Of a stretch of DNA of 64,000 nt, positions 1-64,000 are shown piece after piece. Positions within the stretch are counted from its first letter, which is position 1. Each line of letters begins with the position of its first letter. The position numbers and the translations under genes were made by a program. The DNA is from Salinispira pacifica (lineage in GTDB: Bacteria > Spirochaetota > Spirochaetia > DSM-27196 > Salinispiraceae): contig NC_023035.1 in assembly GCF_000507245.1 (NCBI RefSeq), positions 1,527,501-1,591,500 of the forward strand, in the 5' to 3' direction. Under the pieces are notes generated by a model, which was not told where the DNA came from, made no database searches, and was given only the letters and a program-made list of their open reading frames with translations.

Positions 1-25
1 ATCGTCCCCATGATGTCGAACTGCA

Positions 26-63
26 AAGCCCGAGCGCCATTGTGCAGCTGCGGGCTTTTTTTT
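26..63 (+). terminator. Intrinsic terminator of an upstream gene
   Basis: The arms AAGCCCG (26-32) and CGGGCTT (51-57) are complementary and are followed by an uninterrupted T run. This is a Rho-independent terminator reading rightwards. The gene it serves lies outside the window; in many bacteria rplU-rpmA precede obgE, but that cannot be seen here. Confidence 0.75.
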
Positions 64-122
64 GCGGTTATATAATTCAGAAATGAGCCAGGACAGAAAA
101 TCTCGGTTTCACCGGTATCAGG

Positions 123-334
123 GCCTGCGACTCTGTAGGTTATAGCAAAATCCTTTGGATTTCGCTGGTATTGGAGCCTGCGGCTCTGTAGGTTATAGCA
201 AAATCCTTTGGATTTCGCTGGTATTGGAGCCCGCGGCTCTGTAGTTTGTAGCAAAATCCTTCGGATTTCGCTGGTATTGGAGCCCGCGGCTCTGTAGTTT
301 GTAGCAAAAACCTTTCAGGTTTTCGCTAGGGGTT
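123..334. repeat. Four tandem copies of a 53-bp hairpin repeat upstream of obgE
   Basis: Copies begin at 123, 176, 229 and 282 with an exact 53-bp period. Each holds a G+C-rich palindrome-like part (GGAGCCCGCGGCTC in copy 3) and a hairpin, GCAAAATCC with GGATTTCGC. The third copy has a TTCG loop. In the last copy both arms change together (ACCT with AGGT), so pairing is kept. The stretch 64-343 holds no gene. The array lies between the upstream terminator and obgE, so it would be in the obgE 5' leader if the promoter is to its left. Confidence 0.85.
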
Positions 335-343
335 TAAATAAAA

Positions 344-1447
344 ATGAATTCGTTTGTAGATGAAATGAAAATCGGGGTTGCCAGCGGTAACGGCGGGCCC
401 GGATGTGTGTCGTTCCGCCGGGAAAAATATGTTCCCAAGGGCGGTCCCGACGGCGGCGACGGCGGCCGGGGCGGGGATGTGATTTTCCGCGTTAAGGATA
501 ATTTGAAGACGCTCACCCATTTGCGCCCCAACAAGACCTACCGGGCGCAGAACGGGCTACCCGGGGAGGGCCGGAAGAAGCACGGGAAGGATGGCGAAGA
601 TCTGGTGGTTCTTGTACCTCCGGGCACCCAGGTGAAGGATGCCGAGACCGGCGATATCCTGCTGGATCTGGTGGAGAACAACTCCGAGCACCGCTTCCTC
701 ATCGGCGGAATCGGCGGCCAGGGGAATACCCATTTTGCCACCAGCCGGAATCAGACACCGCGCTTCGCTCAGCCGGGCATGCCCGGAGAGACCAGGAAGA
801 TCAGGCTGGAGCTGTCGCTTATTGCCGATATCGGGTTTGTGGGCTACCCCAATGCGGGAAAGAGCAGCCTGCTGGGGGTTCTCACCTCCGCCCATCCCAA
901 GGTCGGGGCGTATCCTTTTACCACCAAGATTCCCAATCTGGGTGTGCTTCGGGCGTTTAACAGGGATATTATTCTTGCAGATATTCCCGGAATTATTCAG
1001 GGGGCCAGTGAAGGTGCGGGGTTGGGATACCGTTTTCTGAAACATATCAGCCGTACCGCTGCGCTGTTGTTTCTGGTGGATCTCAGTGACTATCAGGATC
1101 CTGTGGAGGTCTTTGAAAATCTCAAACAGGAGCTTCACGCATATGAGCCTGAACTGCTGAAGCGCCCGCATTATATTCTGGCTACGAAAATGGATATTCC
1201 AGAGGCGCGGGAACGGCTGGATGAGTTCCGCTCCAAGGTATCCGAAGAGGTGCTGCCGGTTTCCTCCGCTACACGGGACGGAATTGATGAACTGATTAAG
1301 AAATTGTTCAGTCTTACGGTGGAAAAAAAGAGCGTCGAAGAGGCCGTGGAAGTACCGGATTATTATTCCTATGATCCTGATGATGATCACAGCAATGCTG
1401 AAGGTGCTTCCGAATCCCGGAGTGAGTCTTCAGGCGGAAAGGAATAA
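344..1447 (+). CDS. obgE: GTPase Obg/CgtA
   Basis: This is the conserved Obg GTPase, which associates with the large ribosomal subunit and acts in ribosome assembly and stress control. The N-terminal glycine-rich OBG fold (about residues 1-158, with GGPGCVSFRREK and GGDGGRGGDV) precedes the G domain. That domain shows P-loop GYPNAGKSS (about 167), DIPG (about 213), TKMD (about 282) and a G5-like SSATRDG. At 367 aa it is shorter than Obg proteins with a C-terminal OCT domain and ends in an acidic, serine-rich tail. The ATG is preceded by AGGGG about 12 nt upstream. It starts a tightly packed run with nadD only 6 nt downstream. Confidence 0.97.
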   Translation: MNSFVDEMKIGVASGNGGPGCVSFRREKYVPKGGPDGGDGGRGGDVIFRVKDNLKTLTHLRPNKTYRAQNGLPGEGRKKHGKDGEDLVVLVPPGTQVKDAETGDILLDLVENNSEHRFLIGGIGGQGNTHFATSRNQTPRFAQPGMPGETRKIRLELSLIADIGFVGYPNAGKSSLLGVLTSAHPKVGAYPFTTKIPNLGVLRAFNRDIILADIPGIIQGASEGAGLGYRFLKHISRTAALLFLVDLSDYQDPVEVFENLKQELHAYEPELLKRPHYILATKMDIPEARERLDEFRSKVSEEVLPVSSATRDGIDELIKKLFSLTVEKKSVEEAVEVPDYYSYDPDDDHSNAEGASESRSESSGGKE

Positions 1448-1453
1448 CCGGAG

Positions 1454-2083
1454 ATGAGGGCAGCTGTGCTCGGCGGGAGTTTTGATCCGCCCCACCTGGG
1501 CCATGAGCATATCGCAGTGGAGGCCGCCGAACAACTGAATCTTCAGCGCCTCTATCTGGTGCCTGCTCACCGGTCTCCTTTTAAATCCGGACACGGCGCC
1601 CGGGGCTTCCGGCGTATGGAAATGCTTGAGCGCAGCGCTTCGGCAATTAAGCGCAGGGTTCCCGAGCTCCAGATAAAAATCCTGGATGTTGAACTCAAAC
1701 GGGGCGGGAGCAGCTACAGCTATCAGACCCTGGAATATATTTCCCGGGAGTTGTCCGGGGAAAATCATGACTACACAAACTCGGAACTCTATCTTATTAT
1801 TGGGGAAGACAACCTGAAGACATTCACCCTCTGGAAACAGTGGAAAAATATTCTTGAGCTTGCACGACTTGCGGTTCTTCCCCGGGAAACCGGCAGGGGA
1901 AGAATATCTCTGCCGGAGGATTTGGAGCATGTGAAGGAACGTATCCGGATTGTGAATGCTCCGGTGTTCCCGGCTGCATCCAGCTCAATTCGGGAGATGA
2001 TTGCCCGGGGTGATAATACAGACACAGTGCTGAATAAAGAGGTCTATGAATATATCAGAGATAATTCTCTCTATTCGATATAG
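1454..2083 (+). CDS. nadD: Nicotinate-nucleotide adenylyltransferase
   Basis: NadD transfers the adenylyl group of ATP to nicotinate mononucleotide, giving nicotinate adenine dinucleotide in NAD synthesis. The nucleotidyltransferase signature GGSFDPPHLGHEH is at residues 6-18, and the second ATP-binding motif, here SSSIREMI, is near 176. The length of 209 aa is normal. It starts 6 nt after obgE and its 3' end overlaps yqeK. Together with nadC and nadB further down the same strand it supplies most of the de novo NAD route; nadA is not in the window. Confidence 0.96.
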   Translation: MRAAVLGGSFDPPHLGHEHIAVEAAEQLNLQRLYLVPAHRSPFKSGHGARGFRRMEMLERSASAIKRRVPELQIKILDVELKRGGSSYSYQTLEYISRELSGENHDYTNSELYLIIGEDNLKTFTLWKQWKNILELARLAVLPRETGRGRISLPEDLEHVKERIRIVNAPVFPAASSSIREMIARGDNTDTVLNKEVYEYIRDNSLYSI

Positions 2084-2684
2084 AAGAGTGCGCAAACGTC
2101 TGCTCCGCTTTATTCGGGAGCAGAATAGTGTTGAACGCTATGAACATATTCTCAGAGTGACAGCCACCTGCAGGGCTCTGGCTCCCAGGTTTTCTGTTAA
2201 CCCCGCGCGGGCTGAAATTCTGGGTCTGGCACATGACATGGTGCGGGAATGGCCGGATGAGAAGTTTCTTCAATTGGTGAATGAGCACGGATATATCCCC
2301 AATGCAATGGAGCGGGAAAAGCCGCTGCTTCTTCACGGAAGATGCGCAGCCATCCTCCTTCGCCGGGATTTCGGCGTACGAAACCGCTCCATGCTCAGAT
2401 CCCTTGAGGATCACACTCTGGGACGCTGGGGAATGGATCTTACCGGCATACTTCTGTTTGTAAGCGATTACCTTGAACCGGGACGAAAGTATACCACCCC
2501 TGAATTCCGGGAGCGGGTTATGAACCTCAGCCCCTGGGAGATGGTGCTGGCGGTGAATGAACATGCCAAAGCCAGGGGGAAAAAAAAGAGCCCCCGCACG
2601 CATCAGCTTCATGTATATGCCAGGAAGATGGCTGGCCTTGAGCTGTCCGGAGGTGAGCGTGCCGCCCTGCAGGCCGGCGGTTAA
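2046..2684 (+). CDS. yqeK: YqeK-like HD-domain hydrolase
   Basis: This HD-superfamily phosphohydrolase resembles YqeK, a family known to cleave diadenosine tetraphosphate symmetrically and usually encoded beside nadD. Metal-binding residues appear as YEHILRV, GLAHDM (the HD pair), LLLHG and LEDHTLG. The ATG at 2046 has AGAGG at a good distance and overlaps the end of nadD by 38 nt. An in-frame GTG at 2088, just after the nadD stop, is the alternative and would give 198 aa. The overlap suggests coupled translation with nadD. Confidence 0.9.
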   Translation: MNISEIILSIRYRRVRKRLLRFIREQNSVERYEHILRVTATCRALAPRFSVNPARAEILGLAHDMVREWPDEKFLQLVNEHGYIPNAMEREKPLLLHGRCAAILLRRDFGVRNRSMLRSLEDHTLGRWGMDLTGILLFVSDYLEPGRKYTTPEFRERVMNLSPWEMVLAVNEHAKARGKKKSPRTHQLHVYARKMAGLELSGGERAALQAGG

Positions 2685-2698
2685 GAGTGTTCTGAGAC

Positions 2699-2718
2699 CT
2701 CCTCTGTCATGAGAGGAG
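2699..2718 (+). promoter_or_regulatory. Hairpin covering the Shine-Dalgarno of the LCP gene
   Basis: CTCCTCT (2699-2705) pairs perfectly with AGAGGAG (2712-2718) around a 6-nt loop. The 3' arm is the ribosome binding site of the gene starting at 2722. The purine-rich site is therefore fully paired in the simplest fold, which could limit initiation until the stem opens. No U tract follows, so it is not a terminator. Confidence 0.6.
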
Positions 2719-2721
2719 AAT

Positions 2722-3951
2722 ATGAGGAATGTGGAGAAGAAGGTGCCGAAAAATCAGTCAAAAATTGATCCAGCAATATTTGTCCTCCTTGGAATCATCG
2801 CCGTCATCGGTATTATCACCGCCGTGGTGCTTCTCAGTGTGGAACGGGATGATTTCAGTGCACGGATGGAGGAGAACCCCCAGATCCCCATACTGATACT
2901 TCTGTCCGACGGGGAAGAACTCAGCTCGGCTCAGCTGCTGCTCATGGACGGCAATACAGGTAATCTGGGAGTCTACGACATCCCCAGGAAAATCGGAGCA
3001 ATCATCCCGGCTCTGGGCAGGGTGGACCGTATCGATAACCTGTATGCAGAGATGGGTGCCAAAGAGGTGCGCAATACCCTGGAAGGGATCTTCGATCTGG
3101 AAATTGATTTTTACCTTGATCTGGATTTTGCCGATGTTGAGGTGCTGGTTGATACCATAGACGGAGTATCAGTTTTCATGCCTGCGCCCATTGAGGATTT
3201 CATCGATGAAAAAAGAGTCCGCATACCCGGAGGTAATGTCAGACTGGACGGTGAAAAAATGCGTTCATACATCCGCTATGAAGGAGATGATGAACGGGAG
3301 CTGGAATGGATCAGCCGGAGGTGGACATTCGTGCGGGAGCTTCTCAGAACTACTGCTGAATATCCTCTGCTGTACCGAAGCGATGAGCTGTTCAACCGCT
3401 ATTATCGGCATATGAACGCCAATTTTGACAAGAGTTCAGCCCGGAGCTTTCTGGAGATTCTGAAGGAACTGAACTTTGATTCAATGATCACTCAGCGTGT
3501 TTTGGGAAATGAGCGTCAGGTACAGACCGGAGAATATGCTCAGACCATCCTGTTCCCCCATTTCGAGGGGCAGCTGGTTCGGGAATCGGTAAAACAGGTG
3601 AGCCGAAGTCTGGGGGCACCGGAAGCGGCTTACACAGCCGCCTTAAACGTACAGCTGGAAATTCTCAATGGTACCGATATCAACGGTCTGGCGGCACGGA
3701 CTCAGGATCTGTATGAAAACTTCGGCTTTGAGGTTCTGCGGATCGGAAACGCAGATAGAAATGATTATGAGGAAACTGTTATTATTGACCGCAGCGGTAA
3801 TCTCCAGGGGGCCGAGCGGGTGGGGGATGTGATCCGCAGCTCAAATGTCCGTGAAGGAAGCCCCCTTCCGGAGAATGAAGACGTGGATGTGACAATCGTC
3901 CTGGGAAAAGATTTTGACGGATGGTATGTAAATTCATCCTCGGATGAGTAG
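2722..3951 (+). CDS. LytR-CpsA-Psr family protein with LytR_C domain
   Basis: The 409-aa membrane-anchored protein has a short charged N-terminus and one transmembrane segment (about residues 20-41). An LCP-like extracytoplasmic domain follows (about 50-270, with DIPRKIGA and the LDGEKMRSYIRYE stretch), then a C-terminal LytR_C domain (about 308-395, starting near VQLEILNGT). LCP proteins transfer lipid-linked glycopolymers to cell envelope acceptors. The acceptor in a spirochaete-like envelope is unknown, and the catalytic arginines are less clear than in Gram-positive relatives. Its ribosome binding site is in a 7-bp hairpin. The stop overlaps the region upstream of rsfS. Confidence 0.85.
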   Translation: MRNVEKKVPKNQSKIDPAIFVLLGIIAVIGIITAVVLLSVERDDFSARMEENPQIPILILLSDGEELSSAQLLLMDGNTGNLGVYDIPRKIGAIIPALGRVDRIDNLYAEMGAKEVRNTLEGIFDLEIDFYLDLDFADVEVLVDTIDGVSVFMPAPIEDFIDEKRVRIPGGNVRLDGEKMRSYIRYEGDDERELEWISRRWTFVRELLRTTAEYPLLYRSDELFNRYYRHMNANFDKSSARSFLEILKELNFDSMITQRVLGNERQVQTGEYAQTILFPHFEGQLVRESVKQVSRSLGAPEAAYTAALNVQLEILNGTDINGLAARTQDLYENFGFEVLRIGNADRNDYEETVIIDRSGNLQGAERVGDVIRSSNVREGSPLPENEDVDVTIVLGKDFDGWYVNSSSDE

Positions 3952-3985
3952 TCCCGGTGTACGCAGAAAAAAAGGTGAAAATACG

Positions 3986-4369
3986 ATGAGTGAAAATATG
4001 AGTGAACAAATGAACGAACAGGAAATACACCGGGAAGCGGTTAAAAACACCGCCCGGTTCATGGATGAAATAAAACTGGAAGATGTGGTTACCCTGGACT
4101 TTCAGGGGAAATCCAGCATTACGGATTATTACATTATCGCCACTGTTAATTCCTACGGCCAGCTCAGAGGGGCGGTGAAACGTCTGCATGAGTATTTCTA
4201 CCAGCAGCAGATCGACTGCAGGGGTGGAAAAAAACAGTCGGAAGAAGATAACTGGACTCTTCTTGACTGCGACTACTTCATTATCCACCTGATGACCAAA
4301 GAAGCCAGGGCATTTTATGATCTTGAAAAACTTTGGTTTGAAGCGGAGCGGCTGGAAACGGGAGCGTAG
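3986..4369 (+). CDS. rsfS: Ribosomal silencing factor RsfS
   Basis: RsfS binds ribosomal protein L14 and blocks joining of the subunits when nutrients are scarce. The protein shows the family core LDFQGKSSITDYYIIATVNS and CDYFIIHLMTKEARAFYDLE. The start at 3986 (MSENMSEQ) gives 127 aa, close to the usual length. An upstream in-frame ATG at 3944 overlaps the LCP gene and would add a charged extension with no family counterpart. It is followed after one base by nadC, a common pairing of rsfS with NAD or nucleotidyltransferase genes. Confidence 0.94.
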   Translation: MSENMSEQMNEQEIHREAVKNTARFMDEIKLEDVVTLDFQGKSSITDYYIIATVNSYGQLRGAVKRLHEYFYQQQIDCRGGKKQSEEDNWTLLDCDYFIIHLMTKEARAFYDLEKLWFEAERLETGA

Positions 4370-4370
4370 C

Positions 4371-5243
4371 ATGGATCTGGCCAACGGGGAGTTATATGAA
4401 GAGTTCAGTCTTCTGCTCAAACACGCCTTGCAGGAAGATTTGGGCGATCTCGGCGATATTACCAGCGATGCGGTGTTTTCTTCCGGGGATATGTCAAGGG
4501 CGGTGATTATCTCCCGGCAGGATGGCGTGCTTTCCGGTCTGGACTGTGCCATTGAGACCTTTCGCTCATGCGACCCCGATAAAGCTCTGAGTTTTGCTCC
4601 TGCTGCCGTCGACGGTGATCTGCTGGAGGACGGACAGAAGGTCCTTGAGATCAGCGGTCCGGCGGGTTCTCTTCTCCGGGCTGAACGCAGCGCTCTGAAT
4701 TTTCTGGGGTTTTTCTCAGGAATTGCCGGCAATGCCAAGCGCCACTGTGATGCCCTGGAAGGTTCTTCCACCAGAATACTGGACACCCGAAAAACTCTCC
4801 CCGGCTATCGAAGGCTCTCCAAGGCAGCAGTGGCCGACGGAGGGGGCTTTAATCATCGTATGGGATTGTACGATATGGTGATGATCAAGGATAACCATGC
4901 GGATGCCGCAGGCGGTCTTGCAGCAGCGGTACAAAAAGTTCACGAGAAATGGGGCGAACAGTTCAAAGTGGAAGTAGAGTGCCGGAATCTTGAACAGGTT
5001 GCCTTGGCCCTCACTTTGGATGTGGACGTAATCATGCTGGACAATATGAGCCGGGAGGATTGCCGGGAAGCAGTCCGTCTTCGGGAGGAGAAGGGGCGTA
5101 CTGCACAGGCCTTCGAAGCCTCCGGTGATTTTACCCCGGAAAAAATCCGTGAGTATGCGGATGTTGGATTGGATTTCATATCGGTGGGCGGGTTAACTCA
5201 TTCGGTGAAAAATCATAATTTTTCCATGCGCATTGTCCATTGA
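4371..5243 (+). CDS. nadC: Nicotinate-nucleotide pyrophosphorylase (carboxylating)
   Basis: NadC converts quinolinate and PRPP to nicotinate mononucleotide. Family motifs include LDTRKTLPGYRRLSKAAV, GGGFNHRMGLYDMVMIKDNH, VEVECRNLEQ, IMLDNMS and the phosphate-binding FISVGGLTHS near the C-terminus. The ATG at 4371, one base after the rsfS stop and preceded by GGAG, gives 290 aa. Starts further upstream lie inside rsfS. With nadB directly downstream and nadD upstream it forms a de novo NAD cluster. Confidence 0.97.
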   Translation: MDLANGELYEEFSLLLKHALQEDLGDLGDITSDAVFSSGDMSRAVIISRQDGVLSGLDCAIETFRSCDPDKALSFAPAAVDGDLLEDGQKVLEISGPAGSLLRAERSALNFLGFFSGIAGNAKRHCDALEGSSTRILDTRKTLPGYRRLSKAAVADGGGFNHRMGLYDMVMIKDNHADAAGGLAAAVQKVHEKWGEQFKVEVECRNLEQVALALTLDVDVIMLDNMSREDCREAVRLREEKGRTAQAFEASGDFTPEKIREYADVGLDFISVGGLTHSVKNHNFSMRIVH

Positions 5244-5259
5244 TCGGCATGTATAACAG

Positions 5260-6852
5260 GTGAAGAACGTGGAGCATGAAATACAGGATGTGCTGATAAT
5301 CGGGACAGGGATTGCCGGCCTTTCCGCCGCAGTGACGGCGGCGGAGGCAGGACTGTCGGTGACTGTTTTATCCAAGGACGGGGATGTTTCCCGGAACAAT
5401 ACCTGGTGGGCCCAGGGCGGAATCGTGGCCGAAGGCATTGACGACAATCCGGAACTTCTGGCGAAGGATATAATGGAGGCCGGCAGCAGAATTAATAATG
5501 TGCAGGCTGTGAATATCGTGGCACAGGAAGGACCGGAACTGGTCCACGAACTGCTGATTAATAAGGCGGGGGTTCCGTTTGAACGGGGGAAGGACGGAAA
5601 CTTTGACCGGACCCGGGAAGGCGCACACTCCCTGCGGAGAATATTCCATGTGAAGGATCAGACCGGCCGGGCCATTCAGGAACATCTGATGGCCTATGCC
5701 GCAGGATTGAAGAATATCAGTTTTCTGCCCGGCATGGTCGCCGTCGACCTTATTACCAACACCCACCACTCAACCGACCCCCAGCAGCGCTACAAGAAGC
5801 GGAAGGTGCTGGGAGCATATGTTCTGGACGAAACTTCCGGTGAGATCACACCCGTTTTTTCCCCATCGGTGATTCTGGCCACAGGAGGGGTGGGCTCTCT
5901 GTATCTTCACACGTCAAACCCCGCCTCGGCCACCGGAGACGGAATTGCCATGGCGTACCGGGCCGGTTGCGAAATAATCAATGCAGAGTACATTCAGTTT
6001 CATCCCACAACTCTCTATCATCGGGATGCCCAGCGCTTTCTCATGACCGAGGCTCTCCGGGGGGAAGGGGCCCGGCTGATGAACCGCCGGGGCGAATATT
6101 TCATGGAGCGGTATCAGCCTGAATTAAAGGACCTGGCTCCCAGAGATGAGGTTGCCAGAGCAATATACAATGAGATGGACAGCTCCACCGGTTTTGTCTA
6201 CCTGGATGCGCGAAATCTCAAGGTGGATGTACAGCAACGCTTCCCCGGAATATTCCACCGCTGCAGCGAGCTCGACATGGATATCCGCAGCGATCTGATT
6301 CCCGTGGTTCCTGCAGCCCATTATTTCTGCGGCGGAATCAAGGTGAATTCAAGCGGCAGAACTGAGATTAAGAATCTGTATGCCGTAGGGGAGAGCGCAG
6401 GAACCGGGGTGCACGGCGCCAATCGGCTTGCTTCAGTCAGCCTGCTGGAAGGTCTGGTATTCGGTGTCCGTGCTGCCCGGAGCATTATTAAACATGAGGC
6501 GAAGCTGAAAAGCAGGCTGGTCAACAGTATTCCCGAATGGAAATATCCACCCCGGGTGGTGGACTTCGATCCCCTGCTCATTAAACACGACCTGCAGAAT
6601 ATTCAGTCCACAATGTGGAATTACGTGGGAATTCTGAGAACCGAAAAACGGCTGGACAGGGCCCTCTCCGACCTGAACTACTACACTCACCGGATTGAGC
6701 GTTTCTACAAGGAAGCCAGGGCCGGAAAAGAGATTATTCAACTTCGGAATGCGGTTCTCAGCGCAACCATTATCGCCCGGGCGGCCCAGGCAAACACAGA
6801 GTCACGGGGCTGTCATTTCCGGGAAGCACCAAAGAGCATGAATCCCGGCTGA
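5260..6852 (+). CDS. nadB: L-aspartate oxidase
   Basis: NadB oxidises L-aspartate to iminoaspartate, the first step of de novo NAD synthesis, using FAD. The dinucleotide-binding motif IIGTGIAGLSAA is at the N-terminus. HSLRRIFHVKDQTGRA, EALRGEGARLMN, the catalytic-region LAPRDEVARAI and VHGANRLASVSLLEGLVFG identify the family among succinate dehydrogenase flavoprotein relatives. The length is 530 aa. The start is GTG at 5260 behind ACAGG. The quinolinate synthase gene nadA, its usual partner, is not nearby. Confidence 0.96.
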   Translation: MKNVEHEIQDVLIIGTGIAGLSAAVTAAEAGLSVTVLSKDGDVSRNNTWWAQGGIVAEGIDDNPELLAKDIMEAGSRINNVQAVNIVAQEGPELVHELLINKAGVPFERGKDGNFDRTREGAHSLRRIFHVKDQTGRAIQEHLMAYAAGLKNISFLPGMVAVDLITNTHHSTDPQQRYKKRKVLGAYVLDETSGEITPVFSPSVILATGGVGSLYLHTSNPASATGDGIAMAYRAGCEIINAEYIQFHPTTLYHRDAQRFLMTEALRGEGARLMNRRGEYFMERYQPELKDLAPRDEVARAIYNEMDSSTGFVYLDARNLKVDVQQRFPGIFHRCSELDMDIRSDLIPVVPAAHYFCGGIKVNSSGRTEIKNLYAVGESAGTGVHGANRLASVSLLEGLVFGVRAARSIIKHEAKLKSRLVNSIPEWKYPPRVVDFDPLLIKHDLQNIQSTMWNYVGILRTEKRLDRALSDLNYYTHRIERFYKEARAGKEIIQLRNAVLSATIIARAAQANTESRGCHFREAPKSMNPG

Positions 6853-6899
6853 ATCATATCCAGAAATTGGAGACAATTTCATAAATCGCGCACATTTAA

Positions 6900-6929
6900 T
6901 TGGACATCAGTATTTCCACCGCATATACT
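6900..6929 (+). promoter_or_regulatory. Predicted sigma-70 type promoter for spoVG
   Basis: TTGGAC (6900-6905) and TATACT (6924-6929) are separated by 18 bp and lie about 110 bp before spoVG. The 188-bp gap after nadB contains no other gene, and no terminator is visible for the nad run. Confidence 0.5.
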
Positions 6930-7040
6930 TTGTATAGGCACAATGTTTCCGCTGATCGATTGTTACCCCGTGCCAGGAGTTTATGGCTCTGAACGTACAG
7001 TCCGGTTCGGATCGGTTACATCAAACTGAAGGAGCATGAA

Positions 7041-7325
7041 ATGCAGATTACTGATATCCGAGTACGGCGGGTGAGCTCTGAAGGGAAATTAAAGGCGTAT
7101 GTTACCGTTACCTTTGATGACTGCTTTGTCGTGCATAATGTGAAGGTTATTGAAGGCAAAAGCGGGGTATTCATCGCCATGCCCAGCCGGAAAACCAAAA
7201 CCGGGGAATACAAGGATGTTGCCCATCCGATCAATTCTGACTTTCGCAATGAGCTGCAGGATAAAATACTGCAGGCGTTTGAAACCCAGAAGGATGAGGA
7301 ACCTCTACAGAGCGATTTTTCCTGA
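7041..7325 (+). CDS. spoVG: SpoVG family regulator
   Basis: SpoVG is a small conserved protein first described in sporulation. In spirochaetes such as Borrelia it is known to bind DNA and RNA. The 94-aa sequence carries the typical start [11 protein letters not shown], the [11 protein letters not shown] core and the AMPSRKT motif, followed by [18 protein letters not shown] lies 8 nt before the ATG. It appears monocistronic, with its own promoter and a tRNA gene downstream. Confidence 0.96.
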
Positions 7326-7398
7326 TCGCCCCTGCAGCAGTTCTGTATTCACCTGCCTCTTTTCCCAAAAACCTCAACCGTTAGATAGCGGAAATCGT

Positions 7399-7428
7399 TT
7401 GACATGAAATGCGGTTTTACGCTATGTT
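7399..7428 (+). promoter_or_regulatory. Promoter of tRNA-Gln
   Basis: A perfect -35 hexamer TTGACA (7399-7404) and TATGTT (7423-7428) are separated by 18 bp, and the -10 ends 16 nt before the tRNA. The same transcript may continue into rplY, since no terminator separates them. Confidence 0.7.
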
Positions 7429-7444
7429 ATCGTCTCAAATCTGT

Positions 7445-7517
7445 TGGGATGTAGCCAAGCGGTTAAGGCACCGGGTTTTGATCCCGGCATGCGGAGGTTC
7501 GAATCCTCCCATCCCAG
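7445..7517 (+). tRNA. tRNA-Gln (anticodon TTG)
   Basis: The acceptor arms TGGGATG (7445-7451) and CATCCCA (7510-7516) pair fully, with discriminator G at 7517. The anticodon stem CCGGG/CCCGG encloses TTTTGAT, giving TTG at 7478-7480. The T arm is GGAGG-TTCGAAT-CCTCC. CCA is not encoded, so it must be added after transcription. Confidence 0.97.
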
Positions 7518-7556
7518 GTACTGTTCACTGGAAAGATATCATCTGGAGGAAATATA

Positions 7557-8177
7557 ATGGCTGAAAAAGTATTAACAGTTGAAGAACGGACTGAAAAGGG
7601 CAGCTCGGCGAGCCGCCGTGCCCGGCATGAGGGCATCATTCCCGCAGTAGTATACGGGCACGAAGCTCCCAGGCACATTCTTGTGAATGCCCGTGAATTC
7701 CGCGCCGTGTTCAAACACATTTCAGAGAGTGAAATTGTTACTCTCAAGCTGGGCAAGAAAAAAATACAGGTGCTGGTAAAGGATTATCAGGCTGATATGA
7801 TCAAGGGTAATCTGATTCATCTGGATTTTTATGAAATTGAAGCAGGTAAAACCGTTAAAACCAATGTGGCCCTCCATATTGTTGGAACGCCTGCGGAAGT
7901 GCGTCAGGGCGGTATTCTTGAAGCACCTCTTCACGAGCTGGAAATTGAGTGTCTTCCCAAGGATCTGCCGGAAAGCATTGAGGTTGATGTAAGCGATCTG
8001 GACACTGCCAGTGCCATGCATGTTGGTGATATTAAGGCTCCCGAGGGAGTGAAAATCCTCACCAACGAAGATCAGCTGATCGCTGCGGTAACCTTCGCCA
8101 AGGAAGAAGTTGAAGAAACTGACGAAGAAGCTGAAGATGAAGCAGTCGCAGAAACAGAACCTGAAACTGAAGAGTAA
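7557..8177 (+). CDS. rplY: 50S ribosomal protein L25 (Ctc form)
   Basis: This is the long TL5/Ctc form of L25, which binds 5S rRNA. The N-terminal L25 domain contains TEKGSSASRRARHEGIIPAV and YGHEAPRH. The C-terminal beta domain (from about residue 95) is followed by a strongly acidic glutamate-rich tail that ends the 206-aa protein. GGAGG lies 7 nt before the ATG. It sits upstream of pth, a conserved pairing in bacteria. Confidence 0.95.
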   Translation: MAEKVLTVEERTEKGSSASRRARHEGIIPAVVYGHEAPRHILVNAREFRAVFKHISESEIVTLKLGKKKIQVLVKDYQADMIKGNLIHLDFYEIEAGKTVKTNVALHIVGTPAEVRQGGILEAPLHELEIECLPKDLPESIEVDVSDLDTASAMHVGDIKAPEGVKILTNEDQLIAAVTFAKEEVEETDEEAEDEAVAETEPETEE

Positions 8178-8183
8178 TATTCT

Positions 8184-8205
8184 ATCCGGGGAAGGTTCCC
8201 CGGAT
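8184..8205 (+). other. Strong hairpin between rplY and pth
   Basis: ATCCGGGG (8184-8191) and CCCCGGAT (8198-8205) form a perfect 8-bp stem with a 6-nt loop immediately after the rplY stop. There is no T run, so termination is not supported. It could stabilise the rplY mRNA end or mark a processing site. It argues that pth translation begins downstream of it. Confidence 0.55.
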
Positions 8206-8208
8206 GCT

Positions 8209-8994
8209 GTGTTACCCCAGGGCGGTGTTCCCGTTCATCAGCTGATTCCGACTTCAGATCTGCTGAGCGGCGGCTCCGCCCCTCTTTCTTTGCCCCGCAA
8301 TACCGGACGCACATTTCTCGCCCCCGTTTTCCGGCTTTTCAGCAAACAGTCCCCACATCAGATAAAACGATCTCTGTGCATTCTCGGCCTGGGAAACCCC
8401 GGCAGGGAGTATCAGAATACCCGGCATAATATCGGCTTCTGGCTGGCGGATGAACTTGCCCGGCATGCTTCGGTGCGTTTTCGTAAACGGCCGTTCTCTC
8501 CCTATCTCCATGCGAAAATTCCCGCCCAACGCCTCGTTCCCCAGGGAGATGCAGAGGATCTGCACTTCGACGAACTTATTCTGGTGAAACCCCTGACCTA
8601 TATGAACCGAAGCGGAAAGGTCATTCCTCATCTTTTTCGTCAGTTCGGAAAGCCCATGCAGTTTCTGGTTGCTGTGGATAATATGGATCTGAACCCCGGT
8701 ACCATCCGGATGAAAAAGAGGGGCGGAACTGCCGGCCATAACGGGCTCAAATCGGTGGTGCACTACCTGGATAAGGGATTCTGGCCTCTCTATATGGGTA
8801 TCGGCCGTCCGGAAAAGGACGGCTCTGTAATTGAACATGTACTGGGCACGGCGGAAGAATCGGAGATGGAGCGGTACCGGCGCATTACCCGGGATTTGCC
8901 GGAAATTCTCTTCACTCTTTTTACTTCACCCGTGGAACAAACCATCGAACGGATCAACACCTACAGCATCAGCGAAATATCCGCCGGTGCCTGA
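8209..8994 (+). CDS. pth: Peptidyl-tRNA hydrolase, start uncertain
   Basis: Pth releases tRNA from peptidyl-tRNA that has dropped off the ribosome. The conserved core begins at LCILGLGNPGREY, followed by NTRHNIGFW (catalytic His), LVKPLTYMNRSG, VAVDNMDL and KRGGTAGHNGLKS. No start codon lies directly before the core. Candidates are ATG 8128 (inside rplY), GTG 8209 (just after the hairpin) and TTG 8290. GTG 8209 is chosen because the sequence after it looks coding, which leaves a roughly 50-residue N-terminal extension without a known role. The gene overlaps tilS by 8 nt. Confidence 0.88.
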   Translation: MLPQGGVPVHQLIPTSDLLSGGSAPLSLPRNTGRTFLAPVFRLFSKQSPHQIKRSLCILGLGNPGREYQNTRHNIGFWLADELARHASVRFRKRPFSPYLHAKIPAQRLVPQGDAEDLHFDELILVKPLTYMNRSGKVIPHLFRQFGKPMQFLVAVDNMDLNPGTIRMKKRGGTAGHNGLKSVVHYLDKGFWPLYMGIGRPEKDGSVIEHVLGTAEESEMERYRRITRDLPEILFTLFTSPVEQTIERINTYSISEISAGA

Positions 8995-10543
8995 TCTCCC
9001 ATCCACACAACGCTCCCGGGCATTTTATCAGCGCTTTCTCAAGGCAATGGAGCATGCCCCGTGCCGTCAGGGCGGGGAATTCCATGTCGCTGTATCCGGA
9101 GGGCGGGATTCAATTCTCCTTCTGTATATGATGGCGATGCTGAAGAGCGACCGTGCCTGTGCAGCCGGTTTTGATCTCAGAGCCCTGCATATTGACCACG
9201 GCATACGAAGCGTTGAAGAATCGGAAAAGGATATGAATGCGGTTTTTTCCGCCGCCATCCGCCTGAGTGTACCTCTCACCCTGTATCGCGAACCCCGGGG
9301 CAGGATTGAAGCCTTTGCATCCGCCGCAGGAGGACTTGAATCCGCAGCCCGGACTCTCAGATACCGGGTGTTCAACGGGCTGCTGAATCTCTCCGGCGAA
9401 TCCCCGGATACGGCCAGCCGCCCCGTGCTCCTCACCGCCCACCACGGTGATGACAGCAGGGAAACCATTCTGCAAAGTCTTCTCGAAGGGAATCTGGGCA
9501 GCCGGCTGCTTGGAATCCCCCCGGAAAGTCCCGGAATTATCAGACCCTTTCTGCTCATGAGTCCTCCCCCGGGGCGGGATGAGATTACCGCACTGTGTGA
9601 AGACCTGAATATCGTCTTCGTGGATGATTCCAGCAACCGTGAATCTGTTCAGCGCAGAAATTTCCTGCGGAACCGGATCATTCCCGCACTGAATGAGCAG
9701 ATGGGAAACCTGGACGGGCGCATGGAATCCCTTCGGGATAGCTGGCGGGAAATTCATGAGTACATGCTGGCTCAGGTCCCCAGAACGCTGTGGAAGCCGT
9801 GTTCTATTCCCGGGCGGGAGCATCTTCAGGCCTCAACAGATCAGTTCTGTGAACTTGAGCCCATAATACGGCGCAGAAGCGTTCAGCAGGCCCTCTTAAA
9901 TCTCAGGCCTCCCCCCAGAGAGGAACGGATCCCCGAAGAGTTTTTCCGGGAACTGGAGCGTCTGGCATGCAGCAGCAACGGAAGTACGGCGCTGCGGCGG
10001 CATGAGGGCTACGGACTTCAATTTCATCTTGAGTATGGCCGGATATATCTCTATTCTTCCCTTGCCCCGGGGCGAAAAAAACGGTATTTTGTACAATTGT
10101 ATGCCGGGAGGGAGAGTCGGGTTCGGCCTTCGGGAGGATTGACTCTGATATTTACTCCAGTACGCCGGGTTGCTGAAAACTCAGAACACGGCGGAGAATT
10201 ACGGAATTCAGTACACCCTGATGCACCGTTTCTCAGAAATTTGGAAGACAGCGAATCGTTAAAGAAATATCTTAAACTCCCGGAAAATAATGAGTATCTT
10301 ACTCTGAAAGAGCTAATACGGCGCAGGCGCATTCCCGAATGGATGCGCCGGGATATCTTCCTTCTGGAAGACGGTCGGCGCTGGTATGGAATCATCTATC
10401 CCGATGATCTCCCGCAGAAGTGGAGCTTTCAGCCGTTCTACGGCGGCGGAACATCCCGGCGGGAACTTGAACGGGAACTCCGGAGCAATCCGGAAATGGT
10501 ACGGAAATACGATATTACAATAAAAATGGAGCAGTGCTGGTGA
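8987..10543 (+). CDS. tilS: tRNA(Ile)-lysidine synthetase
   Basis: TilS converts the wobble cytidine of the CAU isoleucine tRNA to lysidine, using ATP and lysine. The PP-loop motif VSGGRDSILLLY and the downstream ALHIDHGIR and LTAHHGDD segments are visible, and NFLRNRIIPAL is typical of the family. The GTG at 8987 overlaps the pth stop and gives 518 aa; an upstream in-frame ATG at 8831 would lie deep within pth. The C-terminal half is the less conserved substrate-binding region. It overlaps the ftsH start, forming a pth-tilS-ftsH run. Confidence 0.93.
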   Translation: MPDLPSTQRSRAFYQRFLKAMEHAPCRQGGEFHVAVSGGRDSILLLYMMAMLKSDRACAAGFDLRALHIDHGIRSVEESEKDMNAVFSAAIRLSVPLTLYREPRGRIEAFASAAGGLESAARTLRYRVFNGLLNLSGESPDTASRPVLLTAHHGDDSRETILQSLLEGNLGSRLLGIPPESPGIIRPFLLMSPPPGRDEITALCEDLNIVFVDDSSNRESVQRRNFLRNRIIPALNEQMGNLDGRMESLRDSWREIHEYMLAQVPRTLWKPCSIPGREHLQASTDQFCELEPIIRRRSVQQALLNLRPPPREERIPEEFFRELERLACSSNGSTALRRHEGYGLQFHLEYGRIYLYSSLAPGRKKRYFVQLYAGRESRVRPSGGLTLIFTPVRRVAENSEHGGELRNSVHPDAPFLRNLEDSESLKKYLKLPENNEYLTLKELIRRRRIPEWMRRDIFLLEDGRRWYGIIYPDDLPQKWSFQPFYGGGTSRRELERELRSNPEMVRKYDITIKMEQCW

Positions 10544-12612
10544 GCGAAAATAAGCAGAATCCCAACGGCGATAACAACAATAATGATCCCAAGCAGCCGA
10601 TGAATTTTAATTTCAAGAATAACCGTTTTGCATTACTCATGCTGATAGCGGTACTGGTAAGTTTCATCTTTTTCTTTCTTCCGGGAGTAAGCCCCCAGGG
10701 AAATGAAATCGACTACTCCCAGTTTTTGAACTATCTGGAATCCGGGGTAATTCAGCAGGTGAACATCATCGGAAATACGGTGATCGAGGGCCGCATGCAG
10801 CGTAACGGCGAGGTGCAGACCTTTACCACCAGAATTCCCTATGTGGATGAGGCCCTGATTACCCGGCTGGAGGAAGAAGGTGTAGCCTTCGGCGGTGAAA
10901 AAAGTCCCACCAGCCCCATGATGGTTCTGGTGAATCTTTTTCCCTGGGTGATCGGGATCTTTTTTATCTGGTTCATGCTCCGGCAGCTCCAGGGTAATGG
11001 CAACAAGGCCTTCAGTTTCGGAAAGAGTAAAGCCAAGATGTATGCCGACGACGGCAAGAAGGTAATCTTCTCGGATGTTGCAGGACAGAAAGAAGCCAAG
11101 TACGAACTCCAGGAAGTTGTTGAATTCCTGAAAAACCCCAAGAAGTTTGAAGATATGGGGGCCAAAATTCCCAAAGGCGTACTGCTGGTGGGGATGCCCG
11201 GTACCGGTAAGACCCTGCTGGCCAAGGCTACAGCCGGCGAAGCCGGAGTGAAATTCTTCCATATGTCCGGTTCGGACTTTGTGGAAATGTTTGTCGGGGT
11301 CGGTGCAAGCCGCGTCCGGGACCTTTTTGAGCAGGGCCGGAAAAACGCCCCCTGTATCATTTTTATCGATGAACTGGATGCCGTGGGACGCACCCGTGGC
11401 GCCGGGTACGGCGGCGGACACGACGAACGTGAGCAGACTCTGAATCAAATGCTGGTGGAGATGGACGGATTCGATACCTCCGAAGGGGTTATTATCCTTG
11501 CCGCAACCAACAGAGCGGATGTACTGGACCCCGCGCTGCTGCGCCCCGGCCGTTTTGACCGGCGGGTGGTTGTTGATATGCCCGATATGAATGAACGACT
11601 GGCAATTCTTAAAATTCATGCCTCCAAGATTCCCCTGGATCCTGATGTGCAGCTGGAAGTGATCGCCAGGGCAACCCCCGGGGCATCCGGTGCGGATATC
11701 GCCAATCTGGTGAACGAGGCGGCTCTTCAGGCGGCACGCCACAATCATAAATACGTACGGCGGGATGATTTTGAAGAAGCCCGTGACAAGGTGTTCATGG
11801 GAGTTGCCCGGAAATCCAAAACATTCTCCATGGAAGAGAACCGGTGGAAGGCATACCACGAAGCAGGACACGCCCTGCTGCATTACTATCTGGAAAATGC
11901 CGACCCCCTTCACAAGGTGGATATTATTCCCCGGGGTTCAGCCGGAGGCATTACCTGGAGTCTTCCCGAAAAGGAAACCTATATTCAGAAGAAAGGCTGG
12001 CTGGAAGACAGAATATCCATCAGCTACGGCGGTATGATTGCCGAGAAATTAGAGTATAATGAAACAAGTACCGGGGTTTCCAACGACCTGAAACAGGCAA
12101 CCGACATCGCCCGTCATATGGTATGCAATTGGGGAATGAGCAGTCTTGGCCCCATTGCGCTGGGACAGGATGAACAACCCATCTTCCTTGGAAAGGAAAT
12201 CGCCCGGCATAATGACTATTCCGACAGTCTGGCGGAAAAGATCGATCAGGAGATGCGGAAAATCCTGGATGCAGCATATTCACGGGCGGAGAAGATTCTC
12301 TCCGACCACAAGGATAAGCTGGACAGTCTGGCGGAAGAGCTGGTACGGAAGGAAACTCTCAGCGATGAGGAAGTACGCAAACTGTTGGGTTTTCCTCCCG
12401 CTCAAACAGGTGACGACCATGATTCAATTGCATCCGAAGCCCGGGAAAAAGAGCAGCAAAAACGGGAAGAAAGGCATGCATCCAAGGAAACTCCTCGGGA
12501 TGATCAACGGGAAAATGCTCAAAACAAAGATGTTCATAGCAATGATGTTCAAAAAAATGATGAACGGCCTTCGGAGGGTGAGGACGCATCCGGCACAGAA
12601 GGTAATTCATAA
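10540..12612 (+). CDS. ftsH: ATP-dependent zinc metalloprotease FtsH
   Basis: FtsH is a membrane-anchored AAA protease that degrades misassembled membrane and regulatory proteins. Two transmembrane segments (about residues 30-50 and 125-147) frame a periplasmic domain. The AAA module has Walker A with GMPGTGKT (Met replaces the usual Pro), Walker [12 protein letters not shown] and the second region of homology [10 protein letters not shown]. The zinc site is HEAGH. The C-terminus is a long charged Asp/Glu/Lys/Asn-rich tail without recognisable fold. The GTG at 10540 has GGAG at good spacing; GTG 10534 is possible. It overlaps tilS. Confidence 0.97.
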
Positions 12613-14620
12613 CCTGACTGCCTCCCGCTCCAACGGGGCGCGGTCACAACAGATCTCCCGGGATCAAAAACAGATAGGAAATATCTCCACCCCGAAACAG
12701 CTGCGAAAGATTCTTTTTGCAGCTGTTTCTTTGTTCATCCTTGTTGCATCTCCTGCCTTTTCCCAGATTGATGAGAGCAGCGTAGAGCGGATGAACCGGC
12801 GAATTTCCAGTGCCATGGTGGAGGAACTGCTGAACGGCAGCACCGGAGTATCCCAACTGGATCCGGATCAACGCAGAATGCTGGCGCTCCGGGCCCTGGA
12901 ATATGATGCCCAAAACAGCGATGCCCGTATGCTCCTGGGGGAAATCCAGCTGGAGCAGGGAGAGTATGTACAGGCCCTGTATTCCATCAATACCGCACTG
13001 CTGTCCGGACAATGGCGCTACATTTCCCGTATTGATGCACTGATCAGGAAACTGGATATTCAGCTCCGGCTTAAAAACTATGCGCCCATTGCTGCGGACT
13101 ATTCCCGGAGTTGGGAGGAGCACATTAACTCTCCGGATATGCTCATCCGGATCGCTCTGGGGTTATTTCTTCACGGGGATGCCCCCCGGGCCCGGGCAAT
13201 CTGCCGAAGGGCCGGTGAGCGCTATCCCGAGGACCTTCGCTTTCCCCTTCTTCAGAAAGAATTCACCTCTCCCCCGTTCGCCGGGGATGCCCAGTTTTTA
13301 CGGTCAGTTCTCACATCCCGTAATCTCCCTTCACCGGATGCGGGATCAGATACTGTGCAGGAAGCGGGACCGGAGGCAGCATCCGCTGCCGGCGCTCTCC
13401 GGGAACGGCTCAGGGCATCAGTTCTGGTTCAGCTTCTCCAGATGGAAGAAGGCGCTGCACGGCAACGCCTGCTGAGGGCCTTCAGCTCTGCGGGGTTTGA
13501 AGATCCCCTTCTGAGCCTGCTTGAGATCCAGGAGACCTCATATGACCGCCGGGATGAACTGCTGCTGAACGAACTGGATCCGGAAATCTTCAGGGATTAC
13601 TTTCTGCTTACCGGGGTCCTGGATACGGACTTCAGTAATTCCGGCCGCAACCGTGAAGTGTTTGCAGAACTACTGAGGCGCACACCTTATCTGGGGGTGG
13701 ATACAACCAGGAACGGAGTTGACGAGTTGGCCATTCAGTACCGCAGCGGAATGCTCGAAAGTCTTCGGCTGGACTGGAATCAGGACGGAACAGATGAGAT
13801 GGAAATTCGTTTTCACCGGGATATCAGCGGCATTGCCGTACCCGGAAGTCTCATCCTGAATGAAGGTTCCCGCCGGTTGGAAATTCTCTACGACCAGTAT
13901 CCGGGGATATTCCGTGCCCGCCTCATCCTCCAATCACCTCGGGAAACAGCTGCTATAGATCCTCCTTCCATGACAGGTTCTGAGCTTCCTGCCGTTATTG
14001 GGGGATTTCCGCCGGGAACGGTGGAACAGCGGGATTACTTTACATCACGGATGGATGTTGAGCTTCCTGTGCTGGAGTATGTAAACATTGAAGATAACCC
14101 TCGGCAGATTTCTGGAATGCTTCAGGCCATACCGGCCTATCTCCGGGGCCGGCTGGACTGGCAGTCTCTGCCCCTGGCCCTTCAGTCAGGGGATGGACAG
14201 AGCCCTGCCCGTGATTTTATAAAACTCCTGCCACTGCCTGACCTGGACCGGATTATTGACCTCCTTTCACCGCATATATATCTTGTGGAGAGCAGAATCA
14301 TGGAATCGGGAAATTCTGGTAATCAGGAAATCCGCCAAACCAGGTTCGAATCCGGGGAAATAATCGCCTCCAGATATAATTTTGATGCGGATGCCGATTT
14401 TGAGCTGATTCATATTTTCGGTAAACAGGGGCTGGAAAGCAGCCTGCGTATGGATGATCTGGGCAGCGTGTACCTGGCCGAATACGGGGATGACGGTAAT
14501 CTGAGCTCACAGATCCTCTATTCCCCGGCTGAGCGTTACAGAATTCCAGAAGAACTCTCCCTGTTTCTTGGGATGGGAGGCTGGAGTATTCCAGTGAATC
14601 CACCGGAAAACGGGGAATGA
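12560..14620 (+). CDS. Exported TPR-type protein of unknown function
   Basis: I do not recognise a named family. The translation has a signal sequence (LRKILFAAVSLFILVASPAFSQ, split here: LRKILFAAVSLF then ILVASPAFSQ) preceded by a long basic leader. Helical repeat sequence resembling tetratricopeptide repeats follows (ALRALEYDAQNSDARMLLG, LEQGEYVQALYSINTALL). The second half is predicted beta-rich and contains calcium-loop-like segments such as DWNQDGTDEM and NFDADADFE. The start is uncertain: ATGs at 12557/12560 overlap the ftsH tail, and no better start lies before the signal peptide. It likely acts in the periplasm, beside an HtrA-like lipoprotein. Confidence 0.75.
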   Translation: MNGLRRVRTHPAQKVIHNLTASRSNGARSQQISRDQKQIGNISTPKQLRKILFAAVSLFILVASPAFSQIDESSVERMNRRISSAMVEELLNGSTGVSQLDPDQRRMLALRALEYDAQNSDARMLLGEIQLEQGEYVQALYSINTALLSGQWRYISRIDALIRKLDIQLRLKNYAPIAADYSRSWEEHINSPDMLIRIALGLFLHGDAPRARAICRRAGERYPEDLRFPLLQKEFTSPPFAGDAQFLRSVLTSRNLPSPDAGSDTVQEAGPEAASAAGALRERLRASVLVQLLQMEEGAARQRLLRAFSSAGFEDPLLSLLEIQETSYDRRDELLLNELDPEIFRDYFLLTGVLDTDFSNSGRNREVFAELLRRTPYLGVDTTRNGVDELAIQYRSGMLESLRLDWNQDGTDEMEIRFHRDISGIAVPGSLILNEGSRRLEILYDQYPGIFRARLILQSPRETAAIDPPSMTGSELPAVIGGFPPGTVEQRDYFTSRMDVELPVLEYVNIEDNPRQISGMLQAIPAYLRGRLDWQSLPLALQSGDGQSPARDFIKLLPLPDLDRIIDLLSPHIYLVESRIMESGNSGNQEIRQTRFESGEIIASRYNFDADADFELIHIFGKQGLESSLRMDDLGSVYLAEYGDDGNLSSQILYSPAERYRIPEELSLFLGMGGWSIPVNPPENGE

Positions 14621-14689
14621 TCCCGGCAGTAACGGTATGAAATCTATCAACTGCAGCAGGTGTACGCCTGTGAGCGTCACGAAACAAGG

Positions 14690-16786
14690 ATGAATATGCA
14701 GCAGAATCGGAACAATCGACGGCTTGTGTTTCTCAAAGCATTCACCATACTCACAGGATTCATCATCCTGTTATCTTCCTGTGTATCCCCCGGCATCGTA
14801 ATCAGCGACAATCCGCCCCCGGAGCATATGGAATATATCGGTCAGCGGCTGGAGGAACTTCTTGATTCAAACGATCCTGACCACATGGTTCAGGCGGGAG
14901 TGCTGGTGTCCCGGGAAATCAGTCGGGGCCGTCTGGAGGCCGAAGATGCCCGGCTATATCTTCAGCGCATCGTTCAGGGGTTTGAGCGGGCGTTGGTGAG
15001 CGGCAGCTCATCCCCGGAAATCGAAACTCAACCGACGGAAACCCCTGACACTTCTGAAGATTCTGCCGACGATAGCGCTGCAACGGAAACCCGAACAGAA
15101 ACCCAAACAGATACCCGAACAGAATCAACGACGGCACAGGAAATAGAGCGGCAGCAGCTCAGGATTGAGAACCTGCAAGCTCTGCTGGAATTTTCCCGCC
15201 TTATCGGAGCATCCGAGGAGTCGTTGCATCTTTCCGGGGAACTGACCGGGGACCTGAAAGACACCCTCTCTTTTCAGGGATCCGGAGGGGCAGAATTCGG
15301 CGGGGAAACTTCCGGGGAGTTTCTGTTCAGGAAAGCCGAGGCATACCGGCGTGCAGGATCCTTCAGTCAGGCCCTGCATACCCTGTACCGGGCGTACAGC
15401 GAACTGGGAGCTGCCTGGTTCCGTGATGCCCGGGTATCCCAGGAAGCCCTTGAGTGGTACGCCGAACAGGCCCGGATATTCAATAATCGTGAACTGCTTG
15501 CCATGCTGGTTCGCAGCATTGAAGCAAATTACGCCCTGGATGAGGCCGGGGAATCCCGGATGGACGGCTACAGAACATTCATCTCGTCCCCCTGGCAGGC
15601 TTCCACCGGTGTGTCTGCCAGCGTCACCGTCTGGGTGGACAAGGGACTCCGGGTGCAGAACCGGGTGGGGGTACCCGAACGGAGTATCGGCACGGGATTT
15701 TATGTTGATCCCCGGGGATATATCATTACCAATTATCATGTGATCGAAAGCGAAGTTGATCCTGAGTATGAAGGGAAGAGCGAACTCTTTGTACGCCCCG
15801 GAAACAACCCCCAGCTGCGCATCCCTGCAAGAGTTGTAGGATATGATGCGGTGTTCGACATCGCCCTTCTGAAAGCGGAAACCGATGCTCCTGAAGTGCT
15901 AAGCTTCCAAAGTTCTTCAATTCTCAATCCCGGAAGTCCTCTGTACGCGGTGGGCTCCCCGGGAGGGCTGGAAAATACTGTGACCAGCGGCATTGTTTCC
16001 GCCGGGGGCAGGAGATTTCTCCAGCTGGGAGATTCGCTTCAGATCGATGCACCCATTAATCCGGGCAACAGCGGCGGACCGCTCTTTGACCGGGAAGGCA
16101 GGCTGGTGGGAGTGGTGTTCGCCGGAATTGAACAGTTTGAAGGGGTGAATTTCGCTATCCCCTCGGACTGGATACATCTCTTTTTCTCCCGTCTGTTCAG
16201 CCAGGGAGCCGTTGAACATCCCTGGCTGGGCGTCTCGTTGCAGAAACATCCCCGCGGACTCGAGGTGCTCTATGTTGCCCCCGGGTCTCCCGCCATGGAG
16301 GCGGGGTTCAAAGTGGGAGAGATTATCAGCTCCATCGACGGCCGGGCCGTATCAGGGATTTCAGAGGCTCAGGAACTCATTCTTCAGGAGACGGTGGGCA
16401 GGTTGCACGTGGTGCAGGTTCTCAGCGGCAACGGTGACCGGTTGACCCGTCTGGTCCAAAGCCGGGTACGCCCTGAGGTACCCCTGGAAAATGTGCTGGA
16501 TGATCAGCTTGTGGACAGCTGGCTGCCACCCTTGTTCGGGATCCGGGTTGAGGCTGTGGACAGCAGAGCTTTGAGAAGCGAATATATAATTACCAGAGTG
16601 TATCCCGGAAGCATCGCCGATGAATCAGGCATCAGCGAGAACGATCCTTTCGAACTTCTGGACTGGTATATCGACCGGGACCAGGATGTAGCCGTACTCC
16701 AGATATTCATTCAGAAACGCAGCGGCGGATATCTGCGGGAAGGAATACAGCTGGCTAATTATATTGAAATTAACAGCTTTCTCTAA
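14690..16786 (+). CDS. HtrA-like lipoprotein serine protease with PDZ domain
   Basis: The N-terminus is a lipoprotein signal with lipobox LLSSC (Cys31). A threonine/glutamate-rich linker and a helical region of about 300 residues follow. The trypsin-like domain has all three catalytic residues: His in TNYHVIE (about 348), Asp in FDIALLK (about 391) and Ser in NPGNSGGPL (about 461). A PDZ domain (about 512-600, LGVSLQKHPRGLEV) comes next, then a second, more divergent PDZ-like stretch. It would process or degrade periplasmic proteins while anchored to a membrane. The start at 14690 is chosen over 14660 because it gives a normal signal peptide. Confidence 0.9.
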   Translation: MNMQQNRNNRRLVFLKAFTILTGFIILLSSCVSPGIVISDNPPPEHMEYIGQRLEELLDSNDPDHMVQAGVLVSREISRGRLEAEDARLYLQRIVQGFERALVSGSSSPEIETQPTETPDTSEDSADDSAATETRTETQTDTRTESTTAQEIERQQLRIENLQALLEFSRLIGASEESLHLSGELTGDLKDTLSFQGSGGAEFGGETSGEFLFRKAEAYRRAGSFSQALHTLYRAYSELGAAWFRDARVSQEALEWYAEQARIFNNRELLAMLVRSIEANYALDEAGESRMDGYRTFISSPWQASTGVSASVTVWVDKGLRVQNRVGVPERSIGTGFYVDPRGYIITNYHVIESEVDPEYEGKSELFVRPGNNPQLRIPARVVGYDAVFDIALLKAETDAPEVLSFQSSSILNPGSPLYAVGSPGGLENTVTSGIVSAGGRRFLQLGDSLQIDAPINPGNSGGPLFDREGRLVGVVFAGIEQFEGVNFAIPSDWIHLFFSRLFSQGAVEHPWLGVSLQKHPRGLEVLYVAPGSPAMEAGFKVGEIISSIDGRAVSGISEAQELILQETVGRLHVVQVLSGNGDRLTRLVQSRVRPEVPLENVLDDQLVDSWLPPLFGIRVEAVDSRALRSEYIITRVYPGSIADESGISENDPFELLDWYIDRDQDVAVLQIFIQKRSGGYLREGIQLANYIEINSFL

Positions 16787-16835
16787 TTGATACCCCGTCC
16801 CGGCCGGACTATACTGAAGATCATCGGTGGACTAA

Positions 16836-19550
16836 ATGGATAATACTCAGAAAGAGCCTCTCATTATCATTGTGGATTCTAACCAGTATCCGGATACCCG
16901 TATCCGTGAGGCCCTCGGGGAGGCCGGATACTCCAAACAGCTGGTGGTACACGATGTCCCAAGTCTGGAGGCTCTCTTCGATAAAACCAGCTGGGACTGC
17001 CCCCACTGCATTTTCATCAATATTCATGCGGATATGCTCTATGATCCCTTTCACCCCCTCAGGGATCTTCGGATTCAGTTTCTCATGCCCGCCGTGGTGT
17101 TCGGAGATGATGAGGGTGACTGGCGGCACAGTGCCTATTTCGGGGGGAATCTGTTCACCCGTCTGAAGCCCCCGTATGGAAAAGAGGATCTGCAGGAAAT
17201 TATTACCCGGCTCCAGGAAGGTTCCCCCCAGGATTATTCCAATCCCCTCAGTTCCAACTGGCTCTATGCGGCAATCAATTCGGTAAAAGACGGCGTACTC
17301 ATAATGGATGATGAACACAGGATCATTATGGGAAATATTGCCGCAGAGCGGCTGTTGAAATACAACATGAAGGAACTGCACGGAGAAGTTCTGGATTCGG
17401 TGCTGCAGCTGGAAAATATTCACGATGCGGAACAGCGGTACCGGGACAGTTTCCTCATAGAGTGGGGGGAACTGATTCAAAAAGACGGTGCGCGGGTGCC
17501 GGTGGAGCTTCACCAGAAAAAGCTTTTTGACCGATACTCCCGGGTTCCCGGCTATCTGGTGATTATTCACAATGAATTTTCCAAAGCCCAGTATGCCGAA
17601 AGTCTCAGGGAGGCGCATCAGCAGCAGGCCTTCCACTCCAAGGCCAGGAGCGAATTTATTTCCAACATGAGTCATGAGCTGCGCACCCCCCTGAACAGTA
17701 TTCTGGGTATGGCGGATCTGGCTCTGGAACTGGCAAAGGATTCGGAACAGCAGGAATTTTTGTCCATACTTCACCGGTCCACCCGTAACCTTTCACGGCT
17801 AATTAATACGATTCTTGATTACTCCCAGCTTGAAGCCCGCAGTCTCACCCTGGAATATGAGCGATTCCATCTGTCCAGGCTCCTTGAAAATACCCTGAGA
17901 GTACATATAGACCAGGCCCAGGGGAAAAACCTCCGGGTATATCTGGATATTCAGCCGGGACTCCGGTCGGTGTACCGCGGCGACAAGGCGCGAATCGCCC
18001 AAATTATCTCAAACCTGTTCTCCAATGCGGTGAAGTTCACCTCCCGGGGCTATATCCTCCTGAAGGTGTATGAGCGGGAGGCCCCGGAAGCAACCACCCT
18101 CAATGACATCCGCCAGCCCGTTGAACTGTTTTTTGAGGTTCACGACAGCGGCATCGGCATAGATCAGAATGATCAGCAAAAAATATTCGAACCCTTTTAC
18201 CAGGTGAGCAGCAATTCCACCCGGAGCTACGGCGGCACGGGCCTTGGGCTGGCCCTTTCAATGCAGCTTGCACAACGGATGGGGGGAACCGTGCAGATTC
18301 GCAGCACGCCGGGCCAGGGATCGGTGTTCACCACCAGTGTTCTGGTGAACCGGGAAGAGTCGGGGCTTCTGTATTTGAGTCCCCGCAGCTCCTCACCCTC
18401 CGGTATGCTCAGCCCTGTCGCGGGTATCGGGGAAATCGTAAGCTCCCGGCTGAATATCGTCAGTGAGGATCTGCGCTGGATTCAGACCATCGTCCAATGG
18501 TTGGAGTTTGTGGGCTTGAAACACCGGGTAATCAACACCCTTGATGAGTTCCGCTCCATCCCACGGTCATCCCGGCTGAACGAGCATTTTCTCTATGACG
18601 GCTCTCTTTCCTGGGTATCCACGCTGAACCGGGAGCTGGAGGAACGCAGCGAACGTCCTGAGGGGCTGCAGCTGGTGAGCCGCTTCCGGAACAGCTACGG
18701 GGCTCTGGAATGGAAGAATACACCTCTGCCTCTGGATTGGATTTTTGAACCCGTGCAAATTTCCGAGCTTCTTTCGGTTCTTCTGAACCACGGGCACTCT
18801 GCCGGATTACAGAATGCTCCCGGGGAGATGGCGGCCCAGGCGCCTTCCGCCTATATTATTGTGTCCCAGACACGAAACCGTCACCATTTTCCCGGCTATG
18901 TGGATGCCCTGAAATCCCAGATTGAGCATAACGGTTCACGGGTACAGTTGACATCCTCCATTGAAGGGCTTTCCGATCCTGACCTGCTGCCTGCGGATCT
19001 TATTGTCGCTTTCGACAGCAGTTTTCAGGATGCGGGAATTATCGACAGCGGGGAGAGCGGCAGGGAATTTGTTCATTACGACCGTTCATACCAGGAGCGC
19101 AATGGTCTGGAGATCCCGGTAATTGTGATCTGCAATGCCACCGCCAATGAGGATATTATGCTGCGAAAGGAAGGGGAGTACCGGAAACTGGGATTTCATC
19201 CCATTAAGGTTCGGGAATTGAGTCCCGCAACCCTTCTTGATGGCATTAATGCCTACTGGTTCGGAGTTCAGAAATATCAGAATTCCGACACCGAAGCGGG
19301 TCAATCGGATCTTCTGGAAATTATTCAGGCCATCAGGAATCTGAACCGGGAACAGCTATTTGAGGAACTGGAATCCTTAAGCCGCAATTATCAGTATCAT
19401 CTGAACAAAAGCGGGGAAAAACTGCTGGCAAACGATGTTTTCAGAATCGGCCTTGCAGCCCGCAGAAAGGACAGCGAAGCGGTGTATAATATTCTGAACT
19501 CCATGCGGCTGGAAATAGAGTCCCCGGGCGCAGCGGGGAACGGGGTATGA
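16836..19550 (+). CDS. PAS-containing hybrid-type histidine kinase
   Basis: The 904-aa cytoplasmic kinase begins with a receiver-like domain (IIIVDSNQYPDTRIREAL) whose acidic pocket is incomplete. A PAS domain follows (about 145-255, with GVLIMDDEHRIIMGN). The HisKA domain carries FISNMSHELRTPLNSILGM (phosphorylated His near 280), and the ATPase domain has NLFSNAVKF, DSGIGI and GTGLGLALS. The last 400 residues hold a degenerate receiver-like region and a C-terminal helical bundle resembling an Hpt domain. No transmembrane segment is seen, so it senses an internal signal. The single-domain receiver gene immediately downstream is its likely partner. Confidence 0.9.
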   Translation: MDNTQKEPLIIIVDSNQYPDTRIREALGEAGYSKQLVVHDVPSLEALFDKTSWDCPHCIFINIHADMLYDPFHPLRDLRIQFLMPAVVFGDDEGDWRHSAYFGGNLFTRLKPPYGKEDLQEIITRLQEGSPQDYSNPLSSNWLYAAINSVKDGVLIMDDEHRIIMGNIAAERLLKYNMKELHGEVLDSVLQLENIHDAEQRYRDSFLIEWGELIQKDGARVPVELHQKKLFDRYSRVPGYLVIIHNEFSKAQYAESLREAHQQQAFHSKARSEFISNMSHELRTPLNSILGMADLALELAKDSEQQEFLSILHRSTRNLSRLINTILDYSQLEARSLTLEYERFHLSRLLENTLRVHIDQAQGKNLRVYLDIQPGLRSVYRGDKARIAQIISNLFSNAVKFTSRGYILLKVYEREAPEATTLNDIRQPVELFFEVHDSGIGIDQNDQQKIFEPFYQVSSNSTRSYGGTGLGLALSMQLAQRMGGTVQIRSTPGQGSVFTTSVLVNREESGLLYLSPRSSSPSGMLSPVAGIGEIVSSRLNIVSEDLRWIQTIVQWLEFVGLKHRVINTLDEFRSIPRSSRLNEHFLYDGSLSWVSTLNRELEERSERPEGLQLVSRFRNSYGALEWKNTPLPLDWIFEPVQISELLSVLLNHGHSAGLQNAPGEMAAQAPSAYIIVSQTRNRHHFPGYVDALKSQIEHNGSRVQLTSSIEGLSDPDLLPADLIVAFDSSFQDAGIIDSGESGREFVHYDRSYQERNGLEIPVIVICNATANEDIMLRKEGEYRKLGFHPIKVRELSPATLLDGINAYWFGVQKYQNSDTEAGQSDLLEIIQAIRNLNREQLFEELESLSRNYQYHLNKSGEKLLANDVFRIGLAARRKDSEAVYNILNSMRLEIESPGAAGNGV

Positions 19551-19702
19551 GAACTCCCGGGGAATACCGGAGCCGGATGCCGGGGTGAAGTCATGCAAAA
19601 CCCGGTTCACATATGCTATACTGGAACTGGAATCTGTCTGCGGAGGGCTGCGGGCATTCCTGCATCAGTTGCTGCATCAGCTGCAGCAACGGGGAGATAT
19701 AC

Positions 19703-20107
19703 ATGCGATTTTTAATAGTTGAAGATGATTTCGGCAGCAGGCGCCTTCTACAGGCGATCCTGAAAGAGTTTGGTGAAATTGAAACAGTTGTGGACGGAGA
19801 AGAAGCCATAGATGCGTTTAAACTGGCGTGGAGTGAAGAACGTCCCTACGATCTCATTCTCCTGGATATTATGATGCCCAAGCTTGACGGTCAGCAGGCC
19901 CTCCAGCTGATCAGAAGTACGGAAAAAGAGATGGGTGTAAGCGCGAAAAATGAAGTCAAGGTAATCATGACCACAGCCCTGGAAGATCCGGCCAACGTGA
20001 TCCGGGCATTCAACCGGGGAGGAGCTACCGGATACATTGTAAAACCTATTCAGAAAGAAGTGCTGCTGGATGAAATTCGCAAGGCCGGCATTGAATTGCC
20101 CGGCTGA
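19703..20107 (+). CDS. Single-domain response regulator
   Basis: This 134-aa CheY-type receiver has no output domain. The acidic pair is in FLIVEDD, the phosphorylated Asp is in LILLDIMMPKLDG (about 54), the conserved Thr is in VIMTTALED, and the Lys is in YIVKPI. The start at 19703 is preceded by GGGGAG. Upstream in-frame codons encode a cysteine-rich stretch unlike the family. Its place after the hybrid kinase suggests a phosphorelay or protein-protein output, not direct DNA binding. Confidence 0.94.
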   Translation: MRFLIVEDDFGSRRLLQAILKEFGEIETVVDGEEAIDAFKLAWSEERPYDLILLDIMMPKLDGQQALQLIRSTEKEMGVSAKNEVKVIMTTALEDPANVIRAFNRGGATGYIVKPIQKEVLLDEIRKAGIELPG

Positions 20108-20129
20108 CATTTGATATAGTGCCATTCTA

Positions 20130-21944
20130 ATGAGCAAACATGACCTCTCACGCATCCGCAATTTTTGTATAATTGCGCATATCGACCACGGTAAGTCCAC
20201 TCTGGCTGACCGTTTTATTGAATTATCCAAAATTATCTCAGAGCGGGACTACAAGGATCAAATCCTTGACTCCATGGATATCGAACGGGAACGGGGTATT
20301 ACCATTAAAAGCCAGGCGGTGACCATTCCCTATGTTTCGGGGGAAGGCGTTGAATATCAGCTGAACTTCGTAGACACACCGGGGCACGTGGACTTCAGTT
20401 ACGAAGTCTCCAGAGCGATATCTTCCTGTGAAGGAGCTCTGCTTCTGGTGGATGCCACCCAGGGCGTTGAAGCTCAGACCCTGTCCAATCTTTATCTTGC
20501 CCTGGAACATGACCTGGAAATTATACCGGTGATCAACAAGATCGACATGCCTGCTGCGGATATTGAAGGGGTGAAGCATCAGATTGAGCATGACCTGGGA
20601 CTTCCCGCCGACGAAGCAGCGCTGATCTCCGCCAAGATGGGTACCGGCATTATGGAACTCTTTGAAAAGCTGGTGAAAGAGATACCGTCGCCTTCAGCAC
20701 AAGAAGACGCCCCGGCCAAAGCGCTGGTATTTGACTCCCACTATGATCCCTACCGGGGGGTTGTGGTGCATTTCCGGATATTTGAAGGAAGTTTTCGGGA
20801 GGGACAGGAGATTTTCTTTATGGGCAGCGAATCCCGCTACACAATCGATGAGCTGGGACGCTTCCGTATCGGTCTGGAGCGCACCGGCAAACTTCATGCC
20901 GGAGAGGTGGGATATTTCCTGGCGGGGATCAAAACCATTTCCGACATCCGGGTGGGAGATACGGTTACCGATTACAAACATCCCTGCAAAGAGGCTCTTC
21001 CCGGTTTCATGGATGTGAAACCCATGGTGTACTCGTCGATATATCCGGTGGACAGTAACGATTATCAGGAACTTGCCGCCGCCATGGAGAAACTGAAACT
21101 CAACGATGCCTCCCTGGTGTATGAGAAGGACAGTTCACTGGCCCTGGGCTTCGGATACAAATGCGGATTTCTCGGTCTTCTTCACCTTGAAGTGGTTCAG
21201 GAACGTTTGGAACGGGAGTTCGGGCTCTCCATAGTTTTTACCGCTCCGTCGGTAATGTATGAAGTCTATCTGCTGAACGGTGAAATGATTCAGGTGGAAA
21301 CTCCTGCGGACATGCCCGAGTCCTCCAAAATCGATTACTCCATGGAACCGTATATCAAAGCCAGCATTATCACACCCACAGAATACATCGGGAATCTCAT
21401 AAGTCTCTGTGAAGAGAAACGGGGCATCCAGAAAGATATGATTTATCTGGATGAAAAACGGGTGGAGATCATCTACGAGATGCCTCTGGCCGAGGTTTTA
21501 TTCGAATTTTACGACCGGCTGAAAAGCGTCAGCAGGGGCTATGCCAGTTTCGACTACGATCTGATCGACTACCGCCGCACCGACCTTGCCAAGCTGGATA
21601 TTCTGATAAACGGAAATGCCGTGGACACCCTCAGTCAGCTGGTGTTCAGGGAAAATGCCGCATACCGGGCCCGGAAGGTGTGTAAAAAACTCACCAAGGA
21701 AATTGCACGCCACCAGTTCCAGATCCCCATTCAGGGCGCAATCGGAAACCACATTATCGCCAGAGAGAATATCCGGGCGCTGAGAAAAGATGTAACCGCC
21801 AAATGTTACGGCGGGGACATCAGCCGGAAGCGCAAGCTTCTGGAAAAACAGAAAGAGGGTAAGAAGCGGATGAAAATGGTGGGCAACGTTGAACTGCCCC
21901 AGTCGGCCTTCCTCTCTGTTCTGAAAACCGACGACGACGATTAA
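20130..21944 (+). CDS. lepA: Elongation factor 4 (LepA)
   Basis: LepA is a translational GTPase that acts on stalled or mistranslocated ribosomes. The GTPase motifs are AHIDHGKSTLADR, RERGITIK, DTPGHVDF and NKIDMP. LGFGYKCGFLGLLHLEVVQERLEREF and the C-terminal GGDISRKRKLLEKQKEGKKR region are diagnostic. The length of 604 aa is standard. The gene is the last of the rightward block and faces the minus-strand DUF115 gene. Confidence 0.98.
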   Translation: MSKHDLSRIRNFCIIAHIDHGKSTLADRFIELSKIISERDYKDQILDSMDIERERGITIKSQAVTIPYVSGEGVEYQLNFVDTPGHVDFSYEVSRAISSCEGALLLVDATQGVEAQTLSNLYLALEHDLEIIPVINKIDMPAADIEGVKHQIEHDLGLPADEAALISAKMGTGIMELFEKLVKEIPSPSAQEDAPAKALVFDSHYDPYRGVVVHFRIFEGSFREGQEIFFMGSESRYTIDELGRFRIGLERTGKLHAGEVGYFLAGIKTISDIRVGDTVTDYKHPCKEALPGFMDVKPMVYSSIYPVDSNDYQELAAAMEKLKLNDASLVYEKDSSLALGFGYKCGFLGLLHLEVVQERLEREFGLSIVFTAPSVMYEVYLLNGEMIQVETPADMPESSKIDYSMEPYIKASIITPTEYIGNLISLCEEKRGIQKDMIYLDEKRVEIIYEMPLAEVLFEFYDRLKSVSRGYASFDYDLIDYRRTDLAKLDILINGNAVDTLSQLVFRENAAYRARKVCKKLTKEIARHQFQIPIQGAIGNHIIARENIRALRKDVTAKCYGGDISRKRKLLEKQKEGKKRMKMVGNVELPQSAFLSVLKTDDDD

Positions 21945-21964
21945 TCCCTCCAACCTGCTGCTGC

Positions 21965-22001
21965 TTCCGGCGGCTTTGCGGTCTTTCGCATTCCGCCGGA
22001 A
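21965..22001. terminator. Hairpin between convergent lepA and DUF115 genes
   Basis: TTCCGGCGG (21965-21973) pairs with CCGCCGGAA (21993-22001), with TGCG/CGCA pairing inside the loop. It lies just after both converging stop codons. It lacks a T run on either strand, so if it ends transcription it is a weak or factor-assisted bidirectional terminator. Confidence 0.45.
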
Positions 22002-22033
22002 ATGCCGGGCCCGACCGACGCTGCACCATATGA

Positions 22034-24051
22034 TCAGCCGCCGGTTCTCTCTCTGCTCAGCTCCAGCCGTGCAAGAATACGGATCCAGTAGGCCATGCTC
22101 TTTCCCAGCGCGCTGAGAAAACCCTTCTCGTAGGCGGGCTCCAGCTGGCCGGGAAGAAATTTCCAGACAAAATCAAGCCGCTGAAGATCCCTTCGAATCT
22201 CATCCCATTCGCCGGGAAGTTCTTCACTCCCCCCGGCAGCATTCCCGCCGCCGCGGGATGCTGAAGCTCCGGCAGCCGAGTCTGCCGGCGGCCGGTTCTT
22301 CAGCAGCCTGTGCAGTTTCCCGGACAGCTCATTAAGCTCATCAAGCAGTTCCCCCGCAATACGTCCTTCGTTCTGCGTATTGTTCGGGGCTGTGGTCTGC
22401 GGTGTTTTTGGGGCTTCTTTCTGTTCTTCTTTTCGGGCTTTTTTGGGGGCCGGGGGATGGTCAGAAGAGCCGGGTCATTAGTCTGCGTCGGATTCGCGCT
22501 GCCGGTTTGGGAAGCGGAAAAGTCGCCGGAAATGCGGCCCCGGCTCTCGCCGCCGACGTGCCGGCCTGACGAAGCGCCTGCCGGCGGATCTGCCGGCTTC
22601 ATGGCATGCAGTTCCGGCGGAAGGCCTGAGCGGCCGGGGATCAGGGGGAACACCTGGGATGTGCCGTCACTCTGCCTTCCGTACAGCTGCATGATTTCCG
22701 CCGTACGCTGTGCATAGCTTTCCAGAACGGCGGTTGTGAACAGAGCAGGATTCTGCCGGGAGAGCCGGGAATTGCGTTTACACATGGGAATCTGCCGGGA
22801 CCATGCGGCTGCCGGTGAGAACCTCCCTGCGCTTCTCAGCGAACGCAGATGGGACGGGGTTCCCCGGGCATGGGTCTTTCCCGGCGGAAATGCGAACTCA
22901 AGCCCGCTGATAAAAATCCGGCGGCGGTTCATGTAGCGAAGGAGAATGTACAGGGCCGCCACCCCCACGCTGCCCAGGGGGGGGATCCGGGGGATATTCT
23001 CCGGAAGTCTGGTGAACAGCGCCGTGTCGGCAAAGCGGCTCATATAGGCCATCCGCCGGGGAAACAGCCGTACGCTGGGGGGGTGGCTGAAAAGATCATG
23101 AATAACTATGCTTCCGGCGTCATTCAGGATGCGCCGGGTACCGCTGCAGATAAAATCATCCATATTGGCGAATTGGGCTTCCAGCATAAACACGATCTGC
23201 GGAACGATCCCTGAATCCAGCAGTGCGGGAAGGGCGGTATCCACTGCGGCAATTATCGGCCGTGCATTCTCCCTCTGCAGCCGCCGGATCTCTGCAATGC
23301 CCGTTTCAAGACCCGGGGAAGCACCGCAGAGGATAATATCAGAGTAGGGAAACAGGGAAGAAAGATCCTCCAGCCGGCCGGCAGGGGGATGGTGAACCAC
23401 GTTGCGAAGAGCGTTCTGAATCCATAAATGGGCCATGTGCACCGAAGTGGAATGATTCTGCCAATGGCGCTGAATAATCCCTTCAGCCTCCGTTGTGAGG
23501 CTCTCACAGGCGTTCGCACTCTCTGAGGGTAGCGTGCAGAACCGTATGGTCCGGACCCTCCGGATTCTCGACGGAAACTCCAGCTGTTTTCTCAGCCACA
23601 TCAATTGTGATACTGCATCGGGGCTGGGGCAGAAATGAATATCCCGCCGGTTATCAAGTTGCCGGAGCTGTTCCAGCCATCCCCGGCGGATAGAATCGAA
23701 CATATTCTCATGTGTGTTATCCTGATCTTCGACATCAGGCACAATTCCATTTGCGCCAATTCCATCATTCACAATGCCATGGCGAAAGATCTGCCGGCGG
23801 GCATCCTCGTTGCTCCGGGAGGCATCTGAAAAAGCAAACAAAGCATTATCAGGTTCAAAAATCAGAAGCCGGGAAGAGTCAGGAAGCTCCATTCTGCTGA
23901 TATGCTCGAGCCCGTAGCCCAATCCCGGTGAGTGAAGAATGTAGAGACATTCCTTCTCCCGGAAAAGACGCATGAAGCGCCGTTGAAAATCACTGCTGCT
24001 CAGCATGCGGGGATACAGCCTGCGACCGTCAGCCAGGACGGGATTCGGCAT
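22034..24051 (-). CDS. DUF115/MAF-type protein, expressed through a -1 frameshift
   Basis: The zero-frame product has the DUF115 (6-hydroxymethylpterin pyrophosphokinase-like, motility accessory factor) core with ILCGASPGLETGI and AAVDTALPALLDSGI, preceded by an N-terminal domain with LYILHSPGLGYG. Members are often tied to flagellin glycosylation. The zero frame stops at 22300. The -1 frame continues for 134 codons as a plausible C-terminus (GRIAGELLDELNELSGKL, KGFLSALGKSMAYWIRIL) and stops at 22034. The switch coincides with an A AAA AAG heptamer in frame at 22444-22438. A one-base sequence error there is the alternative. The start at 24051 has GGAGAGG; ATGs further upstream lie in or near a terminator. 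Confidence 0.8.
22438..22444 (-). promoter_or_regulatory. Candidate -1 ribosomal frameshift heptamer A AAA AAG
   Basis: On the minus strand the zero-frame codons are CCA AAA AAG, which is exactly the slippery phase used by dnaX-type frameshifting. Slipping back one base makes the next codon GCC (22438-22436) and opens the downstream frame to 22034. No clear Shine-Dalgarno-like stimulator or strong downstream stem was seen by eye. Confidence 0.5.
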
Positions 24052-24087
24052 ACCGCGTTCCTCTCCAATCATCTTCAAGAGAATAGC

Positions 24088-24119
24088 AAAAAAAACACCG
24101 GCTGTCTCCAGCCGGTGTT
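24088..24119 (-). terminator. Intrinsic terminator after the SurA-like gene
   Basis: AACACCGGCTG (24094-24104) pairs perfectly with CAGCCGGTGTT (24109-24119) around a 4-nt loop. On the minus strand the stem is followed by eight T residues. It separates the SurA-like gene from the DUF115 gene, so the latter needs its own promoter or read-through. Confidence 0.9.
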
Positions 24120-24149
24120 GAAAAAGCAATCTGTACAGTGTTCAGAAAA

Positions 24150-25679
24150 TCAATTCTGATTTCCTAGGAACGTCTGCTGGAACACTCTATCGAAGTTGTC
24201 TTCAAGATTGGCAGGATCCTTGAACTCCCTCTGCAATTCGGCCACCAGATAATCCTGTGCCAGATAGGGAATGTAAAGATCCATGAAACTGTCCTGCTGA
24301 CTGTCTGCGGTAACAGGCTCAACGAAACGCATCACCACAATTTTATCCCGCAGTTCAATGGCAGAACTCAGCTCGTTCTGTTCCAGGGAGAAAATCTCTG
24401 TGAACAGGCTCTCCCGGCTGGAAGCGCCGGTGAGAATTCCAGAACTTGCGCTCTGAAGAGTGGGGTAGAGGGGAATATCGCCGTAGTTGATGGCCACAGG
24501 GCTGGTGGTAACCGGCTCTACGCCTGCTTCAGCTACTGCGCTTGCCCAGCCGATCTCTGCGCTGCGTTCAATAAACGCCTCCGCTTCGGTTCGGAAATAG
24601 TCGGAAACCTGGCCGCGCTCCAGGGAAAGTACATATCCCTTCACCTGTTCAAGTGCATTCTGATCTCCCGCCTCGGCTTCACGCACCGGACCGTCGGCCC
24701 GATACACGGCAAACCTGTCGTTTCTCAGTTTGAAAATCTCGCTGATCTGACCCTCTTCCAGATCAAAAAGAATATCTGCGGCATCCTCATCTTCGAAATC
24801 ACGGCGGATATCGTAATACCACACCACGCCCCGGGAACCGCCCTCTGCCGCATACACATCGCTGCTGTTTGCCTGGGCAATCTCTTCGAACACCCCGTCT
24901 GAGGAATTCAGCCGTTCAAGAATCTCTTCTGCATCCGCCTGGGACCCGACAGTGATGGATGAAAGCTCAACACTTCTGAAAAGCTCCGGATTTTCTTCCA
25001 GGAAAACTGCAGCCTGGCTGTCGGGATACTCGGAAAAACTGTAGCTCACAATATCGAAAATTCTGCGCTCTCTTCCCATCTGACTGATAAATTCAATCTC
25101 ATTCTCGGTGAGCTGACTGTCCATGAGAATATCCTGCTGAGCCTGGTCAAAAATGAGATCCTTCCGTACCTCTTCCTTGAGATTCGGCTGCTGACTCAGT
25201 GCCTCCTGGAGGAGCTGGGCGGAAAAATTCCCGTCTTCATCCTGAAACCGGGGTGAAGAGGCCAATGTCCGGGTAACCTCAGTGGCGGAAACCAGTACAT
25301 TCGCTTTCTGAGCCTTATCCAGAATACCGTAGCGGAAAATGGTGGAATCGTAGGCGTTGCGGAATGCAGTGTAAATCTGCTGAATTCCCAAATCGCCGCC
25401 TTCCTCGTTCACCTGCTGCTGAACCTGCTGCAGCTGATTCTCATAGGCCCGGGCGAAATACGTGCCGGCAGCATACTCAATATCCTTGCCTTTATACGTA
25501 CCGAATACCAGTTCACCCTGGGCTCCACCGGCACTGCGGCCCAGAATGGGACCTGCGACAAACGCTACGACAACAACCACCAGAATAATAATGGAAAGCA
25601 CATACAGTGCCGGATGGCGCATTGCGGAAGTCTGCACCTTTTCTTCAGAGTTCTTAATATCGTGTTTCTTGGAGGGCAT
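24150..25679 (-). CDS. SurA/PpiD-like membrane-anchored chaperone
   Basis: The 509-aa protein has a charged cytoplasmic N-terminus, one transmembrane segment rich in Ile/Val (about residues 23-45) and a SurA_N-like helical chaperone domain. A parvulin-like segment (about 230-330, ADAEEILERLNSSDG, GVVWYYDIRRDF) has degraded active-site features, and a second C-terminal domain follows. Such proteins help fold exported proteins at the outer face of the inner membrane. The ATG at 25679 (MPSKKHD) has AGGAAA upstream; longer upstream extension is not family-like. It ends in a strong terminator. Confidence 0.85.
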   Translation of the reverse strand: MPSKKHDIKNSEEKVQTSAMRHPALYVLSIIILVVVVVAFVAGPILGRSAGGAQGELVFGTYKGKDIEYAAGTYFARAYENQLQQVQQQVNEEGGDLGIQQIYTAFRNAYDSTIFRYGILDKAQKANVLVSATEVTRTLASSPRFQDEDGNFSAQLLQEALSQQPNLKEEVRKDLIFDQAQQDILMDSQLTENEIEFISQMGRERRIFDIVSYSFSEYPDSQAAVFLEENPELFRSVELSSITVGSQADAEEILERLNSSDGVFEEIAQANSSDVYAAEGGSRGVVWYYDIRRDFEDEDAADILFDLEEGQISEIFKLRNDRFAVYRADGPVREAEAGDQNALEQVKGYVLSLERGQVSDYFRTEAEAFIERSAEIGWASAVAEAGVEPVTTSPVAINYGDIPLYPTLQSASSGILTGASSRESLFTEIFSLEQNELSSAIELRDKIVVMRFVEPVTADSQQDSFMDLYIPYLAQDYLVAELQREFKDPANLEDNFDRVFQQTFLGNQN

Positions 25680-25920
25680 ACAAGCTTTTCCTCGGATTAT
25701 GAATTTGTGCGGACGGAACACAGAATACATCGTCCTGTCATATGTACGTTTTGTACAGAAAGCAAAAATACCATGCTCTATGGCCAATGTCAATTCAGAT
25801 CCTGTCCACAGAACAGCTTGAAGCATGGTGTAATTTCCCCGTGCTCGAACTCTCATTGAGCGGGGACGGAAATCACGGATTTCGGAGTGATATTTTGAAA
25901 ATAAAGTTGATGAAAATATG
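25680..25920. other. Intergenic region between divergent SurA-like gene and tRNA-Asp
   Basis: I see no gene here. The segment must carry the minus-strand promoter of the SurA-like gene. An inverted A+T-rich stretch is present, but I could not pick one clear -35/-10 pair for that direction. Confidence 0.4.
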
Positions 25921-25949
25921 TTGACAGTCAAAACCAATCCATGTATATT
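25921..25949 (+). promoter_or_regulatory. Strong promoter of tRNA-Asp
   Basis: TTGACA (25921-25926) and TATATT (25944-25949) have an ideal 17-bp spacer. Transcription would start about 50 nt before the tRNA and include two leader hairpins. Confidence 0.8.
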
Positions 25950-25955
25950 GCTCGA

Positions 25956-25994
25956 GCATTTCAGAAGCTGAAATGCGGGTGCAGTTTTTGCACC
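25956..25994 (+). other. Two hairpins in the tRNA-Asp leader
   Basis: GCATTTCAG (25956-25964) pairs with CTGAAATGC (25968-25976), and GGTGCA (25978-25983) pairs with TGCACC (25989-25994). Both stems are perfect and lie between the promoter and the tRNA, so they may guide 5' processing of the precursor. Confidence 0.6.
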
Positions 25995-26004
25995 GGAATC
26001 ACCT

Positions 26005-26080
26005 GGGGGCGTAGTTCAGTTTTGGTTAGAACGCCGGCCTGTCAAGCCGGAGGTCGCGGGTTCAAGTCCCGTCGCTCCCG
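26005..26080 (+). tRNA. tRNA-Asp (anticodon GTC)
   Basis: The acceptor arm GGGGGCG (26005-26011) pairs with CGCTCCC (26073-26079) with one G-T wobble; the discriminator is G. The anticodon stem CCGGC/GCCGG encloses CTGTCAA, giving GTC at 26041-26043. The T arm has GCGGG-TTCAAGT-CCCGT. CCA is not encoded. Confidence 0.97.
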
Positions 26081-26083
26081 CTC

Positions 26084-26121
26084 AGGGATGATCAAGGAGA
26101 TATCCGGATCATCCCTTTTTT
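26084..26121 (+). terminator. Terminator of tRNA-Asp
   Basis: AGGGATGATC (26084-26093) pairs with GATCATCCCT (26107-26116) and is followed by a T run. It lies 3 nt after the tRNA. Confidence 0.9.
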
Positions 26122-26280
26122 AATCCCTGTGCCAAACCGGCACAGTGGTCCAAATATACCAACGCACTGTGTCGATCAAGCCGGGTGCATGAACATCCTT
26201 GGCGCAACCCGCGCACCCGGTCGGCACAGGCTTTTTGCTTTACCAATGTGATACACCGGCATACAATTACCGGTATCAGA

Positions 26281-26286
26281 TATAAT
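26281..26286 (+). promoter_or_regulatory. Probable -10 box of tRNA-Pro
   Basis: A consensus TATAAT lies 17 nt before the tRNA. No good -35 hexamer is seen at the right distance. The region 26122-26280 is rich in inverted repeats, for example CTGTGCC with GGCACAG and CCGGGTGC with GCACCCGG. Confidence 0.5.
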
Positions 26287-26302
26287 GTAAAAAACATGGA
26301 AA

Positions 26303-26375
26303 CGGGGTGTAGCGCAGTGGCTAGCGCGCGTCGTTCGGGACGACGAGGCCGCGGGTTCGAGTCCCGCCACCCCGA
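26303..26375 (+). tRNA. tRNA-Pro (anticodon CGG)
   Basis: The acceptor CGGGGTG (26303-26309) pairs with CACCCCG (26368-26374), with discriminator A. The anticodon stem CGTCG/CGACG encloses TTCGGGA, giving CGG at 26336-26338. The T arm is GCGGG-TTCGAGT-CCCGC. The 3' half of this gene is echoed in each unit of the tandem array that follows. Confidence 0.95.
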
Positions 26376-26377
26376 TA

Positions 26378-26418
26378 ACAAAATGGGAGATGATCCAAAG
26401 GGTCATCTCCCATTTTGT
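26378..26418. terminator. 19-bp perfect hairpin after tRNA-Pro, first of the array
   Basis: Positions 26378-26396 pair with 26400-26418 around an AAA loop. The centre is TCC-AAA-GGG, and both ends carry A/T runs, so it can terminate transcription on both strands. Five related hairpins follow at about 229-bp spacing, keeping the loop but changing much of the stem. Confidence 0.85.
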
Positions 26419-26556
26419 ATATTAGGTGAACGGGACTCGAACCGGAGGAACGGCGCGACCGAATAGGGAGCGCAATCCGCCATGGAAGGCGGATTAGTGA
26501 CGGAGGCGGCGCGCGGGAGACGACAGGAGGTCGTCGACCGGAGCGGAGTCCCGCCA

Positions 26557-26603
26557 CCTACGGCTGCATACCCGAGCAGCATTCAGAAAGAATGCGACCA
26601 GGG
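26557..26603 (+). mobile_element. Mini-element copy in array unit 1
   Basis: Flanks TGCATACCCGAGCA and CGACCAGGG enclose the stem GCATTC/GAATGC with loop AGAAA. It sits between GTCCCGCCACC and CCGATTAT, inside sequence resembling the tRNA-Pro 3' end. Confidence 0.7.
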
Positions 26604-26787
26604 CCGATTATAAAAAATGACCAGTCCAAAGGGCTGGTCATTTTTTATATTTAGAAAGGACGGGACTCGAACACCCGAACCGGCGCGAAAACTTGGAGCG
26701 CCGAGGCTCCCGGAAGGAGCCGAGAGGAGAGGGGGCGGCGCGACGGGAGCAGGCAGGAAGCCTGCGACGATAGCGGAGTCCCGCCAC

Positions 26788-26830
26788 CCAAGGAGCATGG
26801 CCGAGCAGGCGCTGGAAGCGCCGACCAGGG
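26788..26830 (+). mobile_element. Mini-element copy in array unit 2
   Basis: Flanks GCATGGCCGAGCA and GACCAGGG enclose the stem GGCGC/GCGCC with loop TGGAA. It splits a sequence otherwise matching the tRNA-Pro acceptor end (GCCACC and CCGATAAC). Confidence 0.7.
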
Positions 26831-27015
26831 CCGATAACAAAATGGGAGATGATCCAAAGGGTCATCTCCCATTTTGTATATTAGGTGAACGGGACTCGAA
26901 CCGGAGGAACGGCGCGACCGAATAGGGAGCGCAATCCGCCATGGAAGGCGGATTAGTGACGGAGGCGGCGCGCGGGAGACGACAGGAGGTCGTCGACCGG
27001 AGCGGAGTCCCGCCA

Positions 27016-27062
27016 CCTACGGCTGCATACCCGAGCAGCATTCAGAAAGAATGCGACCAGGG
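27016..27062 (+). mobile_element. Mini-element copy in array unit 3
   Basis: This is identical in design to the copy in unit 1, with stem GCATTC/GAATGC, and lies exactly 459 bp from it. It was therefore copied with the array unit. Confidence 0.7.
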
Positions 27063-27245
27063 CCGATTATAAAAAATGACCAGTCCAAAGGGCTGGTCAT
27101 TTTTTATATTTAGAAAGGACGGGACTCGAACACCCGAACCGGCGCGAAAATATGGAGCGCCGAGGCTCCCGGAAGGAGCCGAGAGGTGAGGGGGCGGCGC
27201 GAGGGAGAGGACAGGAAGGCGTCGAACGGAGCGGAGTCCCGCCAC

Positions 27246-27288
27246 CCGGGGAACATGGCCGAGCAGGCGCTGGAAGCGCCGACCAGGG
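27246..27288 (+). mobile_element. Mini-element copy in array unit 4
   Basis: It carries ACATGGCCGAGCA, stem GGCGC/GCGCC and GACCAGGG. Its 5' edge (CCGGGG) differs from that of the unit 2 copy. Confidence 0.7.
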
Positions 27289-27473
27289 CCGATAACAAAA
27301 AGGGAGATGATCCAAAGGGTCATCTCCCTTTTTGTATATTAGGTGAACGGGACTCGAACACCCGAACCGGCGCGAAAATATGGAGCGCCGAGGCTCCCGG
27401 AAGGAGCCGAGAGGAGAGGGGGCGGCGCGAGGGAGAGGACAGGAAGGCGTCGAACGGAGCGGAGTCCCGCCAC

Positions 27474-27516
27474 CCGGGGAACATGGCCGAGCAGGCGCTG
27501 GAAGCGCCGACCAGGG
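27474..27516 (+). mobile_element. Mini-element copy in array unit 5
   Basis: Same sequence type as the copy in unit 4, 228 bp further on. Confidence 0.7.
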
Positions 27517-27701
27517 CCGATAACAAAAAGGGAGATGATCCAAAGGGTCATCTCCCTTTTTGTATATTAGGTGAACGGGACTCGAACACCCGAACCGGCG
27601 CGAAAACATGGAGCGCCGAGGCTCCCGGAAGGAGCCGAGAGGTGAGGGGGCGGCGCGAGGGGAGACGACAGGAAGGCGTCGACCGGAGCGGAGTCCCGCC
27701 A

Positions 27702-27745
27702 CCTACGGCTGCATACCCGAGCAAAGCGAAGCATTTCGACCAGGG
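27702..27745 (+). mobile_element. Mini-element copy at the end of the array
   Basis: Flanks TGCATACCCGAGCA and CGACCAGGG enclose a short imperfect stem, AAAGC with GCATTT. The array ends here. The 150 bp that follow (27746-27893) hold no gene that I can recognise. Confidence 0.65.
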
Positions 27746-27893
27746 CAGAAGAGGACTTGCCCTCCAGTCGTTCGACATCCATATCACAGGACTTTGTCAT
27801 GTGCTCCCTGCACTCGCTCGGATATATCTGAGCAAGCTTAGCTATTCCGCGCGCTTCGCTTGAGAGTAAAGGCGTCGATGCTCGCGTCAAAAA

Positions 27894-28208
27894 TCAAGAT
27901 GCCTTAGGATGTATTTTATTATACTCATCCTGATGTTTTTCTTTTGCAATGTCCAAATCATAAAGCGACTGCAGGTTGATCCAGTATTCTGCAGATGTGC
28001 CGAAAAATATGGAAAAGCGAATTGCTGTGTCGGCGGTGATTTTTCGAGTTCCGTTTATAATTCTGGAAATTCTCATCGGATCAACATCGATCCTTTTTGC
28101 TAATTCATATGCAGTCACACCCATGGCATCAAGAAAGTCTTCCTTGAGCACTTCTCCTGGGGTGGTGAGTTCAATCAGCTCATTACTATATTCAATCTGT
28201 TCACTCAT
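27894..28208 (-). CDS. higA: HigA-type antitoxin
   Basis: The 104-aa protein has the HigA-family XRE helix-turn-helix: TPGEVLKEDFLDAMGVTAYE, LAKRIDVDPMRISRIINGTR and the C-terminal FGTSAEYWINLQ motif. HigA proteins neutralise the mRNA-cleaving HigB toxin and repress their own operon. Its ATG overlaps the stop of the upstream toxin gene (ATGA), the standard higBA order. That toxin gene has lost its 5' end, so this antitoxin may now be an orphan. Confidence 0.92.
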   Translation of the reverse strand: MSEQIEYSNELIELTTPGEVLKEDFLDAMGVTAYELAKRIDVDPMRISRIINGTRKITADTAIRFSIFFGTSAEYWINLQSLYDLDIAKEKHQDEYNKIHPKAS

Positions 28209-28399
28209 AGCACAACACCTCGATGATAATCACAGAATTCCACATCATATGCATGTCCATTTTCCCAACGGAAGCATATGCGCCATTGATCATTAACCCG
28301 TATTGAATGCTGTCCTTTACGATCACCTCTTAATGCCTCGAGCTTATTGCCCGGGGGTATTCTGAGATCCTCAAGTACAACAGCGCTTTCAATATTTCG
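28205..28399 (-). pseudogene. higB: HigB toxin, 5' end lost at an IS remnant
   Basis: The minus-strand frame ending at 28205 reads VVLEDLRIPPGNKLEALRGD and then RKGQHSIRVNDQWRICFRWE, the C-terminal two thirds of a HigB/RelE-fold toxin. Upstream of about 28399 the sequence becomes an IS transposase relative, so the N-terminal third is missing and no start remains. The remaining part keeps the conserved arginine-containing QWRICF strand. It is read directly into higA. Confidence 0.88.
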
Positions 28400-29094
28400 T
28401 AGCCCCCTTGGCCCGTTCTGCGTGAAGAACGTCTATGATGGTTTCCAGTTTTTCCCGGCTCTCATTTAAAAGAGAAAGATCGGTGGGATATCGAATATCA
28501 CCGGGTACGCAGGTGGCATCAATAAGAAGCTTTCCGCTGTTTTCTTCCTCAGGATCTTCTTCTTTTTCAGCTTCCGTATCATCTTCAGTTTTTTTTACGT
28601 TCTTCGGCAATTATCAATTCATTTGCCCGGGAAATCATGTCCATACTGATTCGCTTTCTGAAGTGGGTCATCCTAGGATGCATGGCCGAGCAACGAGCGT
28701 AGCAAGTGACCAGGCATTGATGGATCAATCGGTGCCTCATCCTGGTACCCCTGCATCCCGATGAGATATTGCAGGTAAGGGGGCTCACGAATCTGCCCTA
28801 CAGTTTCCTCATCTGTAATTCCTAATTTTTCTTGTATAATCAGGGCGCCCAATGCTGTACGGAAACGGATTGCCAAAGCTCCTTGCCCGCTTTGGATAGC
28901 AAACTGTGAAGAATATTCTGCCTCTAAATCTTCCCAGGGAATTAAATCGGCAAGCTGTACTCAGCGGTTATTGGGGATCAGTTTTCCGCCGAACGGTACA
29001 TAGAAATTATGAAATGCAAGCTGCTGTGAATCTTCACTCCGATACATATTCCCCTCCCACTACAAAAGCATGTGTAAGGTTTTTTCAGGAGGCC
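28399..29094 (-). mobile_element. Remnant of an IS related to the tandem IS copies
   Basis: On the minus strand the segment begins with the terminal repeat GGGCCTCCTGAAAAAACC (29094-29077). It continues through a transposase 5' half (LGALIIQEKLGITDEET, PYLQYLIGMQGYQDE, LLIDATCVPGDIRYP) and breaks off inside higB. It is a divergent relative, not a copy, of the IS at 37.8-41.1 kb. It has an in-frame stop (Trp to stop after PNNR), an A8 run at the point where the intact IS has A9, and a 43-bp mini-element inserted in the transposase frame. Confidence 0.88.
28672..28714 (+). mobile_element. 43-bp mini-element inserted in the IS remnant
   Basis: The insert begins CCTAGGATGCATGGCCGAGCA and ends GACCAGG (first 21 bases shown as CCTAGGATGC then ATGGCCGAGCA). 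Removing exactly 43 bp rejoins the transposase codons to give SMMTHFRKRI, matching the intact IS. There is no extra target duplication. Its central stem is the poorest of the set. Confidence 0.85.
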
Positions 29095-29096
29095 CT

Positions 29097-29399
29097 AATT
29101 TGGTGCCTGGAAATTACAAGGCATAGGGGGCAGTATTGCTGCGCGACCAATGAAACGTGCTCGATTAACCGGTCAAAATCGGAGGATAGATTCATACATT
29201 TCTCGGTAAGAACCAGAAGACTGTGGGTTTTATCAATATCCTGATCTGCATATGCCAAAAACGCTTTCAGAGCTTTCTCTGCACATTGTTAGGAGTGATA
29301 GACTATTATATCGAAGTACGGATTTTCTGAGGTCAGAAGGTATTTTGCTGAGCCGATATCATTCCGAGCCTTAAATAACCATTCTTCATGCGGCTTCAT
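29097..29399 (-). pseudogene. HEPN (HepT-like) gene with nonsense codon, truncated by the IS
   Basis: The frame starts at ATG 29399 (MKPHEEWLFKARNDIGSAKY), runs to an in-frame TAA after FDIIVYHS, and continues as QCAEKALKAFLAYADQDIDK and THSLLVLTEKCMN. This is the HEPN fold of HepT-type RNases or substrates. The stop falls at the conserved YHCQQ-like position. The 3' end abuts the IS remnant and the terminal RYP-type motif is lost. It overlaps the 3' end of the MntA-like gene, the normal operon order. Confidence 0.85.
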
Positions 29400-29721
29400 A
29401 AATCTTCGAACCTTCGTGAATGATTTTATATTGAAGTGAGGATTTATATTGCAGTCTTTCCTGAATCTCGGATTCTGTATAAACAAGGATATCAGTTGGA
29501 ATCCCAATACCCCATAGATCCTTGTAAGATAATCGAATTCTTTCAGCCATTGTCAAATCCGAGTCCGGGACAATTACAGCAAAATCAAGGTCACTATCCT
29601 CATCGGGTGTTCCCCAGGCATATGACACGAAAATATAGATCGAACTCGGATTATAGACCTTTACCAGTGATTCTTTAATTTTATTAACAATATCCTGCCG
29701 GTCACGCATTGCTGCATTCAT
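29386..29721 (-). CDS. MntA-like minimal nucleotidyltransferase antitoxin
   Basis: The 111-aa protein is a minimal nucleotidyltransferase of the kind paired with HEPN proteins. MntA-type antitoxins are known to AMPylate their HepT partner. The catalytic Asp pair appears in DEDSDLDFAVIV. The usual GSxARG reads VSYAWG here, so the first glycine is replaced by valine, and activity is uncertain. The downstream HEPN partner is broken, which leaves this gene without a working toxin. Confidence 0.85.
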   Translation of the reverse strand: MNAAMRDRQDIVNKIKESLVKVYNPSSIYIFVSYAWGTPDEDSDLDFAVIVPDSDLTMAERIRLSYKDLWGIGIPTDILVYTESEIQERLQYKSSLQYKIIHEGSKIYEAA

Positions 29722-29761
29722 TGACTCCTCTTTTCATGATTACATTCAATATAGAAAAGGT

Positions 29762-29866
29762 GATCGGAAGATCACCGCGGATACTGCCCTGCGCCTGGCC
29801 AAGTATTTCGGGAACTCCGCTGATTTCTGGCTTGGAATTCAGGATGAATATGATCTGAGGCGGTAG
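29762..29866 (+). pseudogene. HigA antitoxin fragment
   Basis: The plus-strand frame reads DRKITADTALRLAKYFGNSA followed by DFWLGIQDEYDLRR and a stop. This is the C-terminal third of a HigA-family antitoxin. Everything before it is missing; the upstream bases belong to the 5' flank of the divergent MntA gene. Confidence 0.8.
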
Positions 29867-29949
29867 CGGAAAAAAATTGCCGGAGAGTTGAGAAGATATC
29901 GCATGTAGCTGCATCGTGAATTTCATTCACGAGTATATACACCTTATAC

Positions 29950-30153
29950 TCCATACACCTGCAAAATTATTTCATATTATGGCATAGAGGTGAATATTTT
30001 GCCACTATAGCTGAGTTAAAATTATGTCTACGAAACTGGGGGAATTCCAAAGATCCTCAAACCATCGGAGGCATCACATCCCTCTGGTATAAAATCAGGA
30101 GCGAACAGGGCTTTGAAGGCTGGGCATTCGGAGGGTAGCTGCGGATGGAATAA
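29950..30153 (+). pseudogene. Possible SH3-domain protein fragment with nonsense codon
   Basis: One open frame reads YFATIAELKLCLRNWGNSKD and then TSLWYKIRSEQGFEGWAFGG, ends at TAG (30136), and would continue four codons to TAA. The WYKIR-GFEGWAFGG pattern is typical of bacterial SH3 domains at protein C-termini. No start or upstream part is present. The rest of 30154-30557 contains no recognisable gene. Confidence 0.45.
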
Positions 30154-30341
30154 GCCGTTTTTTTTCGCCAAGAGCATCTGTGGAATCTGTGTGGGTGTGA
30201 CTCCCGTATGCTCTCCGGGTAAGTCCAGGGGCGGGCAAATGCTACGCCCAGTATCAAATATCTGTGGTAAAATCCAACTTCCTTAATAAGTGTCTTAATA
30301 TGTGTTTAGAAGGGTTGCGCTGGCATTGTCAGAAAAAAACT

Positions 30342-30368
30342 CTCATTGCCAACGCAGAAAGCAATGAG
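30342..30368. other. Hairpin in non-coding region before the HD gene
   Basis: CTCATTGC (30342-30349) pairs with GCAATGAG (30361-30368). There is no T run on the plus strand; a short A run precedes it, which would read as T on the minus strand, so a weak leftward terminator is possible. Confidence 0.35.
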
Positions 30369-30557
30369 TTTAACAGCTGTCAACTTGTACATATCAGAAA
30401 AAGCAAAACGACTGGAACGACCAGCATCCCTGAAAAGTAACCCCCAAAACATATGTGGAAGCACACCATCTCTCCCGTAATCCCGGTTCCCCGAGGCCCG
30501 AACCCTCCTCACAAAACCATTACATCCATGCCCTGCATTGTATTATAGTAGTTTCAG

Positions 30558-31178
30558 ATGCAGGGTGCTGAAAATCTGAGCAAAGAACAGGCGCATTATT
30601 TACTTCATGAAGCGGAAGGGCACAATCCGGGCCCCTGGGTGGGGCATTCACAGCATGTGGCATTGGCTGCCCAGGCCATTGCGTTTCATGCCGGCATGGA
30701 CTCTTTGCTCGCATACACCTTGGGGCTTCTCCACGATATCGGCCGCAGGAACGGTGTGTACAAAATCCGTCACTCCATTGACGGCTACCGGTATCTTGAA
30801 TCTTTGGGGCTTCATCATCATGCCAGGATCAGCATTACACACTGCTACACCCTGAAAAACATGGCCCAATACAATCATATGGATGATTTCTCAAGGAGCG
30901 AACGGAGCTTCGTAGCCAAATATATCCGGGAGCAGGAATATGATGACTATGACCGTCTAATACAGCTCTGCGATTTTCTGGGTCTGCCGGACAGGATCTG
31001 CCGGGTGGAGGAGCGCATAGCTGACATTCTCAGCCGGAATCCGGATGCCGGCCCCGCCCACATGGAAAATATGAAGTATAAATACCGGCTGCAGCGGCAC
31101 TTTGAACTGCGGATGGGAATGAGTCTCCAGACCCTCTTTGCTCCGGAAGATAATGCAGCGCAGCCCGCCAGTCAGTAA
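30558..31178 (+). CDS. HD-domain phosphohydrolase
   Basis: The 206-aa protein carries the HD metal-site pattern: His in GHSQHVALAA, the pair in GLLHDIGRR, and histidines in SLGLHHHARISITH. An Asp-containing helix, DRLIQLCDFLGLPD, completes the site. HD proteins of this size often hydrolyse nucleotides or phosphate esters, but the substrate cannot be read from the sequence. It is flanked by pseudogenes on the left and faces the DUF1847 gene on the right. Confidence 0.85.
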   Translation: MQGAENLSKEQAHYLLHEAEGHNPGPWVGHSQHVALAAQAIAFHAGMDSLLAYTLGLLHDIGRRNGVYKIRHSIDGYRYLESLGLHHHARISITHCYTLKNMAQYNHMDDFSRSERSFVAKYIREQEYDDYDRLIQLCDFLGLPDRICRVEERIADILSRNPDAGPAHMENMKYKYRLQRHFELRMGMSLQTLFAPEDNAAQPASQ

Positions 31179-31280
31179 TAGGTGCAGGAGAGAAAACAGA
31201 ACAAACTGCAGTGAGACGACCGATGGATTGGAACGGGCGTTCAAAACGCATGGCCGGAACCATGAAGCCCGGCTTCGGGA

Positions 31281-31805
31281 TCAGGACGCCCTGCGGTCCT
31301 TCACCCACAGCGTGGTAACATCCCCGGAAAATTCCCGGGTAAACAGAATATCGTGGCCCATGCACAGACCGTAGAGCACCGCCAACTGCGCCCCTTCGGA
31401 ATTGAGCTGGGCAGCCTGGCTAAGGGGGTTGCAGCTTACACCGGGAAGGGTACTCAGATCATTCAGAGATTCCTGGCTCATTGCCCCTGTGGTGCATGAA
31501 ACTGCGCTCACCTCAAGTCCAGCTGACCTCATGCGGCGCTGTACATCCACGGCCTCTGCTTCCTTGCCGTAGCAGTATGCCAGACCGATACGCTCATAGC
31601 CCATATCTTTTGCGAATTCCATGGTTTCCTCAAGGCGGTTCAGGGTGCCCGCCCTTCCGCCGTCAACCAGCCGTGCTGCGGCCCGGATTCGTTGCTGATT
31701 TTCTTCTGTATGATATTTTTCAACAACGGCGTCCCGGTCAAATGCCTCCAGCCCGCAGCTCTCGGGGGTTCTGCAGCTCTTTCGGCTGCAATAGGTGCAC
31801 TGCAT
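31281..31805 (-). CDS. DUF1847 putative metal-binding protein
   Basis: The 174-aa protein starts with a cysteine-rich motif, CTYCSRKSCRTPESC, followed by RIGLAYCYGKEAEAVDVQRR, the SCTTGAMS loop and CNPLSQAAQLN. This matches the DUF1847 family, predicted to bind a metal or an iron-sulphur cluster. The function is unknown. GGGAGATT precedes the ATG on the minus strand, and the A+T-rich upstream segment 31806-31933 probably holds its promoter. Confidence 0.85.
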   Translation of the reverse strand: MQCTYCSRKSCRTPESCGLEAFDRDAVVEKYHTEENQQRIRAAARLVDGGRAGTLNRLEETMEFAKDMGYERIGLAYCYGKEAEAVDVQRRMRSAGLEVSAVSCTTGAMSQESLNDLSTLPGVSCNPLSQAAQLNSEGAQLAVLYGLCMGHDILFTREFSGDVTTLWVKDRRAS

Positions 31806-31933
31806 GTAAATCTCCCAGCTTTTATTCGAAATATATTAAATAATATATATAGAGGAGGTGAATTGCAACGGTTCGACGGAATTGTATCGGTAGAATATTA
31901 TGAGGATTCAGATTCCGTTGGAAAATGCGGCAG

Positions 31934-33220
31934 TTAGCTTCCCTCATTATCCTGAAACCGACCCTTCCACTCCTTTACCCATCCCTCCGCTTCAGAATTC
32001 TGCGGGAAATCCATGGGTGACATAAACTCCGCTATTGCTTTGGTGCCCCGGGGCATGAACCGGCTGTTCACATCCCCTCCGCGGACGCGGTTGATTATAT
32101 CCAGCAGGCAGAGGGCCTGTTCAGCCCGGCGGTTCAAGCTCTCCTGTGCCTCATCCAGTCCCTCATTTGGTTTACGGCTGCGTTGAAGATGGTAGCGGGG
32201 TTGAAAATTGATGAGGACATCGAGAATCTGCTGATGCTGATATGATGTGAGAAGGTCTGACATCATTGAAGGCTTCCGCCATTGCCGTCGGATCTCCCGG
32301 GAAATGGAAGCAACCCCGTACCCGGACTCCCTGACCTGGTCAAAAACGCGGTTCCTGAAATGAAACAGCTGCTCAAGGGGGCTGGCAGCGTCAGGTATGG
32401 TGAAATGATCTGCCGCCCGGTGAATAATGGTCCGGCATATTACTTCAACAAGCTCTTTTGTTGATACCGATTCAGGATTGAAGCCGGCATCAGACTGCAA
32501 ATATCCGTTGAGCGGCCCCTGTTCCATGAGGTAGGAGTACAGCCAGCTGATCAGCTGCCGGGAAGCTTCCGTAAGTGCAGCCGCCGAATCTCCGGATGTG
32601 CCGGGTATACCCGATGCAAACTGAAATACCCGCCGCAGCGCCTTTTTCGTGAGCCTGGCGGCCCCGGAGTAGTAGTACAGAATCCGTATCGGCTGTACCC
32701 GGGCTGAAGGATACCTGCGCTGGTTCCAGCGGATAAAATGGGTAAGGCCCCGGGTAACTTCTCCGGACCGGTAGTTATAGTAGTTCACCTGCCCTTCCGG
32801 GGCCAGACACAGAGGATGACGCTCCTGGTCAATGATCTGCCGGATCGCATCGATCTGGCTGCGCACCAGCCGCTGCTTGTCCACCGGCAGCGATCCAATC
32901 CGGGGAAAGAGCCATCGGGCGGCAGGACCGGCCCAGTCAAGCACCATGGAACCGAAGAGAAACCGCACCCAATAATAATCCTGCTGCCGTTCGTGTAAAT
33001 GCCGGGGCAGCTCACGGCCGAATATGGTGCTGAGTATCGGTGCATCGGCCTTGGCGATATGCCGGAATGCGATAACCAGGCCCGTCTCCTTGCGCTTAAA
33101 GGCGGCCAGAGACGACAAATACCGATCCATCCCCCGGATCTCCAGAGTTGAAATACCCTCTCCCAGGCGAAGGTATAATGGAGAAAGATATCTGAGAATC
33201 CACCGTGCCTCACGGGTCAT
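31934..33220 (-). CDS. PlsC-like glycerolipid acyltransferase family protein
   Basis: The 428-aa protein has the acyltransferase signature: HIAKAD (HX4D box) near residue 51 and APEGQVNYYN (the PEG motif) near 140, with the basic and hydrophobic segments expected between them. Such enzymes transfer acyl chains to glycerol phosphates or related lipids. The C-terminal 200 residues are not recognised and make it longer than ordinary PlsC. Its start overlaps the stop of the transporter gene by 4 nt, so the two are probably co-transcribed. Confidence 0.85.
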   Translation of the reverse strand: MTREARWILRYLSPLYLRLGEGISTLEIRGMDRYLSSLAAFKRKETGLVIAFRHIAKADAPILSTIFGRELPRHLHERQQDYYWVRFLFGSMVLDWAGPAARWLFPRIGSLPVDKQRLVRSQIDAIRQIIDQERHPLCLAPEGQVNYYNYRSGEVTRGLTHFIRWNQRRYPSARVQPIRILYYYSGAARLTKKALRRVFQFASGIPGTSGDSAAALTEASRQLISWLYSYLMEQGPLNGYLQSDAGFNPESVSTKELVEVICRTIIHRAADHFTIPDAASPLEQLFHFRNRVFDQVRESGYGVASISREIRRQWRKPSMMSDLLTSYQHQQILDVLINFQPRYHLQRSRKPNEGLDEAQESLNRRAEQALCLLDIINRVRGGDVNSRFMPRGTKAIAEFMSPMDFPQNSEAEGWVKEWKGRFQDNEGS

Positions 33221-34551
33221 GAACGATCACCGTCTGAGGAAGGAGTCGCGAACATCCCATCGTAATACTTCCTGCTGATGGGGTAGGCTGAAAGAACCAG
33301 TACTCCGAATCCGATGAGTATTGCAGGGATCACCCCGGTTACCAGCTGGATCCCCCGAATGGCCTGGGGGCTTTGAACCGTATTGGCGGCATAGCCGGTG
33401 AAACTGAGAATCAGCCCCACCAGCCAGCCTGCAATTCCCTGGCTCAGCTTCCCGGAAAAAATCCAGATGGAGGCAAATGCCCCCTCACGCCGTGAACCGG
33501 TCTGCACCGCATCCCACTCAATAACGTCGGGAAGCAGGGAGTGGGGCATCACATAGTGGGCGCCCAGCCCCAGGCCTGCCACTGCCATAAGAGCAATTGC
33601 AGCCGCAGGAGGCAGCACGGGAACCAGGTATGCAAAAACGGGAAGAAGCAGCGCCAGCCATAGCATACCGGTCATGTAGCTGCCCTTCTTGTCGATTTTT
33701 TTGGACAAGTATACATACAAGGGGATTGCCCCCAATGCGGCAAGAAGCAGGGCCAAAACTCCAAAATCGAACAGGCCCTCACTGCCCACGATATACTTGA
33801 AATATCCCCGAAGAGATGCCTGAACCATGGCAACACCAAGCTGGAATATCATCCAGGGAATCATGGCAAAGAGAAACGGTTTCCGGCTGAACACATGAAG
33901 CAAGGAGCGAAAAAGGTGCATCGGCTCTTCCTGATGATCATGCTTGGGTTCACGGATGCTGAAAAGGGTTATTGCGGCGGTTGCTGTAACCATAATGCCG
34001 ATAATACCTGCGGTCATGCTCCAGCCCCGGGCTCCGATAAGGTTCACCAGGGGGCGCACCGCTCCGGCTCCCACAAGTGTGCCGATAATTGCAAACCCCA
34101 TTCGGTAGGCAATGAATCGCGTGCGCTCATCAAAATCTCTGGTGATTTCCGGAAGCATGGCCTGGTAGGGGATATTCATGAGGGTGAAGGATGTGGAAGC
34201 CAGTACATAAAACAGCGTAACATACACAAATGCGGGGAATTCAGCCAAGCCTTCGGGCACGGTGAACAGGGCGAACAGGAAAAACACCATGCTGAAACTT
34301 CCAGCGGCAATAAACGGCCGCCGTCTGCCGAACCGGGTCTGAGTCCGGTCGGACCAGTGCCCGACAAGCGGATCGGTGACAGCATCCCACACACGCCCTG
34401 CCAGCAGAGCCCCTCCCGCAAGCGCAGGAGATAATCCCTGAATATCCGTAAGGAAAAACAAAAAGTGGAACCCGATGAGGTTCAAAAATGCGTTCTGCCC
34501 CAAATCCAGAACGCCGTAGCTCATCTTTTTCACGGGTGATGATTTTTTCAT
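33217..34551 (-). CDS. GPH-family sugar:cation symporter (MFS fold)
   Basis: The 444-aa membrane protein has about 12 hydrophobic segments. It opens with the glycoside-pentoside-hexuronide family start, GVLDLGQNAFLNLIGFHFLF, and the conserved AGRVWDAVTDPLVGHWSDRT and RFGRRRPFI. These transporters import sugars or glycosides with Na+ or H+. No sugar-utilisation gene lies next to it, only the acyltransferase downstream, so the substrate could be a lipid-linked or other compound. Confidence 0.9.
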   Translation of the reverse strand: MKKSSPVKKMSYGVLDLGQNAFLNLIGFHFLFFLTDIQGLSPALAGGALLAGRVWDAVTDPLVGHWSDRTQTRFGRRRPFIAAGSFSMVFFLFALFTVPEGLAEFPAFVYVTLFYVLASTSFTLMNIPYQAMLPEITRDFDERTRFIAYRMGFAIIGTLVGAGAVRPLVNLIGARGWSMTAGIIGIMVTATAAITLFSIREPKHDHQEEPMHLFRSLLHVFSRKPFLFAMIPWMIFQLGVAMVQASLRGYFKYIVGSEGLFDFGVLALLLAALGAIPLYVYLSKKIDKKGSYMTGMLWLALLLPVFAYLVPVLPPAAAIALMAVAGLGLGAHYVMPHSLLPDVIEWDAVQTGSRREGAFASIWIFSGKLSQGIAGWLVGLILSFTGYAANTVQSPQAIRGIQLVTGVIPAILIGFGVLVLSAYPISRKYYDGMFATPSSDGDRS

Positions 34552-34656
34552 CCGCCCAGTATAATCGGTTTTTGCCTTTTTAGGTTTCCCGATTTTCGGG
34601 CTAATTTAGAAGGATATATTGCTGAAGCAGGTTGGGGCCGGAGAGCATCTGCACTG

Positions 34657-35163
34657 CTATACTGATTGGGATTCCGTTGAAAACTCAGGACCGGGCAGTT
34701 CTCCGGAAAACTGCTGTACTGCGATGGTCATCCAGCAATTCTCAAACTCACCGCCGCCCTGCTTCTGGAGGATGAAAAGATAAAACCGGTCTCTGCCGTC
34801 TCTGCCCTGCACCCGGGTGCCCTGCAGGGCGATATCATCCTGAATCCGGAAATCCAGCAGTTCAATCTCCTCTGATCCCAGCATGGGAGCAAATTGCCGG
34901 CTTTCAAACAGGCGGATAAAGCGGGGAAGGGGGCCGGTGCTCGCTTTGTTGGCGGGGGCGGCGAAGCGGTAGACGATCTCTATGCCGTCGTTGGAATCAT
35001 TATTATGTTGAAGGGCCTGCAGCTGAATATCCACAACTTTGGCAGGATCCAGATCCGGATCGGGATAATATTGATGTAAATTCCGCAGCGGGCCGGTCAT
35101 GCAGGAAAGCAGGGTGAAGAGACTGATGCCCGCAGCCAGGGCGTATATGGTCTGCTTCTTCAT
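34657..35163 (-). CDS. Small lipoprotein of unknown function
   Basis: The 168-aa protein has a lipoprotein signal with lipobox LLSC (Cys21). I recognise no domain in the remainder, which is hydrophilic with mixed alpha/beta character (VVDIQLQALQHN, GIEIVYRFAAPAN). It is divergent from nfo, and the 100 bp between them must hold both promoters. Confidence 0.75.
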   Translation of the reverse strand: MKKQTIYALAAGISLFTLLSCMTGPLRNLHQYYPDPDLDPAKVVDIQLQALQHNNDSNDGIEIVYRFAAPANKASTGPLPRFIRLFESRQFAPMLGSEEIELLDFRIQDDIALQGTRVQGRDGRDRFYLFILQKQGGGEFENCWMTIAVQQFSGELPGPEFSTESQSV

Positions 35164-35263
35164 TCTTTTAAATTAGCCAGGTCCATGATAAAAGTCGAGA
35201 AAAACTATCAGAATTACTCCCGGGCAATGGGCGAAGAAGCCGAAACCTGATAATACTCACAGT

Positions 35264-36106
35264 ATGAAATATACCGGAGCACATGTGAGTGCCGCAGGCG
35301 GAGTGTACAAGGCACCGGCCAGGGCGGCGGAAATATCAGCAAATGCCATGGCAATCTTCACCAAGAACCAGAAACGCTGGAGCGCTCCCCCGCTGAAAAA
35401 AGAGGATGTAGACCAGTTCAAAAGCGAACAGGAGCGTCTGGGCATCCGAAGCGATCAGATAATGCCTCATGCGTCCTACCTCATTAACCTCGGGAACCCG
35501 GATCCCGAAAAACGGAAGAAATCATATGAAGCATTTCTGGATGAGATGCAGCGGGTGGAACAGCTGGGACTGACCCTGTTGAACTTTCATCCCGGCGCTC
35601 ACTTGAAGCAGACCGATGAGGCCGAGTGCGTCAGGAAGGTTGCCCAGGGCATCAACGCCGCGTTGGGGGAAACCCGGACTGCCGTGGCAGTGGTGGAAAA
35701 CACCGCAGGGCAGGGCAGCTGGATCGGCTACCGCTTTGAACATCTCCGGGATATTATCGCCCTTGTGGACCAGCCCTCCCGGGTTGGCGTCTGTCTGGAC
35801 ACCTGCCATACCCACGCCGGAGGCTACGACCTGAGCACTGCCGAATCTTGTGAGACCGTGTTCGAAGAATTTGGAAGGGTCGTGGGGTTCGATATGCTCA
35901 AAGGCATGCACCTGAACGACAGCCAATCGGAATGGAACAGCAGAGTGGACCGCCACGCATCCCTGGGTGACGGCACCATCGGCCTGGACGCATTCCGCTA
36001 TATTATGAGCGATCCCCGCTTCGACAACATCCCCCTCATCCTGGAAACCCCCGAACCCAATCGCTGGGCGGAGGAAATCGAACTTCTGCGCTCCTTCGCA
36101 GAATAA
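35264..36106 (+). CDS. nfo: Endonuclease IV
   Basis: Nfo cleaves DNA at abasic sites using three zinc ions. The family signatures are present: GAHVSAAGGV at the start, LNFHPGAHL, CLDTCHTHAGGYDL and HLNDSQSEWNSRVDRHASLG, with ILETPEP near the end. The length is 280 aa. It begins a new rightward transcript and is followed by the truncated RHS gene, marking the edge between housekeeping and accessory DNA. Confidence 0.96.
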   Translation: MKYTGAHVSAAGGVYKAPARAAEISANAMAIFTKNQKRWSAPPLKKEDVDQFKSEQERLGIRSDQIMPHASYLINLGNPDPEKRKKSYEAFLDEMQRVEQLGLTLLNFHPGAHLKQTDEAECVRKVAQGINAALGETRTAVAVVENTAGQGSWIGYRFEHLRDIIALVDQPSRVGVCLDTCHTHAGGYDLSTAESCETVFEEFGRVVGFDMLKGMHLNDSQSEWNSRVDRHASLGDGTIGLDAFRYIMSDPRFDNIPLILETPEPNRWAEEIELLRSFAE

Positions 36107-36377
36107 ACATTAACCTGCAGGCTCTGATCTCCTCCGATTCAGCAGCGGGTTCTCCACTGGCCGATGAACCCACAAAAAGACTGCAACCTACGAAGAAACC
36201 CTCTACTTCGACTCCATGTTCAGCGCCACAACCGACATCGACGTCTCTGACCTTCGCTTCAGCCTGCACATATATCTGGGAGAAAACCGCATCGCCACCC
36301 GGTTGAAAATGGAAGACTCCTTTGATTATGATACCGTGTATGAACAGTACAACACCTATTATTATCATTCCGATCAT

Positions 36378-36422
36378 CCCGGTTGCATGGCCGAGCAACA
36401 ATGCAAAGCATTGTGACCAGGC
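36378..36422 (+). mobile_element. Mini-element inserted in the RHS core (first)
   Basis: The insert begins CCCGGTTGCATGGCCGAGCA, has stem ACAATGC/GCATTGT with loop AAA, and ends GACCAGGC. It splits HSDH from LGSAQLVTDY and introduces a TGA. Its 45-bp length keeps phase, so its removal exactly restores the RHS codons. Confidence 0.9.
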
Positions 36423-36485
36423 TTGGGTTCAGCCCAGCTGGTCACCGATTATGAGGGGGAAGAATACGAGCACATAGAATACACA

Positions 36486-36528
36486 CCCGGCTGCATGCCC
36501 GAGCAGGTGCCGAAGGCACCGGCCAGGG
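36486..36528 (+). mobile_element. Mini-element inserted in the RHS core (second)
   Basis: The insert reads CCCGGCTGCATGCCCGAGCA, stem GGTGCC/GGCACC with loop GAA, then GGCCAGGG. It splits EYTP from YGELWIER. Removing 43 bp restores the frame. Confidence 0.9.
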
Positions 36529-37329
36529 CCCTATGGAGAGCTTTGGATCGAACGCACCCGTGACAATGCCGTAGAACTTCCGTTCCGGTTTACCGGGAAA
36601 GAGTTCGACAGCGAAACCAACCTGTATTATTACGGTGCGCGGTATATGGATCCCAGGACTTCCAGGTGGATAAGTAGTGATCCGGCTGGGGCGATGTTGT
36701 CGAATCCGATGGGGGCTGATGGGAAGCCCAGGCAAAACTTCAGTATAATTGAGTCGTTGAATCATTATTCGTATGTGAGTAATAATCCGGTGAGGTATGT
36801 GGATCCGACTGGGGAATTCGCTATTGCGATTGGAATTGGCATCGGTCTTACAGAAATATTAAAGGCTGCTTTAGTTGCTACCGCAGTGGTAGGCACTGCT
36901 GCCATGGTGAACGAATATGGAGATGAAATTGCGGGGGCTGGCCAAGACCTAATACAAAGCATGATGTCTGATAGCTCATCTAAAGCTTCTTCGTCGAGTT
37001 CTTCTGATCAGGATCGTGGAACTGGTAGTAATCCCGATCCCGATGATGACGATGACATCCCGCAGAATGCTCGCAGGACGTTGGAGTCAATTGATGAAAC
37101 TGGAAGAGCTCCTGATGGCCATAAGGGAGGCCAGCAATTTGGAAATCGTGAAGGTAAATTACCCTCAACTGATGGAAACGGAAATAATATCCAATATAGA
37201 GAGTGGGATGTAAATCAAAGACAGCCTAGAATAAATCGTGGCCAAGAACGATTAGTAACAGGTAGCGATGGAAGTGCATATTATACTGGAGATCACTACA
37301 ATTCATTTATTCAAATAAGGTAGAATATA

Positions 37330-37809
37330 ATGTATGAAGAAATCAAAAAGGCGATCGGCAGAGATCCATGGATTAATACTATTAATTTTTCTAAGGATGC
37401 TTTTTTCAGTACTCTCTATCGAATCAATCAAGAATCAAATGATTTTGGAGTATACTGGCTATTTGGTCATAAAATGCAGACGAAGAAGGACTTTTACAAT
37501 GTATTCTCAGCGTCTTTACAGTTTCCAGATTATTTTAACGATAATTGGGACTCGTTTGAAGAATGCATGTTTGACCTAGAATGGTTGAAATATAAATCAA
37601 GGGTTATTGGAATAGTCGAATCTGATAAAATACTCACTCAGGAAACTTATTGTGAACGTGAAATATTTTTTGATGTTTTAAAGTCAATAATTAGTAATTA
37701 TAATTCTAGCTTTAGAGAAATTAGCAAAAAAAGTACTTTTTTTAATATATTTCTCCAATGTGAATCTTTGTCTATGGGTGAACAGATTTTTCCAAGAATT
37801 ATTCTTTGA
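37330..37809 (+). CDS. Barstar-like immunity protein
   Basis: The 159-aa protein lies 6 nt after the RNase-tipped RHS gene. It carries the barstar-family core FPDYFNDNWDSFEECMFDLE, in which the NWD motif and acidic helix normally plug the active site of barnase-type RNases. Gene order, spacing and the matching toxin fold support toxin-immunity pairing. Base composition is markedly A+T-rich relative to nfo upstream, which suggests transfer. The first IS copy begins 12 nt after its stop. Confidence 0.88.
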   Translation: MYEEIKKAIGRDPWINTINFSKDAFFSTLYRINQESNDFGVYWLFGHKMQTKKDFYNVFSASLQFPDYFNDNWDSFEECMFDLEWLKYKSRVIGIVESDKILTQETYCEREIFFDVLKSIISNYNSSFREISKKSTFFNIFLQCESLSMGEQIFPRIIL

Positions 37810-37820
37810 ATCATTATTTA

Positions 37821-39438
37821 GGGCCTCCTGAAAAAACCTTAACCCTATACATATAAATGAAATACTGCTAGGATTTGTGTATGAAGTGCACGGTTTTTGC
37901 GAAAACCAGGCAAAAACCCTTGCACCTGTTTTCTTGGCGGGAGGGATTATGTATAGAACTGAGGACAAAACGCAGCTTTCATTTGAAGATTTCTATCTCC
38001 CATTTGGAGGCAAACTGAACCCCAATAACCGCTGGGTTCAGCTTGCTGATTTAATTCCCTGGGAAGATTTAGAAGCAGAATACGCCTCACAGTTTGCTAT
38101 CGAAAGCGGGCAAGGCGCTCCGGCGATCCGTTTCCGTACAGCATTGGGTGCCCTGATTATAAAGGAAAAATTAGGAATTACAGATGAGGAAACCGTGGAG
38201 CAGATTCGTGAGACGCCTTACCTGCAATATCTCATCGGAATGCAGGGGTACCAAGATGAGACTCCTTTTGATCCATCAATGATGGTCCATTTCAGAAAGC
38301 GAATCAGCATGGACATGATCACTCACGCAAATGAATTGATTATTGCCGAAGAACGTAAAAAAAAACTGAAGATGATACGGAAGCTGAAAAAGAAGAAAAT
38401 CCTGAGGTAGAAAACAACGGAAAGCTTCTGATTGATGCCACCTGCGTACCCGGTGATATTCGATATCCCACCGATCTTTCGATTTTAAACGAGAGCCGGG
38501 AAAAACTGGAAACCATCATAGACGTTCTTCACGCAAAACGGGCCAAGGGGGCGACAAAACCCCGAACCTACCGGCAGAAAGCGCGAAAGGATTTTTTGGC
38601 GGTCATCAAAAAGCGCAGAGCAAGCAAGAACAAGATGCGCAAGGCAATACGCAAGCAGCTGGGGTACATACGCCGTAATCTCCGGCATATAGAGCAATTA
38701 GCAGCAGGTGTCGGTTTGAAAAGCCTGTCACGGAAACAGTACCGGAATATGCTGGTTATCTCGGAAGTCTTTCGCCAGCAGGCACTGATGTATGAATCCA
38801 AAGATCATCGAATATCGGGCCGGATTGTGAGTATCTCCCAACCCCATATTCGACCCATCGTCAGGGGAAAAGCCGGTACCCCGGTTGAGTTCGGCATGAA
38901 GATTTCATCCGCCAATATTGACGGGTACATGTTTATCGATCGCTGTTCATGGGATCCATACAACGAGTCTGGTGATTTAGTCATGCAGGCTGAAAAGTAC
39001 AGGCACAGATATGGTGTGTATCCGGAATCAATACACGCCGATCAGATTTACCGCACCAGGGGCAACCGGAATTGGTGCAAGGAACGGGGAATCAGATTAT
39101 CCGGTCCGCCGCTTGGTCGTCCACCGAAAGATCGTGGTGAAAATCGGGAACGAAAGAAGCTGGCTCGTCAGGATGAGCTGGATAGAATAGCTGTCGAAGG
39201 GACATTTGGCAGAGCAAAACGACGGTACTCAATGGGTCGTTTAATGACAAAGCTTGCTGAGACCAGTGAATCGCAGGTGGCCATGATCATGCTGGTGATG
39301 AACCTGGAAAAGATTCGGAAGGATCTTTTTTACGTCTTTATCATAGCTATGCTACGCAGCCGAAAAATTACGAAGTCTCATTTCCCCGTGGTATTGGGGT
39401 ATGGTAATATGGCAGCATAGGGTTTTTTCAGGAGGCCC
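37821..39438 (+). mobile_element. IS element copy 1 (IS5/IS1182-like), 1,618 bp
   Basis: The left end GGGCCTCCTGAAAAAACC and the right end GGTTTTTTCAGGAGGCCC are perfect 18-bp inverted repeats. TATTTA flanks both sides (37815-37820 and 39439-39444), which may be a 6-bp target duplication or a result of tandem copying. The transposase is in two frames joined at an A9 run. A second copy follows after those 6 bp. Confidence 0.92.
37949..39420 (+). CDS. IS5/IS1182-like transposase, two frames joined at an A9 run (copy 1)
   Basis: The first frame (ATG 37949 behind GGGAGGG, to 38410) holds the DUF772-like N-terminal domain: RFRTALGALIIKEKLGITDE, GMQGYQDETPFDPSMMVHFR. The second holds the DDE-type catalytic part: LLIDATCVPGDIRYP (first Asp), DGYMFIDRCSWDPYNESGDL, SIHADQIYRT, GIRLSGPPLGRPP and VEGTFGRAKRRY (Glu). 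The frames meet at nine A residues (38357-38365), where a -1 shift or insertion of one A gives RKKKTEDDTEAEKEENPEVE and a continuous protein of about 490 aa. The related remnant at 28.6 kb has eight As, also out of frame, which argues for programmed slippage. Confidence 0.88.
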
Positions 39439-39444
39439 TATTTA

Positions 39445-41062
39445 GGGCCTCCTGAAAAAACCTTAACCCTATACATATAAATGAAATACTGCTAGGATTT
39501 GTGTATGAAGTACACGGTTTTTGCGAAAACCAGGCAAAAACCCTTGCACCTGTTTTCTTGGCGGGAGGGATTATGTATAGAACTGAGGACAAAACGCAGC
39601 TTTCATTTGAAGATTTCTATCTCCCATTTGGAGGCAAACTGAACCCCAATAACCGCTGGGTTCAGCTTGCTGATTTAATTCCCTGGGAAGATTTAGAAGC
39701 AGAATACGCCTCACAGTTTGCTATCGAAAGCGGGCAAGGCGCTCCGGCGATCCGTTTCCGTACAGCATTGGGTGCCCTGATTATAAAGGAAAAATTAGGA
39801 ATTACAGATGAGGAAACCGTGGAGCAGATTCGTGAGACGCCTTACCTGCAATATCTCATCGGAATGCAGGGGTACCAAGATGAGACTCCTTTTGATCCAT
39901 CAATGATGGTCCATTTCAGAAAGCGAATCAGCATGGACATGATCACTCACGCAAATGAATTGATTATTGCCGAAGAACGTAAAAAAAAACTGAAGATGAT
40001 ACGGAAGCTGAAAAAGAAGAAAATCCTGAGGTAGAAAACAACGGAAAGCTTCTGATTGATGCCACCTGCGTACCCGGTGATATTCGATATCCCACCGATC
40101 TTTCGATTTTAAACGAGAGCCGGGAAAAACTGGAAACCATCATAGACGTTCTTCACGCAAAACGGGCCAAGGGGGCGACAAAACCCCGAACCTACCGGCA
40201 GAAAGCGCGAAAGGATTTTTTGGCGGTCATCAAAAAGCGCAGAGCAAGCAAGAACAAGATGCGCAAGGCAATACGCAAGCAGCTGGGGTACATACGCCGT
40301 AATCTCCGGCATATAGAGCAATTAGCGACGGTAGTCGGCTTGAATAGCCTGTCTCGGCAGCAGTACCGGAATATGCTGGTGATCTCGGAAGTCTTTCGCC
40401 AGCAGGCACTGATGTATGAATCCAAAGATCATCGAATGTCAGGCCGGATCGTGAGCATATCCCAACCCCATATTCGCCCCATAGTCAGGGGAAAAGCCGG
40501 AACCCCGGTTGAGTTCGGCATGAAGATTTCATCCGCCAATATTGACGGGTACATGTTTATCGATCGCTGTTCATGGGATCCATACAACGAGTCTGGTGAT
40601 TTAGTCATGCAGGCTGAAAAGTACAGGCACAGATATGGCGTGTATCCGGCATCAATACACGCCGATCAGATTTACCGCACCAGGGATAACCGAAATTGGT
40701 GCAAGGAACGGGGAATCAGATTATCCGGTCCGCCGCTTGGTCGGCCACCGAAAGATCGTGGTGAAAATCGGGAACGAAAGAAGCTGGCTCGTCAGGATGA
40801 GCTGGATAGAATAGCTGTCGAAGGGACATTTGGCAGAGCAAAACGACGGTACTCAATGGGTCGTTTAATGACAAAGCTTGCTGAGACCAGTGAATCGCAG
40901 GTGGCCATGATCATGCTGGTGATGAACCTGGAAAAGATTCGGAAGGATCTTTTTTACGTCTTTATCATAGCTATGCTACGCAGCCGAAAAATTACGAAGT
41001 CTCATTTCCCCGTGGTATTGGGGTATGGTAATATGGCAGCATAGGGTTTTTTCAGGAGGCCC
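39445..41062 (+). mobile_element. IS element copy 2, tandem to copy 1
   Basis: It has the same 1,618-bp length and the same 18-bp terminal repeats. It is separated from copy 1 by TATTTA only, and its right flank is AAATTA. Differences from copy 1 cluster in roughly one 400-bp patch of the transposase (for example around 40326-40745), while the rest appears identical. That suggests partial conversion or independent arrival, not a simple recent duplication. Confidence 0.92.
39573..41044 (+). CDS. IS5/IS1182-like transposase, two frames joined at an A9 run (copy 2)
   Basis: The organisation is as in copy 1, with the A9 run at 39981-39989. Amino-acid differences from copy 1 include the stretch after RHIEQLA (TVVGLNSLSRQQ versus AGVGLKSLSRKQ), ISGR to MSGR and YPES to YPAS. 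All catalytic motifs are kept, so both copies may be functional. Confidence 0.88.
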
Positions 41063-41149
41063 AAATTAAACCGGACAGCAGTGAACGAGGTTGATATTTC
41101 TCAGATAGAGATCGGCCAGGGTCCTGGAAAAGAAAGTAGGTAAGATTCC

Positions 41150-41944
41150 ATGAAGATAGAGAAGAAGATTCTTATATTGGCTTTAATTTCGTTTACTGTG
41201 GTTTCTGTTATTTTTGCCGATGGCGATCCTATATTCAATCAAAGATATGTAGGAGAATTCTCGGAGGTCATCATTTCAGAATCAGCGGTAACTTATATTA
41301 ATAAAGCAGGGATACCTGGAATTCCTGAGGAGATAACCGTTTCTCCGTATAGTGTAGTTGAAAAGGATAATGTCCCCTTTGTTGTCGATGCGGAAGGCTC
41401 AATCAAATTTCTAGTTCTTCAAAATGATGAACTACAGAAACTCTATATTCAGGATTTTCGGGGGAATATTGCGAATGGTGTAGCTGAAGAAATCTACCGG
41501 CCAAGAGCTGAGGATTTTGTAACTCCATGGGACTTGACTGCTTCATCATTTTTGATCGAAGGAGAAACTGAGTATTTACCTGAAAATTTGTCGCGTATTC
41601 GCCTAAATGAACCGTGGGTAGAAGGTGTACCAGGAAACGGTATAGGTGAATGGATAGAATTTTCTATGGGACCATTTGAAGGATTTTATCTCTTCAATGG
41701 GTTTATTTCTTTCGATAAACCCGACCTGTATACCCGGAACAGCCGGGTGAAAACCTTCAGAGTTTATGACTTAACAGCAGGAGATAATTGGGTTATTGAG
41801 CTGGATGATACTCCGAGTCCGCAATTTTTTAGTCTGGAAGGAAGACAGCGCCATAAAATTAGACTCGTAATCGAAGTTGTTTATGAAGGAACTCAGTATG
41901 AAGACACGTGCTTAGCCGGAATACTTCTACGGCGAAGGTTCTAA
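41150..41944 (+). CDS. Secreted protein with NADase-type glycan-binding domain
   Basis: The 264-aa protein has a signal peptide (KKILILALISFTVVSVIFA). The second half matches the NADase-type glycan-binding fold common in spirochaetes: LTASSFLIEGETEYLPENLS, NEPWVEGVPGNGIGEWIEFS, NGFISF and NSRVKTFRVYD. Only the binding domain is visible; no NAD glycohydrolase domain is present, so a surface or carbohydrate-binding role is an inference. A+T-rich, it sits between the IS pair and a structured non-coding region, so it may be horizontally acquired. Confidence 0.82.
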   Translation: MKIEKKILILALISFTVVSVIFADGDPIFNQRYVGEFSEVIISESAVTYINKAGIPGIPEEITVSPYSVVEKDNVPFVVDAEGSIKFLVLQNDELQKLYIQDFRGNIANGVAEEIYRPRAEDFVTPWDLTASSFLIEGETEYLPENLSRIRLNEPWVEGVPGNGIGEWIEFSMGPFEGFYLFNGFISFDKPDLYTRNSRVKTFRVYDLTAGDNWVIELDDTPSPQFFSLEGRQRHKIRLVIEVVYEGTQYEDTCLAGILLRRRF

Positions 41945-42118
41945 CCTCACTTAAGTCCGCGGGTCACCTTTTGTAGCTGCGATCTTGAGCGTGGAATTGT
42001 GGATGACCGACATTGCGCAGAGGGATTGGAAAGACAGTGAGGTTCGTGGGAGCGGTACACAGTTATCAGTTCACATAACCGGAACCACTGGTTTTGATGA
42101 AAACAAAAGCCTGAAGAG

Positions 42119-42211
42119 TCGACCGAATGCTGGTTATGTGGCGGAGGGCCGAAAGGCCCGAAGCGCACAGCTGCCATGGAAAGCAGCTGCACATAACCCG
42201 CATTCGGTCGA
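42119..42211. repeat. 93-bp palindrome with predicted three-way junction
   Basis: The outer arms 42119-42140 and 42190-42211 pair over 21 of 22 positions, with a single T-C mismatch. The enclosed 49 bp form two perfect hairpins: GGGCC-GAAA-GGCCC (42146-42159) and CAGCTGC/GCAGCTG (42168-42189) with loop CATGGAAA. The loop resembles those in the tandem array near tRNA-Pro. Confidence 0.85.
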
Positions 42212-42226
42212 GGTCTGGAGCCAGGG

Positions 42227-42269
42227 CTGGTCGGCGGCTGTTGCCACCTGCTCGCCCATGCAACCAGGG
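42227..42269 (-). mobile_element. Mini-element copy, minus orientation
   Basis: Read on the minus strand it is CCCTGGTTGCATGGGCGAGC, A, stem GGTGGC/GCCGCC with loop AACA, then GACCAG: exactly 43 bp. CTGGT near the start pairs with ACCAG at the end. Confidence 0.85.
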
Positions 42270-42343
42270 AAGGCTATCGTCCCTTACTCCCTCAGGCTTT
42301 TGTTTAGTTCGCTGATCAGTCAGTTCGCAGATAATTTTGAAGT

Positions 42344-42411
42344 GCATAATAGTAAGTTCAAGCTGACAAGCTCCCTTTGCGGTCGCTTGCAGCTTAACTC
42401 GGGCATTATGC
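42344..42411 (+). repeat. Integron attC-like recombination site
   Basis: Outer boxes GCATAAT (42344-42350) and ATTATGC (42405-42411) are perfect complements. Inner boxes GTTCAAGCTG (42356-42365) and CAGCTTAAC (42390-42398) pair with one extrahelical C (42359), as in L''/L' of known attC sites such as that of aadA cassettes. Spacers are 5 and 6 nt, and the loop has a further CAAGC/GCTTG stem. The outer boxes depart from the RYYYAAC/GTTRRRY consensus (A replaces the G at the cleavage position). No integrase gene is in the window. Confidence 0.6.
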
Positions 42412-42454
42412 AAGGAAATTGAATTACACTGTGCGTTTGATTGTACGGAAAACC

Positions 42455-42781
42455 TTAGACGCAGATGATGTCATGTTCTTCCAGTACCCTGGTGTCTGTT
42501 TCGAGAAGTTGGAGCATTCTCAAAGCCGGACCCTGCGGCTTATTGCGGCCGGATTCCCATGCCTCAATCGTTTTCGTGGAAACACCTAAGGCTTTTGCAA
42601 AGACGATTTGGGAGAGGTTGAGGGTATTTCTAATGGCGCGAATCGTTTCTGCGGTATAGTTGGGCAATGGAGAGATCGTAACGGCTCGCCGTTTTACTCC
42701 CTTGAGATTCCCTTTCTGATATTCAATGGCTTCATTCAGCCCAGTCATGATGCTTGAAAAAACGGTATGTGCTTCACTCAT
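42455..42781 (-). CDS. XRE-family antitoxin (HigA/NadS-like)
   Basis: The 108-aa protein has an XRE helix-turn-helix, AETIRAIRNTLNLSQIVFAK and ALGVSTKTIEAWESGRNKPQ, typical of antitoxins encoded after RelE/HigB-fold toxins. It probably binds the toxin and represses the pair. Its start overlaps the toxin stop by 8 nt. The region to its 3' side is the attC-like site, as is common for toxin-antitoxin cassettes in integrons. Confidence 0.87.
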   Translation of the reverse strand: MSEAHTVFSSIMTGLNEAIEYQKGNLKGVKRRAVTISPLPNYTAETIRAIRNTLNLSQIVFAKALGVSTKTIEAWESGRNKPQGPALRMLQLLETDTRVLEEHDIICV

Positions 42782-43157
42782 CTAACTTTCTCCTCTGCTG
42801 AGTCTTCAGCTGATCAACTACGCGTTTAATCTGTTTCTTTTCATCCTGGGTTAGGTTGATCTTGGTCGTTTTACCAAAGCAGGTGACCAGGTATATGGTC
42901 TCAAAAAACGCAAAATCAACATACAAAACCCGCGCTCCGCCGCTTTTTCCAGTAGCAGGAAGCGCCCAGCGAAGCTTTCGAAGCCCGCCGGTACCCTGGA
43001 TTACATCTCCTGTTTCAGGGTTTTCGCACAGAAATGCTTCCAAGTCTCTTTGGTCATTGTCATTCAGCCCGAGTTTTTTCCATTGTGCTTCAAATTCCGG
43101 TAAAAAATGAACTCTCTGGTCATATGCTACTATACACCCTACTCCGTAGGGTATCAA
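42774..43157 (-). CDS. RelE/HigB-type toxin
   Basis: The 127-aa frame matches RelE/HigB-like mRNA interferases of the NadS-associated type: FEAQWKKLGLNDNDQRDLEA, GLRKLRWALPATGKSGGARV, LYVDF and the final lysine-rich helix LTQDEKKQIKRVV. The N-terminus is uncertain: the frame begins with TTG at 43157 and no good ribosome binding site is seen, and the conserved part starts near VHFLPEFE. Toxin precedes antitoxin, as in higBA. Confidence 0.85.
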   Translation of the reverse strand: MIPYGVGCIVAYDQRVHFLPEFEAQWKKLGLNDNDQRDLEAFLCENPETGDVIQGTGGLRKLRWALPATGKSGGARVLYVDFAFFETIYLVTCFGKTTKINLTQDEKKQIKRVVDQLKTQQRRKLDE

Positions 43158-43206
43158 GAGGCAAGAAAAGAAACCGTGTATGAAACAGGCTGAACGAGCA
43201 TACCAA

Positions 43207-43581
43207 TCAGGAATTGGCGCGGATCAGGTCATCCAGGACTTGCAGGATGGTCTTTTTTTTGTTCTCTGGAAGTCTATCAAGTTCCCGCATACGGCGGGTA
43301 ATCCTCAGGCTGAGGTGGGAATGTGTTTGCTCAATCTCGGTAAGCCCCAGCAGTTGATCAGAGGATATGCCCAGGGCAACAGAAAGGCGGATAATCATTT
43401 CATCCGAAAGGCGCACTCTGCCTGACTCATAGGCGGCAACGCTTTCTCTGGTAATTCCCAGCTGCTCAGCCAGGTCATTCTGGGTCAGCCCATTGCCTTT
43501 CCTCGCATTGGCAATTCGCTTGCCAATGTCATCGATTGAAACAGGCAGTGGTTTCGGCTGGAATTTTAGCGGCTGTGGCAT
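43207..43581 (-). CDS. XRE-family transcriptional regulator
   Basis: The 124-aa protein (start MPQPLKFQ; a start nine codons upstream is possible) has a helix-turn-helix, GLTQNDLAEQLGITRESVAA and YESGRVRLSD, and a short C-terminal helix. A perfect inverted repeat, AATACC-N6-GGTATT, lies about 50 bp upstream of its start, so autoregulation is likely. No toxin partner is adjacent in the same operon; the RelE-type pair lies 50 bp downstream. Confidence 0.85.
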   Translation of the reverse strand: MPQPLKFQPKPLPVSIDDIGKRIANARKGNGLTQNDLAEQLGITRESVAAYESGRVRLSDEMIIRLSVALGISSDQLLGLTEIEQTHSHLSLRITRRMRELDRLPENKKKTILQVLDDLIRANS

Positions 43582-43631
43582 AAAAAAAGTATACTCTCTT
43601 ATTGACAAAAGTTACATGAAGTACCAATAAA

Positions 43632-43649
43632 AATACCAAGAAAGGTATT
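43632..43649. promoter_or_regulatory. Probable operator of the XRE regulator
   Basis: AATACC (43632-43637) and GGTATT (43644-43649) form a perfect dyad with a 6-bp centre, flanked by GTAC on both sides (43621 and 43653). It lies between the minus-strand XRE gene and the plus-strand small gene, so it may control both. The rest of 43650-43877 shows only a short hairpin (ACGAGG-AAG-CCTCGT). Confidence 0.6.
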
Positions 43650-43877
43650 GACGTACTTTTTGAAGCGTGCCGATTTCGGCAATAAAAAACCCGCTCTTCC
43701 TGTTCAATCTTGGCGGATCGCAGAAACAGCGGGCACAAACACAACGAGGAAGCCTCGTCATGAGCTATTGTCCATTCTACACCAATTCCCTTCTTCAAGC
43801 TACCAGACGAGTCTCCCCCAAAGACTGGTCGCAAACGTGCCGTTGAGGCTTAGTCTATGCGACCGAAGGAGCACACA

Positions 43878-44045
43878 ATGGAAGGTGTTCAGGTAACCGA
43901 CCTGTACCAGGCAAGCTATCTGCTGCTATCAGGATGCGAGCTGACGGCCATCGAATGCATCCCCACCGGAGGTGCGGTAAGCTGCGCGTTGAGTTTTCAG
44001 GGGGCTGACAGCGCAGCCATGAAGGTGGATCACTGGAGCACGTAG
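43878..44045 (+). CDS. Small DUF5659-like protein
   Basis: The 55-aa product (start MEGVQVTDLYQASYLLLSGC) resembles the N-terminal half of DUF5659 proteins, small alpha/beta proteins of unknown role found in mobile DNA. It is shorter than the usual domain, which continues with a conserved aromatic helix, so it may be truncated. It precedes the broken HEPN gene by about 25 nt. Confidence 0.5.
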   Translation: MEGVQVTDLYQASYLLLSGCELTAIECIPTGGAVSCALSFQGADSAAMKVDHWST

Positions 44046-44070
44046 TTGCTACAGAAGGAGTAGCTGTGTA

Positions 44071-44441
44071 GTGAAGAAGCTCACCGGTAAATGGCTGGAG
44101 TATTCCGCAAATGATTTAGCAGCTGCACGGACCTTGTATCAATCTTCAAAACCTTCATTCGAAATAATTGCGTACCATTGTCAGCAATCTGCTGAAAAGA
44201 ATTTGAAAGCGATTCTGATAGAACACAATTTGACTGTACCGCGCACTCATGGCTTAAAGATTGTCCTTCAGGAAACCTCCAAGATTTCTGATTAATTTTT
44301 GGACATGCTCCCTGATTGCAATCGTTTAACAGCGTTTGGTGTGATAAGCAGATATCCGGGTTCGCCCATGACTATCGCAGAAATGATTCGGTGAACTTTG
44401 TTGATTTGTTGGGATTTCTTCAAGAGCAAAGCCCTGATTAA
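44071..44441 (+). pseudogene. HEPN-domain gene with nonsense codon and frameshift
   Basis: From GTG 44071 the frame encodes WLEYSANDLAAARTLYQSSK and FEIIAYHCQQSAEKNLKAIL, a clear HEPN N-terminal half, then stops at TAA (44293). One base change (TAA to GAA) would continue as FLDMLPDCNRLTAFGVISRY with the conserved RYP. A later frame shift would lead to DYRRNDSVNFVDLLGFLQEQ and a stop at 44441. No nucleotidyltransferase partner is adjacent. Confidence 0.82.
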
Positions 44442-44657
44442 TGTATCAGACTAATCGTAATGTAGAGCACCAAAATTGACTCTTGCAACCTCCGCTTGAT
44501 GCCAGCACAAAGCCGGTGTACACTTCTCCTGTCTTAACAGAATTCACATGAAATATTATCCGTAAATTAACCTGTTCCTATTCAAATTTTGAGAGGATTT
44601 TCACGGGCGGGCCTGTGCTGAGATGCGGGTGCGTCCTGAATAATTAAGGAGGTAGTT
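44442..44657. other. Leader region of the phn operon
   Basis: No gene is seen. The segment holds a short palindrome, CTGTCTTAACAG, near 44528 and an A+T-rich stretch with TATTAT that may be a -10 box, but no convincing -35. A strong ribosome binding site, AAGGAGG, precedes phnD. Confidence 0.4.
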
Positions 44658-45560
44658 ATGAAAAATGCAGGAATGGCAGTATTCGTGCTGTTGACCGCTG
44701 CAGTTTTGATGTTCGCAGGATGTGCCGGCGGAGAAGCCGAGCTTGGAAGCGAAGAGAATCCCATCGTATGGTCCTTCGTACCCTCGGGAGAAATGGAGCA
44801 GGTAGCCGCTGGTGCCGATGAGATTGCATCTCTTCTGAATGAAGAAACCGGACTGTTTTTCGATACCAACGTGGCCACCGAGTATGCCGGGGTAATTGAG
44901 GCACTTGCAGCCGATCCCCCCAGCGCACACATGGCATCCCTTGCCACGTTCTCATATATCAAAGCCGCCGACATGGGCGTGGCGGAGGCCGCTCTGGTTG
45001 CAGTCCGATACGGTTCACCCACCTATGCGGGACAGATTATCGCCCGTGCGGATTCTGATATTAACAGCGTAGCCGACCTGAAAGGCAAAACGTTCGGACG
45101 TCCCGACCCCCTGTCCACCTCCGGCTGGATTGTTCCCATGCTCACCATGAAGGCTGAGGGAATTGATTATCAGACCGATCTGGAAGAAGTGGTGGACACT
45201 GGAAGCCACAACAACGTGGTAACCGCCGTTTACAACGGGGAAGTTGACGCAGGCGCCACCTTCGACGATGCCCGGGGCAACGTGGAAGATGACCTGGAAG
45301 ATGTCCGGGAAGTTGTGAAGGTAATCGCCACCTCCGCACCCATCCCCAACGACGGTGTACAGTTTTCACCCTCCGTTCCCGAAGAGATCCGCGAACAGAT
45401 CGTGGAAGCGCTTCTTGCCATCGCCGCAACAGATGACGGTCAGGAAGCTTTGAGCACAGCATACTCCTGGAATGAGCTGATCCGCAGAGATGACAGCTTC
45501 TACGATCCTTTCCGACAGACCCTTCAGCGGGCGGGAATGGACGTTGACGACATCCAGTAA
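44658..45560 (+). CDS. phnD: Phosphonate/phosphate-type ABC transporter substrate-binding lipoprotein
   Basis: The 300-aa lipoprotein (lipobox ending MFAGC, Cys22) belongs to the PhnD family of periplasmic binding proteins. Motifs are VWSFVPSGEM, the ligand-loop DPPSAHMASLATFSYIKA, YAGQIIARADSDI and FGRPDPLSTSGWIVP. It would capture phosphonate, phosphite or a similar oxyanion and deliver it to PhnE/PhnC encoded downstream. No phosphonate-degrading genes are nearby, so the exact ligand is open. Confidence 0.92.
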   Translation: MKNAGMAVFVLLTAAVLMFAGCAGGEAELGSEENPIVWSFVPSGEMEQVAAGADEIASLLNEETGLFFDTNVATEYAGVIEALAADPPSAHMASLATFSYIKAADMGVAEAALVAVRYGSPTYAGQIIARADSDINSVADLKGKTFGRPDPLSTSGWIVPMLTMKAEGIDYQTDLEEVVDTGSHNNVVTAVYNGEVDAGATFDDARGNVEDDLEDVREVVKVIATSAPIPNDGVQFSPSVPEEIREQIVEALLAIAATDDGQEALSTAYSWNELIRRDDSFYDPFRQTLQRAGMDVDDIQ

Positions 45561-45707
45561 ATACAAACCGGTTCATTTTCAGATGCGGTCCGGGCGCCAT
45601 GCCCGGGCCGTTTCGGTTGCTTTCCAGAACAGGATGATGAGACCCATTGAGTATCGCTGAAATGAATATCAATCTAAAAAAACACGCCGAACAACCGGAG
45701 GCCGATA

Positions 45708-46502
45708 GTGCTTGAAATTCAACATTTATCTAAAACATACGACGACGGAACCCAGGCCCTGAAAGATGTGAGCTTTCATCTTGAGCAGGGTGAATTTCTG
45801 GTAATTATCGGATTGTCCGGTTCGGGCAAGTCCACGCTGCTTCGCTGCATCAATCGTCTGGTGGATCCCACAGAGGGGGCCATTCTTCTGGACGGGGAGG
45901 ATGTGGCAGCAGCAGAAGGCAACAGTCTCCGGAACTTCCGCCGGCGGATGGGGATGATTTTCCAGCATTTTAATCTGGTAAAGCGCTCATCTGTGCTCAC
46001 CAATGTGCTCTCGGGACGTCTGGGCTATGTGAACCCGTGGAAGTCCCTCCTCCACCGTTTTCCGAAATCGGACAGAGACAAGGCGAAAAGCGCACTGGAA
46101 CGGGTGGGGCTGGAAGCACAGACGCATAAACGGGCGGATGAGCTGTCCGGCGGACAGCAGCAGCGGGTGGGAATTGCCCGGGCCCTTATGCAGGAACCGG
46201 ATCTCATCCTCGCCGACGAACCGGTTGCAAGTCTGGATCCGGTTCTCGCCCATTCCATCATGGGGTATCTGGAAAAACTGAACAAAGAGGAGAACATGAC
46301 CGTTCTCTGCTCACTCCACTATCTGGATCTGGTTCAGCGCTACGCAACCCGGGTTATCGGACTGAAGGATGGAAAGGTGGTGTATAACGGCACCGGGGAA
46401 GATATCCGCAAAATCACCGATGAAGAGTTTAAGGAAATCTACGGTGAAGAGGCCGTACGGGTCGGCGCCGCCGGTCTGTCGGCAGAAGGGGGTGAAGCAT
46501 GA
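45708..46502 (+). CDS. phnC: Phosphonate-type ABC transporter ATP-binding protein
   Basis: The 264-aa ATPase has Walker A GLSGSGKSTLLR, the signature LSGGQQQRVGIARALM, Walker B DLILADEPVASLD and the switch His in CSLHY. HLEQGEFLVIIG is typical of PhnC. It starts at GTG 45708 behind CGGAGG, 147 nt after phnD, and overlaps phnE by 4 nt. Confidence 0.95.
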   Translation: MLEIQHLSKTYDDGTQALKDVSFHLEQGEFLVIIGLSGSGKSTLLRCINRLVDPTEGAILLDGEDVAAAEGNSLRNFRRRMGMIFQHFNLVKRSSVLTNVLSGRLGYVNPWKSLLHRFPKSDRDKAKSALERVGLEAQTHKRADELSGGQQQRVGIARALMQEPDLILADEPVASLDPVLAHSIMGYLEKLNKEENMTVLCSLHYLDLVQRYATRVIGLKDGKVVYNGTGEDIRKITDEEFKEIYGEEAVRVGAAGLSAEGGEA

Positions 46503-48022
46503 GATCCGGCAAACTGGATACCACGGTTATCGCAAGTCCCCTTCCTCCGCTGTTCACCGCATTGAGCTCCTTCATCCTTCCGGGTCTGGGACAGCTGATC
46601 AGTCGGCAGGTTCACCGGGGGCTTCTCATGTTCGCCTCCCTGGCAAGCATGTTCGGCATTTTTCTCACCCGCCTCGCCTCAATAGCTTCGGATTACAACG
46701 TGGAAGGGGCGGGGAGGATTCTGGGCAAATCATTTCAGCACTACCCGGGCTTCAGTGTGCTGATTATCTTTTCCCTTTCATTGCTGTATCTCTGGATTAT
46801 TGTTGATGCCTACCGCCTGGCCAGGTACCGGAAGAAACAGAAAAACACCGGCTTCTGGCTGGTTCTCCTGGGCTTTTTCACCCTGGGGCATCAGCTTTCG
46901 GAGATTGATATGGTGCGTCTGGTGACCAACTTTCCCGAGGCGTCCCAGAAGATGTCCAAGATTCTCTGGCCCTGGGAAGCGGCGGTGGAATACGATGAGG
47001 AGTTGATCCGGGCCTCCGCCCGCATTCTGGTGAGTGAAGAAGGGGAGCTGCCGGCAAACCCCTCTGCTGCGCCGGGAGAGCCGGATATCAGCATAGAACC
47101 CCGAAGAGGAAGTCTGGGTACGGTGGATGAAAATTACAACCAGGTTCCCGGTTCCCAAGTCACCATACAGGGCTCGGGTTTCACTCCGAACACCTTCACC
47201 GAGATCTGGTGGATTGATGATACCGGCGAAGAGTTCCGCCCCCGGTCTGAAGGAAGATATGTGGGGGCGGTAACCGATGAAAACGGCAATTTCGAGCTCA
47301 CCATGAACCTGCCCTTTGCCAACACCGTTATCGGTGCCGACGGCGCCGAGTATCACCGCATCGATGCTCGGCAGGTGTTTCAGGTTGGAGCGCCGAAGTT
47401 CTCCCGGGATCTGGGGATGATACTCAGCAGAATGCTTGAGACCATCTTCATGGGGATGATGGCCACGGTTTTCGGCATTATCTTTTCCATTCCCATCAGC
47501 TTTCTGGCCGCACGGAATATTATGCAGGGCTCAAAGTTCACCATGACTATCTATTATCTGACCAGAATTCTTTTGAACATAGTCCGTTCCATAGAACCCC
47601 TGATATGGGCAATTATCGCCGTTGTATGGGTGGGATTGGGACCCTTTGCAGGCATTATCGCCCTCACCATTCACTCCATCGCAGCCCTTGGAAAACTCTA
47701 TTCCGAGGCCATTGAGGGAATTGATCACGGTCCCATAGAGGCTATCCAGGCCACCGGGGCAACCCGGCTGCAGACCATCGTGTTTGCGGTAATTCCCCAG
47801 ATGATCAGTCCCTTCGTATCGTTCTCCATCTACCGATGGGACATCAACGTCCGCATGTCCACCATCATCGGTCTGGTGGGAGGCGGAGGTATCGGCTTCC
47901 TGCTGGTGCAGTACACCCGGCTTCTGGAGTACGAACTTGCGGGAATAGCGGTGTGGTTTATTGCCATTACCGTGGCAATTCTGGACTACGTATCCGCAGA
48001 GATCCGTGCCCGCTTCGTGTAG
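46499..48022 (+). CDS. phnE: PhnE-type permease with extra N-terminal membrane and beta-sandwich domains
   Basis: The C-terminal 210 residues are a normal PhnE permease with IFSIPISFLAARNIM, SIEPLIWAIIAVVWVGLGPF and the EAA loop EAIEGIDHGPIEAIQATGAT. Before it lie two unusual parts. Residues about 15-120 contain a TM2-like module (ILPGLGQLISRQVHRGLLMF) and further membrane helices. Residues about 190-300 form an IPT/Ig-like beta domain, SQVTIQGSGFTPNTFTEIWW. The beta domain would face the periplasm and could contact PhnD. At 507 aa it is nearly twice the usual PhnE length. Confidence 0.92.
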   Translation: MRSGKLDTTVIASPLPPLFTALSSFILPGLGQLISRQVHRGLLMFASLASMFGIFLTRLASIASDYNVEGAGRILGKSFQHYPGFSVLIIFSLSLLYLWIIVDAYRLARYRKKQKNTGFWLVLLGFFTLGHQLSEIDMVRLVTNFPEASQKMSKILWPWEAAVEYDEELIRASARILVSEEGELPANPSAAPGEPDISIEPRRGSLGTVDENYNQVPGSQVTIQGSGFTPNTFTEIWWIDDTGEEFRPRSEGRYVGAVTDENGNFELTMNLPFANTVIGADGAEYHRIDARQVFQVGAPKFSRDLGMILSRMLETIFMGMMATVFGIIFSIPISFLAARNIMQGSKFTMTIYYLTRILLNIVRSIEPLIWAIIAVVWVGLGPFAGIIALTIHSIAALGKLYSEAIEGIDHGPIEAIQATGATRLQTIVFAVIPQMISPFVSFSIYRWDINVRMSTIIGLVGGGGIGFLLVQYTRLLEYELAGIAVWFIAITVAILDYVSAEIRARFV

Positions 48023-48208
48023 CCTGGTTCACCTGTTAAGCCCGCCCGCACACAGATTCAGTGCACCCCGGGCCCGGGAGGCACCTGCAGCTCGGTGCGC
48101 TGAACATCCTTTTTGATTTTCCGCCGGGAAGGCAGTATTCTTATATGTGTCGCAGCAACCCCCGGCGCTGGCCGTTCCGGGAGCAGGCGCGGAAAAAGTA
48201 GGTGAACA

Positions 48209-49354
48209 GTGGAAACAGGAAAGGTGTACCTCCGGGAAGAAGGGCGCTCAGTTACGGTGGTGCACCCGGATGCCGGCCTTGAGGTGCCAGAACACATCCA
48301 AAACAAATGGCAGAACCTGGTGGACCTGATCAGCTCCATTTTCCAGGTACCCTCTTCGCTGGTAATGCGGGTTGATACCCGGAGCATAGAAGTGTTTCTG
48401 AAAAGCAGCAATGCCGATAATCCCTACCGGGCCGGGGATAAAGAGGTGCTGGGCCACGGTCTTTATTGCGAAACGGCCATCGGGAGAGATGAAATGCTGG
48501 AGATCCCCGATGCGTTGAAAAATATCCCCTGGAAAGATAACCCCGACATGAAGCTGGGGATGATGAGCTATCTGGGGTACCCTTTAAAATGGCCTGACGG
48601 GTCGGTGTTCGGTACCATATGCGCCCTGGATTCCAAACCCCGAAATTTCGAGGGCGACATGAAACAGCTCATGGCCGTATTTTCCTCCATCATTGAATCG
48701 GATCTGAAAAGCATATATGACTACAGTCAGCTCAACGATGAAAACCGGCGGCTGGATACCATGATCCGGGAAATACATCATCGAATAAAGAACAACCTGA
48801 ACACCGTGATCTCTTACATGCAGCTGAAAAAAAACGCTTCAGAAGAGACGGTTCAGCAGCTTGTGGGGGACATAGAGGTTCGCATGCGTGCCTTTGCAGG
48901 ACTTCATGAAAAAATCTATCGTTCCATTTCCCTGAACCCCGACTTCTCCGATTATATTCAAAACCTGGCCCGGGAAGCCTTAACGGCCATGGGCAGGGAT
49001 GACATCGACCTTTCTCTCAAGGTGGATAACATCACCGGCTCTCAGTTCAGTCTGGATGCGGGCATGGTGGTGGCCGAACTGATTACCAACTCGGTGAAAT
49101 ACGCTCTTCCTGCCGGTGACAGTACCGGCAATCCGCCCGTTTCTGAAGATCTGCGCATATCGCTTGAAATACTGGCGGACCGGGGCCGGGTCCATATGAG
49201 GTACAGCGATTACGGTCCGGGGATATCCGATACACACTCCCAGGGCTTCGGAATGGTGATGTTTGAAGGCTTCGCCCAGCGCTACGATGGTGAGTTTGCC
49301 CTCTCGGGGGATGCCCAAATTATCTGGGAATTCCGGAACCTTCTGCCGGGGTGA
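48209..49354 (+). CDS. GAF-containing HisKA_2 sensor histidine kinase
   Basis: The 381-aa soluble kinase starts with a GAF domain (about residues 20-160, with LYCETAI and YLGYPLKWPDGSVFGTICAL). A HisKA_2 dimerisation helix follows (IREIHHRIKNNLNTVISYMQ, phosphorylated His near 194), then a Bergerat-fold ATPase (ELITNSVKYAL, YGPGI). Kinases of this class resemble light- or redox-sensing and ethanolamine sensors. No receiver gene is adjacent. The GTG start at 48209 follows AGTAGG. Confidence 0.88.
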   Translation: METGKVYLREEGRSVTVVHPDAGLEVPEHIQNKWQNLVDLISSIFQVPSSLVMRVDTRSIEVFLKSSNADNPYRAGDKEVLGHGLYCETAIGRDEMLEIPDALKNIPWKDNPDMKLGMMSYLGYPLKWPDGSVFGTICALDSKPRNFEGDMKQLMAVFSSIIESDLKSIYDYSQLNDENRRLDTMIREIHHRIKNNLNTVISYMQLKKNASEETVQQLVGDIEVRMRAFAGLHEKIYRSISLNPDFSDYIQNLAREALTAMGRDDIDLSLKVDNITGSQFSLDAGMVVAELITNSVKYALPAGDSTGNPPVSEDLRISLEILADRGRVHMRYSDYGPGISDTHSQGFGMVMFEGFAQRYDGEFALSGDAQIIWEFRNLLPG

Positions 49355-49370
49355 GCAGTTCTCTCTCATA

Positions 49371-52289
49371 TCACTCCCGGGAACCCAGCTGTTGAAGCAG
49401 ATTCTGCAGCTGTTGGAGGGCCCGGGCGGCATCTTCATACCTGCCTTCCCCTGTGGCTGTTGTGTAGCTGTCGAAGGCCTGTTGGGCTTCACGGATCAGT
49501 TCAGAGCTTGGCCGTCCCGATGCGTCTTCTGCAGTTTGGGCGCCTGTTTGGGAGGCATCCTGTGAGGAAGATTGTGAAGCTTCCGCAGCGGCGGGCTGCC
49601 CGTTGTCGAAAAGTCCCTGAAGCGCTTCTTCCAGGGTTTCCGCATAGGAGAGGGTGTCTTTGTGCATGAGCACCACCATCCGCAGTTCCGGGTACGCTGC
49701 GGTTTCCGACTGTAGATAGATGGGTTCGACGTAAAGCAGGGTGCCGTCCAGGGGAAGTACCAGCACATTGCCCCGGATTACGTTGGAGCCACGCTGATCC
49801 CACAGCGAAAGCTGCCCGGACAGGAAACTGTCCTGGTCGATCTTCGTCTCAACCTGCTGAGGTCCCAGCACTCGCTGTTCCTTGGGGAATTTATAGGCAA
49901 TGAAGTCTCCGTAGTTTTCCGGATCGCTTACCCCGGCAATCCATCCGATGAGAACCTGTTTGTTTTTTGGAGTGTAGGGGAGCATGTTGATAAACTCCGG
50001 CCTGTCCGACCCGGGACGCTCCCACATAAAATAGTAGGGTTCAACGGGCATTACATCGCTGTAGTATTTTTCCGTGGCCCGCACCCACAGGTCTTCCTGG
50101 TTGTAGAATACTTCAGGATCGGTCATGTGGTATTTGGCGTACACTTCCCCCTGCATCAGGAGAAAATCCGAGGGATAGCGGATATGTTTTTCCAGAGTTT
50201 CGGGCATCTCATCCCGGCTTTGAAACAGTTCGGGATAAATGCGCTGCCACACTTTGACCACCGGGTCAGATTCATCGAATATGTACATATTCACTTCCCC
50301 GCTGTAGGGGTCGATCACCGCCTTCACCGAGTTGCGCACATAGTTCACGCCCCGGCTTCCCCGGCCGGCAAGGGTGTCCGCCCCTGATTCTGCGAAGCTG
50401 GATTCAAATACTCTGGAGTTGAAATGTTCGCTGTAGGGGTAGGATGCCGAGGTGGTGTATGCATCCAGCATCCATTTCAGCTTACCGTCGGCCAGCACGA
50501 TATAAGGATCCCTGTCGAACTCCAGAAAGGGTGCAACTTCCTGTACCCGGTTTCGGATGTTCCGGTGAAACATTATCCTGCTCTCCGCATCCGGATAACT
50601 GGAAAACAGCAGTTTGGTGCCCCCGAATTTGTAGCCGTACATGAATTTCCTGAACAGACCGGAGATTTCCACTCCGCCCTGTCCTTCATAGCTCACATAG
50701 CGGTTTGAATCCCCTTCGGGATAATCGAATTCCTCCTCGCTGCTGTTTACGATCACGTAGGAATCGCTTTTTTCTCCGTAGTAAATCTCCGGTCTGTCCA
50801 CCCTCAGCTCTTCACTTTCGCTCACCGGCGGAATGTCCCGGATGAGCAGGTGGGGCAGTCCGGATGAAGTGAACTCGTTTACCGTGTTCATGGCAATGCC
50901 GTAGCCGTGGGTGTACTTGAACCTGCGGTTCACGAAGTTGCGGCTTTGCTCGGGAAGGTTCTCTGTGACCATCTCCCTGGCGGCCACCATGACGGTGCGG
51001 TTCTCTCCGTCGATGGTGTAGCGGTCCACGTCAATATCACCAAACTCGTAATACAGACGGATTTCCTGAAACTGTTCATACACAGAGCTCAATGCCCGCC
51101 AGTCCCATAAACGGGTGTTGTCGATAATTCCACGGTTGGTCTCCACCGCTTGGGGGGTGAAATCCCCGTCAACGGAGAACTCACGCTCCTGAACCGTGTC
51201 CAGGCTGAACGCCTTGCGGGTGAACGCAATATTGTGCTCTATGTAGGGTTGTTCATAGGTGATTTCGTTGGGTGCAACCAGCAGAGACTGCACCAGCCAT
51301 GGGATCAGTCCCAGGATTATTCCCCACAGGGCAAATAAGGCGGTGAATACCGAGGCCGGAGCCCAGAATGCCCCAGGAAGTTTCCTGGAGCTGAACCGGG
51401 AAAGGATGGCCGCACCCTTTCTGCTCAGCTGCCTTCGCAGGCCTGGAATGGAAAGAAGTCCCGCTGCCACTACACCCAGTCCTGCGGCGGCCAGAAGCAT
51501 GGGCATTCGGATATTCACGCTTGTCCAGCCCGGTCCGCTTACCACACCCTGGGTGTCGAACAGAAGCTCAAAGCGCGTAAGAATGAGGTTGTAGGAGAGC
51601 ACCAGCAGCAGAAAGACCGATGCTGCAATAATTGCCGTGTACGAACCATCCCGGCTTTCTATTTTATCCGGATCATTCTCTTTATCCGGGCTCTCAGTCC
51701 GGTCCCGGTTCGGCGTATTGGAGGCGAAAAGACTATTTCTGAGAAGAGAGAGACCCCGGGGGTTGGCAGACATGCTGCCCAGCAGAACAAAGAACACCGC
51801 CAGGGTTATGAGCAGGGCGTAGACGCCCCGCAGGAAGGGAAGGGTGAACAGGTAAAATCCCGCATCAATTCCCAGAATGGGATCGCTAATTCCTCCCGAG
51901 CCTCCCCGCAGGAACCTGAGGGCATTTTCCCACTGCCCGGCCCCGATGAACCCGGAAATAAGGGCAGCCGAACCGGCAAACAGAAGACGGTAGGATTTCC
52001 GCATGCCGTTCACGGAATGTGCAAAAAGCAGGCTTGCAAGCCCGCCCATGAGAAAGAACGCTGCTCCGGTGACTACCCGTGCGGCGAATTCTGTCCAGAA
52101 CCGGTCTGTGTATCCCAGGGAATCAAACCACAGTTTTTCTCCCCAGAAATCCATAAACCAGGTGAATACCAACAGAGCCAGTAAAATTCCCACCCCGATT
52201 ACCGCCGGCCCGGCTTTTTTCTTTCTCACTGCCTGTAAAATAAAAAACCCTCCGGCGGCGGCCGTGAGGGCGAATAGCAATACATACAT
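49371..52289 (-). CDS. UPF0182 family membrane protein
   Basis: The 972-aa protein has about seven transmembrane segments in the first 330 residues and a long extracytoplasmic part with conserved stretches NYVRNSVKAVIDPYSGEVNM, YHMTDPEVFYNQEDLW, MLPYTPKNKQVLIGWIAG and RGNVLVLPLDGTLLYVEPIY. This is the large UPF0182 (DUF443-type COG1615) family of unknown function, common in Actinobacteria, cyanobacteria and some spirochaetes. The tail is Gln/Ala/Ser-rich with a final coiled helix. Confidence 0.93.
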   Translation of the reverse strand: MYVLLFALTAAAGGFFILQAVRKKKAGPAVIGVGILLALLVFTWFMDFWGEKLWFDSLGYTDRFWTEFAARVVTGAAFFLMGGLASLLFAHSVNGMRKSYRLLFAGSAALISGFIGAGQWENALRFLRGGSGGISDPILGIDAGFYLFTLPFLRGVYALLITLAVFFVLLGSMSANPRGLSLLRNSLFASNTPNRDRTESPDKENDPDKIESRDGSYTAIIAASVFLLLVLSYNLILTRFELLFDTQGVVSGPGWTSVNIRMPMLLAAAGLGVVAAGLLSIPGLRRQLSRKGAAILSRFSSRKLPGAFWAPASVFTALFALWGIILGLIPWLVQSLLVAPNEITYEQPYIEHNIAFTRKAFSLDTVQEREFSVDGDFTPQAVETNRGIIDNTRLWDWRALSSVYEQFQEIRLYYEFGDIDVDRYTIDGENRTVMVAAREMVTENLPEQSRNFVNRRFKYTHGYGIAMNTVNEFTSSGLPHLLIRDIPPVSESEELRVDRPEIYYGEKSDSYVIVNSSEEEFDYPEGDSNRYVSYEGQGGVEISGLFRKFMYGYKFGGTKLLFSSYPDAESRIMFHRNIRNRVQEVAPFLEFDRDPYIVLADGKLKWMLDAYTTSASYPYSEHFNSRVFESSFAESGADTLAGRGSRGVNYVRNSVKAVIDPYSGEVNMYIFDESDPVVKVWQRIYPELFQSRDEMPETLEKHIRYPSDFLLMQGEVYAKYHMTDPEVFYNQEDLWVRATEKYYSDVMPVEPYYFMWERPGSDRPEFINMLPYTPKNKQVLIGWIAGVSDPENYGDFIAYKFPKEQRVLGPQQVETKIDQDSFLSGQLSLWDQRGSNVIRGNVLVLPLDGTLLYVEPIYLQSETAAYPELRMVVLMHKDTLSYAETLEEALQGLFDNGQPAAAEASQSSSQDASQTGAQTAEDASGRPSSELIREAQQAFDSYTTATGEGRYEDAARALQQLQNLLQQLGSRE

Positions 52290-52333
52290 ATATTATCTCC
52301 CGTGTGTCCTGCTTTGCGCCTTTCAGCTCCGGT

Positions 52334-52666
52334 TTACGCCTCTTCCCCTTCCATGGGAAATCCTGCTTCCTTCCAGGCCTTTTTACCGCCGACAAAGTCA
52401 AATACATTGGTGAACCCGATATCATCCAGTTTTTTTGCCGCCGTGGGGCTGGCGCTGCATTCGGTGTCCGCACAGTAGACGATTATCTCGTCTTCCTTCT
52501 GAAACCGCTTCTTGGCTTCTCCGGCAATCTGGCCGAACTGGATATGTTCGGCTCCGGGAATGTGCAGACGCTTAAACTCCTTCTCGGCCAATACTTCAAC
52601 CAGATGGAGTTTTTCATTGGAATCAAGTTTCTGTTTCAGTGTTTCAGCATCAATTGTACTATACAT
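52334..52666 (-). CDS. Rhodanese-like sulfurtransferase
   Basis: The single rhodanese domain spans 110 aa, with HLVEVLAEKEFKRLHIPGAE and the active loop VYCADTECSASPTAAKKL (Cys nucleophile). It ends in the family-typical VFDFVGGKKAWKEAGFPMEG. The ATG at 52666 directly follows GGAGGATCC, which rules out the longer upstream frame. It could move sulfane sulfur or act as a thiol-binding protein. It lies 44 nt before the UPF0182 gene on the same strand. Confidence 0.92.
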   Translation of the reverse strand: MYSTIDAETLKQKLDSNEKLHLVEVLAEKEFKRLHIPGAEHIQFGQIAGEAKKRFQKEDEIIVYCADTECSASPTAAKKLDDIGFTNVFDFVGGKKAWKEAGFPMEGEEA

Positions 52667-52835
52667 GGATCCTCCTTTCGGACTCTCTCCTGCTAACGTA
52701 ATACCAGAAGCACGGGGATTCAAATTTTCACCGGCATGGCAATACAGGGTAAACGGGTCGAACGGGTGGAGTTGAGCCTGAACAGACGTCAGAACGGCTG
52801 TATTTCGGAACAAAACTGTTGTAAACTACCAGTAT

Positions 52836-55800
52836 ATGCAGAAGAAGCTTCAGCAGCTTATACATAATCTTGGGCAGCAGACCGAAGGTTTCCGGATTCT
52901 CCTCCTCTATTCCAACAGTCTGGAAGATAAGGGAGTCTTTCCCATCCGCAGCATATTGTCGGAGGACTGGGAGGGTGAGTTGCACTCCTATCATTCGGCT
53001 GGCCGCAGCAGCGAGCCCTGGTTTCCATTTCTTCGCACTCTGCCGGAACGTCCTGAAAACTTTCAGCTCTATCCCCCTCACAGGGAAATTTGGAAAGAAC
53101 TGTATGAAAAGGGTTCCTGTTCCCGCCTCCAGGAGGTGCTTCCCGGGGAGTACGGCTATGAGCGGAGCCGTTTCGCAGCCGCCATCCGGGACGGACTCAG
53201 CCGGGTAGTATCTCCCGGGGACTGCTATTATATTTCAAACGCTCATTATCTCGGTACGGCTTCGGTGGAACTGATTGAAGAATTGGCGAGAGCCGATGCG
53301 GATATGCTTTTGACAATGAGTTTGAATCCCGCACAGTCTCCCGAACTGATGGACCGGTTCGAAGCCATGATGGCCTCCCTTCCCGCTGAACAGGGAGCCA
53401 TAGTTCATCTGGGACAGTCCCTGATTCTCGAACCGGCGCCTCCATGGAAGCCGTTGTTGAATCTCCCTCCCGCCGAACTGCTTCAGACAGCTGTCACTCT
53501 TATGGACTACGACGCCGCCTCCGCTGTTCTGGGCAGTGAAACATCCCCAGCAGCTGCCGAAGATGCGCTTCCTGAAGAGATCTCCCCTTTGGAAGAGTTC
53601 CATGCACGGTTGTTTGAGGGCAGAATGCTTTTTGCCGCCGCACAGTATGATGAAGCTCTTTCACTTTTCCAATCCTGCCTGGCAGTTGCCCGGGAACAGG
53701 GGGCGGATGACAGAATTGCCCTGGCACACTATGAAATCGCACGGACCCACCTGGAGCGGGAATCCCTGGACCACAGCGATTATGCGGTTCAGCTGGCCCT
53801 TCAGTTTGCCCGCCGGGTGAACGATCCTGTGCTGATGTTTCACGGAGATTTTATCCGCTACCGAATTGAAAATAAGCGTCGCTGGAAAAACCCCCAGGAG
53901 TTCAAAAGCTACTACATTGATCTTCTGGAACGGGCCCGTGAACTGAAATTCTGGAACAGCTTCGCATATATCAGCATCAATCCTTTCGGACTCTATTCTG
54001 ACTTTGATCCGGAAATCGCAGGGTATCACAGCCGGGGAATGGACGTATGCCGGGAGCTGGGAAACGATCATCTACTGGCGGTTGCTTACCAGACTGCAGG
54101 GATGTCCCATGCGGTTCTGGGGAACTATCAGCAGGTTCTGCCCTTTTATCAAAAAGCACTGGAGATCACCCGCACCCTGGGCAAGCCTCTGGAAATCGCC
54201 TATGCCAGCAACGGTCTGGGCTTTTTCAACTATCTCACCGGCAACTATGACCGGGCCCAGGAGTTCTACCTTCAGGCGCTTGAGCTTCTTGAGTCCGGGG
54301 AGGACCTTCACGAGGTGGGGATGACCCTGTTTAATATGGGGGTGAATGCTCTCCTGGCCCGGAAATTCCATCTGGCGGCGGAATTGTTTGAAAAGTGCCT
54401 TCAACTGCTCAGCCGTCTCGACCGCCGAAATCTGGCCTATCATTCCCAGTTGGGGATTCTCGTGGTGTACGGGATCGCCTGCATCAAATCGGGCAAATGG
54501 GCCAAAGCCTGGCAGCTGGGAATTAAAATAGACGAACAGCAGCTTCAGCCGACCCCGAGTAAAAATGAAGAGTTTTTCATGCAGCATCTATTTGAGGCAT
54601 TTCTTCATGAGGCCATGGGGAGGCGGGACAACGCCTACGCCTCGTGTATGAACGCTGAATCGTATCTTCCCAAAACAAATGACAATATCCGCTACTTTGA
54701 ACCCTTCTTTTACCTGGAACTGATGGAATTCTGCCGCAGGAATGGAATGGAGCCGGAGTGTGCGCAGGCACAACTGCAGTTTCATCAGGCGGTGGAGGAG
54801 CAGGACAACGCTTTTTACCGGAACCTGGAATCCGGATCTGAATCCGCGTCCGACTCCGACTCCGACTCCGACTCCGACTCCGACTCCGACTCCGAAAAAA
54901 ATCCCCGGGGTGCAGAAATATGGAATCGCCACCCCGACCTGCACTGGATTATCCAGACCGCCGAAAAAGAGCAGCAGATGAGCAAACTCTACTCCCGGAT
55001 GGAGGAACTTCAGCTGATATCTGACCTCCAGGGCTTGTTTGCCAATGCCTCCCGGGAAATTCCGCTGATTCAGGAACTGGTGGACAGGTCGTTTATGCAT
55101 CTGAATGCCGATGATGTGTGGTATATCCGCAGCGATCCCGAGACCGGATCGGATCATATTCTATACCACCGTTCGGTGGAAACCGGCCCTCCGGAGGAAG
55201 GCGGCCGGACCGTCAACAACGACCGGGGCGCCGGGGCACGGCTCCAGCCGGATCCCCTGGCACGGCGCCTGCCTGAAAACATGCGGCGTTTCCCGGTGGA
55301 GGGCCGGAGCGATATCCACGGAAACATTGTGGTGAAATATAATACTGCAATGCGGATCGGAAAGGAGCGGATCCGGCTGTTTTCCATTATTGCAAACCAG
55401 CTGGCGCTGGCACTGGACCGCATCCGGCAGTTCGATGTGATCACCCGGCAAAACGAGGAGCTGCTTCATTCAAACCAGTTTTTGAAGAAGCGTTCTCTCA
55501 GCGATCCACTCACCGAGGTGGGAAACCGCCAGGCTCTTAAAAATGCCCTGTCACATTACGTTGCCCTTCAGCGCAGAAACCCGGATCAAGCGGTGTTCAC
55601 CCTTATTTTTCTGGACTTCGATAATTTCAAGTACACCAATGATCTCTTCGGCCACGACTGCGGGGACCGGGTGCTGATATCCGCCGTCCGGCTGATGGAG
55701 CAAAGCATCCGTGACAGCGATCAACTGTTCCGCTACGGTGGGGATGAGTTTGTGATCATTTTGCCTGACACCCACCGGCAGGGAGGGGAGATCGTCGGAC

Positions 55801-56027
55801 ACAAACTCCTGGGGGTGCTGAACTCCGAAACCCTCCTTTCTCCGGATCAACACCGGCTGCTGAGTGATGAAATGCGGCTTTCGGTGTCCATGGGAATCGT
55901 TGAAGCCAGGGATCTTCCGGTTAAGGACCTCACCCCCTCCACACTGCTGGAGACTGCTGACAGCCAGCTGTATGGGGTAAAGAACCGGGGGAAGGATGAT
56001 TTTGCCTCATATAAAGGAAGAAATTGA
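52836..56027 (+). CDS. TPR-containing diguanylate cyclase
   Basis: The 1,063-aa protein opens with a degenerate ATPase-like region (ILLLYSNSLEDKG, YYISNAHYLGTASVELIEEL) reminiscent of MalT-type regulators. About eight TPR repeats follow (for example GNYQQVLPFYQKALEITRTL, GNYDRAQEFYLQALELLESG). A Ser-Asp repeat linker (about 670-686), a GAF-like domain and a C-terminal GGDEF domain with RYGGDEFVIILP (about 967) complete it. RDSD five residues before this motif is a product-inhibition I-site. It should make cyclic di-GMP in response to a ligand or partner bound by the TPR part. Confidence 0.92.
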   Translation: MQKKLQQLIHNLGQQTEGFRILLLYSNSLEDKGVFPIRSILSEDWEGELHSYHSAGRSSEPWFPFLRTLPERPENFQLYPPHREIWKELYEKGSCSRLQEVLPGEYGYERSRFAAAIRDGLSRVVSPGDCYYISNAHYLGTASVELIEELARADADMLLTMSLNPAQSPELMDRFEAMMASLPAEQGAIVHLGQSLILEPAPPWKPLLNLPPAELLQTAVTLMDYDAASAVLGSETSPAAAEDALPEEISPLEEFHARLFEGRMLFAAAQYDEALSLFQSCLAVAREQGADDRIALAHYEIARTHLERESLDHSDYAVQLALQFARRVNDPVLMFHGDFIRYRIENKRRWKNPQEFKSYYIDLLERARELKFWNSFAYISINPFGLYSDFDPEIAGYHSRGMDVCRELGNDHLLAVAYQTAGMSHAVLGNYQQVLPFYQKALEITRTLGKPLEIAYASNGLGFFNYLTGNYDRAQEFYLQALELLESGEDLHEVGMTLFNMGVNALLARKFHLAAELFEKCLQLLSRLDRRNLAYHSQLGILVVYGIACIKSGKWAKAWQLGIKIDEQQLQPTPSKNEEFFMQHLFEAFLHEAMGRRDNAYASCMNAESYLPKTNDNIRYFEPFFYLELMEFCRRNGMEPECAQAQLQFHQAVEEQDNAFYRNLESGSESASDSDSDSDSDSDSDSEKNPRGAEIWNRHPDLHWIIQTAEKEQQMSKLYSRMEELQLISDLQGLFANASREIPLIQELVDRSFMHLNADDVWYIRSDPETGSDHILYHRSVETGPPEEGGRTVNNDRGAGARLQPDPLARRLPENMRRFPVEGRSDIHGNIVVKYNTAMRIGKERIRLFSIIANQLALALDRIRQFDVITRQNEELLHSNQFLKKRSLSDPLTEVGNRQALKNALSHYVALQRRNPDQAVFTLIFLDFDNFKYTNDLFGHDCGDRVLISAVRLMEQSIRDSDQLFRYGGDEFVIILPDTHRQGGEIVGHKLLGVLNSETLLSPDQHRLLSDEMRLSVSMGIVEARDLPVKDLTPSTLLETADSQLYGVKNRGKDDFASYKGRN
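54852..54893 (+). repeat. (GACTCC)7 microsatellite in the GGDEF gene
   Basis: Seven perfect GACTCC units encode an Asp-Ser linker between the TPR and GAF regions. The 6-bp unit means that gain or loss of copies would change linker length without a frame shift. Confidence 0.9.
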
Positions 56028-56039
56028 AAGGAAGGTGAT

Positions 56040-56552
56040 ATGAAAAACATTGATCCTCTGAACCTGCAGCTTGCAGTTTCCCGGGCCCTTTTACAGGGCT
56101 GGATGCTTTTAAGCAGCGGCGATTTTCATGCCGGCAGGTTCAATGCCATGACCGTCGGCTGGGGTTTCGTGGGTGCCATGTGGAATACACCCTATGCGGT
56201 TGCGGCGGTGCGCCTTTCCCGCCACACCCATGAGTTTCTGGAAAACAGCGATTCGTTCACCCTCTGTGCATTTCCCAAAGAGTACCGGAAGGATCTGGGT
56301 TTGCTGGGTTCTGTCTCAGGCCGGGACCGGGACAAGATTGCAGAGAGCTCCCTGCACCCCATTGCCGCACAAAAGGTGGCTTCCCCCTCATATGAGGAAG
56401 CGAAACTGTCCATAGAATGCCGGGTTACCTACCGAAACGAAATTCATGAGGCCGGCTTCCGGGATCCTTCGCTCATGCGTCATTACCAGGGTGAAGAATT
56501 CCACGCCATGTATTACGGCGAGATCGTGGCGGTTCAGGGTGATTCAGGCTGA
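56040..56552 (+). CDS. Flavin reductase-like FMN-binding protein
   Basis: The 170-aa protein has the split-barrel flavin reductase pattern [20 protein letters not shown] and [15 protein letters not shown], with [20 protein letters not shown]. Close family members include flavoredoxins and other FMN-binding electron carriers. AGGAAGG precedes the ATG, 12 nt after the GGDEF gene, so the two may share a transcript. Confidence 0.88.
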
Positions 56553-56596
56553 TATGCTACTCTGCTATTTACAAACAGCCAAAAAACGCGAAAACT

Positions 56597-58882
56597 ATGT
56601 ATATGAATAGAACCGCTTCCACAGGGACCGTTCGGGGTCTCTTCATGCTGATACCTGCCATGTTGTTCTTTTCGCTTCTGCCGCTGACTGCCCAGACGGT
56701 GGAGGGGGGGACGGTAAATCTTGCCGGTCTCTCCACACAGCCTGATTTCGAGATGCCTCTGGACGGAGAGTGGAAGTTTGCCTGGGAGGAGCAGTTTTCC
56801 CGGGTTGACCAGTTCGGTTCCTCCCGTATTTCCGTTCCCGCACCATGGGAAGGCCGGTCCGCGGGAGGAATGGACATACCCCGACACGGTTTTGCAAGTT
56901 ACGGTGTACGGGTCACCCTTGATCCGGACGCACAGCAGCTGGGGTTGAAAGTTGACCGGCCGAATAACGCCTTTAAACTGTTTCTCAACGGAGAACTGGC
57001 AGCCCGGCGGGGGATACCGGGACCCGACCGGGCGAGCACCGTCCCCCGTTACGATATTCTACTGGTACCCGTACCTGCGGACCACGACGGCAAGCTGGAT
57101 ATTGTATTCCAGGTGAGCAATTTCCATCAGAATTCGTCGGGACTTCATGGAAGCATGGTGCTGGGTGACTTCGCTACCCTGGAAGCCCGGTGGAATCAGC
57201 AGCGTCTGGTGGAAGCCCTCTTTGCGGGTATCGCTCTTGCCATGGCGTTTTATCATCTGGTGCTCTTTCTCTACCAGCCCGGGGAGAAGAGCGTACTCTT
57301 TTTCTTTCTCTTTACCATCACCGCTGCATTGAGAATTCTCAGCACCGAGCATATCTATCTTCAGGAACTTCTGCCCTGGCTGAGCTGGGGCGTCACTATT
57401 AAAATCGAGTACCTCACCTTTGCCCTCATCGGTATTGCAATGATCAGTTTCCTGAAAAGCATTTATCCCCGGGAGGTTCACCGGAGTTTTCTTTTGGTGA
57501 TGGCAGCGCTGGCCGGGCTGTATTCCCTGATCATTCTCTTCACGCCGGCCCGGGTTTTTACCAGGTTCATTACCGTACAGCAGCTCATTCTGGCAGTACA
57601 AGTGCTGTACATTCAATACGTTGCCATCGCGGCGATTGTGCGGCGGCGAGAGGGGGCGGGGTTTGTTTTGTTTTCCGTACTGGCTCTGCTGGCGGCATTC
57701 ATCAACGATATTCTCAATGCTCTCCTCATTCTCCAGACCGGATCCCTGCTCAGCGGCGGTCTGCTGCTCTTTTTTATGACCCAATCGGTCTTCCTGGCGA
57801 AGAAATTCACCCGGGAAAAACGGGAGAGCGAGAAGCTGAGTACCGGTTTGCGGGAGTCCACGTCCCGCCTTGAAACAGTCTTTTCAGAGATAGCCAGGTC
57901 CGGAGATACTGCCGCCGGGGCATCATCTCAGCTTGATGTAAGCCTCCGGGAAGCGGAAGCGAACCTGGGCGGCATGGAGACGGCCATCTCCAGAGTGGAC
58001 GGCGAACTGGACCGTCAGGACAGCAGCCTTTCCAATGCGAACCGGGTGAACCGTCGGCTCCAGGAGTTTTTCCAGCGGCTTCTGACCAGCTTTGAAGAGC
58101 AGAGCGGTGAGGTGCGCCGCTCCATGACGTCGGTGAGCGGTCTCATAGATCAGCTGGACGGACTGTATGGCAGATTTGAAACTCTGGAAGAATCCTTCAG
58201 GAAACTCAGCGACAGCAACGACCGGGGGCTTGAGCATCTGGAGGAGATGAGCGAACAGGTCCGTGAAATCAGCATGCGAAGCGAACGGCTTATGGAGACC
58301 AACGAACTCATCTCAAACATATCCAGCCAGACAAATCTGCTCTCCATGAATGCCGCCATCGAGGCCGCACATGCCGGAGATTCCGGAAGAGGCTTTGCGG
58401 TTGTGGCCGAAGAGATTCGCAAACTCGCCGAGGAAACCGCCGAACAGTCCCGGATTACCGGCGGAGAACTGCACAGCATAAAGGAAGGAATTGAGACTGC
58501 AGTGTCCGGTTCAGCTTCCGCTCTGAAAAGCTTTGAAGAGATCCGTACATCCCTGAATGAGTTCTCCGGACAGCTGGGTGAAGTGCGCCGGATCGTGCAC
58601 GATCAATCGGCGGAAACCGGCGGGATCCGGGAAAACCTGGAAGGGATGGGCCGAAGCAGCGAAAGCCTCCGGGAAGATATGAGCGGACTAAGCGACGAAA
58701 GCCGGGAGAGCAGCCAGTCCATGGAAGAGCTTGCCAAAGTGAGTGAAGAAGTCCACGACAGCATCCGGGGCGTATTTCAGCGCATCACAGCGCTGCGCAG
58801 CATGCTGGAAGAGGTGAAGGACGCCCAGGGAAGTACGTCCGCCGCCCTGCTCACACTGTTGGACCTCACACGGGGAGAGTAG
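56597..58882 (+). CDS. Methyl-accepting chemotaxis protein with 7TMR-DISM input
   Basis: A signal peptide ([18 protein letters not shown]) leads into a periplasmic 7TMR-DISMED-like beta-sandwich (about 40-200, [21 protein letters not shown]). Seven transmembrane helices of the 7TMR-DISM type follow (about 210-410), then a cytoplasmic coiled-coil chemoreceptor signalling domain. Its tip is [20 protein letters not shown] and [20 protein letters not shown] (about 575-615). This unites a carbohydrate-binding-like sensor with chemotaxis output. Glutamine/glutamate-rich segments typical of methylation helices flank the tip. Confidence 0.93.
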
Positions 58883-58903
58883 ACGGCGGTTTCAATGCTG
58901 CCG

Positions 58904-58926
58904 CCCGGCTGCTCCTTTTAGCCGGG
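58904..58926. terminator. Hairpin between the convergent MCP gene and small minus-strand gene
   Basis: CCCGGCT (58904-58910) pairs with AGCCGGG (58920-58926). The loop contains TTTT but no T run follows the stem, so a bidirectional terminator is only possible, not clear. Confidence 0.4.
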
Positions 58927-58943
58927 GGCTCACTCCGCCAATA

Positions 58944-59195
58944 TCAGCATACAGAACCGTCATCTTCAATGTAGCAGGAATCGGACTGGAACTTTTCCCA
59001 TTCTGCCTTGTACTCCTCCATCTCCCGAATGAAGCCGTATATTTCATCCACGTTTTTATATGTCTTTCCGTCCTCCTCGAGGAATACATCCACCTTGTTC
59101 TTCAACTCCCTGTTGTATGCCAAGGAGATGCGCTGCAGCTCCTCTTCAATCTGATCTGCCTGAGGATCATTGGGACGACGGTAAATATTAATCAA
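58944..59195 (-). CDS. Small hypothetical protein
   Basis: A TTG start at 59195 is favoured because CAGGAGGA lies at ideal distance. The 83-aa product (INIYRRPNDPQADQIEEELQ, then RISLAYNRELKNKVDVFLEE) has the rhythm of a thioredoxin/glutaredoxin-like fold, but no CXXC motif. The C-terminus has two cysteines. I cannot name a family. A longer reading to 59348 lacks a ribosome binding site. Confidence 0.6.
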   Translation of the reverse strand: MINIYRRPNDPQADQIEEELQRISLAYNRELKNKVDVFLEEDGKTYKNVDEIYGFIREMEEYKAEWEKFQSDSCYIEDDGSVC

Positions 59196-59496
59196 AATTC
59201 CTCCTGACGGCGGTTCGGTTGGGCGAAATGCGGACCGGGGCTGCCCTTTATGCGCGCATGGAGACGTCCCGACGAAGTTCCGAAATGAGACGGAACACAT
59301 TCCGCTTCTGGTATGAAACATAGAAATATCTTCTGAAACCGGCAACAATGAATTTGCAGGAAAACGGATATCAGAATAATATATTCTTCGGAGTGTCGCC
59401 CATGAATCCGGGAACCGGGGAGAGCCGCTTACACCTTGTCTGTTATTCTGATTACTGTTATTCCGATTACGTTCCCGTTCCCGCAGCTGCGTCCGG

Positions 59497-60948
59497 TTAA
59501 TATCCTATTATACCTGTGTATCTGCTTGCGGATTCGAGTTTTGCGAAAATTTGTATACCCGGCGCACAGGGAATATCGGCGGAAAAGACATGATTGTCGG
59601 ATCGGCTCATTGTGATTCTCCGGCTGCCCTGAAGGCTGACGAACGCATCTTCAGCTCCCGGTATATGAATTCTCAATGTCTTGCGTTCATCACTCCGCAT
59701 ATCCATGGCAGGGTCGGATAGAAGCCTGGCGCTTCCTTCATAGTACCCGCTGTACAATTCCGGTAGGAGGATATGCTCCACACGGGCAGCGATAATACCT
59801 AGTTCCATAATGAAGCGGCTTTCCGGGGTGGTCCCCGACTTGGCAAAAATCTGCAGGGTCTGTTCTCCCTCAGATTCTGGGGCGAGATACACCCGGGTTT
59901 CTTCACTGTCAGCCTCGATGAAAATACCGTTCCTGCTTCTAACTCCTGCCGAGTCCACCCAGTGAGCTGAAAACCCATAATCCGAAACTCCGGGCAGGGC
60001 GAAAGACGAATAATCCCGGAGCTGCATTACCCTCCCGAGATTTGAAGGAACTGTGCTGTATATATCAAAATAGGCCCCCCGTATGAAGGGCAGGTTGGTG
60101 AATTCCGAGGTTGATATTTTTTCAGCAAGAAACTGATATCCCGGCCTTGAGGGAAGCCGTGAATATATTGCCTGTTCAGGGTAGAGAAACAGATAATCGG
60201 TGGAGTAGTCATCGCTGTCCCATGTAACATCGATAATATACCGGCTGCCCTTAACAGTTAGCACATTCCATGCGTGGTTGGATTCGGAAGGATCTTCACG
60301 GGCAAAACTGCCGCTTCCGATTCCTCTGGCGTATCCCGATACTGTAATGACATTCAGCCCCATTTTTCGTCCGATGTAACTGAAACTGTCCGCATATCCC
60401 TGACAGACCGCAGTTCCCCTGCGTAAAACTGAGATGGGATTCTGAGTTGGAACATTGCCGCTGCGAAATCCACGGTAATCATAGCTCAGGTGCAGCGCCA
60501 ATACGTCATGTAGAAGTCTGGCCTGCACCATGGGGTCATCATCGGCGGTGCGCAGATACTCGGCTAATCCCTCTATGCCTTCATCCATATCGGATTGAAA
60601 AAGCGGTGAGTAGCGGCCTAGTGCATCGACTGCCCTTGGATCCGGGACCCCGTTACGGAAACGAAGGTTATCCGCCCGGTTCTCAGGATTATCCGAGAGG
60701 GAAAAATCAGCAGCTCTCTTTTCATCAGAATCTGCGGCGACGGGATGGGCCTGGTCTCCGTTCTCACGTGAAGCATCAGGACTTTCAATCGGGGTTGACT
60801 CCGATTGACGGGCTCTCTCGGATCCGTATTCCGGAATGTTCAGAGTATCCCTGAGAAACCTGTCAAAACTCTCGCCCAACGATCCCATGCTCTCGCATGA
60901 AGTCAGCAGCATTGCCATAGCTGAAATCAACAGGCACAACCGTTTCAA
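59497..60948 (-). CDS. Transglutaminase-like lipoprotein
   Basis: The 483-aa protein has a lipobox (MLLTSC, Cys18) and a transglutaminase-like domain. Its catalytic triad can be read as Cys in GTAVCQGYADSF (about 178), His in SNHAWNVL (about 226) and Asp in IDVTWDSDD (about 240). A beta-rich C-terminal part resembling the kyphoscoliosis-peptidase group follows. Such proteins are usually peptidases or cross-linkers at the envelope. The start is TTG at 60948, supported by GGAGGTGC on the minus strand. Short direct repeats of ATTCTGATTACTGTTATTCC type lie after its stop. Confidence 0.88.
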   Translation of the reverse strand: MKRLCLLISAMAMLLTSCESMGSLGESFDRFLRDTLNIPEYGSERARQSESTPIESPDASRENGDQAHPVAADSDEKRAADFSLSDNPENRADNLRFRNGVPDPRAVDALGRYSPLFQSDMDEGIEGLAEYLRTADDDPMVQARLLHDVLALHLSYDYRGFRSGNVPTQNPISVLRRGTAVCQGYADSFSYIGRKMGLNVITVSGYARGIGSGSFAREDPSESNHAWNVLTVKGSRYIIDVTWDSDDYSTDYLFLYPEQAIYSRLPSRPGYQFLAEKISTSEFTNLPFIRGAYFDIYSTVPSNLGRVMQLRDYSSFALPGVSDYGFSAHWVDSAGVRSRNGIFIEADSEETRVYLAPESEGEQTLQIFAKSGTTPESRFIMELGIIAARVEHILLPELYSGYYEGSARLLSDPAMDMRSDERKTLRIHIPGAEDAFVSLQGSRRITMSRSDNHVFSADIPCAPGIQIFAKLESASRYTGIIGY

Positions 60949-61146
60949 AGAGCACCTCCGAACGATAATAATAAACCATGCTCATAATATAGAGAAATTA
61001 ACCATATGTTATCATAGCAATTTCCCGACGGCAATATGTTATGATGCAGCATTCGCGTAATCTGTTACATTGTATTAGGATGTATGCATTGCAGAGTTGG
61101 TGGGAGATGCTGTATCCGGGGGGATCGTCCCACAGGAGGTGCAGTT

Positions 61147-62220
61147 GTGAATTATCTTGCAGTTTCCAGGGAGCAGGAAGCCAGGCACGTCCGGTTGTTG
61201 AACAGGGCCGGAGCGTGGTGCGGATCCGCCTACGATGACCGTACAAGCTGGCTGATGGCCTGCATGGCGGAACTTGCCTATGTGAAGTTCAATCCCGGCC
61301 TTCTTTCAGATCCTGTGAGTGAAGAGCTGGTTTCACGGCTGGAGGGCAGGGTGAAGAAGATGAGCCGGGGGAAGTTCCGGAAGTTCCTTCAGGATCAGAA
61401 TTACGATCACCGGGCACAGGAGGCCCTCCTTCGGGAAAGTCTTGGGAAACTGGGCTTCACTCTGGAGGGGACATTCGACACTGAAGGAATCCAGGCATTT
61501 CTAGCCCGTTGGGATGACCGGCTGGTACTGAGCTTTCGGGGTACTGAGCTGGACGTTTTCAGAGATATCAAGCGGAACCTCCGGGTCTCCGATATGGCCC
61601 GGGAAGGAGATACCCGGCTGCACCGCGGATTTCTTGAGGGTGTACAGGCGGTGCAGTATCAGATTGAGCAGATGCTGAAGAGCAACGGGAACCGGGACCT
61701 GCCGCTGTTTATTACCGGTCACAGTCAGGGCGGAGCCCTGGCCGCCATTGCAGCGGGGCGGATTCAGCATGCCGGTGGGATCGCAGCCTGCTACAGTTTC
61801 GGTGCTCCCCGGTTTTCCAACATGTTCTGGGTCCGGAACCTGAAAACGCCTCTGTACAGGGTGGTGAACGCCGCAGATGCGGTTCCTTTGCTGCCTCCCC
61901 GGCGGGAGATCGTGTTTATTCTGGCCTGGTTTGTGAAGCTGATACCTTCGTCCGGGGATGACCTGCATGAAAAGCTGATTTCGGCGCTGGGTCAGTACTC
62001 CCATGTGGGGGATATGCGGTATCTGAGCAATTGCCCTGCAGCCGAGTACGGCGGGGTGCGGCTGCTGCATCATACCAGTACACTGTACCGGCTCAAGGCG
62101 GCGTTTACCATGCTCCGTTCGCCGAAAATTTTCCTGCGGGATCATTCCATCCGGATTTACAGGGAAAAGCTGTTGGTCATTGCCGAGCGCCGGCTATCCG
62201 ATGGCGCCGGGGACCAATGA
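61147..62220 (+). CDS. Class 3 lipase-like protein
   Basis: The 357-aa protein is an alpha/beta hydrolase of the lipase class 3 family: LVLSFRGTEL (oxyanion region), ITGHSQGGALAAIAAGRI (nucleophile Ser near 193), NAADAVPLLPP (Asp) and a likely catalytic His near RLLHHTSTLY. It has no signal peptide, so it may act inside the cell or be released another way. The start is GTG 61147, directly after AGGAGGTG. An upstream ATG at 61084 is less likely. Confidence 0.88.
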   Translation: MNYLAVSREQEARHVRLLNRAGAWCGSAYDDRTSWLMACMAELAYVKFNPGLLSDPVSEELVSRLEGRVKKMSRGKFRKFLQDQNYDHRAQEALLRESLGKLGFTLEGTFDTEGIQAFLARWDDRLVLSFRGTELDVFRDIKRNLRVSDMAREGDTRLHRGFLEGVQAVQYQIEQMLKSNGNRDLPLFITGHSQGGALAAIAAGRIQHAGGIAACYSFGAPRFSNMFWVRNLKTPLYRVVNAADAVPLLPPRREIVFILAWFVKLIPSSGDDLHEKLISALGQYSHVGDMRYLSNCPAAEYGGVRLLHHTSTLYRLKAAFTMLRSPKIFLRDHSIRIYREKLLVIAERRLSDGAGDQ

Positions 62221-62345
62221 CAGCCCGGCGCAGATGATATACCGACGGAGAAGCTGTAACGTCGCAGATCGCAGACGAGAGACCCGCGCAGAAAGCAGAT
62301 CAGGCAGCGGCGCAGAAAGCAGGAAAGAGTCCGGGCTTAAGAGTA

Positions 62346-63107
62346 TCAGTGGTTAAAGTTTTCCAGGCGGATATGTTCTTCGGTCACACCCTGCGCAATC
62401 ACCATGCTTTTCAGCGATTCCACAAAGCCTTCCGAGCCGCCGATAAAGCACTGCAGGTTCTGCATATCTGCTTGGTTTGCAGCCTCCGCTGTGCCCCCGG
62501 TCATGAGCCGACCAAGAGTTTCCGGGATCTCCTTCCGTCCGATGTAATGTACCGAACGCTGCAGTGAATCACGGCGAACCGCCTCATCAATATCTGAAGT
62601 GAACAGATAATTCCGTCCCACATACATGAGAGACCATGGGTTGACCAGCCCCGTCTGATCAATGTGGCGGATGAGGCTGCGGAAGGGGGTGATGCCGATG
62701 CCGCCGGCGATAAACAGCAGTCGGTCGCCGGAGCGGATGTGATCCAGGGTAAACTCTCCCTTGATTCTGAAAAGCCGCAGTTCGTCTCCCACCTCTGCTT
62801 CAGCGAAGCGCTGCTTGAAAGGAGTGCGGGAGCTGAGATCCATGGAGAACACCAGTTCACCGTCTTCCGGGGTGGAGGCGATGGACATGTGGCGCACCAT
62901 TCCTTCACCCAGGCCGCCGCCTGGAGCCATAAGATGCACATACTGGCCGGGAACAAAATGAAACCCCTGGGGGATTTTCAAGCGGTAGGTGTAGGTATTG
63001 TCGAACTCCCTGGTGATGCTTTCTATGTTTCCCCGAAGCATGTTGAAAAAGGGTTTATTGAATCCCGGGGTGAGCTCGAGGCTGTTTGTATTGTGAAGCT
63101 TTATCAT
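62346..63107 (-). CDS. FAD/NAD-binding oxidoreductase (ferredoxin reductase-like)
   Basis: The 253-aa protein has the ferredoxin-NADP reductase fold: VPGQYVHLMAP and RHMSIAST for FAD binding, FIAGGIGITPFRSLIRH for the pyridine nucleotide, and FIGGSEGFVESLKSM near the end. No iron-sulphur domain is fused, so it needs a separate electron partner. It is divergent from marR across a shared regulatory region, which suggests control by that regulator. Confidence 0.9.
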   Translation of the reverse strand: MIKLHNTNSLELTPGFNKPFFNMLRGNIESITREFDNTYTYRLKIPQGFHFVPGQYVHLMAPGGGLGEGMVRHMSIASTPEDGELVFSMDLSSRTPFKQRFAEAEVGDELRLFRIKGEFTLDHIRSGDRLLFIAGGIGITPFRSLIRHIDQTGLVNPWSLMYVGRNYLFTSDIDEAVRRDSLQRSVHYIGRKEIPETLGRLMTGGTAEAANQADMQNLQCFIGGSEGFVESLKSMVIAQGVTEEHIRLENFNH

Positions 63108-63198
63108 AATCGCTATCCATCTGATCTATGCTGATATTATTCCGGTGAACGGCGCATCCGTTCACCGATCTATGTTGAGTAGAATAGTCAAAAAACGG

Positions 63199-63260
63199 TT
63201 GACAGTAAAGAGGGTTGACAAAACATAATAGGTTATATAAAAATATAACAGGTTATATAA
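63199..63260. promoter_or_regulatory. Promoter and direct-repeat operator at marR
   Basis: Two TTGACA hexamers (63199-63204 and 63215-63220) precede an A+T-rich -10 region (TATATAA near 63235). AGGTTATATAA occurs twice, at 63230-63240 and 63250-63260, exactly 20 bp apart, two helical turns. The second copy ends next to the marR ATG. This placement fits autoregulation by MarR and possible control of the divergent reductase. Confidence 0.7.
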
Positions 63261-63261
63261 T

Positions 63262-63720
63262 ATGAATGAAGAACTAGAGTATCAACGCAGCATTTTCGGA
63301 CATCTGTTCAGAACCGCCAATATTCTGCAGATCTTTCTGGATCGGGGATTGGAGGGGGAGGATGTAACTTCCAAGCAGCTGTTCCTGATGATCGTGGTGG
63401 GCAATTTCGGAGAGAAGGGGCCCACGGTGACCCAGGCGGCGGAGAAAGCCGGAAGTTCGTATCAGAATGTGAAGAAACTGGCGCTTCACCTGGAACGCAG
63501 CGGATATCTGCGTATTGTCAGCGATGAGGACGACAGGAGGGCGAAGCGGCTGGTTATGACCCGGCGGGCCAAAGACTTCTGGCAACAGCGGGAGCAGCAG
63601 GACGCCCGGAACTTCATGGAACTGTTCCGGGACTTTCGGTTCGGCGAACTGGAGAAGTTCAACGAGTATCTGCTGCGTTTGGAATCACAAATAGAAAAAT
63701 CAATAAGGAAGGAACAATGA
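63262..63720 (+). CDS. MarR-family transcriptional regulator
   Basis: The 152-aa protein has the winged helix-turn-helix of MarR: TSKQLFLMIVVGNFGEKGPT, VTQAAEKAGSSYQNVKKLAL (recognition helix) and the wing RIVSDEDDRRAKRLVMTRRA. It likely represses its own operon and the divergent reductase through the direct repeats upstream, with a small phenolic or redox signal as inducer in many relatives. Its stop overlaps the next gene (ATGA). Confidence 0.92.
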   Translation: MNEELEYQRSIFGHLFRTANILQIFLDRGLEGEDVTSKQLFLMIVVGNFGEKGPTVTQAAEKAGSSYQNVKKLALHLERSGYLRIVSDEDDRRAKRLVMTRRAKDFWQQREQQDARNFMELFRDFRFGELEKFNEYLLRLESQIEKSIRKEQ

Positions 63721-64000
63721 AATTCACCCCCTTGAGCATCGTACTGATTATTCTGGCAGCGGCGGCCGGTTTTATTCTGATATGGAAACAGGTGAACGGC
63801 CTCACAACTGCCTACACCCGGCAGCGAAACGCTTCGCTGTCCTCGGTTCCCGAAACCGATCAGCAGATCACCCGGGCCGACCTGGACGGGCTGCCCCCGG
63901 CTCTGCAGAGGTTTTTCGATTATTCGCAAGTTGTGGGAACACCACGGGTGCGCCATTTCTCTGTCGATTTCAGCGGAAGCATGCGGATGGAAGAGGACGG
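63717..64000 (+). CDS. DUF6920-like membrane protein, truncated by window end
   Basis: The first 94 codons show one transmembrane segment (LSIVLIILAAAAGFILIW) and then LPPALQRFFDYSQVVGTPRV, which matches the start of DUF6920 (formerly DUF6544) proteins. The function is unknown. It overlaps marR by 4 nt, so it is translationally coupled with the regulator. Confidence 0.75.
   Translation, partial: MKFTPLSIVLIILAAAAGFILIWKQVNGLTTAYTRQRNASLSSVPETDQQITRADLDGLPPALQRFFDYSQVVGTPRVRHFSVDFSGSMRMEED

What the first reader, a model, noticed from the sequence alone, without database searches (positions are those of the whole stretch)
26378..27745. Six ~229-bp hairpin-packed tandem units seeded by tRNA-Pro
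Each unit combines a 18-19 bp hairpin with constant TCC-AAA-GGG centre but changed stems, a reverse T-arm sequence (GGGACTCGAAC), internal variable stems with GGAA-type loops, a tRNA-Pro-like GAGTCCCGCCACC and a mini-element placed inside the acceptor-end copy. Units alternate (A-B-A-B-C-C'), implying amplification in 459-bp blocks after insertion of the mini-element. Paired changes in the stems suggest selection for folding as RNA or single-stranded DNA.
Basis: partly seen in the sequence, partly recalled or inferred. Interest (0 to 1): 0.75.

Follow-up and report, generated by a model that had tools for sequence, protein, structure and literature searches.

The report
Self-folding repeats grafted onto tRNA ends
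Many spirochaetes carry, directly behind their tRNA genes, short tandem units that copy that tRNA's own 3' end and fold into one conserved branched shape; this is a large, apparently undescribed counterpart of the old E. coli tyrT/RtT repeat, and may be a tiny mobile element that uses tRNA genes as docking sites.

Summary
Six units lie behind tRNA-Pro(CGG). Each has a terminator-like hairpin, an inverted copy of the tRNA T-arm, a ~119-nt core and a direct copy of the tRNA 3' end. A REP-like mini-element sits in each acceptor-end copy.

The finding is much larger than the window. The same core follows eight other tRNAs in this genome. It occurs in 27 of 41 same-order genomes and 80 of 393 Spirochaetota genomes sampled, behind about 20 anticodon types. 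In each place the arms are rewritten to match the local tRNA: 8.8 of 10 bases match it, against 3.3 of 10 for other tRNAs. The core shows overwhelming covariation: 88.7% of cells paired against 31-39% when slid, and 28 of 39 pairs with two-sided changes.

The plus strand is the folding strand. G·T pairs are about fourfold rarer than in tRNA stems of the same loci, and a terminator-like hairpin usually precedes the core. I therefore favour a DNA-level folded site of a small non-autonomous element over a transcribed RNA (confidence about 0.5). The enzyme is unknown; RT and Y1 transposase are not required, and IntI shows no association.

The closest known thing is E. coli RtT (RF00391). It has the same architecture, tested here, but no significant sequence or model match.

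The parts
26303..26375 (+). tRNA-Pro(CGG), the host gene whose 3' end is copied
   Evidence: ARAGORN and Rfam RF00005
26378..26418 (.). terminator-like hairpin, unit 1
   Evidence: 19-bp arms, 95% complementary, 3-nt loop
26431..26441 (+). inverted T-arm copy, unit 1 (complement of tRNA nt 57-65 region; equivalents at 26661, 26890, 27120, 27348, 27576)
   Evidence: inverted repeats I16-I21; general rule
26433..26551 (+). folding core, unit 1
   Evidence: R2 101 bits, E 2.1e-19
26546..26558 (+). direct copy of tRNA-Pro 3' end (GAGTCCCGCCACC), unit 1; repeated at 26776, 27005, 27234, 27462, 27691
   Evidence: sequence
26559..26602 (+). REP-like mini-element inside the acceptor-end copy, unit 1 (others overlap 26799-26828, 27033-27060, 27261-27286, 27489-27514, 27719-27743)
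   Evidence: pattern GAGCA..GACCAG
26609..26649 (.). terminator-like hairpin, unit 2
26663..26781 (+). folding core, unit 2
   Evidence: R2 E 5.8e-13
26837..26877 (.). terminator-like hairpin, unit 3
26892..27010 (+). folding core, unit 3 (identical to unit 1)
   Evidence: R2 E 2.1e-19
27068..27108 (.). terminator-like hairpin, unit 4
27122..27239 (+). folding core, unit 4
   Evidence: R2 E 2.4e-10
27295..27335 (.). terminator-like hairpin, unit 5
27350..27467 (+). folding core, unit 5
   Evidence: R2 E 2.6e-9
27523..27563 (.). terminator-like hairpin, unit 6
27578..27696 (+). folding core, unit 6
   Evidence: R2 E 5.2e-13

Best explanation
A family of tiny (~180-230 bp) non-autonomous elements that live at the 3' ends of tRNA genes. 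A unit consists of the tRNA 3' end (nt ~57-73), usually a terminator, an inverted arm complementary to nt 57-65, and a ~120-nt core that folds on the plus strand. SHOWN: the parts, the conserved fold, the match to the local tRNA, variable unit number, and presence/absence between congeners with the tRNA left intact. INFERRED: the folded plus strand is the working form. Its P1 stem displays a double-stranded copy of the tRNA's 57-65 segment, and a recombinase acting in trans joins it to the tRNA gene at that segment. This would work as folded attC or CTXphi attP sites do, restoring the tRNA and leaving the displaced 3' end distally. Arrays then grow and shrink by further insertion or by recombination between copies. 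Conversion across the palindrome probably keeps the inverted arm matched to the tRNA.
For: Covariation: 88.7% of cells paired against 31-39% slid, 28/39 pairs with two-sided changes; tandem GA/AG invariant in 24/24. Plus strand folds: 281 G-A against 13 C-T mismatches at paired positions. DNA-like pairing: G-T 1.65% and A-C 0.68% in elements, against 6.4% and 0 in tRNA stems of the same loci; G-T by one folding method is 3.1% against 11.5%. A terminator-like hairpin separates tRNA from core in 54 of 71 first units. The copied segment runs from nt ~57 to the tRNA 3' end and matches the local tRNA. Unit-level presence/absence: G004 U1+U2, G017 U2 only, G022 U1 only; G032 filled and G037 empty with the same downstream gene. 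Near-identical cores occur on different tRNAs with adapted arms. Two inverted att-like sites are the published layout of CTXphi, whose folded attP(+) is used for integration (PMC4246890).
Against: No recombinase is identified. IntI lies near units in two lineages, but its canonical attC/attI sequences differ from P1, and it occurs in 7 of 27 unit-bearing and 4 of 14 unit-free genomes. E. coli RtT, with the same layout, is reported as a processed RNA (cited in PMC4986893). Some tRNA-Ser units have no terminator before the core and may be transcribed. Low G-T could also come from template-switch correction of palindromes. Unit loss can occur by plain homologous recombination. No circular form or active insertion was seen, and no insertion with fully matching flanks on both sides was found.
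Confidence: 0.5

Rival explanations
1. RtT-like structured RNA: the core is transcribed by read-through of, or processed from, the tRNA transcript and acts as an RNA, for example a protein sponge or stress modulator. It stays at tRNA genes because tRNA promoters express it.
For: Same layout as E. coli RtT, which is reported as an RNA released during tRNA processing (PMC4986893, PMC2965389). RNA folding z = -4.8. P4 loops read CAGGANG, and there is a sub-threshold RsmZ similarity at the Asn array. Some units in tRNA-Ser operons lack terminators.
Against: Terminator-like hairpin upstream of the core in 54/71 first units. G-T pairs fourfold depleted. The P7 loop is often CGA rather than GGA, against a CsrA sponge. 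The sponge resemblance is below Rfam's gathering score.
Confidence: 0.27
2. Passive repeat: a palindrome-prone tRNA tail amplified by slippage and homologous recombination. Template-switch correction keeps the hairpins complementary without function.
For: Identical 459-bp block repeats. The inverted arm follows the tRNA rather than the distal copy (43 against 22 sites). Low wobble fits templated correction.
Against: A constant ~120-nt, three-branched design with invariant GA pairs and loop motifs across a class needs selection or a trans-acting factor.
Confidence: 0.15
3. Integron integrase IntI uses the units as attC-like sites with the tRNA gene as its platform.
For: IntI lies downstream of and antisense to tRNA plus unit in two independent lineages, within ~2 kb. 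IntI acts on folded DNA.
Against: Ordinary attI/attC sites (CATAAC...GTTATG) are beside it. Eight other IntI loci have no unit nearby. No association across genomes.
Confidence: 0.06

Closest known systems
E. coli tyrT/tyrV 178-bp repeats, RtT RNA (Rfam RF00391)
   Same: Tandem units behind a tRNA; tRNA 3' end copied from nt 58; spacer of ~57 nt; inverted arm GGGGAAGGAT; GA-rich hairpin core; direct copy ATCCTTCCCCCACCACCA. Copy number varies between strains (1-9 places per genome).
   Different: No RtT match in the spirochaete loci even at E 10. R2 scores the three repeats only at E 0.07-0.6. RtT has no terminator in the spacer. Spirochaete units sit on ~20 tRNA types with arms rewritten for each.
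Integron attC sites and CTXphi folded attP
   Same: Imperfect inverted copies of a recombination site enclosing a structured spacer; folding on one strand; tandem arrays
   Different: P1 carries tRNA T-arm sequence, not R/L boxes or dif; branched GA-rich core; no gene cassette; no enzyme shown
tRNA-integrated islands and their deleted remnants (CIME-type; from memory)
   Same: Insertion leaves the tRNA whole and a second 3' end distally
   Different: No genes; ~17-nt copy from nt 57 rather than a longer att; conserved foldable core. The island at tRNA-Arg(TCT) in the same genome copies from the anticodon arm onward.
REP/BIME and MITE repeats (from memory)
   Same: Short non-coding palindromic repeats
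   Different: Strict tRNA linkage and host-matched arms; no Y1 transposase in this complete genome

Membership tests
RtT RNA (RF00391) | Tandem units directly behind a tRNA, each ending in a copy of its 3' end | tested here: met
RtT RNA (RF00391) | Inverted arm pairing with the copied tRNA end and enclosing the core | tested here: met
RtT RNA (RF00391) | Match to the RF00391 covariance model | tested here: not met
   No RtT match in 11 unit loci up to E 10, while E. coli repeats score 133-138 bits
RtT RNA (RF00391) | Processed RNA product | not testable with these tools
   No expression data
Integron attC site | Folded strand with paired ends | tested here: met
Integron attC site | R/L boxes (CATAAC/GTTATG type in these genomes) | tested here: not met
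   P1 is GGAYTYG/CRARTCC; canonical attC in the same genome is different
Integron attC site | Recombined by IntI | not testable with these tools
   IntI presence does not track units
CsrA-sequestering sRNA (CsrB/RsmZ) | Conserved GGA in most hairpin loops | tested here: not met
   P7 loop is CGA in about half of the sequences
CsrA-sequestering sRNA (CsrB/RsmZ) | Rfam gathering score | tested here: not met
   RsmZ 28.8 against 44; CsrB 17.4 against 71
REP mobilised by TnpA-REP (Y1) | Y1 transposase in the genome | tested here: not met
   None found in G000
Reverse-transcribed (tRNA-primed) element | Dependence on a reverse transcriptase | tested here: not met
   Many unit-bearing genomes, some over 95% complete, show no PF00078 match

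The most novel reading that the evidence does not exclude
Spirochaetes host an unrecognised recombination system in which folded single-stranded DNA cassettes without genes are inserted into tRNA genes. The folded stem re-creates the tRNA's own T-arm duplex as attachment site, and the arms are rewritten for each new tRNA. E. coli RtT would be a surviving relative in another phylum.
Probability: 0.3. Interest if true: 0.92.

Novelty: new variant of a known kind. Interest (0 to 1): 0.77.

Why it matters
It turns a decades-old E. coli curiosity (tyrT repeats/RtT) into a general phenomenon. A large, strongly covarying, tRNA-adapted element family spans one bacterial class. If DNA-level, it would be a minimal mobile element with a folded-DNA site independent of known integrons, and it bears on how T-arm sequences become integration hot spots. 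If RNA-level, it is a new structured RNA family tied to tRNA expression. Covariance model R2 and the P1 rule make both readings directly testable.

Tried and rejected
CsrA sponge: P7 loops are often CGA, and Rfam scores are below threshold. IntI as recombinase: near units in two lineages only, no genome association, different att sequence. Reverse transcription: RT absent from many unit-bearing genomes. Y1/RAYT transposase: absent from this complete genome. A recombinase beside units: tblastn of Xer, IntI and integrase against unit loci found only the IntI case and one weak hit (E 7e-9) in L100. Gammaproteobacterial hit L120: not confirmed by R2. Clean empty site in the G196 genus: the flank queries hit a mobile gene, then an upstream gene away from the tRNA, so nothing was learned. 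Phage collection: no match. attC as a wobble control: only one site found (both strands), too few. Literature on such elements in spirochaetes: none found in the open library.

Full report
WHAT IS THERE. The window's six units follow tRNA-Pro(CGG) as described. R2, a covariance model trained on 24 sequences of which two are window units 1 and 2, finds exactly the six cores in 64 kb. A unit reads: tRNA 3' end, hairpin with T-tract, ~12-nt linker, inverted T-arm, ~119-nt core, tRNA 3' end again. In this array only, among those read, a REP-like mini-element interrupts each acceptor-end copy.

IT IS GENOME-WIDE. A DNA search found similar cores elsewhere. The 41 tRNA genes read from the fetched loci were checked one by one. 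Arrays follow Met(CAT), Asn, Pro(CGG), Pro(GGG), Leu(TAA), Leu(GAG) and Leu(CAG). A degenerate unit follows Val(TAC), and an orphan unit (L076) lies at the far end of a tyrosine-integrase island next to tRNA-Arg(TCT). In each case the flanking arms copy that tRNA, not a common sequence.

IT IS CLASS-WIDE. Model R1 found matches in 27 of 41 same-order genomes, 13 of 16 genera. Model R2 matched 80 of 393 Spirochaetota genomes and 38 of 168 genera, nearly all in one class. A pattern scan of 85,000 species returned 29 stretches, 28 titled as spirochaetes; the single gammaproteobacterial stretch was not confirmed by R2. Of 119 distinct matches, 106 have a tRNA upstream on the same strand, 71 within 140 nt; the rest of the 106 are mostly later array units, and most matches without a tRNA lie near contig ends. 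The ten bases after the core match the local tRNA at 8.84 of 10, against 3.27 of 10 for other tRNA types. The commonest run of identity is 11 nt, ending at the last tRNA base.

THE FOLD. On 24 aligned sequences a 39-pair structure has 88.7% of cells paired (31-39% when partners are slid by 1-3 columns), 28 pairs with changes on both sides, and 0 of 500 shuffles reaching it on four of five measures. P1 pairs the inverted arm with the direct copy. P2 opens to P3 and P4; P5 carries a second arm. Helices are joined by tandem G·A pairs; one tandem is invariant in 24 of 24. Loops are C-A[G/C]GAN-G or a hexaloop variant.

WHICH STRAND, WHICH MOLECULE. Mismatches at paired positions are 281 G·A against 13 C·T, so the plus (tRNA-sense) strand is the one that folds. 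G·T is 70 of 4251 cells (1.65%) and A·C is 29. Acceptor and T stems of tRNAs from the same loci show 105 of 1644 (6.4%) and 0. With one RNA folding method for both, G·T is 3.1% in cores and 11.5% in tRNAs. A terminator-like hairpin lies between tRNA and core in 54 of 71 first units. Both facts point to DNA. Template-switch correction of palindromes could also lower G·T, and some tRNA-Ser units have no terminator, so this is a lean and not a proof.

THE ARMS. The inverted arm is complementary to tRNA nt 57-65 (0.99 falling to 0.70), then fades. Where tRNA and distal copy differ, the arm follows the tRNA at 43 sites and the distal copy at 22. In G017 a changed T-arm is mirrored in the arm but not in the distal copy.

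GAIN AND LOSS. At tRNA-Leu(CAG) in one genus, G004 has units U1+U2, G017 has U2, and G022 has U1. In another genus G032 is filled and G037 empty with the same downstream gene, although about 900 bp differ there, more than one unit. Nearly identical cores occur on different tRNAs with adapted arms (G300 Ser pair 96%; G025 Leu-GAG and G040 Leu-CAG 90%). Nearest neighbours share the tRNA type in 19 of 97 cases against 7.4 by shuffling (maximum 17), so both tRNA-specific descent and switching occur.

ENZYME. Pfam's tyrosine-recombinase family finds four proteins in this genome: two resembling XerC/XerD, IntI, and one by tRNA-Arg. IntI (TIGR02249) lies near a unit here and in genus g4, in the same orientation, but has ordinary attC/attI sites beside it and no genome-wide association. 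RT and Y1 are not required. The enzyme, if any, is unknown.

NEAREST KNOWN. The E. coli tyrV repeats have the same plan: tRNA-Tyr end copied from nt 58, a ~57-nt spacer, inverted arm GGGGAAGGAT, GA-rich hairpin core, and direct copy. Rfam calls them RtT. Their number varies among 4,696 of 5,426 E. coli genomes. Neither model recognises the other group with significance, so homology is unproven. RtT is described as an RNA freed from tRNA transcripts with a possible role in the stringent response (PMC4986893, PMC2965389). I therefore file the spirochaete units as a new variant of the RtT kind by architecture, not as RF00391 members. I give the DNA-site reading 0.5 and the RNA reading 0.27.

Noticed in passing
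window 28688-28713 (+), 36393-36420 (+), 42227-42253 (-); L009 2480-2790 (-); L010-L012: REP-like repeat GCATGG-CGAGCA-stem-CGACCAG, dispersed and also arrayed before tRNA-Met; it borders three IS110-family transposase copies (one, L011, confirmed by PF02371/PF01548) and interrupts a unit core in G017.
   Followed up: partly
L205 6700-9174 (G000:C1 ~2236700-2239170): Integron: IntI of 474 aa with an N-terminal extension, a canonical 126-bp attC and a PIN-domain-like cassette, ~2 kb from tRNA-Val plus degenerate unit.
   Followed up: partly
G000:C1 2436037-2447811: Tyrosine-integrase island at tRNA-Arg(TCT); its far end carries a tRNA-Arg fragment broken by a REP-like insertion, then an orphan unit (L076).
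   Followed up: partly
L157, L158: tRNA-Ser clusters with a unit between successive tRNAs and no terminator, where core RNA may be transcribed; a good place to test the RNA hypothesis.
   Followed up: no
G000 (whole genome): Thirteen reverse-transcriptase matches, several near-identical, suggesting group II intron spread.
   Followed up: no
window 123-315; 54849-54895: A 53-bp tandem repeat (3.6 copies) and a TCCGAC x7.8 hexamer array.
   Followed up: no
window 27894-28208 (-): HigA-like antitoxin ORF (104 aa, by reading only) directly after the array.
   Followed up: no

Follow-up and report, generated by a model that had tools for sequence, protein, structure and literature searches.

A hairpin between convergent genes of the spirochaete Salinispira pacifica was found to be built like the attC site of an integron but to lack the crossover triplets of such a site. 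It belongs to a separate, small family of spirochaete hairpins, previously undescribed to my knowledge, whose members occur in genomes encoding IntI and lie mostly close to RHS toxin modules. I give an even chance to the reading that the family is an attC-derived hairpin lineage which has lost canonical cleavage by IntI and has become scattered among toxin-immunity and toxin-antitoxin modules, at their 3′ ends. Here, the window is the whole 64-kb stretch of DNA that was analysed, and the window site is the hairpin within it, at positions 1569838-1569915 of the genome, which was examined in stretches rather than as one whole sequence.

Structure of the window site

Known attC sites are recognised by their shape; the AAC/GTT triplets are their only conserved bases, with GTT marking the crossover, and IntI uses the folded bottom strand, in which the extrahelical bases have a role (PMC2727003). 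The parts of the window site are listed in Table 1. Its boxes run in the order R'' (TGCATAAT), a 5-nt spacer, L'' (GTTCAAGCTG), L' (CAGCTTAAC), a 6-nt spacer and R' (ATTATGCA). The outer arms are perfectly complementary over 8 bp. In the inner stem, GTT(C)AAGCTG(A)CAAGC pairs with GCTTGCAGCTTAAC; past L'', the stem consists of CAAGC, a loop and GCTTG, followed by L' (42390-42398). The layout proposed in the initial annotation (42344-42411, boxes GCATAAT/ATTATGC and spacers of 5/6 nt) agrees with the sequence, except that two bases, C42359 and A42366, are extrahelical where a single C had been described. On the bottom strand they are G and T. The bottom strand folds with R and L stems, an unpaired central spacer and an extrahelical G and T on one arm. 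The triplets AAC in R'' and GTT in R' are absent; AAT and ATT stand in their place, and the lack of G-TT at the crossover, remarked on from the start, is a real variant feature. The window site resembles an attC hairpin in structure but fails the defining triplet, and it is not classed as an attC site. Since its folding beats 200 of 200 shuffles on each strand (z -2.9 and -3.8) and it is the sole match in the window of a model trained on canonical attC sites, the structure is beyond chance.

Table 1. The window site and neighbouring features, in window coordinates
Feature	Position	Strand	Remarks
RHS tip with barnase-type ribonuclease domain	36646..37323	+	PF00545, TIGR03696; RHS core match 36529-36813
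Barstar-type immunity gene	37330..37809	+	PF01337
Secreted protein, NADase_transloc domain	41150..41944	+	PF25302; closest gene to the site on the side away from the RelE-type pair
Large hairpin, outer arms AACAAAAGCCTGA / TCAGGCTTTTGTT, inner arms with everted GTTATGTG / CACATAAC	42102..42304	.	z -7.0
Outer arm 1 (R''-like box) TGCATAAT	42343..42350	+	ends AAT, not AAC; unchanged in the other genomic copy
Left unpaired central spacer AGTAA, 5 nt	42351..42355	+	5-nt length common to most family sites
L''-like arm GTTCAAGCTGACAAGC, extrahelical C 42359 and A 42366	42356..42371	+	R3 aligns the bulges with canonical attC bulges
L'-like arm GCTTGCAGCTTAAC	42385..42398	+	folding and model R3
Right unpaired central spacer TCGGGC, 6 nt	42399..42404	+	
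Outer arm 2 (R'-like box) ATTATGCA	42405..42412	+	A replaces G of GTT
HTH antitoxin-like gene	42455..42781	-	HTH_3; weak MqsA; 3′ end 44 bp from the site
RelE-type toxin-like gene	42774..43157	-	PF06296

Relation to attC sites

A covariance model, R3, was made from 27 canonical spirochaete attC sites only, nearly all of them sites of cassette arrays. In the window, R3 gave a single match at E <=10, at 42338-42416 on the plus strand (27.2 bits, E 2.4e-4). A covariance search had been suggested as a check on the attC-like reading; run with R3, which is blind to the hairpin family, it returned this significant score and bore the reading out. As R3 represents canonical attC sites alone, its match indicates that the kinship with attC exceeds visual likeness and that the window site is related to integron attC sites. 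The score is under those of most canonical sites (29-62 bits). R3 also independently recovers the second copy in the genome and other family members, inverted partners included, at 19-36 bits.

It could be argued that the hairpin is a structural element of 3′ ends, such as a terminator, an RNA stabiliser or a REP-like repeat, and resembles attC by convergence. Its location between convergent genes would suit this, as would the inverted pairs of some family members, which enclose further hairpins. Nevertheless, such an origin is very unlikely, considering that an attC-trained model recognises the site and that both bulges are at attC positions. No intrinsic terminator (a G+C-rich stem followed by a T run) was found in 41900-42700, which makes a plain terminator less likely, and the window site has no match to a known RNA family in Rfam. 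REP/REPIN and MITE-like repeats are likewise small dispersed hairpins, sometimes in inverted pairs, between convergent genes. In contrast, the stem, bulges and internal loop of the present family are those of attC, and there are 1-3 copies per genome.

The sites can also be compared with known attC types. The chromosomal integron attC of Treponema (T. denticola / T. putidum type) shares with the window type the L stem TTCAASCTGACA..TGCAGSTTAA, two extrahelical bases in the same places and a length of 60-70 bp. Unlike it, the window site has no AAC/GTT, has spacers of 5/6 rather than 4/4 and lies outside an array, and the R boxes of the window type are longer, fully complementary and variable. 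The aadA-type attC of mobile integrons presumably has inner boxes GTTCAAGC / GCTTAAC and 5/6 spacers like those of the window site, which differs from it in missing the crossover triplet and in having no adjoining IntI.

Neighbouring genes and the cassette question

The initial annotation had the RelE-type pair starting 44 bp from the site and pointed out that integron arrays commonly hold toxin-antitoxin cassettes. It was revealed that the pair is on the minus strand and that its 3′ end (42455), converging on the site, is what lies 44 bp away. R3 found no second attC in the 64-kb window, and the far side of the pair has no attC; with a single R3 match, a cassette array within the window was ruled out. 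A gene between successive attC sites of the same orientation, in an array joined to intI/attI, was not found here, and the integron of the genome is about 670 kb away. The pair points to the site and lacks an attC behind it, so it does not qualify as a demonstrated cassette.

Upstream of the site, at a distance of 5.7 kb, lies a barnase/barstar RHS module (36646-37809). The NADase_transloc gene stands between them, together with a two-ORF transposase element (IS) present in two almost identical copies arranged head to tail, at 37877-39420 and 39501-41044. The large hairpin at 42102-42304, which measures roughly 200 bp and is very stable, is possibly a degenerate partner hairpin of the window site. 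It has no R3 match. Half of its outer arm recurs beside the second copy of the site in the genome, and a tandem 43-bp repeat at G000:C1:2457623-2457839 resembles window positions 42224-42269. The everted GTTATGTG/CACATAAC motifs at 42073-42198 were considered as extra attC sites and rejected, having the wrong orientation or inner boxes and no R3 match.

The integron and the second copy in the genome

An intI gene, further attC sites and a recurrence of the variant boxes had been named as things to look for, and all three were found. A protein matching IntI (TIGR02249, 384 bits against a cut-off of 265) lies at 2238244-2239170, adjoining an array whose core is GTTATG and whose attC sites have the usual geometry; canonical attC sites were found in loci L011 and L012. 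The genome therefore has an integron by both an IntI-specific profile and an attC array. The IntI protein is 474 amino acids long, with a long N-terminal extension (L012:3749-5173), and the array to its left (L011) is broken up by several identical IS copies. One further copy of the window site lies at 2078878-2078975 (91% identity over 99 bp) and also has GCATAAT/ATTATGC. Both copies differ from the core of the array, GCATAAC/GTTATGC, in a single base of each arm, the one at the crossover position. The array sites have 4/4 spacers and AAC/GTT, as against 5/6 spacers and no AAC/GTT in the window site.

A hairpin family in spirochaetes

The family was collected by DNA search, by a pattern scan of 84,980 genomes and by the models R1 and R2 over spirochaete genomes. 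These searches yielded two clearly distinct groups. The canonical group has NNNTAAC and GTTANNN, spacers of 4/4 and GCTTCAACC/GGTTAAGC. The window group has GTTCAASCTGA/CAGSTTAAC and spacers of about 5/6, the right one mostly ending in C. It comprises 11 sites in seven spirochaete genomes, several of them related by descent: two in S. pacifica, three in genome G252, two in G600 and one each in G270, G321, G331 and G606. AAC/GTT is present in 27 of 27 canonical sites, which have 4-nt spacers, and in none of the 11 family members. The R boxes of the family include TGCATAAT, CAATAAAAG, CAATAAAAT, CAATACAAT, AAGCCTAAT, GCCTAAGA and CCAAGAAAA, each with its complement or near-complement opposite. 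In an alignment that was not fitted to the structure, six pairs of the outer helix have changed on both sides. The structure as a whole has a covariation score of 0.278; shuffled versions score 0.085 and slid versions at most 0.088. As the outer stem has been kept paired by compensatory change, it seems that the hairpin as such is either maintained or copied whole.

In G252 and G606, about 120 nt beyond one family hairpin lies another in the inverse orientation, and the stretch separating the two contains additional hairpins. Two of the G252 loci have complete pairs, and one has a damaged first hairpin. Similarity among the G252 units is 82-88% and stops at the outer boxes. The inverted partners in loci L157 and L038 are picked up by R3. 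A conserved unit of about 260 bp, with two inverted attC-like hairpins and several more hairpins between the two, was seen at convergent gene ends in L157:5711-5970, L114:10457-10718, L156:5707-5890 and L038:4501-4761.

Some similar sequences were set apart from the family. Locus L052, with a similar inner stem but longer spacers, was left out of the count; no IntI of its genome exceeds the cut-off. Weak matches in G596, G601 and G321:C144 were rejected after inspection. In gut Treponema (L032, L034, L040, L044, L047, L055, L056 and L061), an attC-like inner stem with flanks other than AAC/GTT lies at one orthologous spot, and in each of four loci that were inspected a phosphoglycerate mutase-like gene has its 3′ end there. 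Also left out were matches in rumen Treponema that lie downstream of such a gene and constitute a single orthologous spot of a different kind. A phage or plasmid origin was considered and set aside; there is no match for the window site, and the stricter family pattern is absent from viral contigs, in which a loose pattern has five matches.

Is the window site an ordinary attC site that has decayed? Its cassette would have been out of the array for long, the triplet would have drifted, and R-box complementarity would have been kept by chance or by hairpin-templated repair. The single base per arm that separates the site from the core of its own array agrees with this. Single attC sites have been discussed as possible true positives in IntegronFinder 2.0, isolated ones being known as one-site CALIN (PMC9024848), and three of eight T. 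denticola attC types have no identifiable AAC (PMC3607928). However, the triplet-less 5/6 form recurs with the same central stem in seven genomes at separate loci, and under neutral decay pairs would be broken, not altered on both sides in step. The inspected arrays of member genomes have canonical sites of another geometry, with long terminal structures; thus, the family does not simply consist of locally decayed array sites. Ordinary decay is distinctly unlikely. The family shares with one-site CALIN an isolated attC-like site distant from IntI, but the window type is recurrent, co-varying and triplet-less across several genomes, is associated with RHS and sometimes forms inverted pairs.

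Association with IntI and RHS modules

IntI is found over the cut-off in all seven member genomes, against 80 of the 394 genomes (20%) in a sample of the class. Within that sample, five of five members have IntI (hypergeometric P 3e-4), an association weakened by relatedness within two families. By the curated cut-off, the 80 genomes are spread over many families beyond Treponema. A 2013 study took Treponema to be the only integron-bearing clade of spirochaetes (PMC3607928); the claim that integrons occur solely in Treponema among spirochaetes no longer holds.

A TIGR03696 RHS core match lies within 6 kb of seven of the 11 family sites, where 0.08 would be expected; the P value (about 1e-13) is indicative only, because the limit of 6 kb was chosen once the data were known and because some sites share a common descent. 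With a limit of 2.5 kb, six of the 11 sites are near such a match. The second copy in S. pacifica is 1.1 kb from an RHS core match, flanked by the immunity-like gene of the latter and by a small, convergent accessory gene, and the distance is 0.9-2.3 kb in G270, G321, G600 (twice) and G252:C68. No RHS core was found near the G606 site and two of the three G252 sites; in G331, an RHS-like protein adjoins the site but gives no TIGR03696 core match. The family follows RHS toxin modules more closely than it does toxin-antitoxin pairs.

At the two G600 loci and in G321, the sequence flanking the hairpin is shared on one side only; the RHS-immunity modules across from it are unrelated, and the switch comes at the R' box. 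This raises the idea of an active non-canonical site, at which a spirochaete IntI or another tyrosine recombinase would use a different core (for example C/ATT) and exchange RHS tip-immunity and toxin-antitoxin modules like integron cassettes. The homology of the modules ending at R', and that of the G252 units ending at the outer boxes, would fit, as would the conserved hairpin, bulges and spacer asymmetry, the co-varying outer arms and the IntI in every member genome. On the other hand, the only conserved bases of attC (PMC2727003) are absent from all members, no dedicated recombinase gene was seen adjoining the sites, and breakpoints at the outer boxes are equally predicted by a small mobile hairpin unit. 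The orientation to the toxin module also varies between genomes: the constant polarity relative to RHS that a cassette would show was not found, with G270 and the second copy of S. pacifica set one way and G321 and G600 the other. I regard such an active site as unlikely. Less probable still is the stronger claim that a divergent class of integron-type hairpins with another crossover core swaps the RHS toxin-immunity and toxin-antitoxin modules of spirochaetes outside the array.

Origin of the family

With the shape kept and the triplet absent in every member, the family most likely descends from attC and no longer serves as an ordinary crossover site. It keeps the parts of attC that IntI recognises in the folded bottom strand, which are the L stem, both extrahelical bases and a central spacer without pairing, and the hairpins are perhaps still bound by IntI. 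It has lost AAC/GTT, where IntI cuts, so that by the established rules it would not be an ordinary cassette site; the loss of cleavage is deduced from the missing triplet. Such a lineage may have escaped from cassette arrays, then lost the canonical crossover and spread as small hairpin or hairpin-pair units where RHS, immunity and toxin-antitoxin modules turn over. This mode of spread, like any present function, is an inference. Singly or as inverted pairs, the members lie at the 3′ ends of accessory modules that converge, most of which are RHS toxin-immunity modules, toxin-antitoxin genes or small accessory genes. The small size of the family, the sites in G331, G606 and G252 that are exceptions to the RHS association, the inconstant orientation to RHS and the similar L052 hairpin in a genome without IntI count against the attC-derived lineage.

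The exchange of polymorphic toxin tips and immunity genes is poorly understood. From a large survey of polymorphic toxins, recombination was inferred to take place at the 3′ tip of toxin genes, in passages that name no dedicated site (PMC3482391), and a literature search found no paper joining Rhs, attC, integron and immunity. Hairpins that are attC-like save for the crossover triplet, in genomes with IntI and beside toxin modules, offer a concrete and testable exchange site. If a different core is in use, integron recombination would be linked to the turnover of polymorphic toxins. If the hairpins are inactive, they would represent a natural series of the attC parts that are retained after the loss of cleavage.
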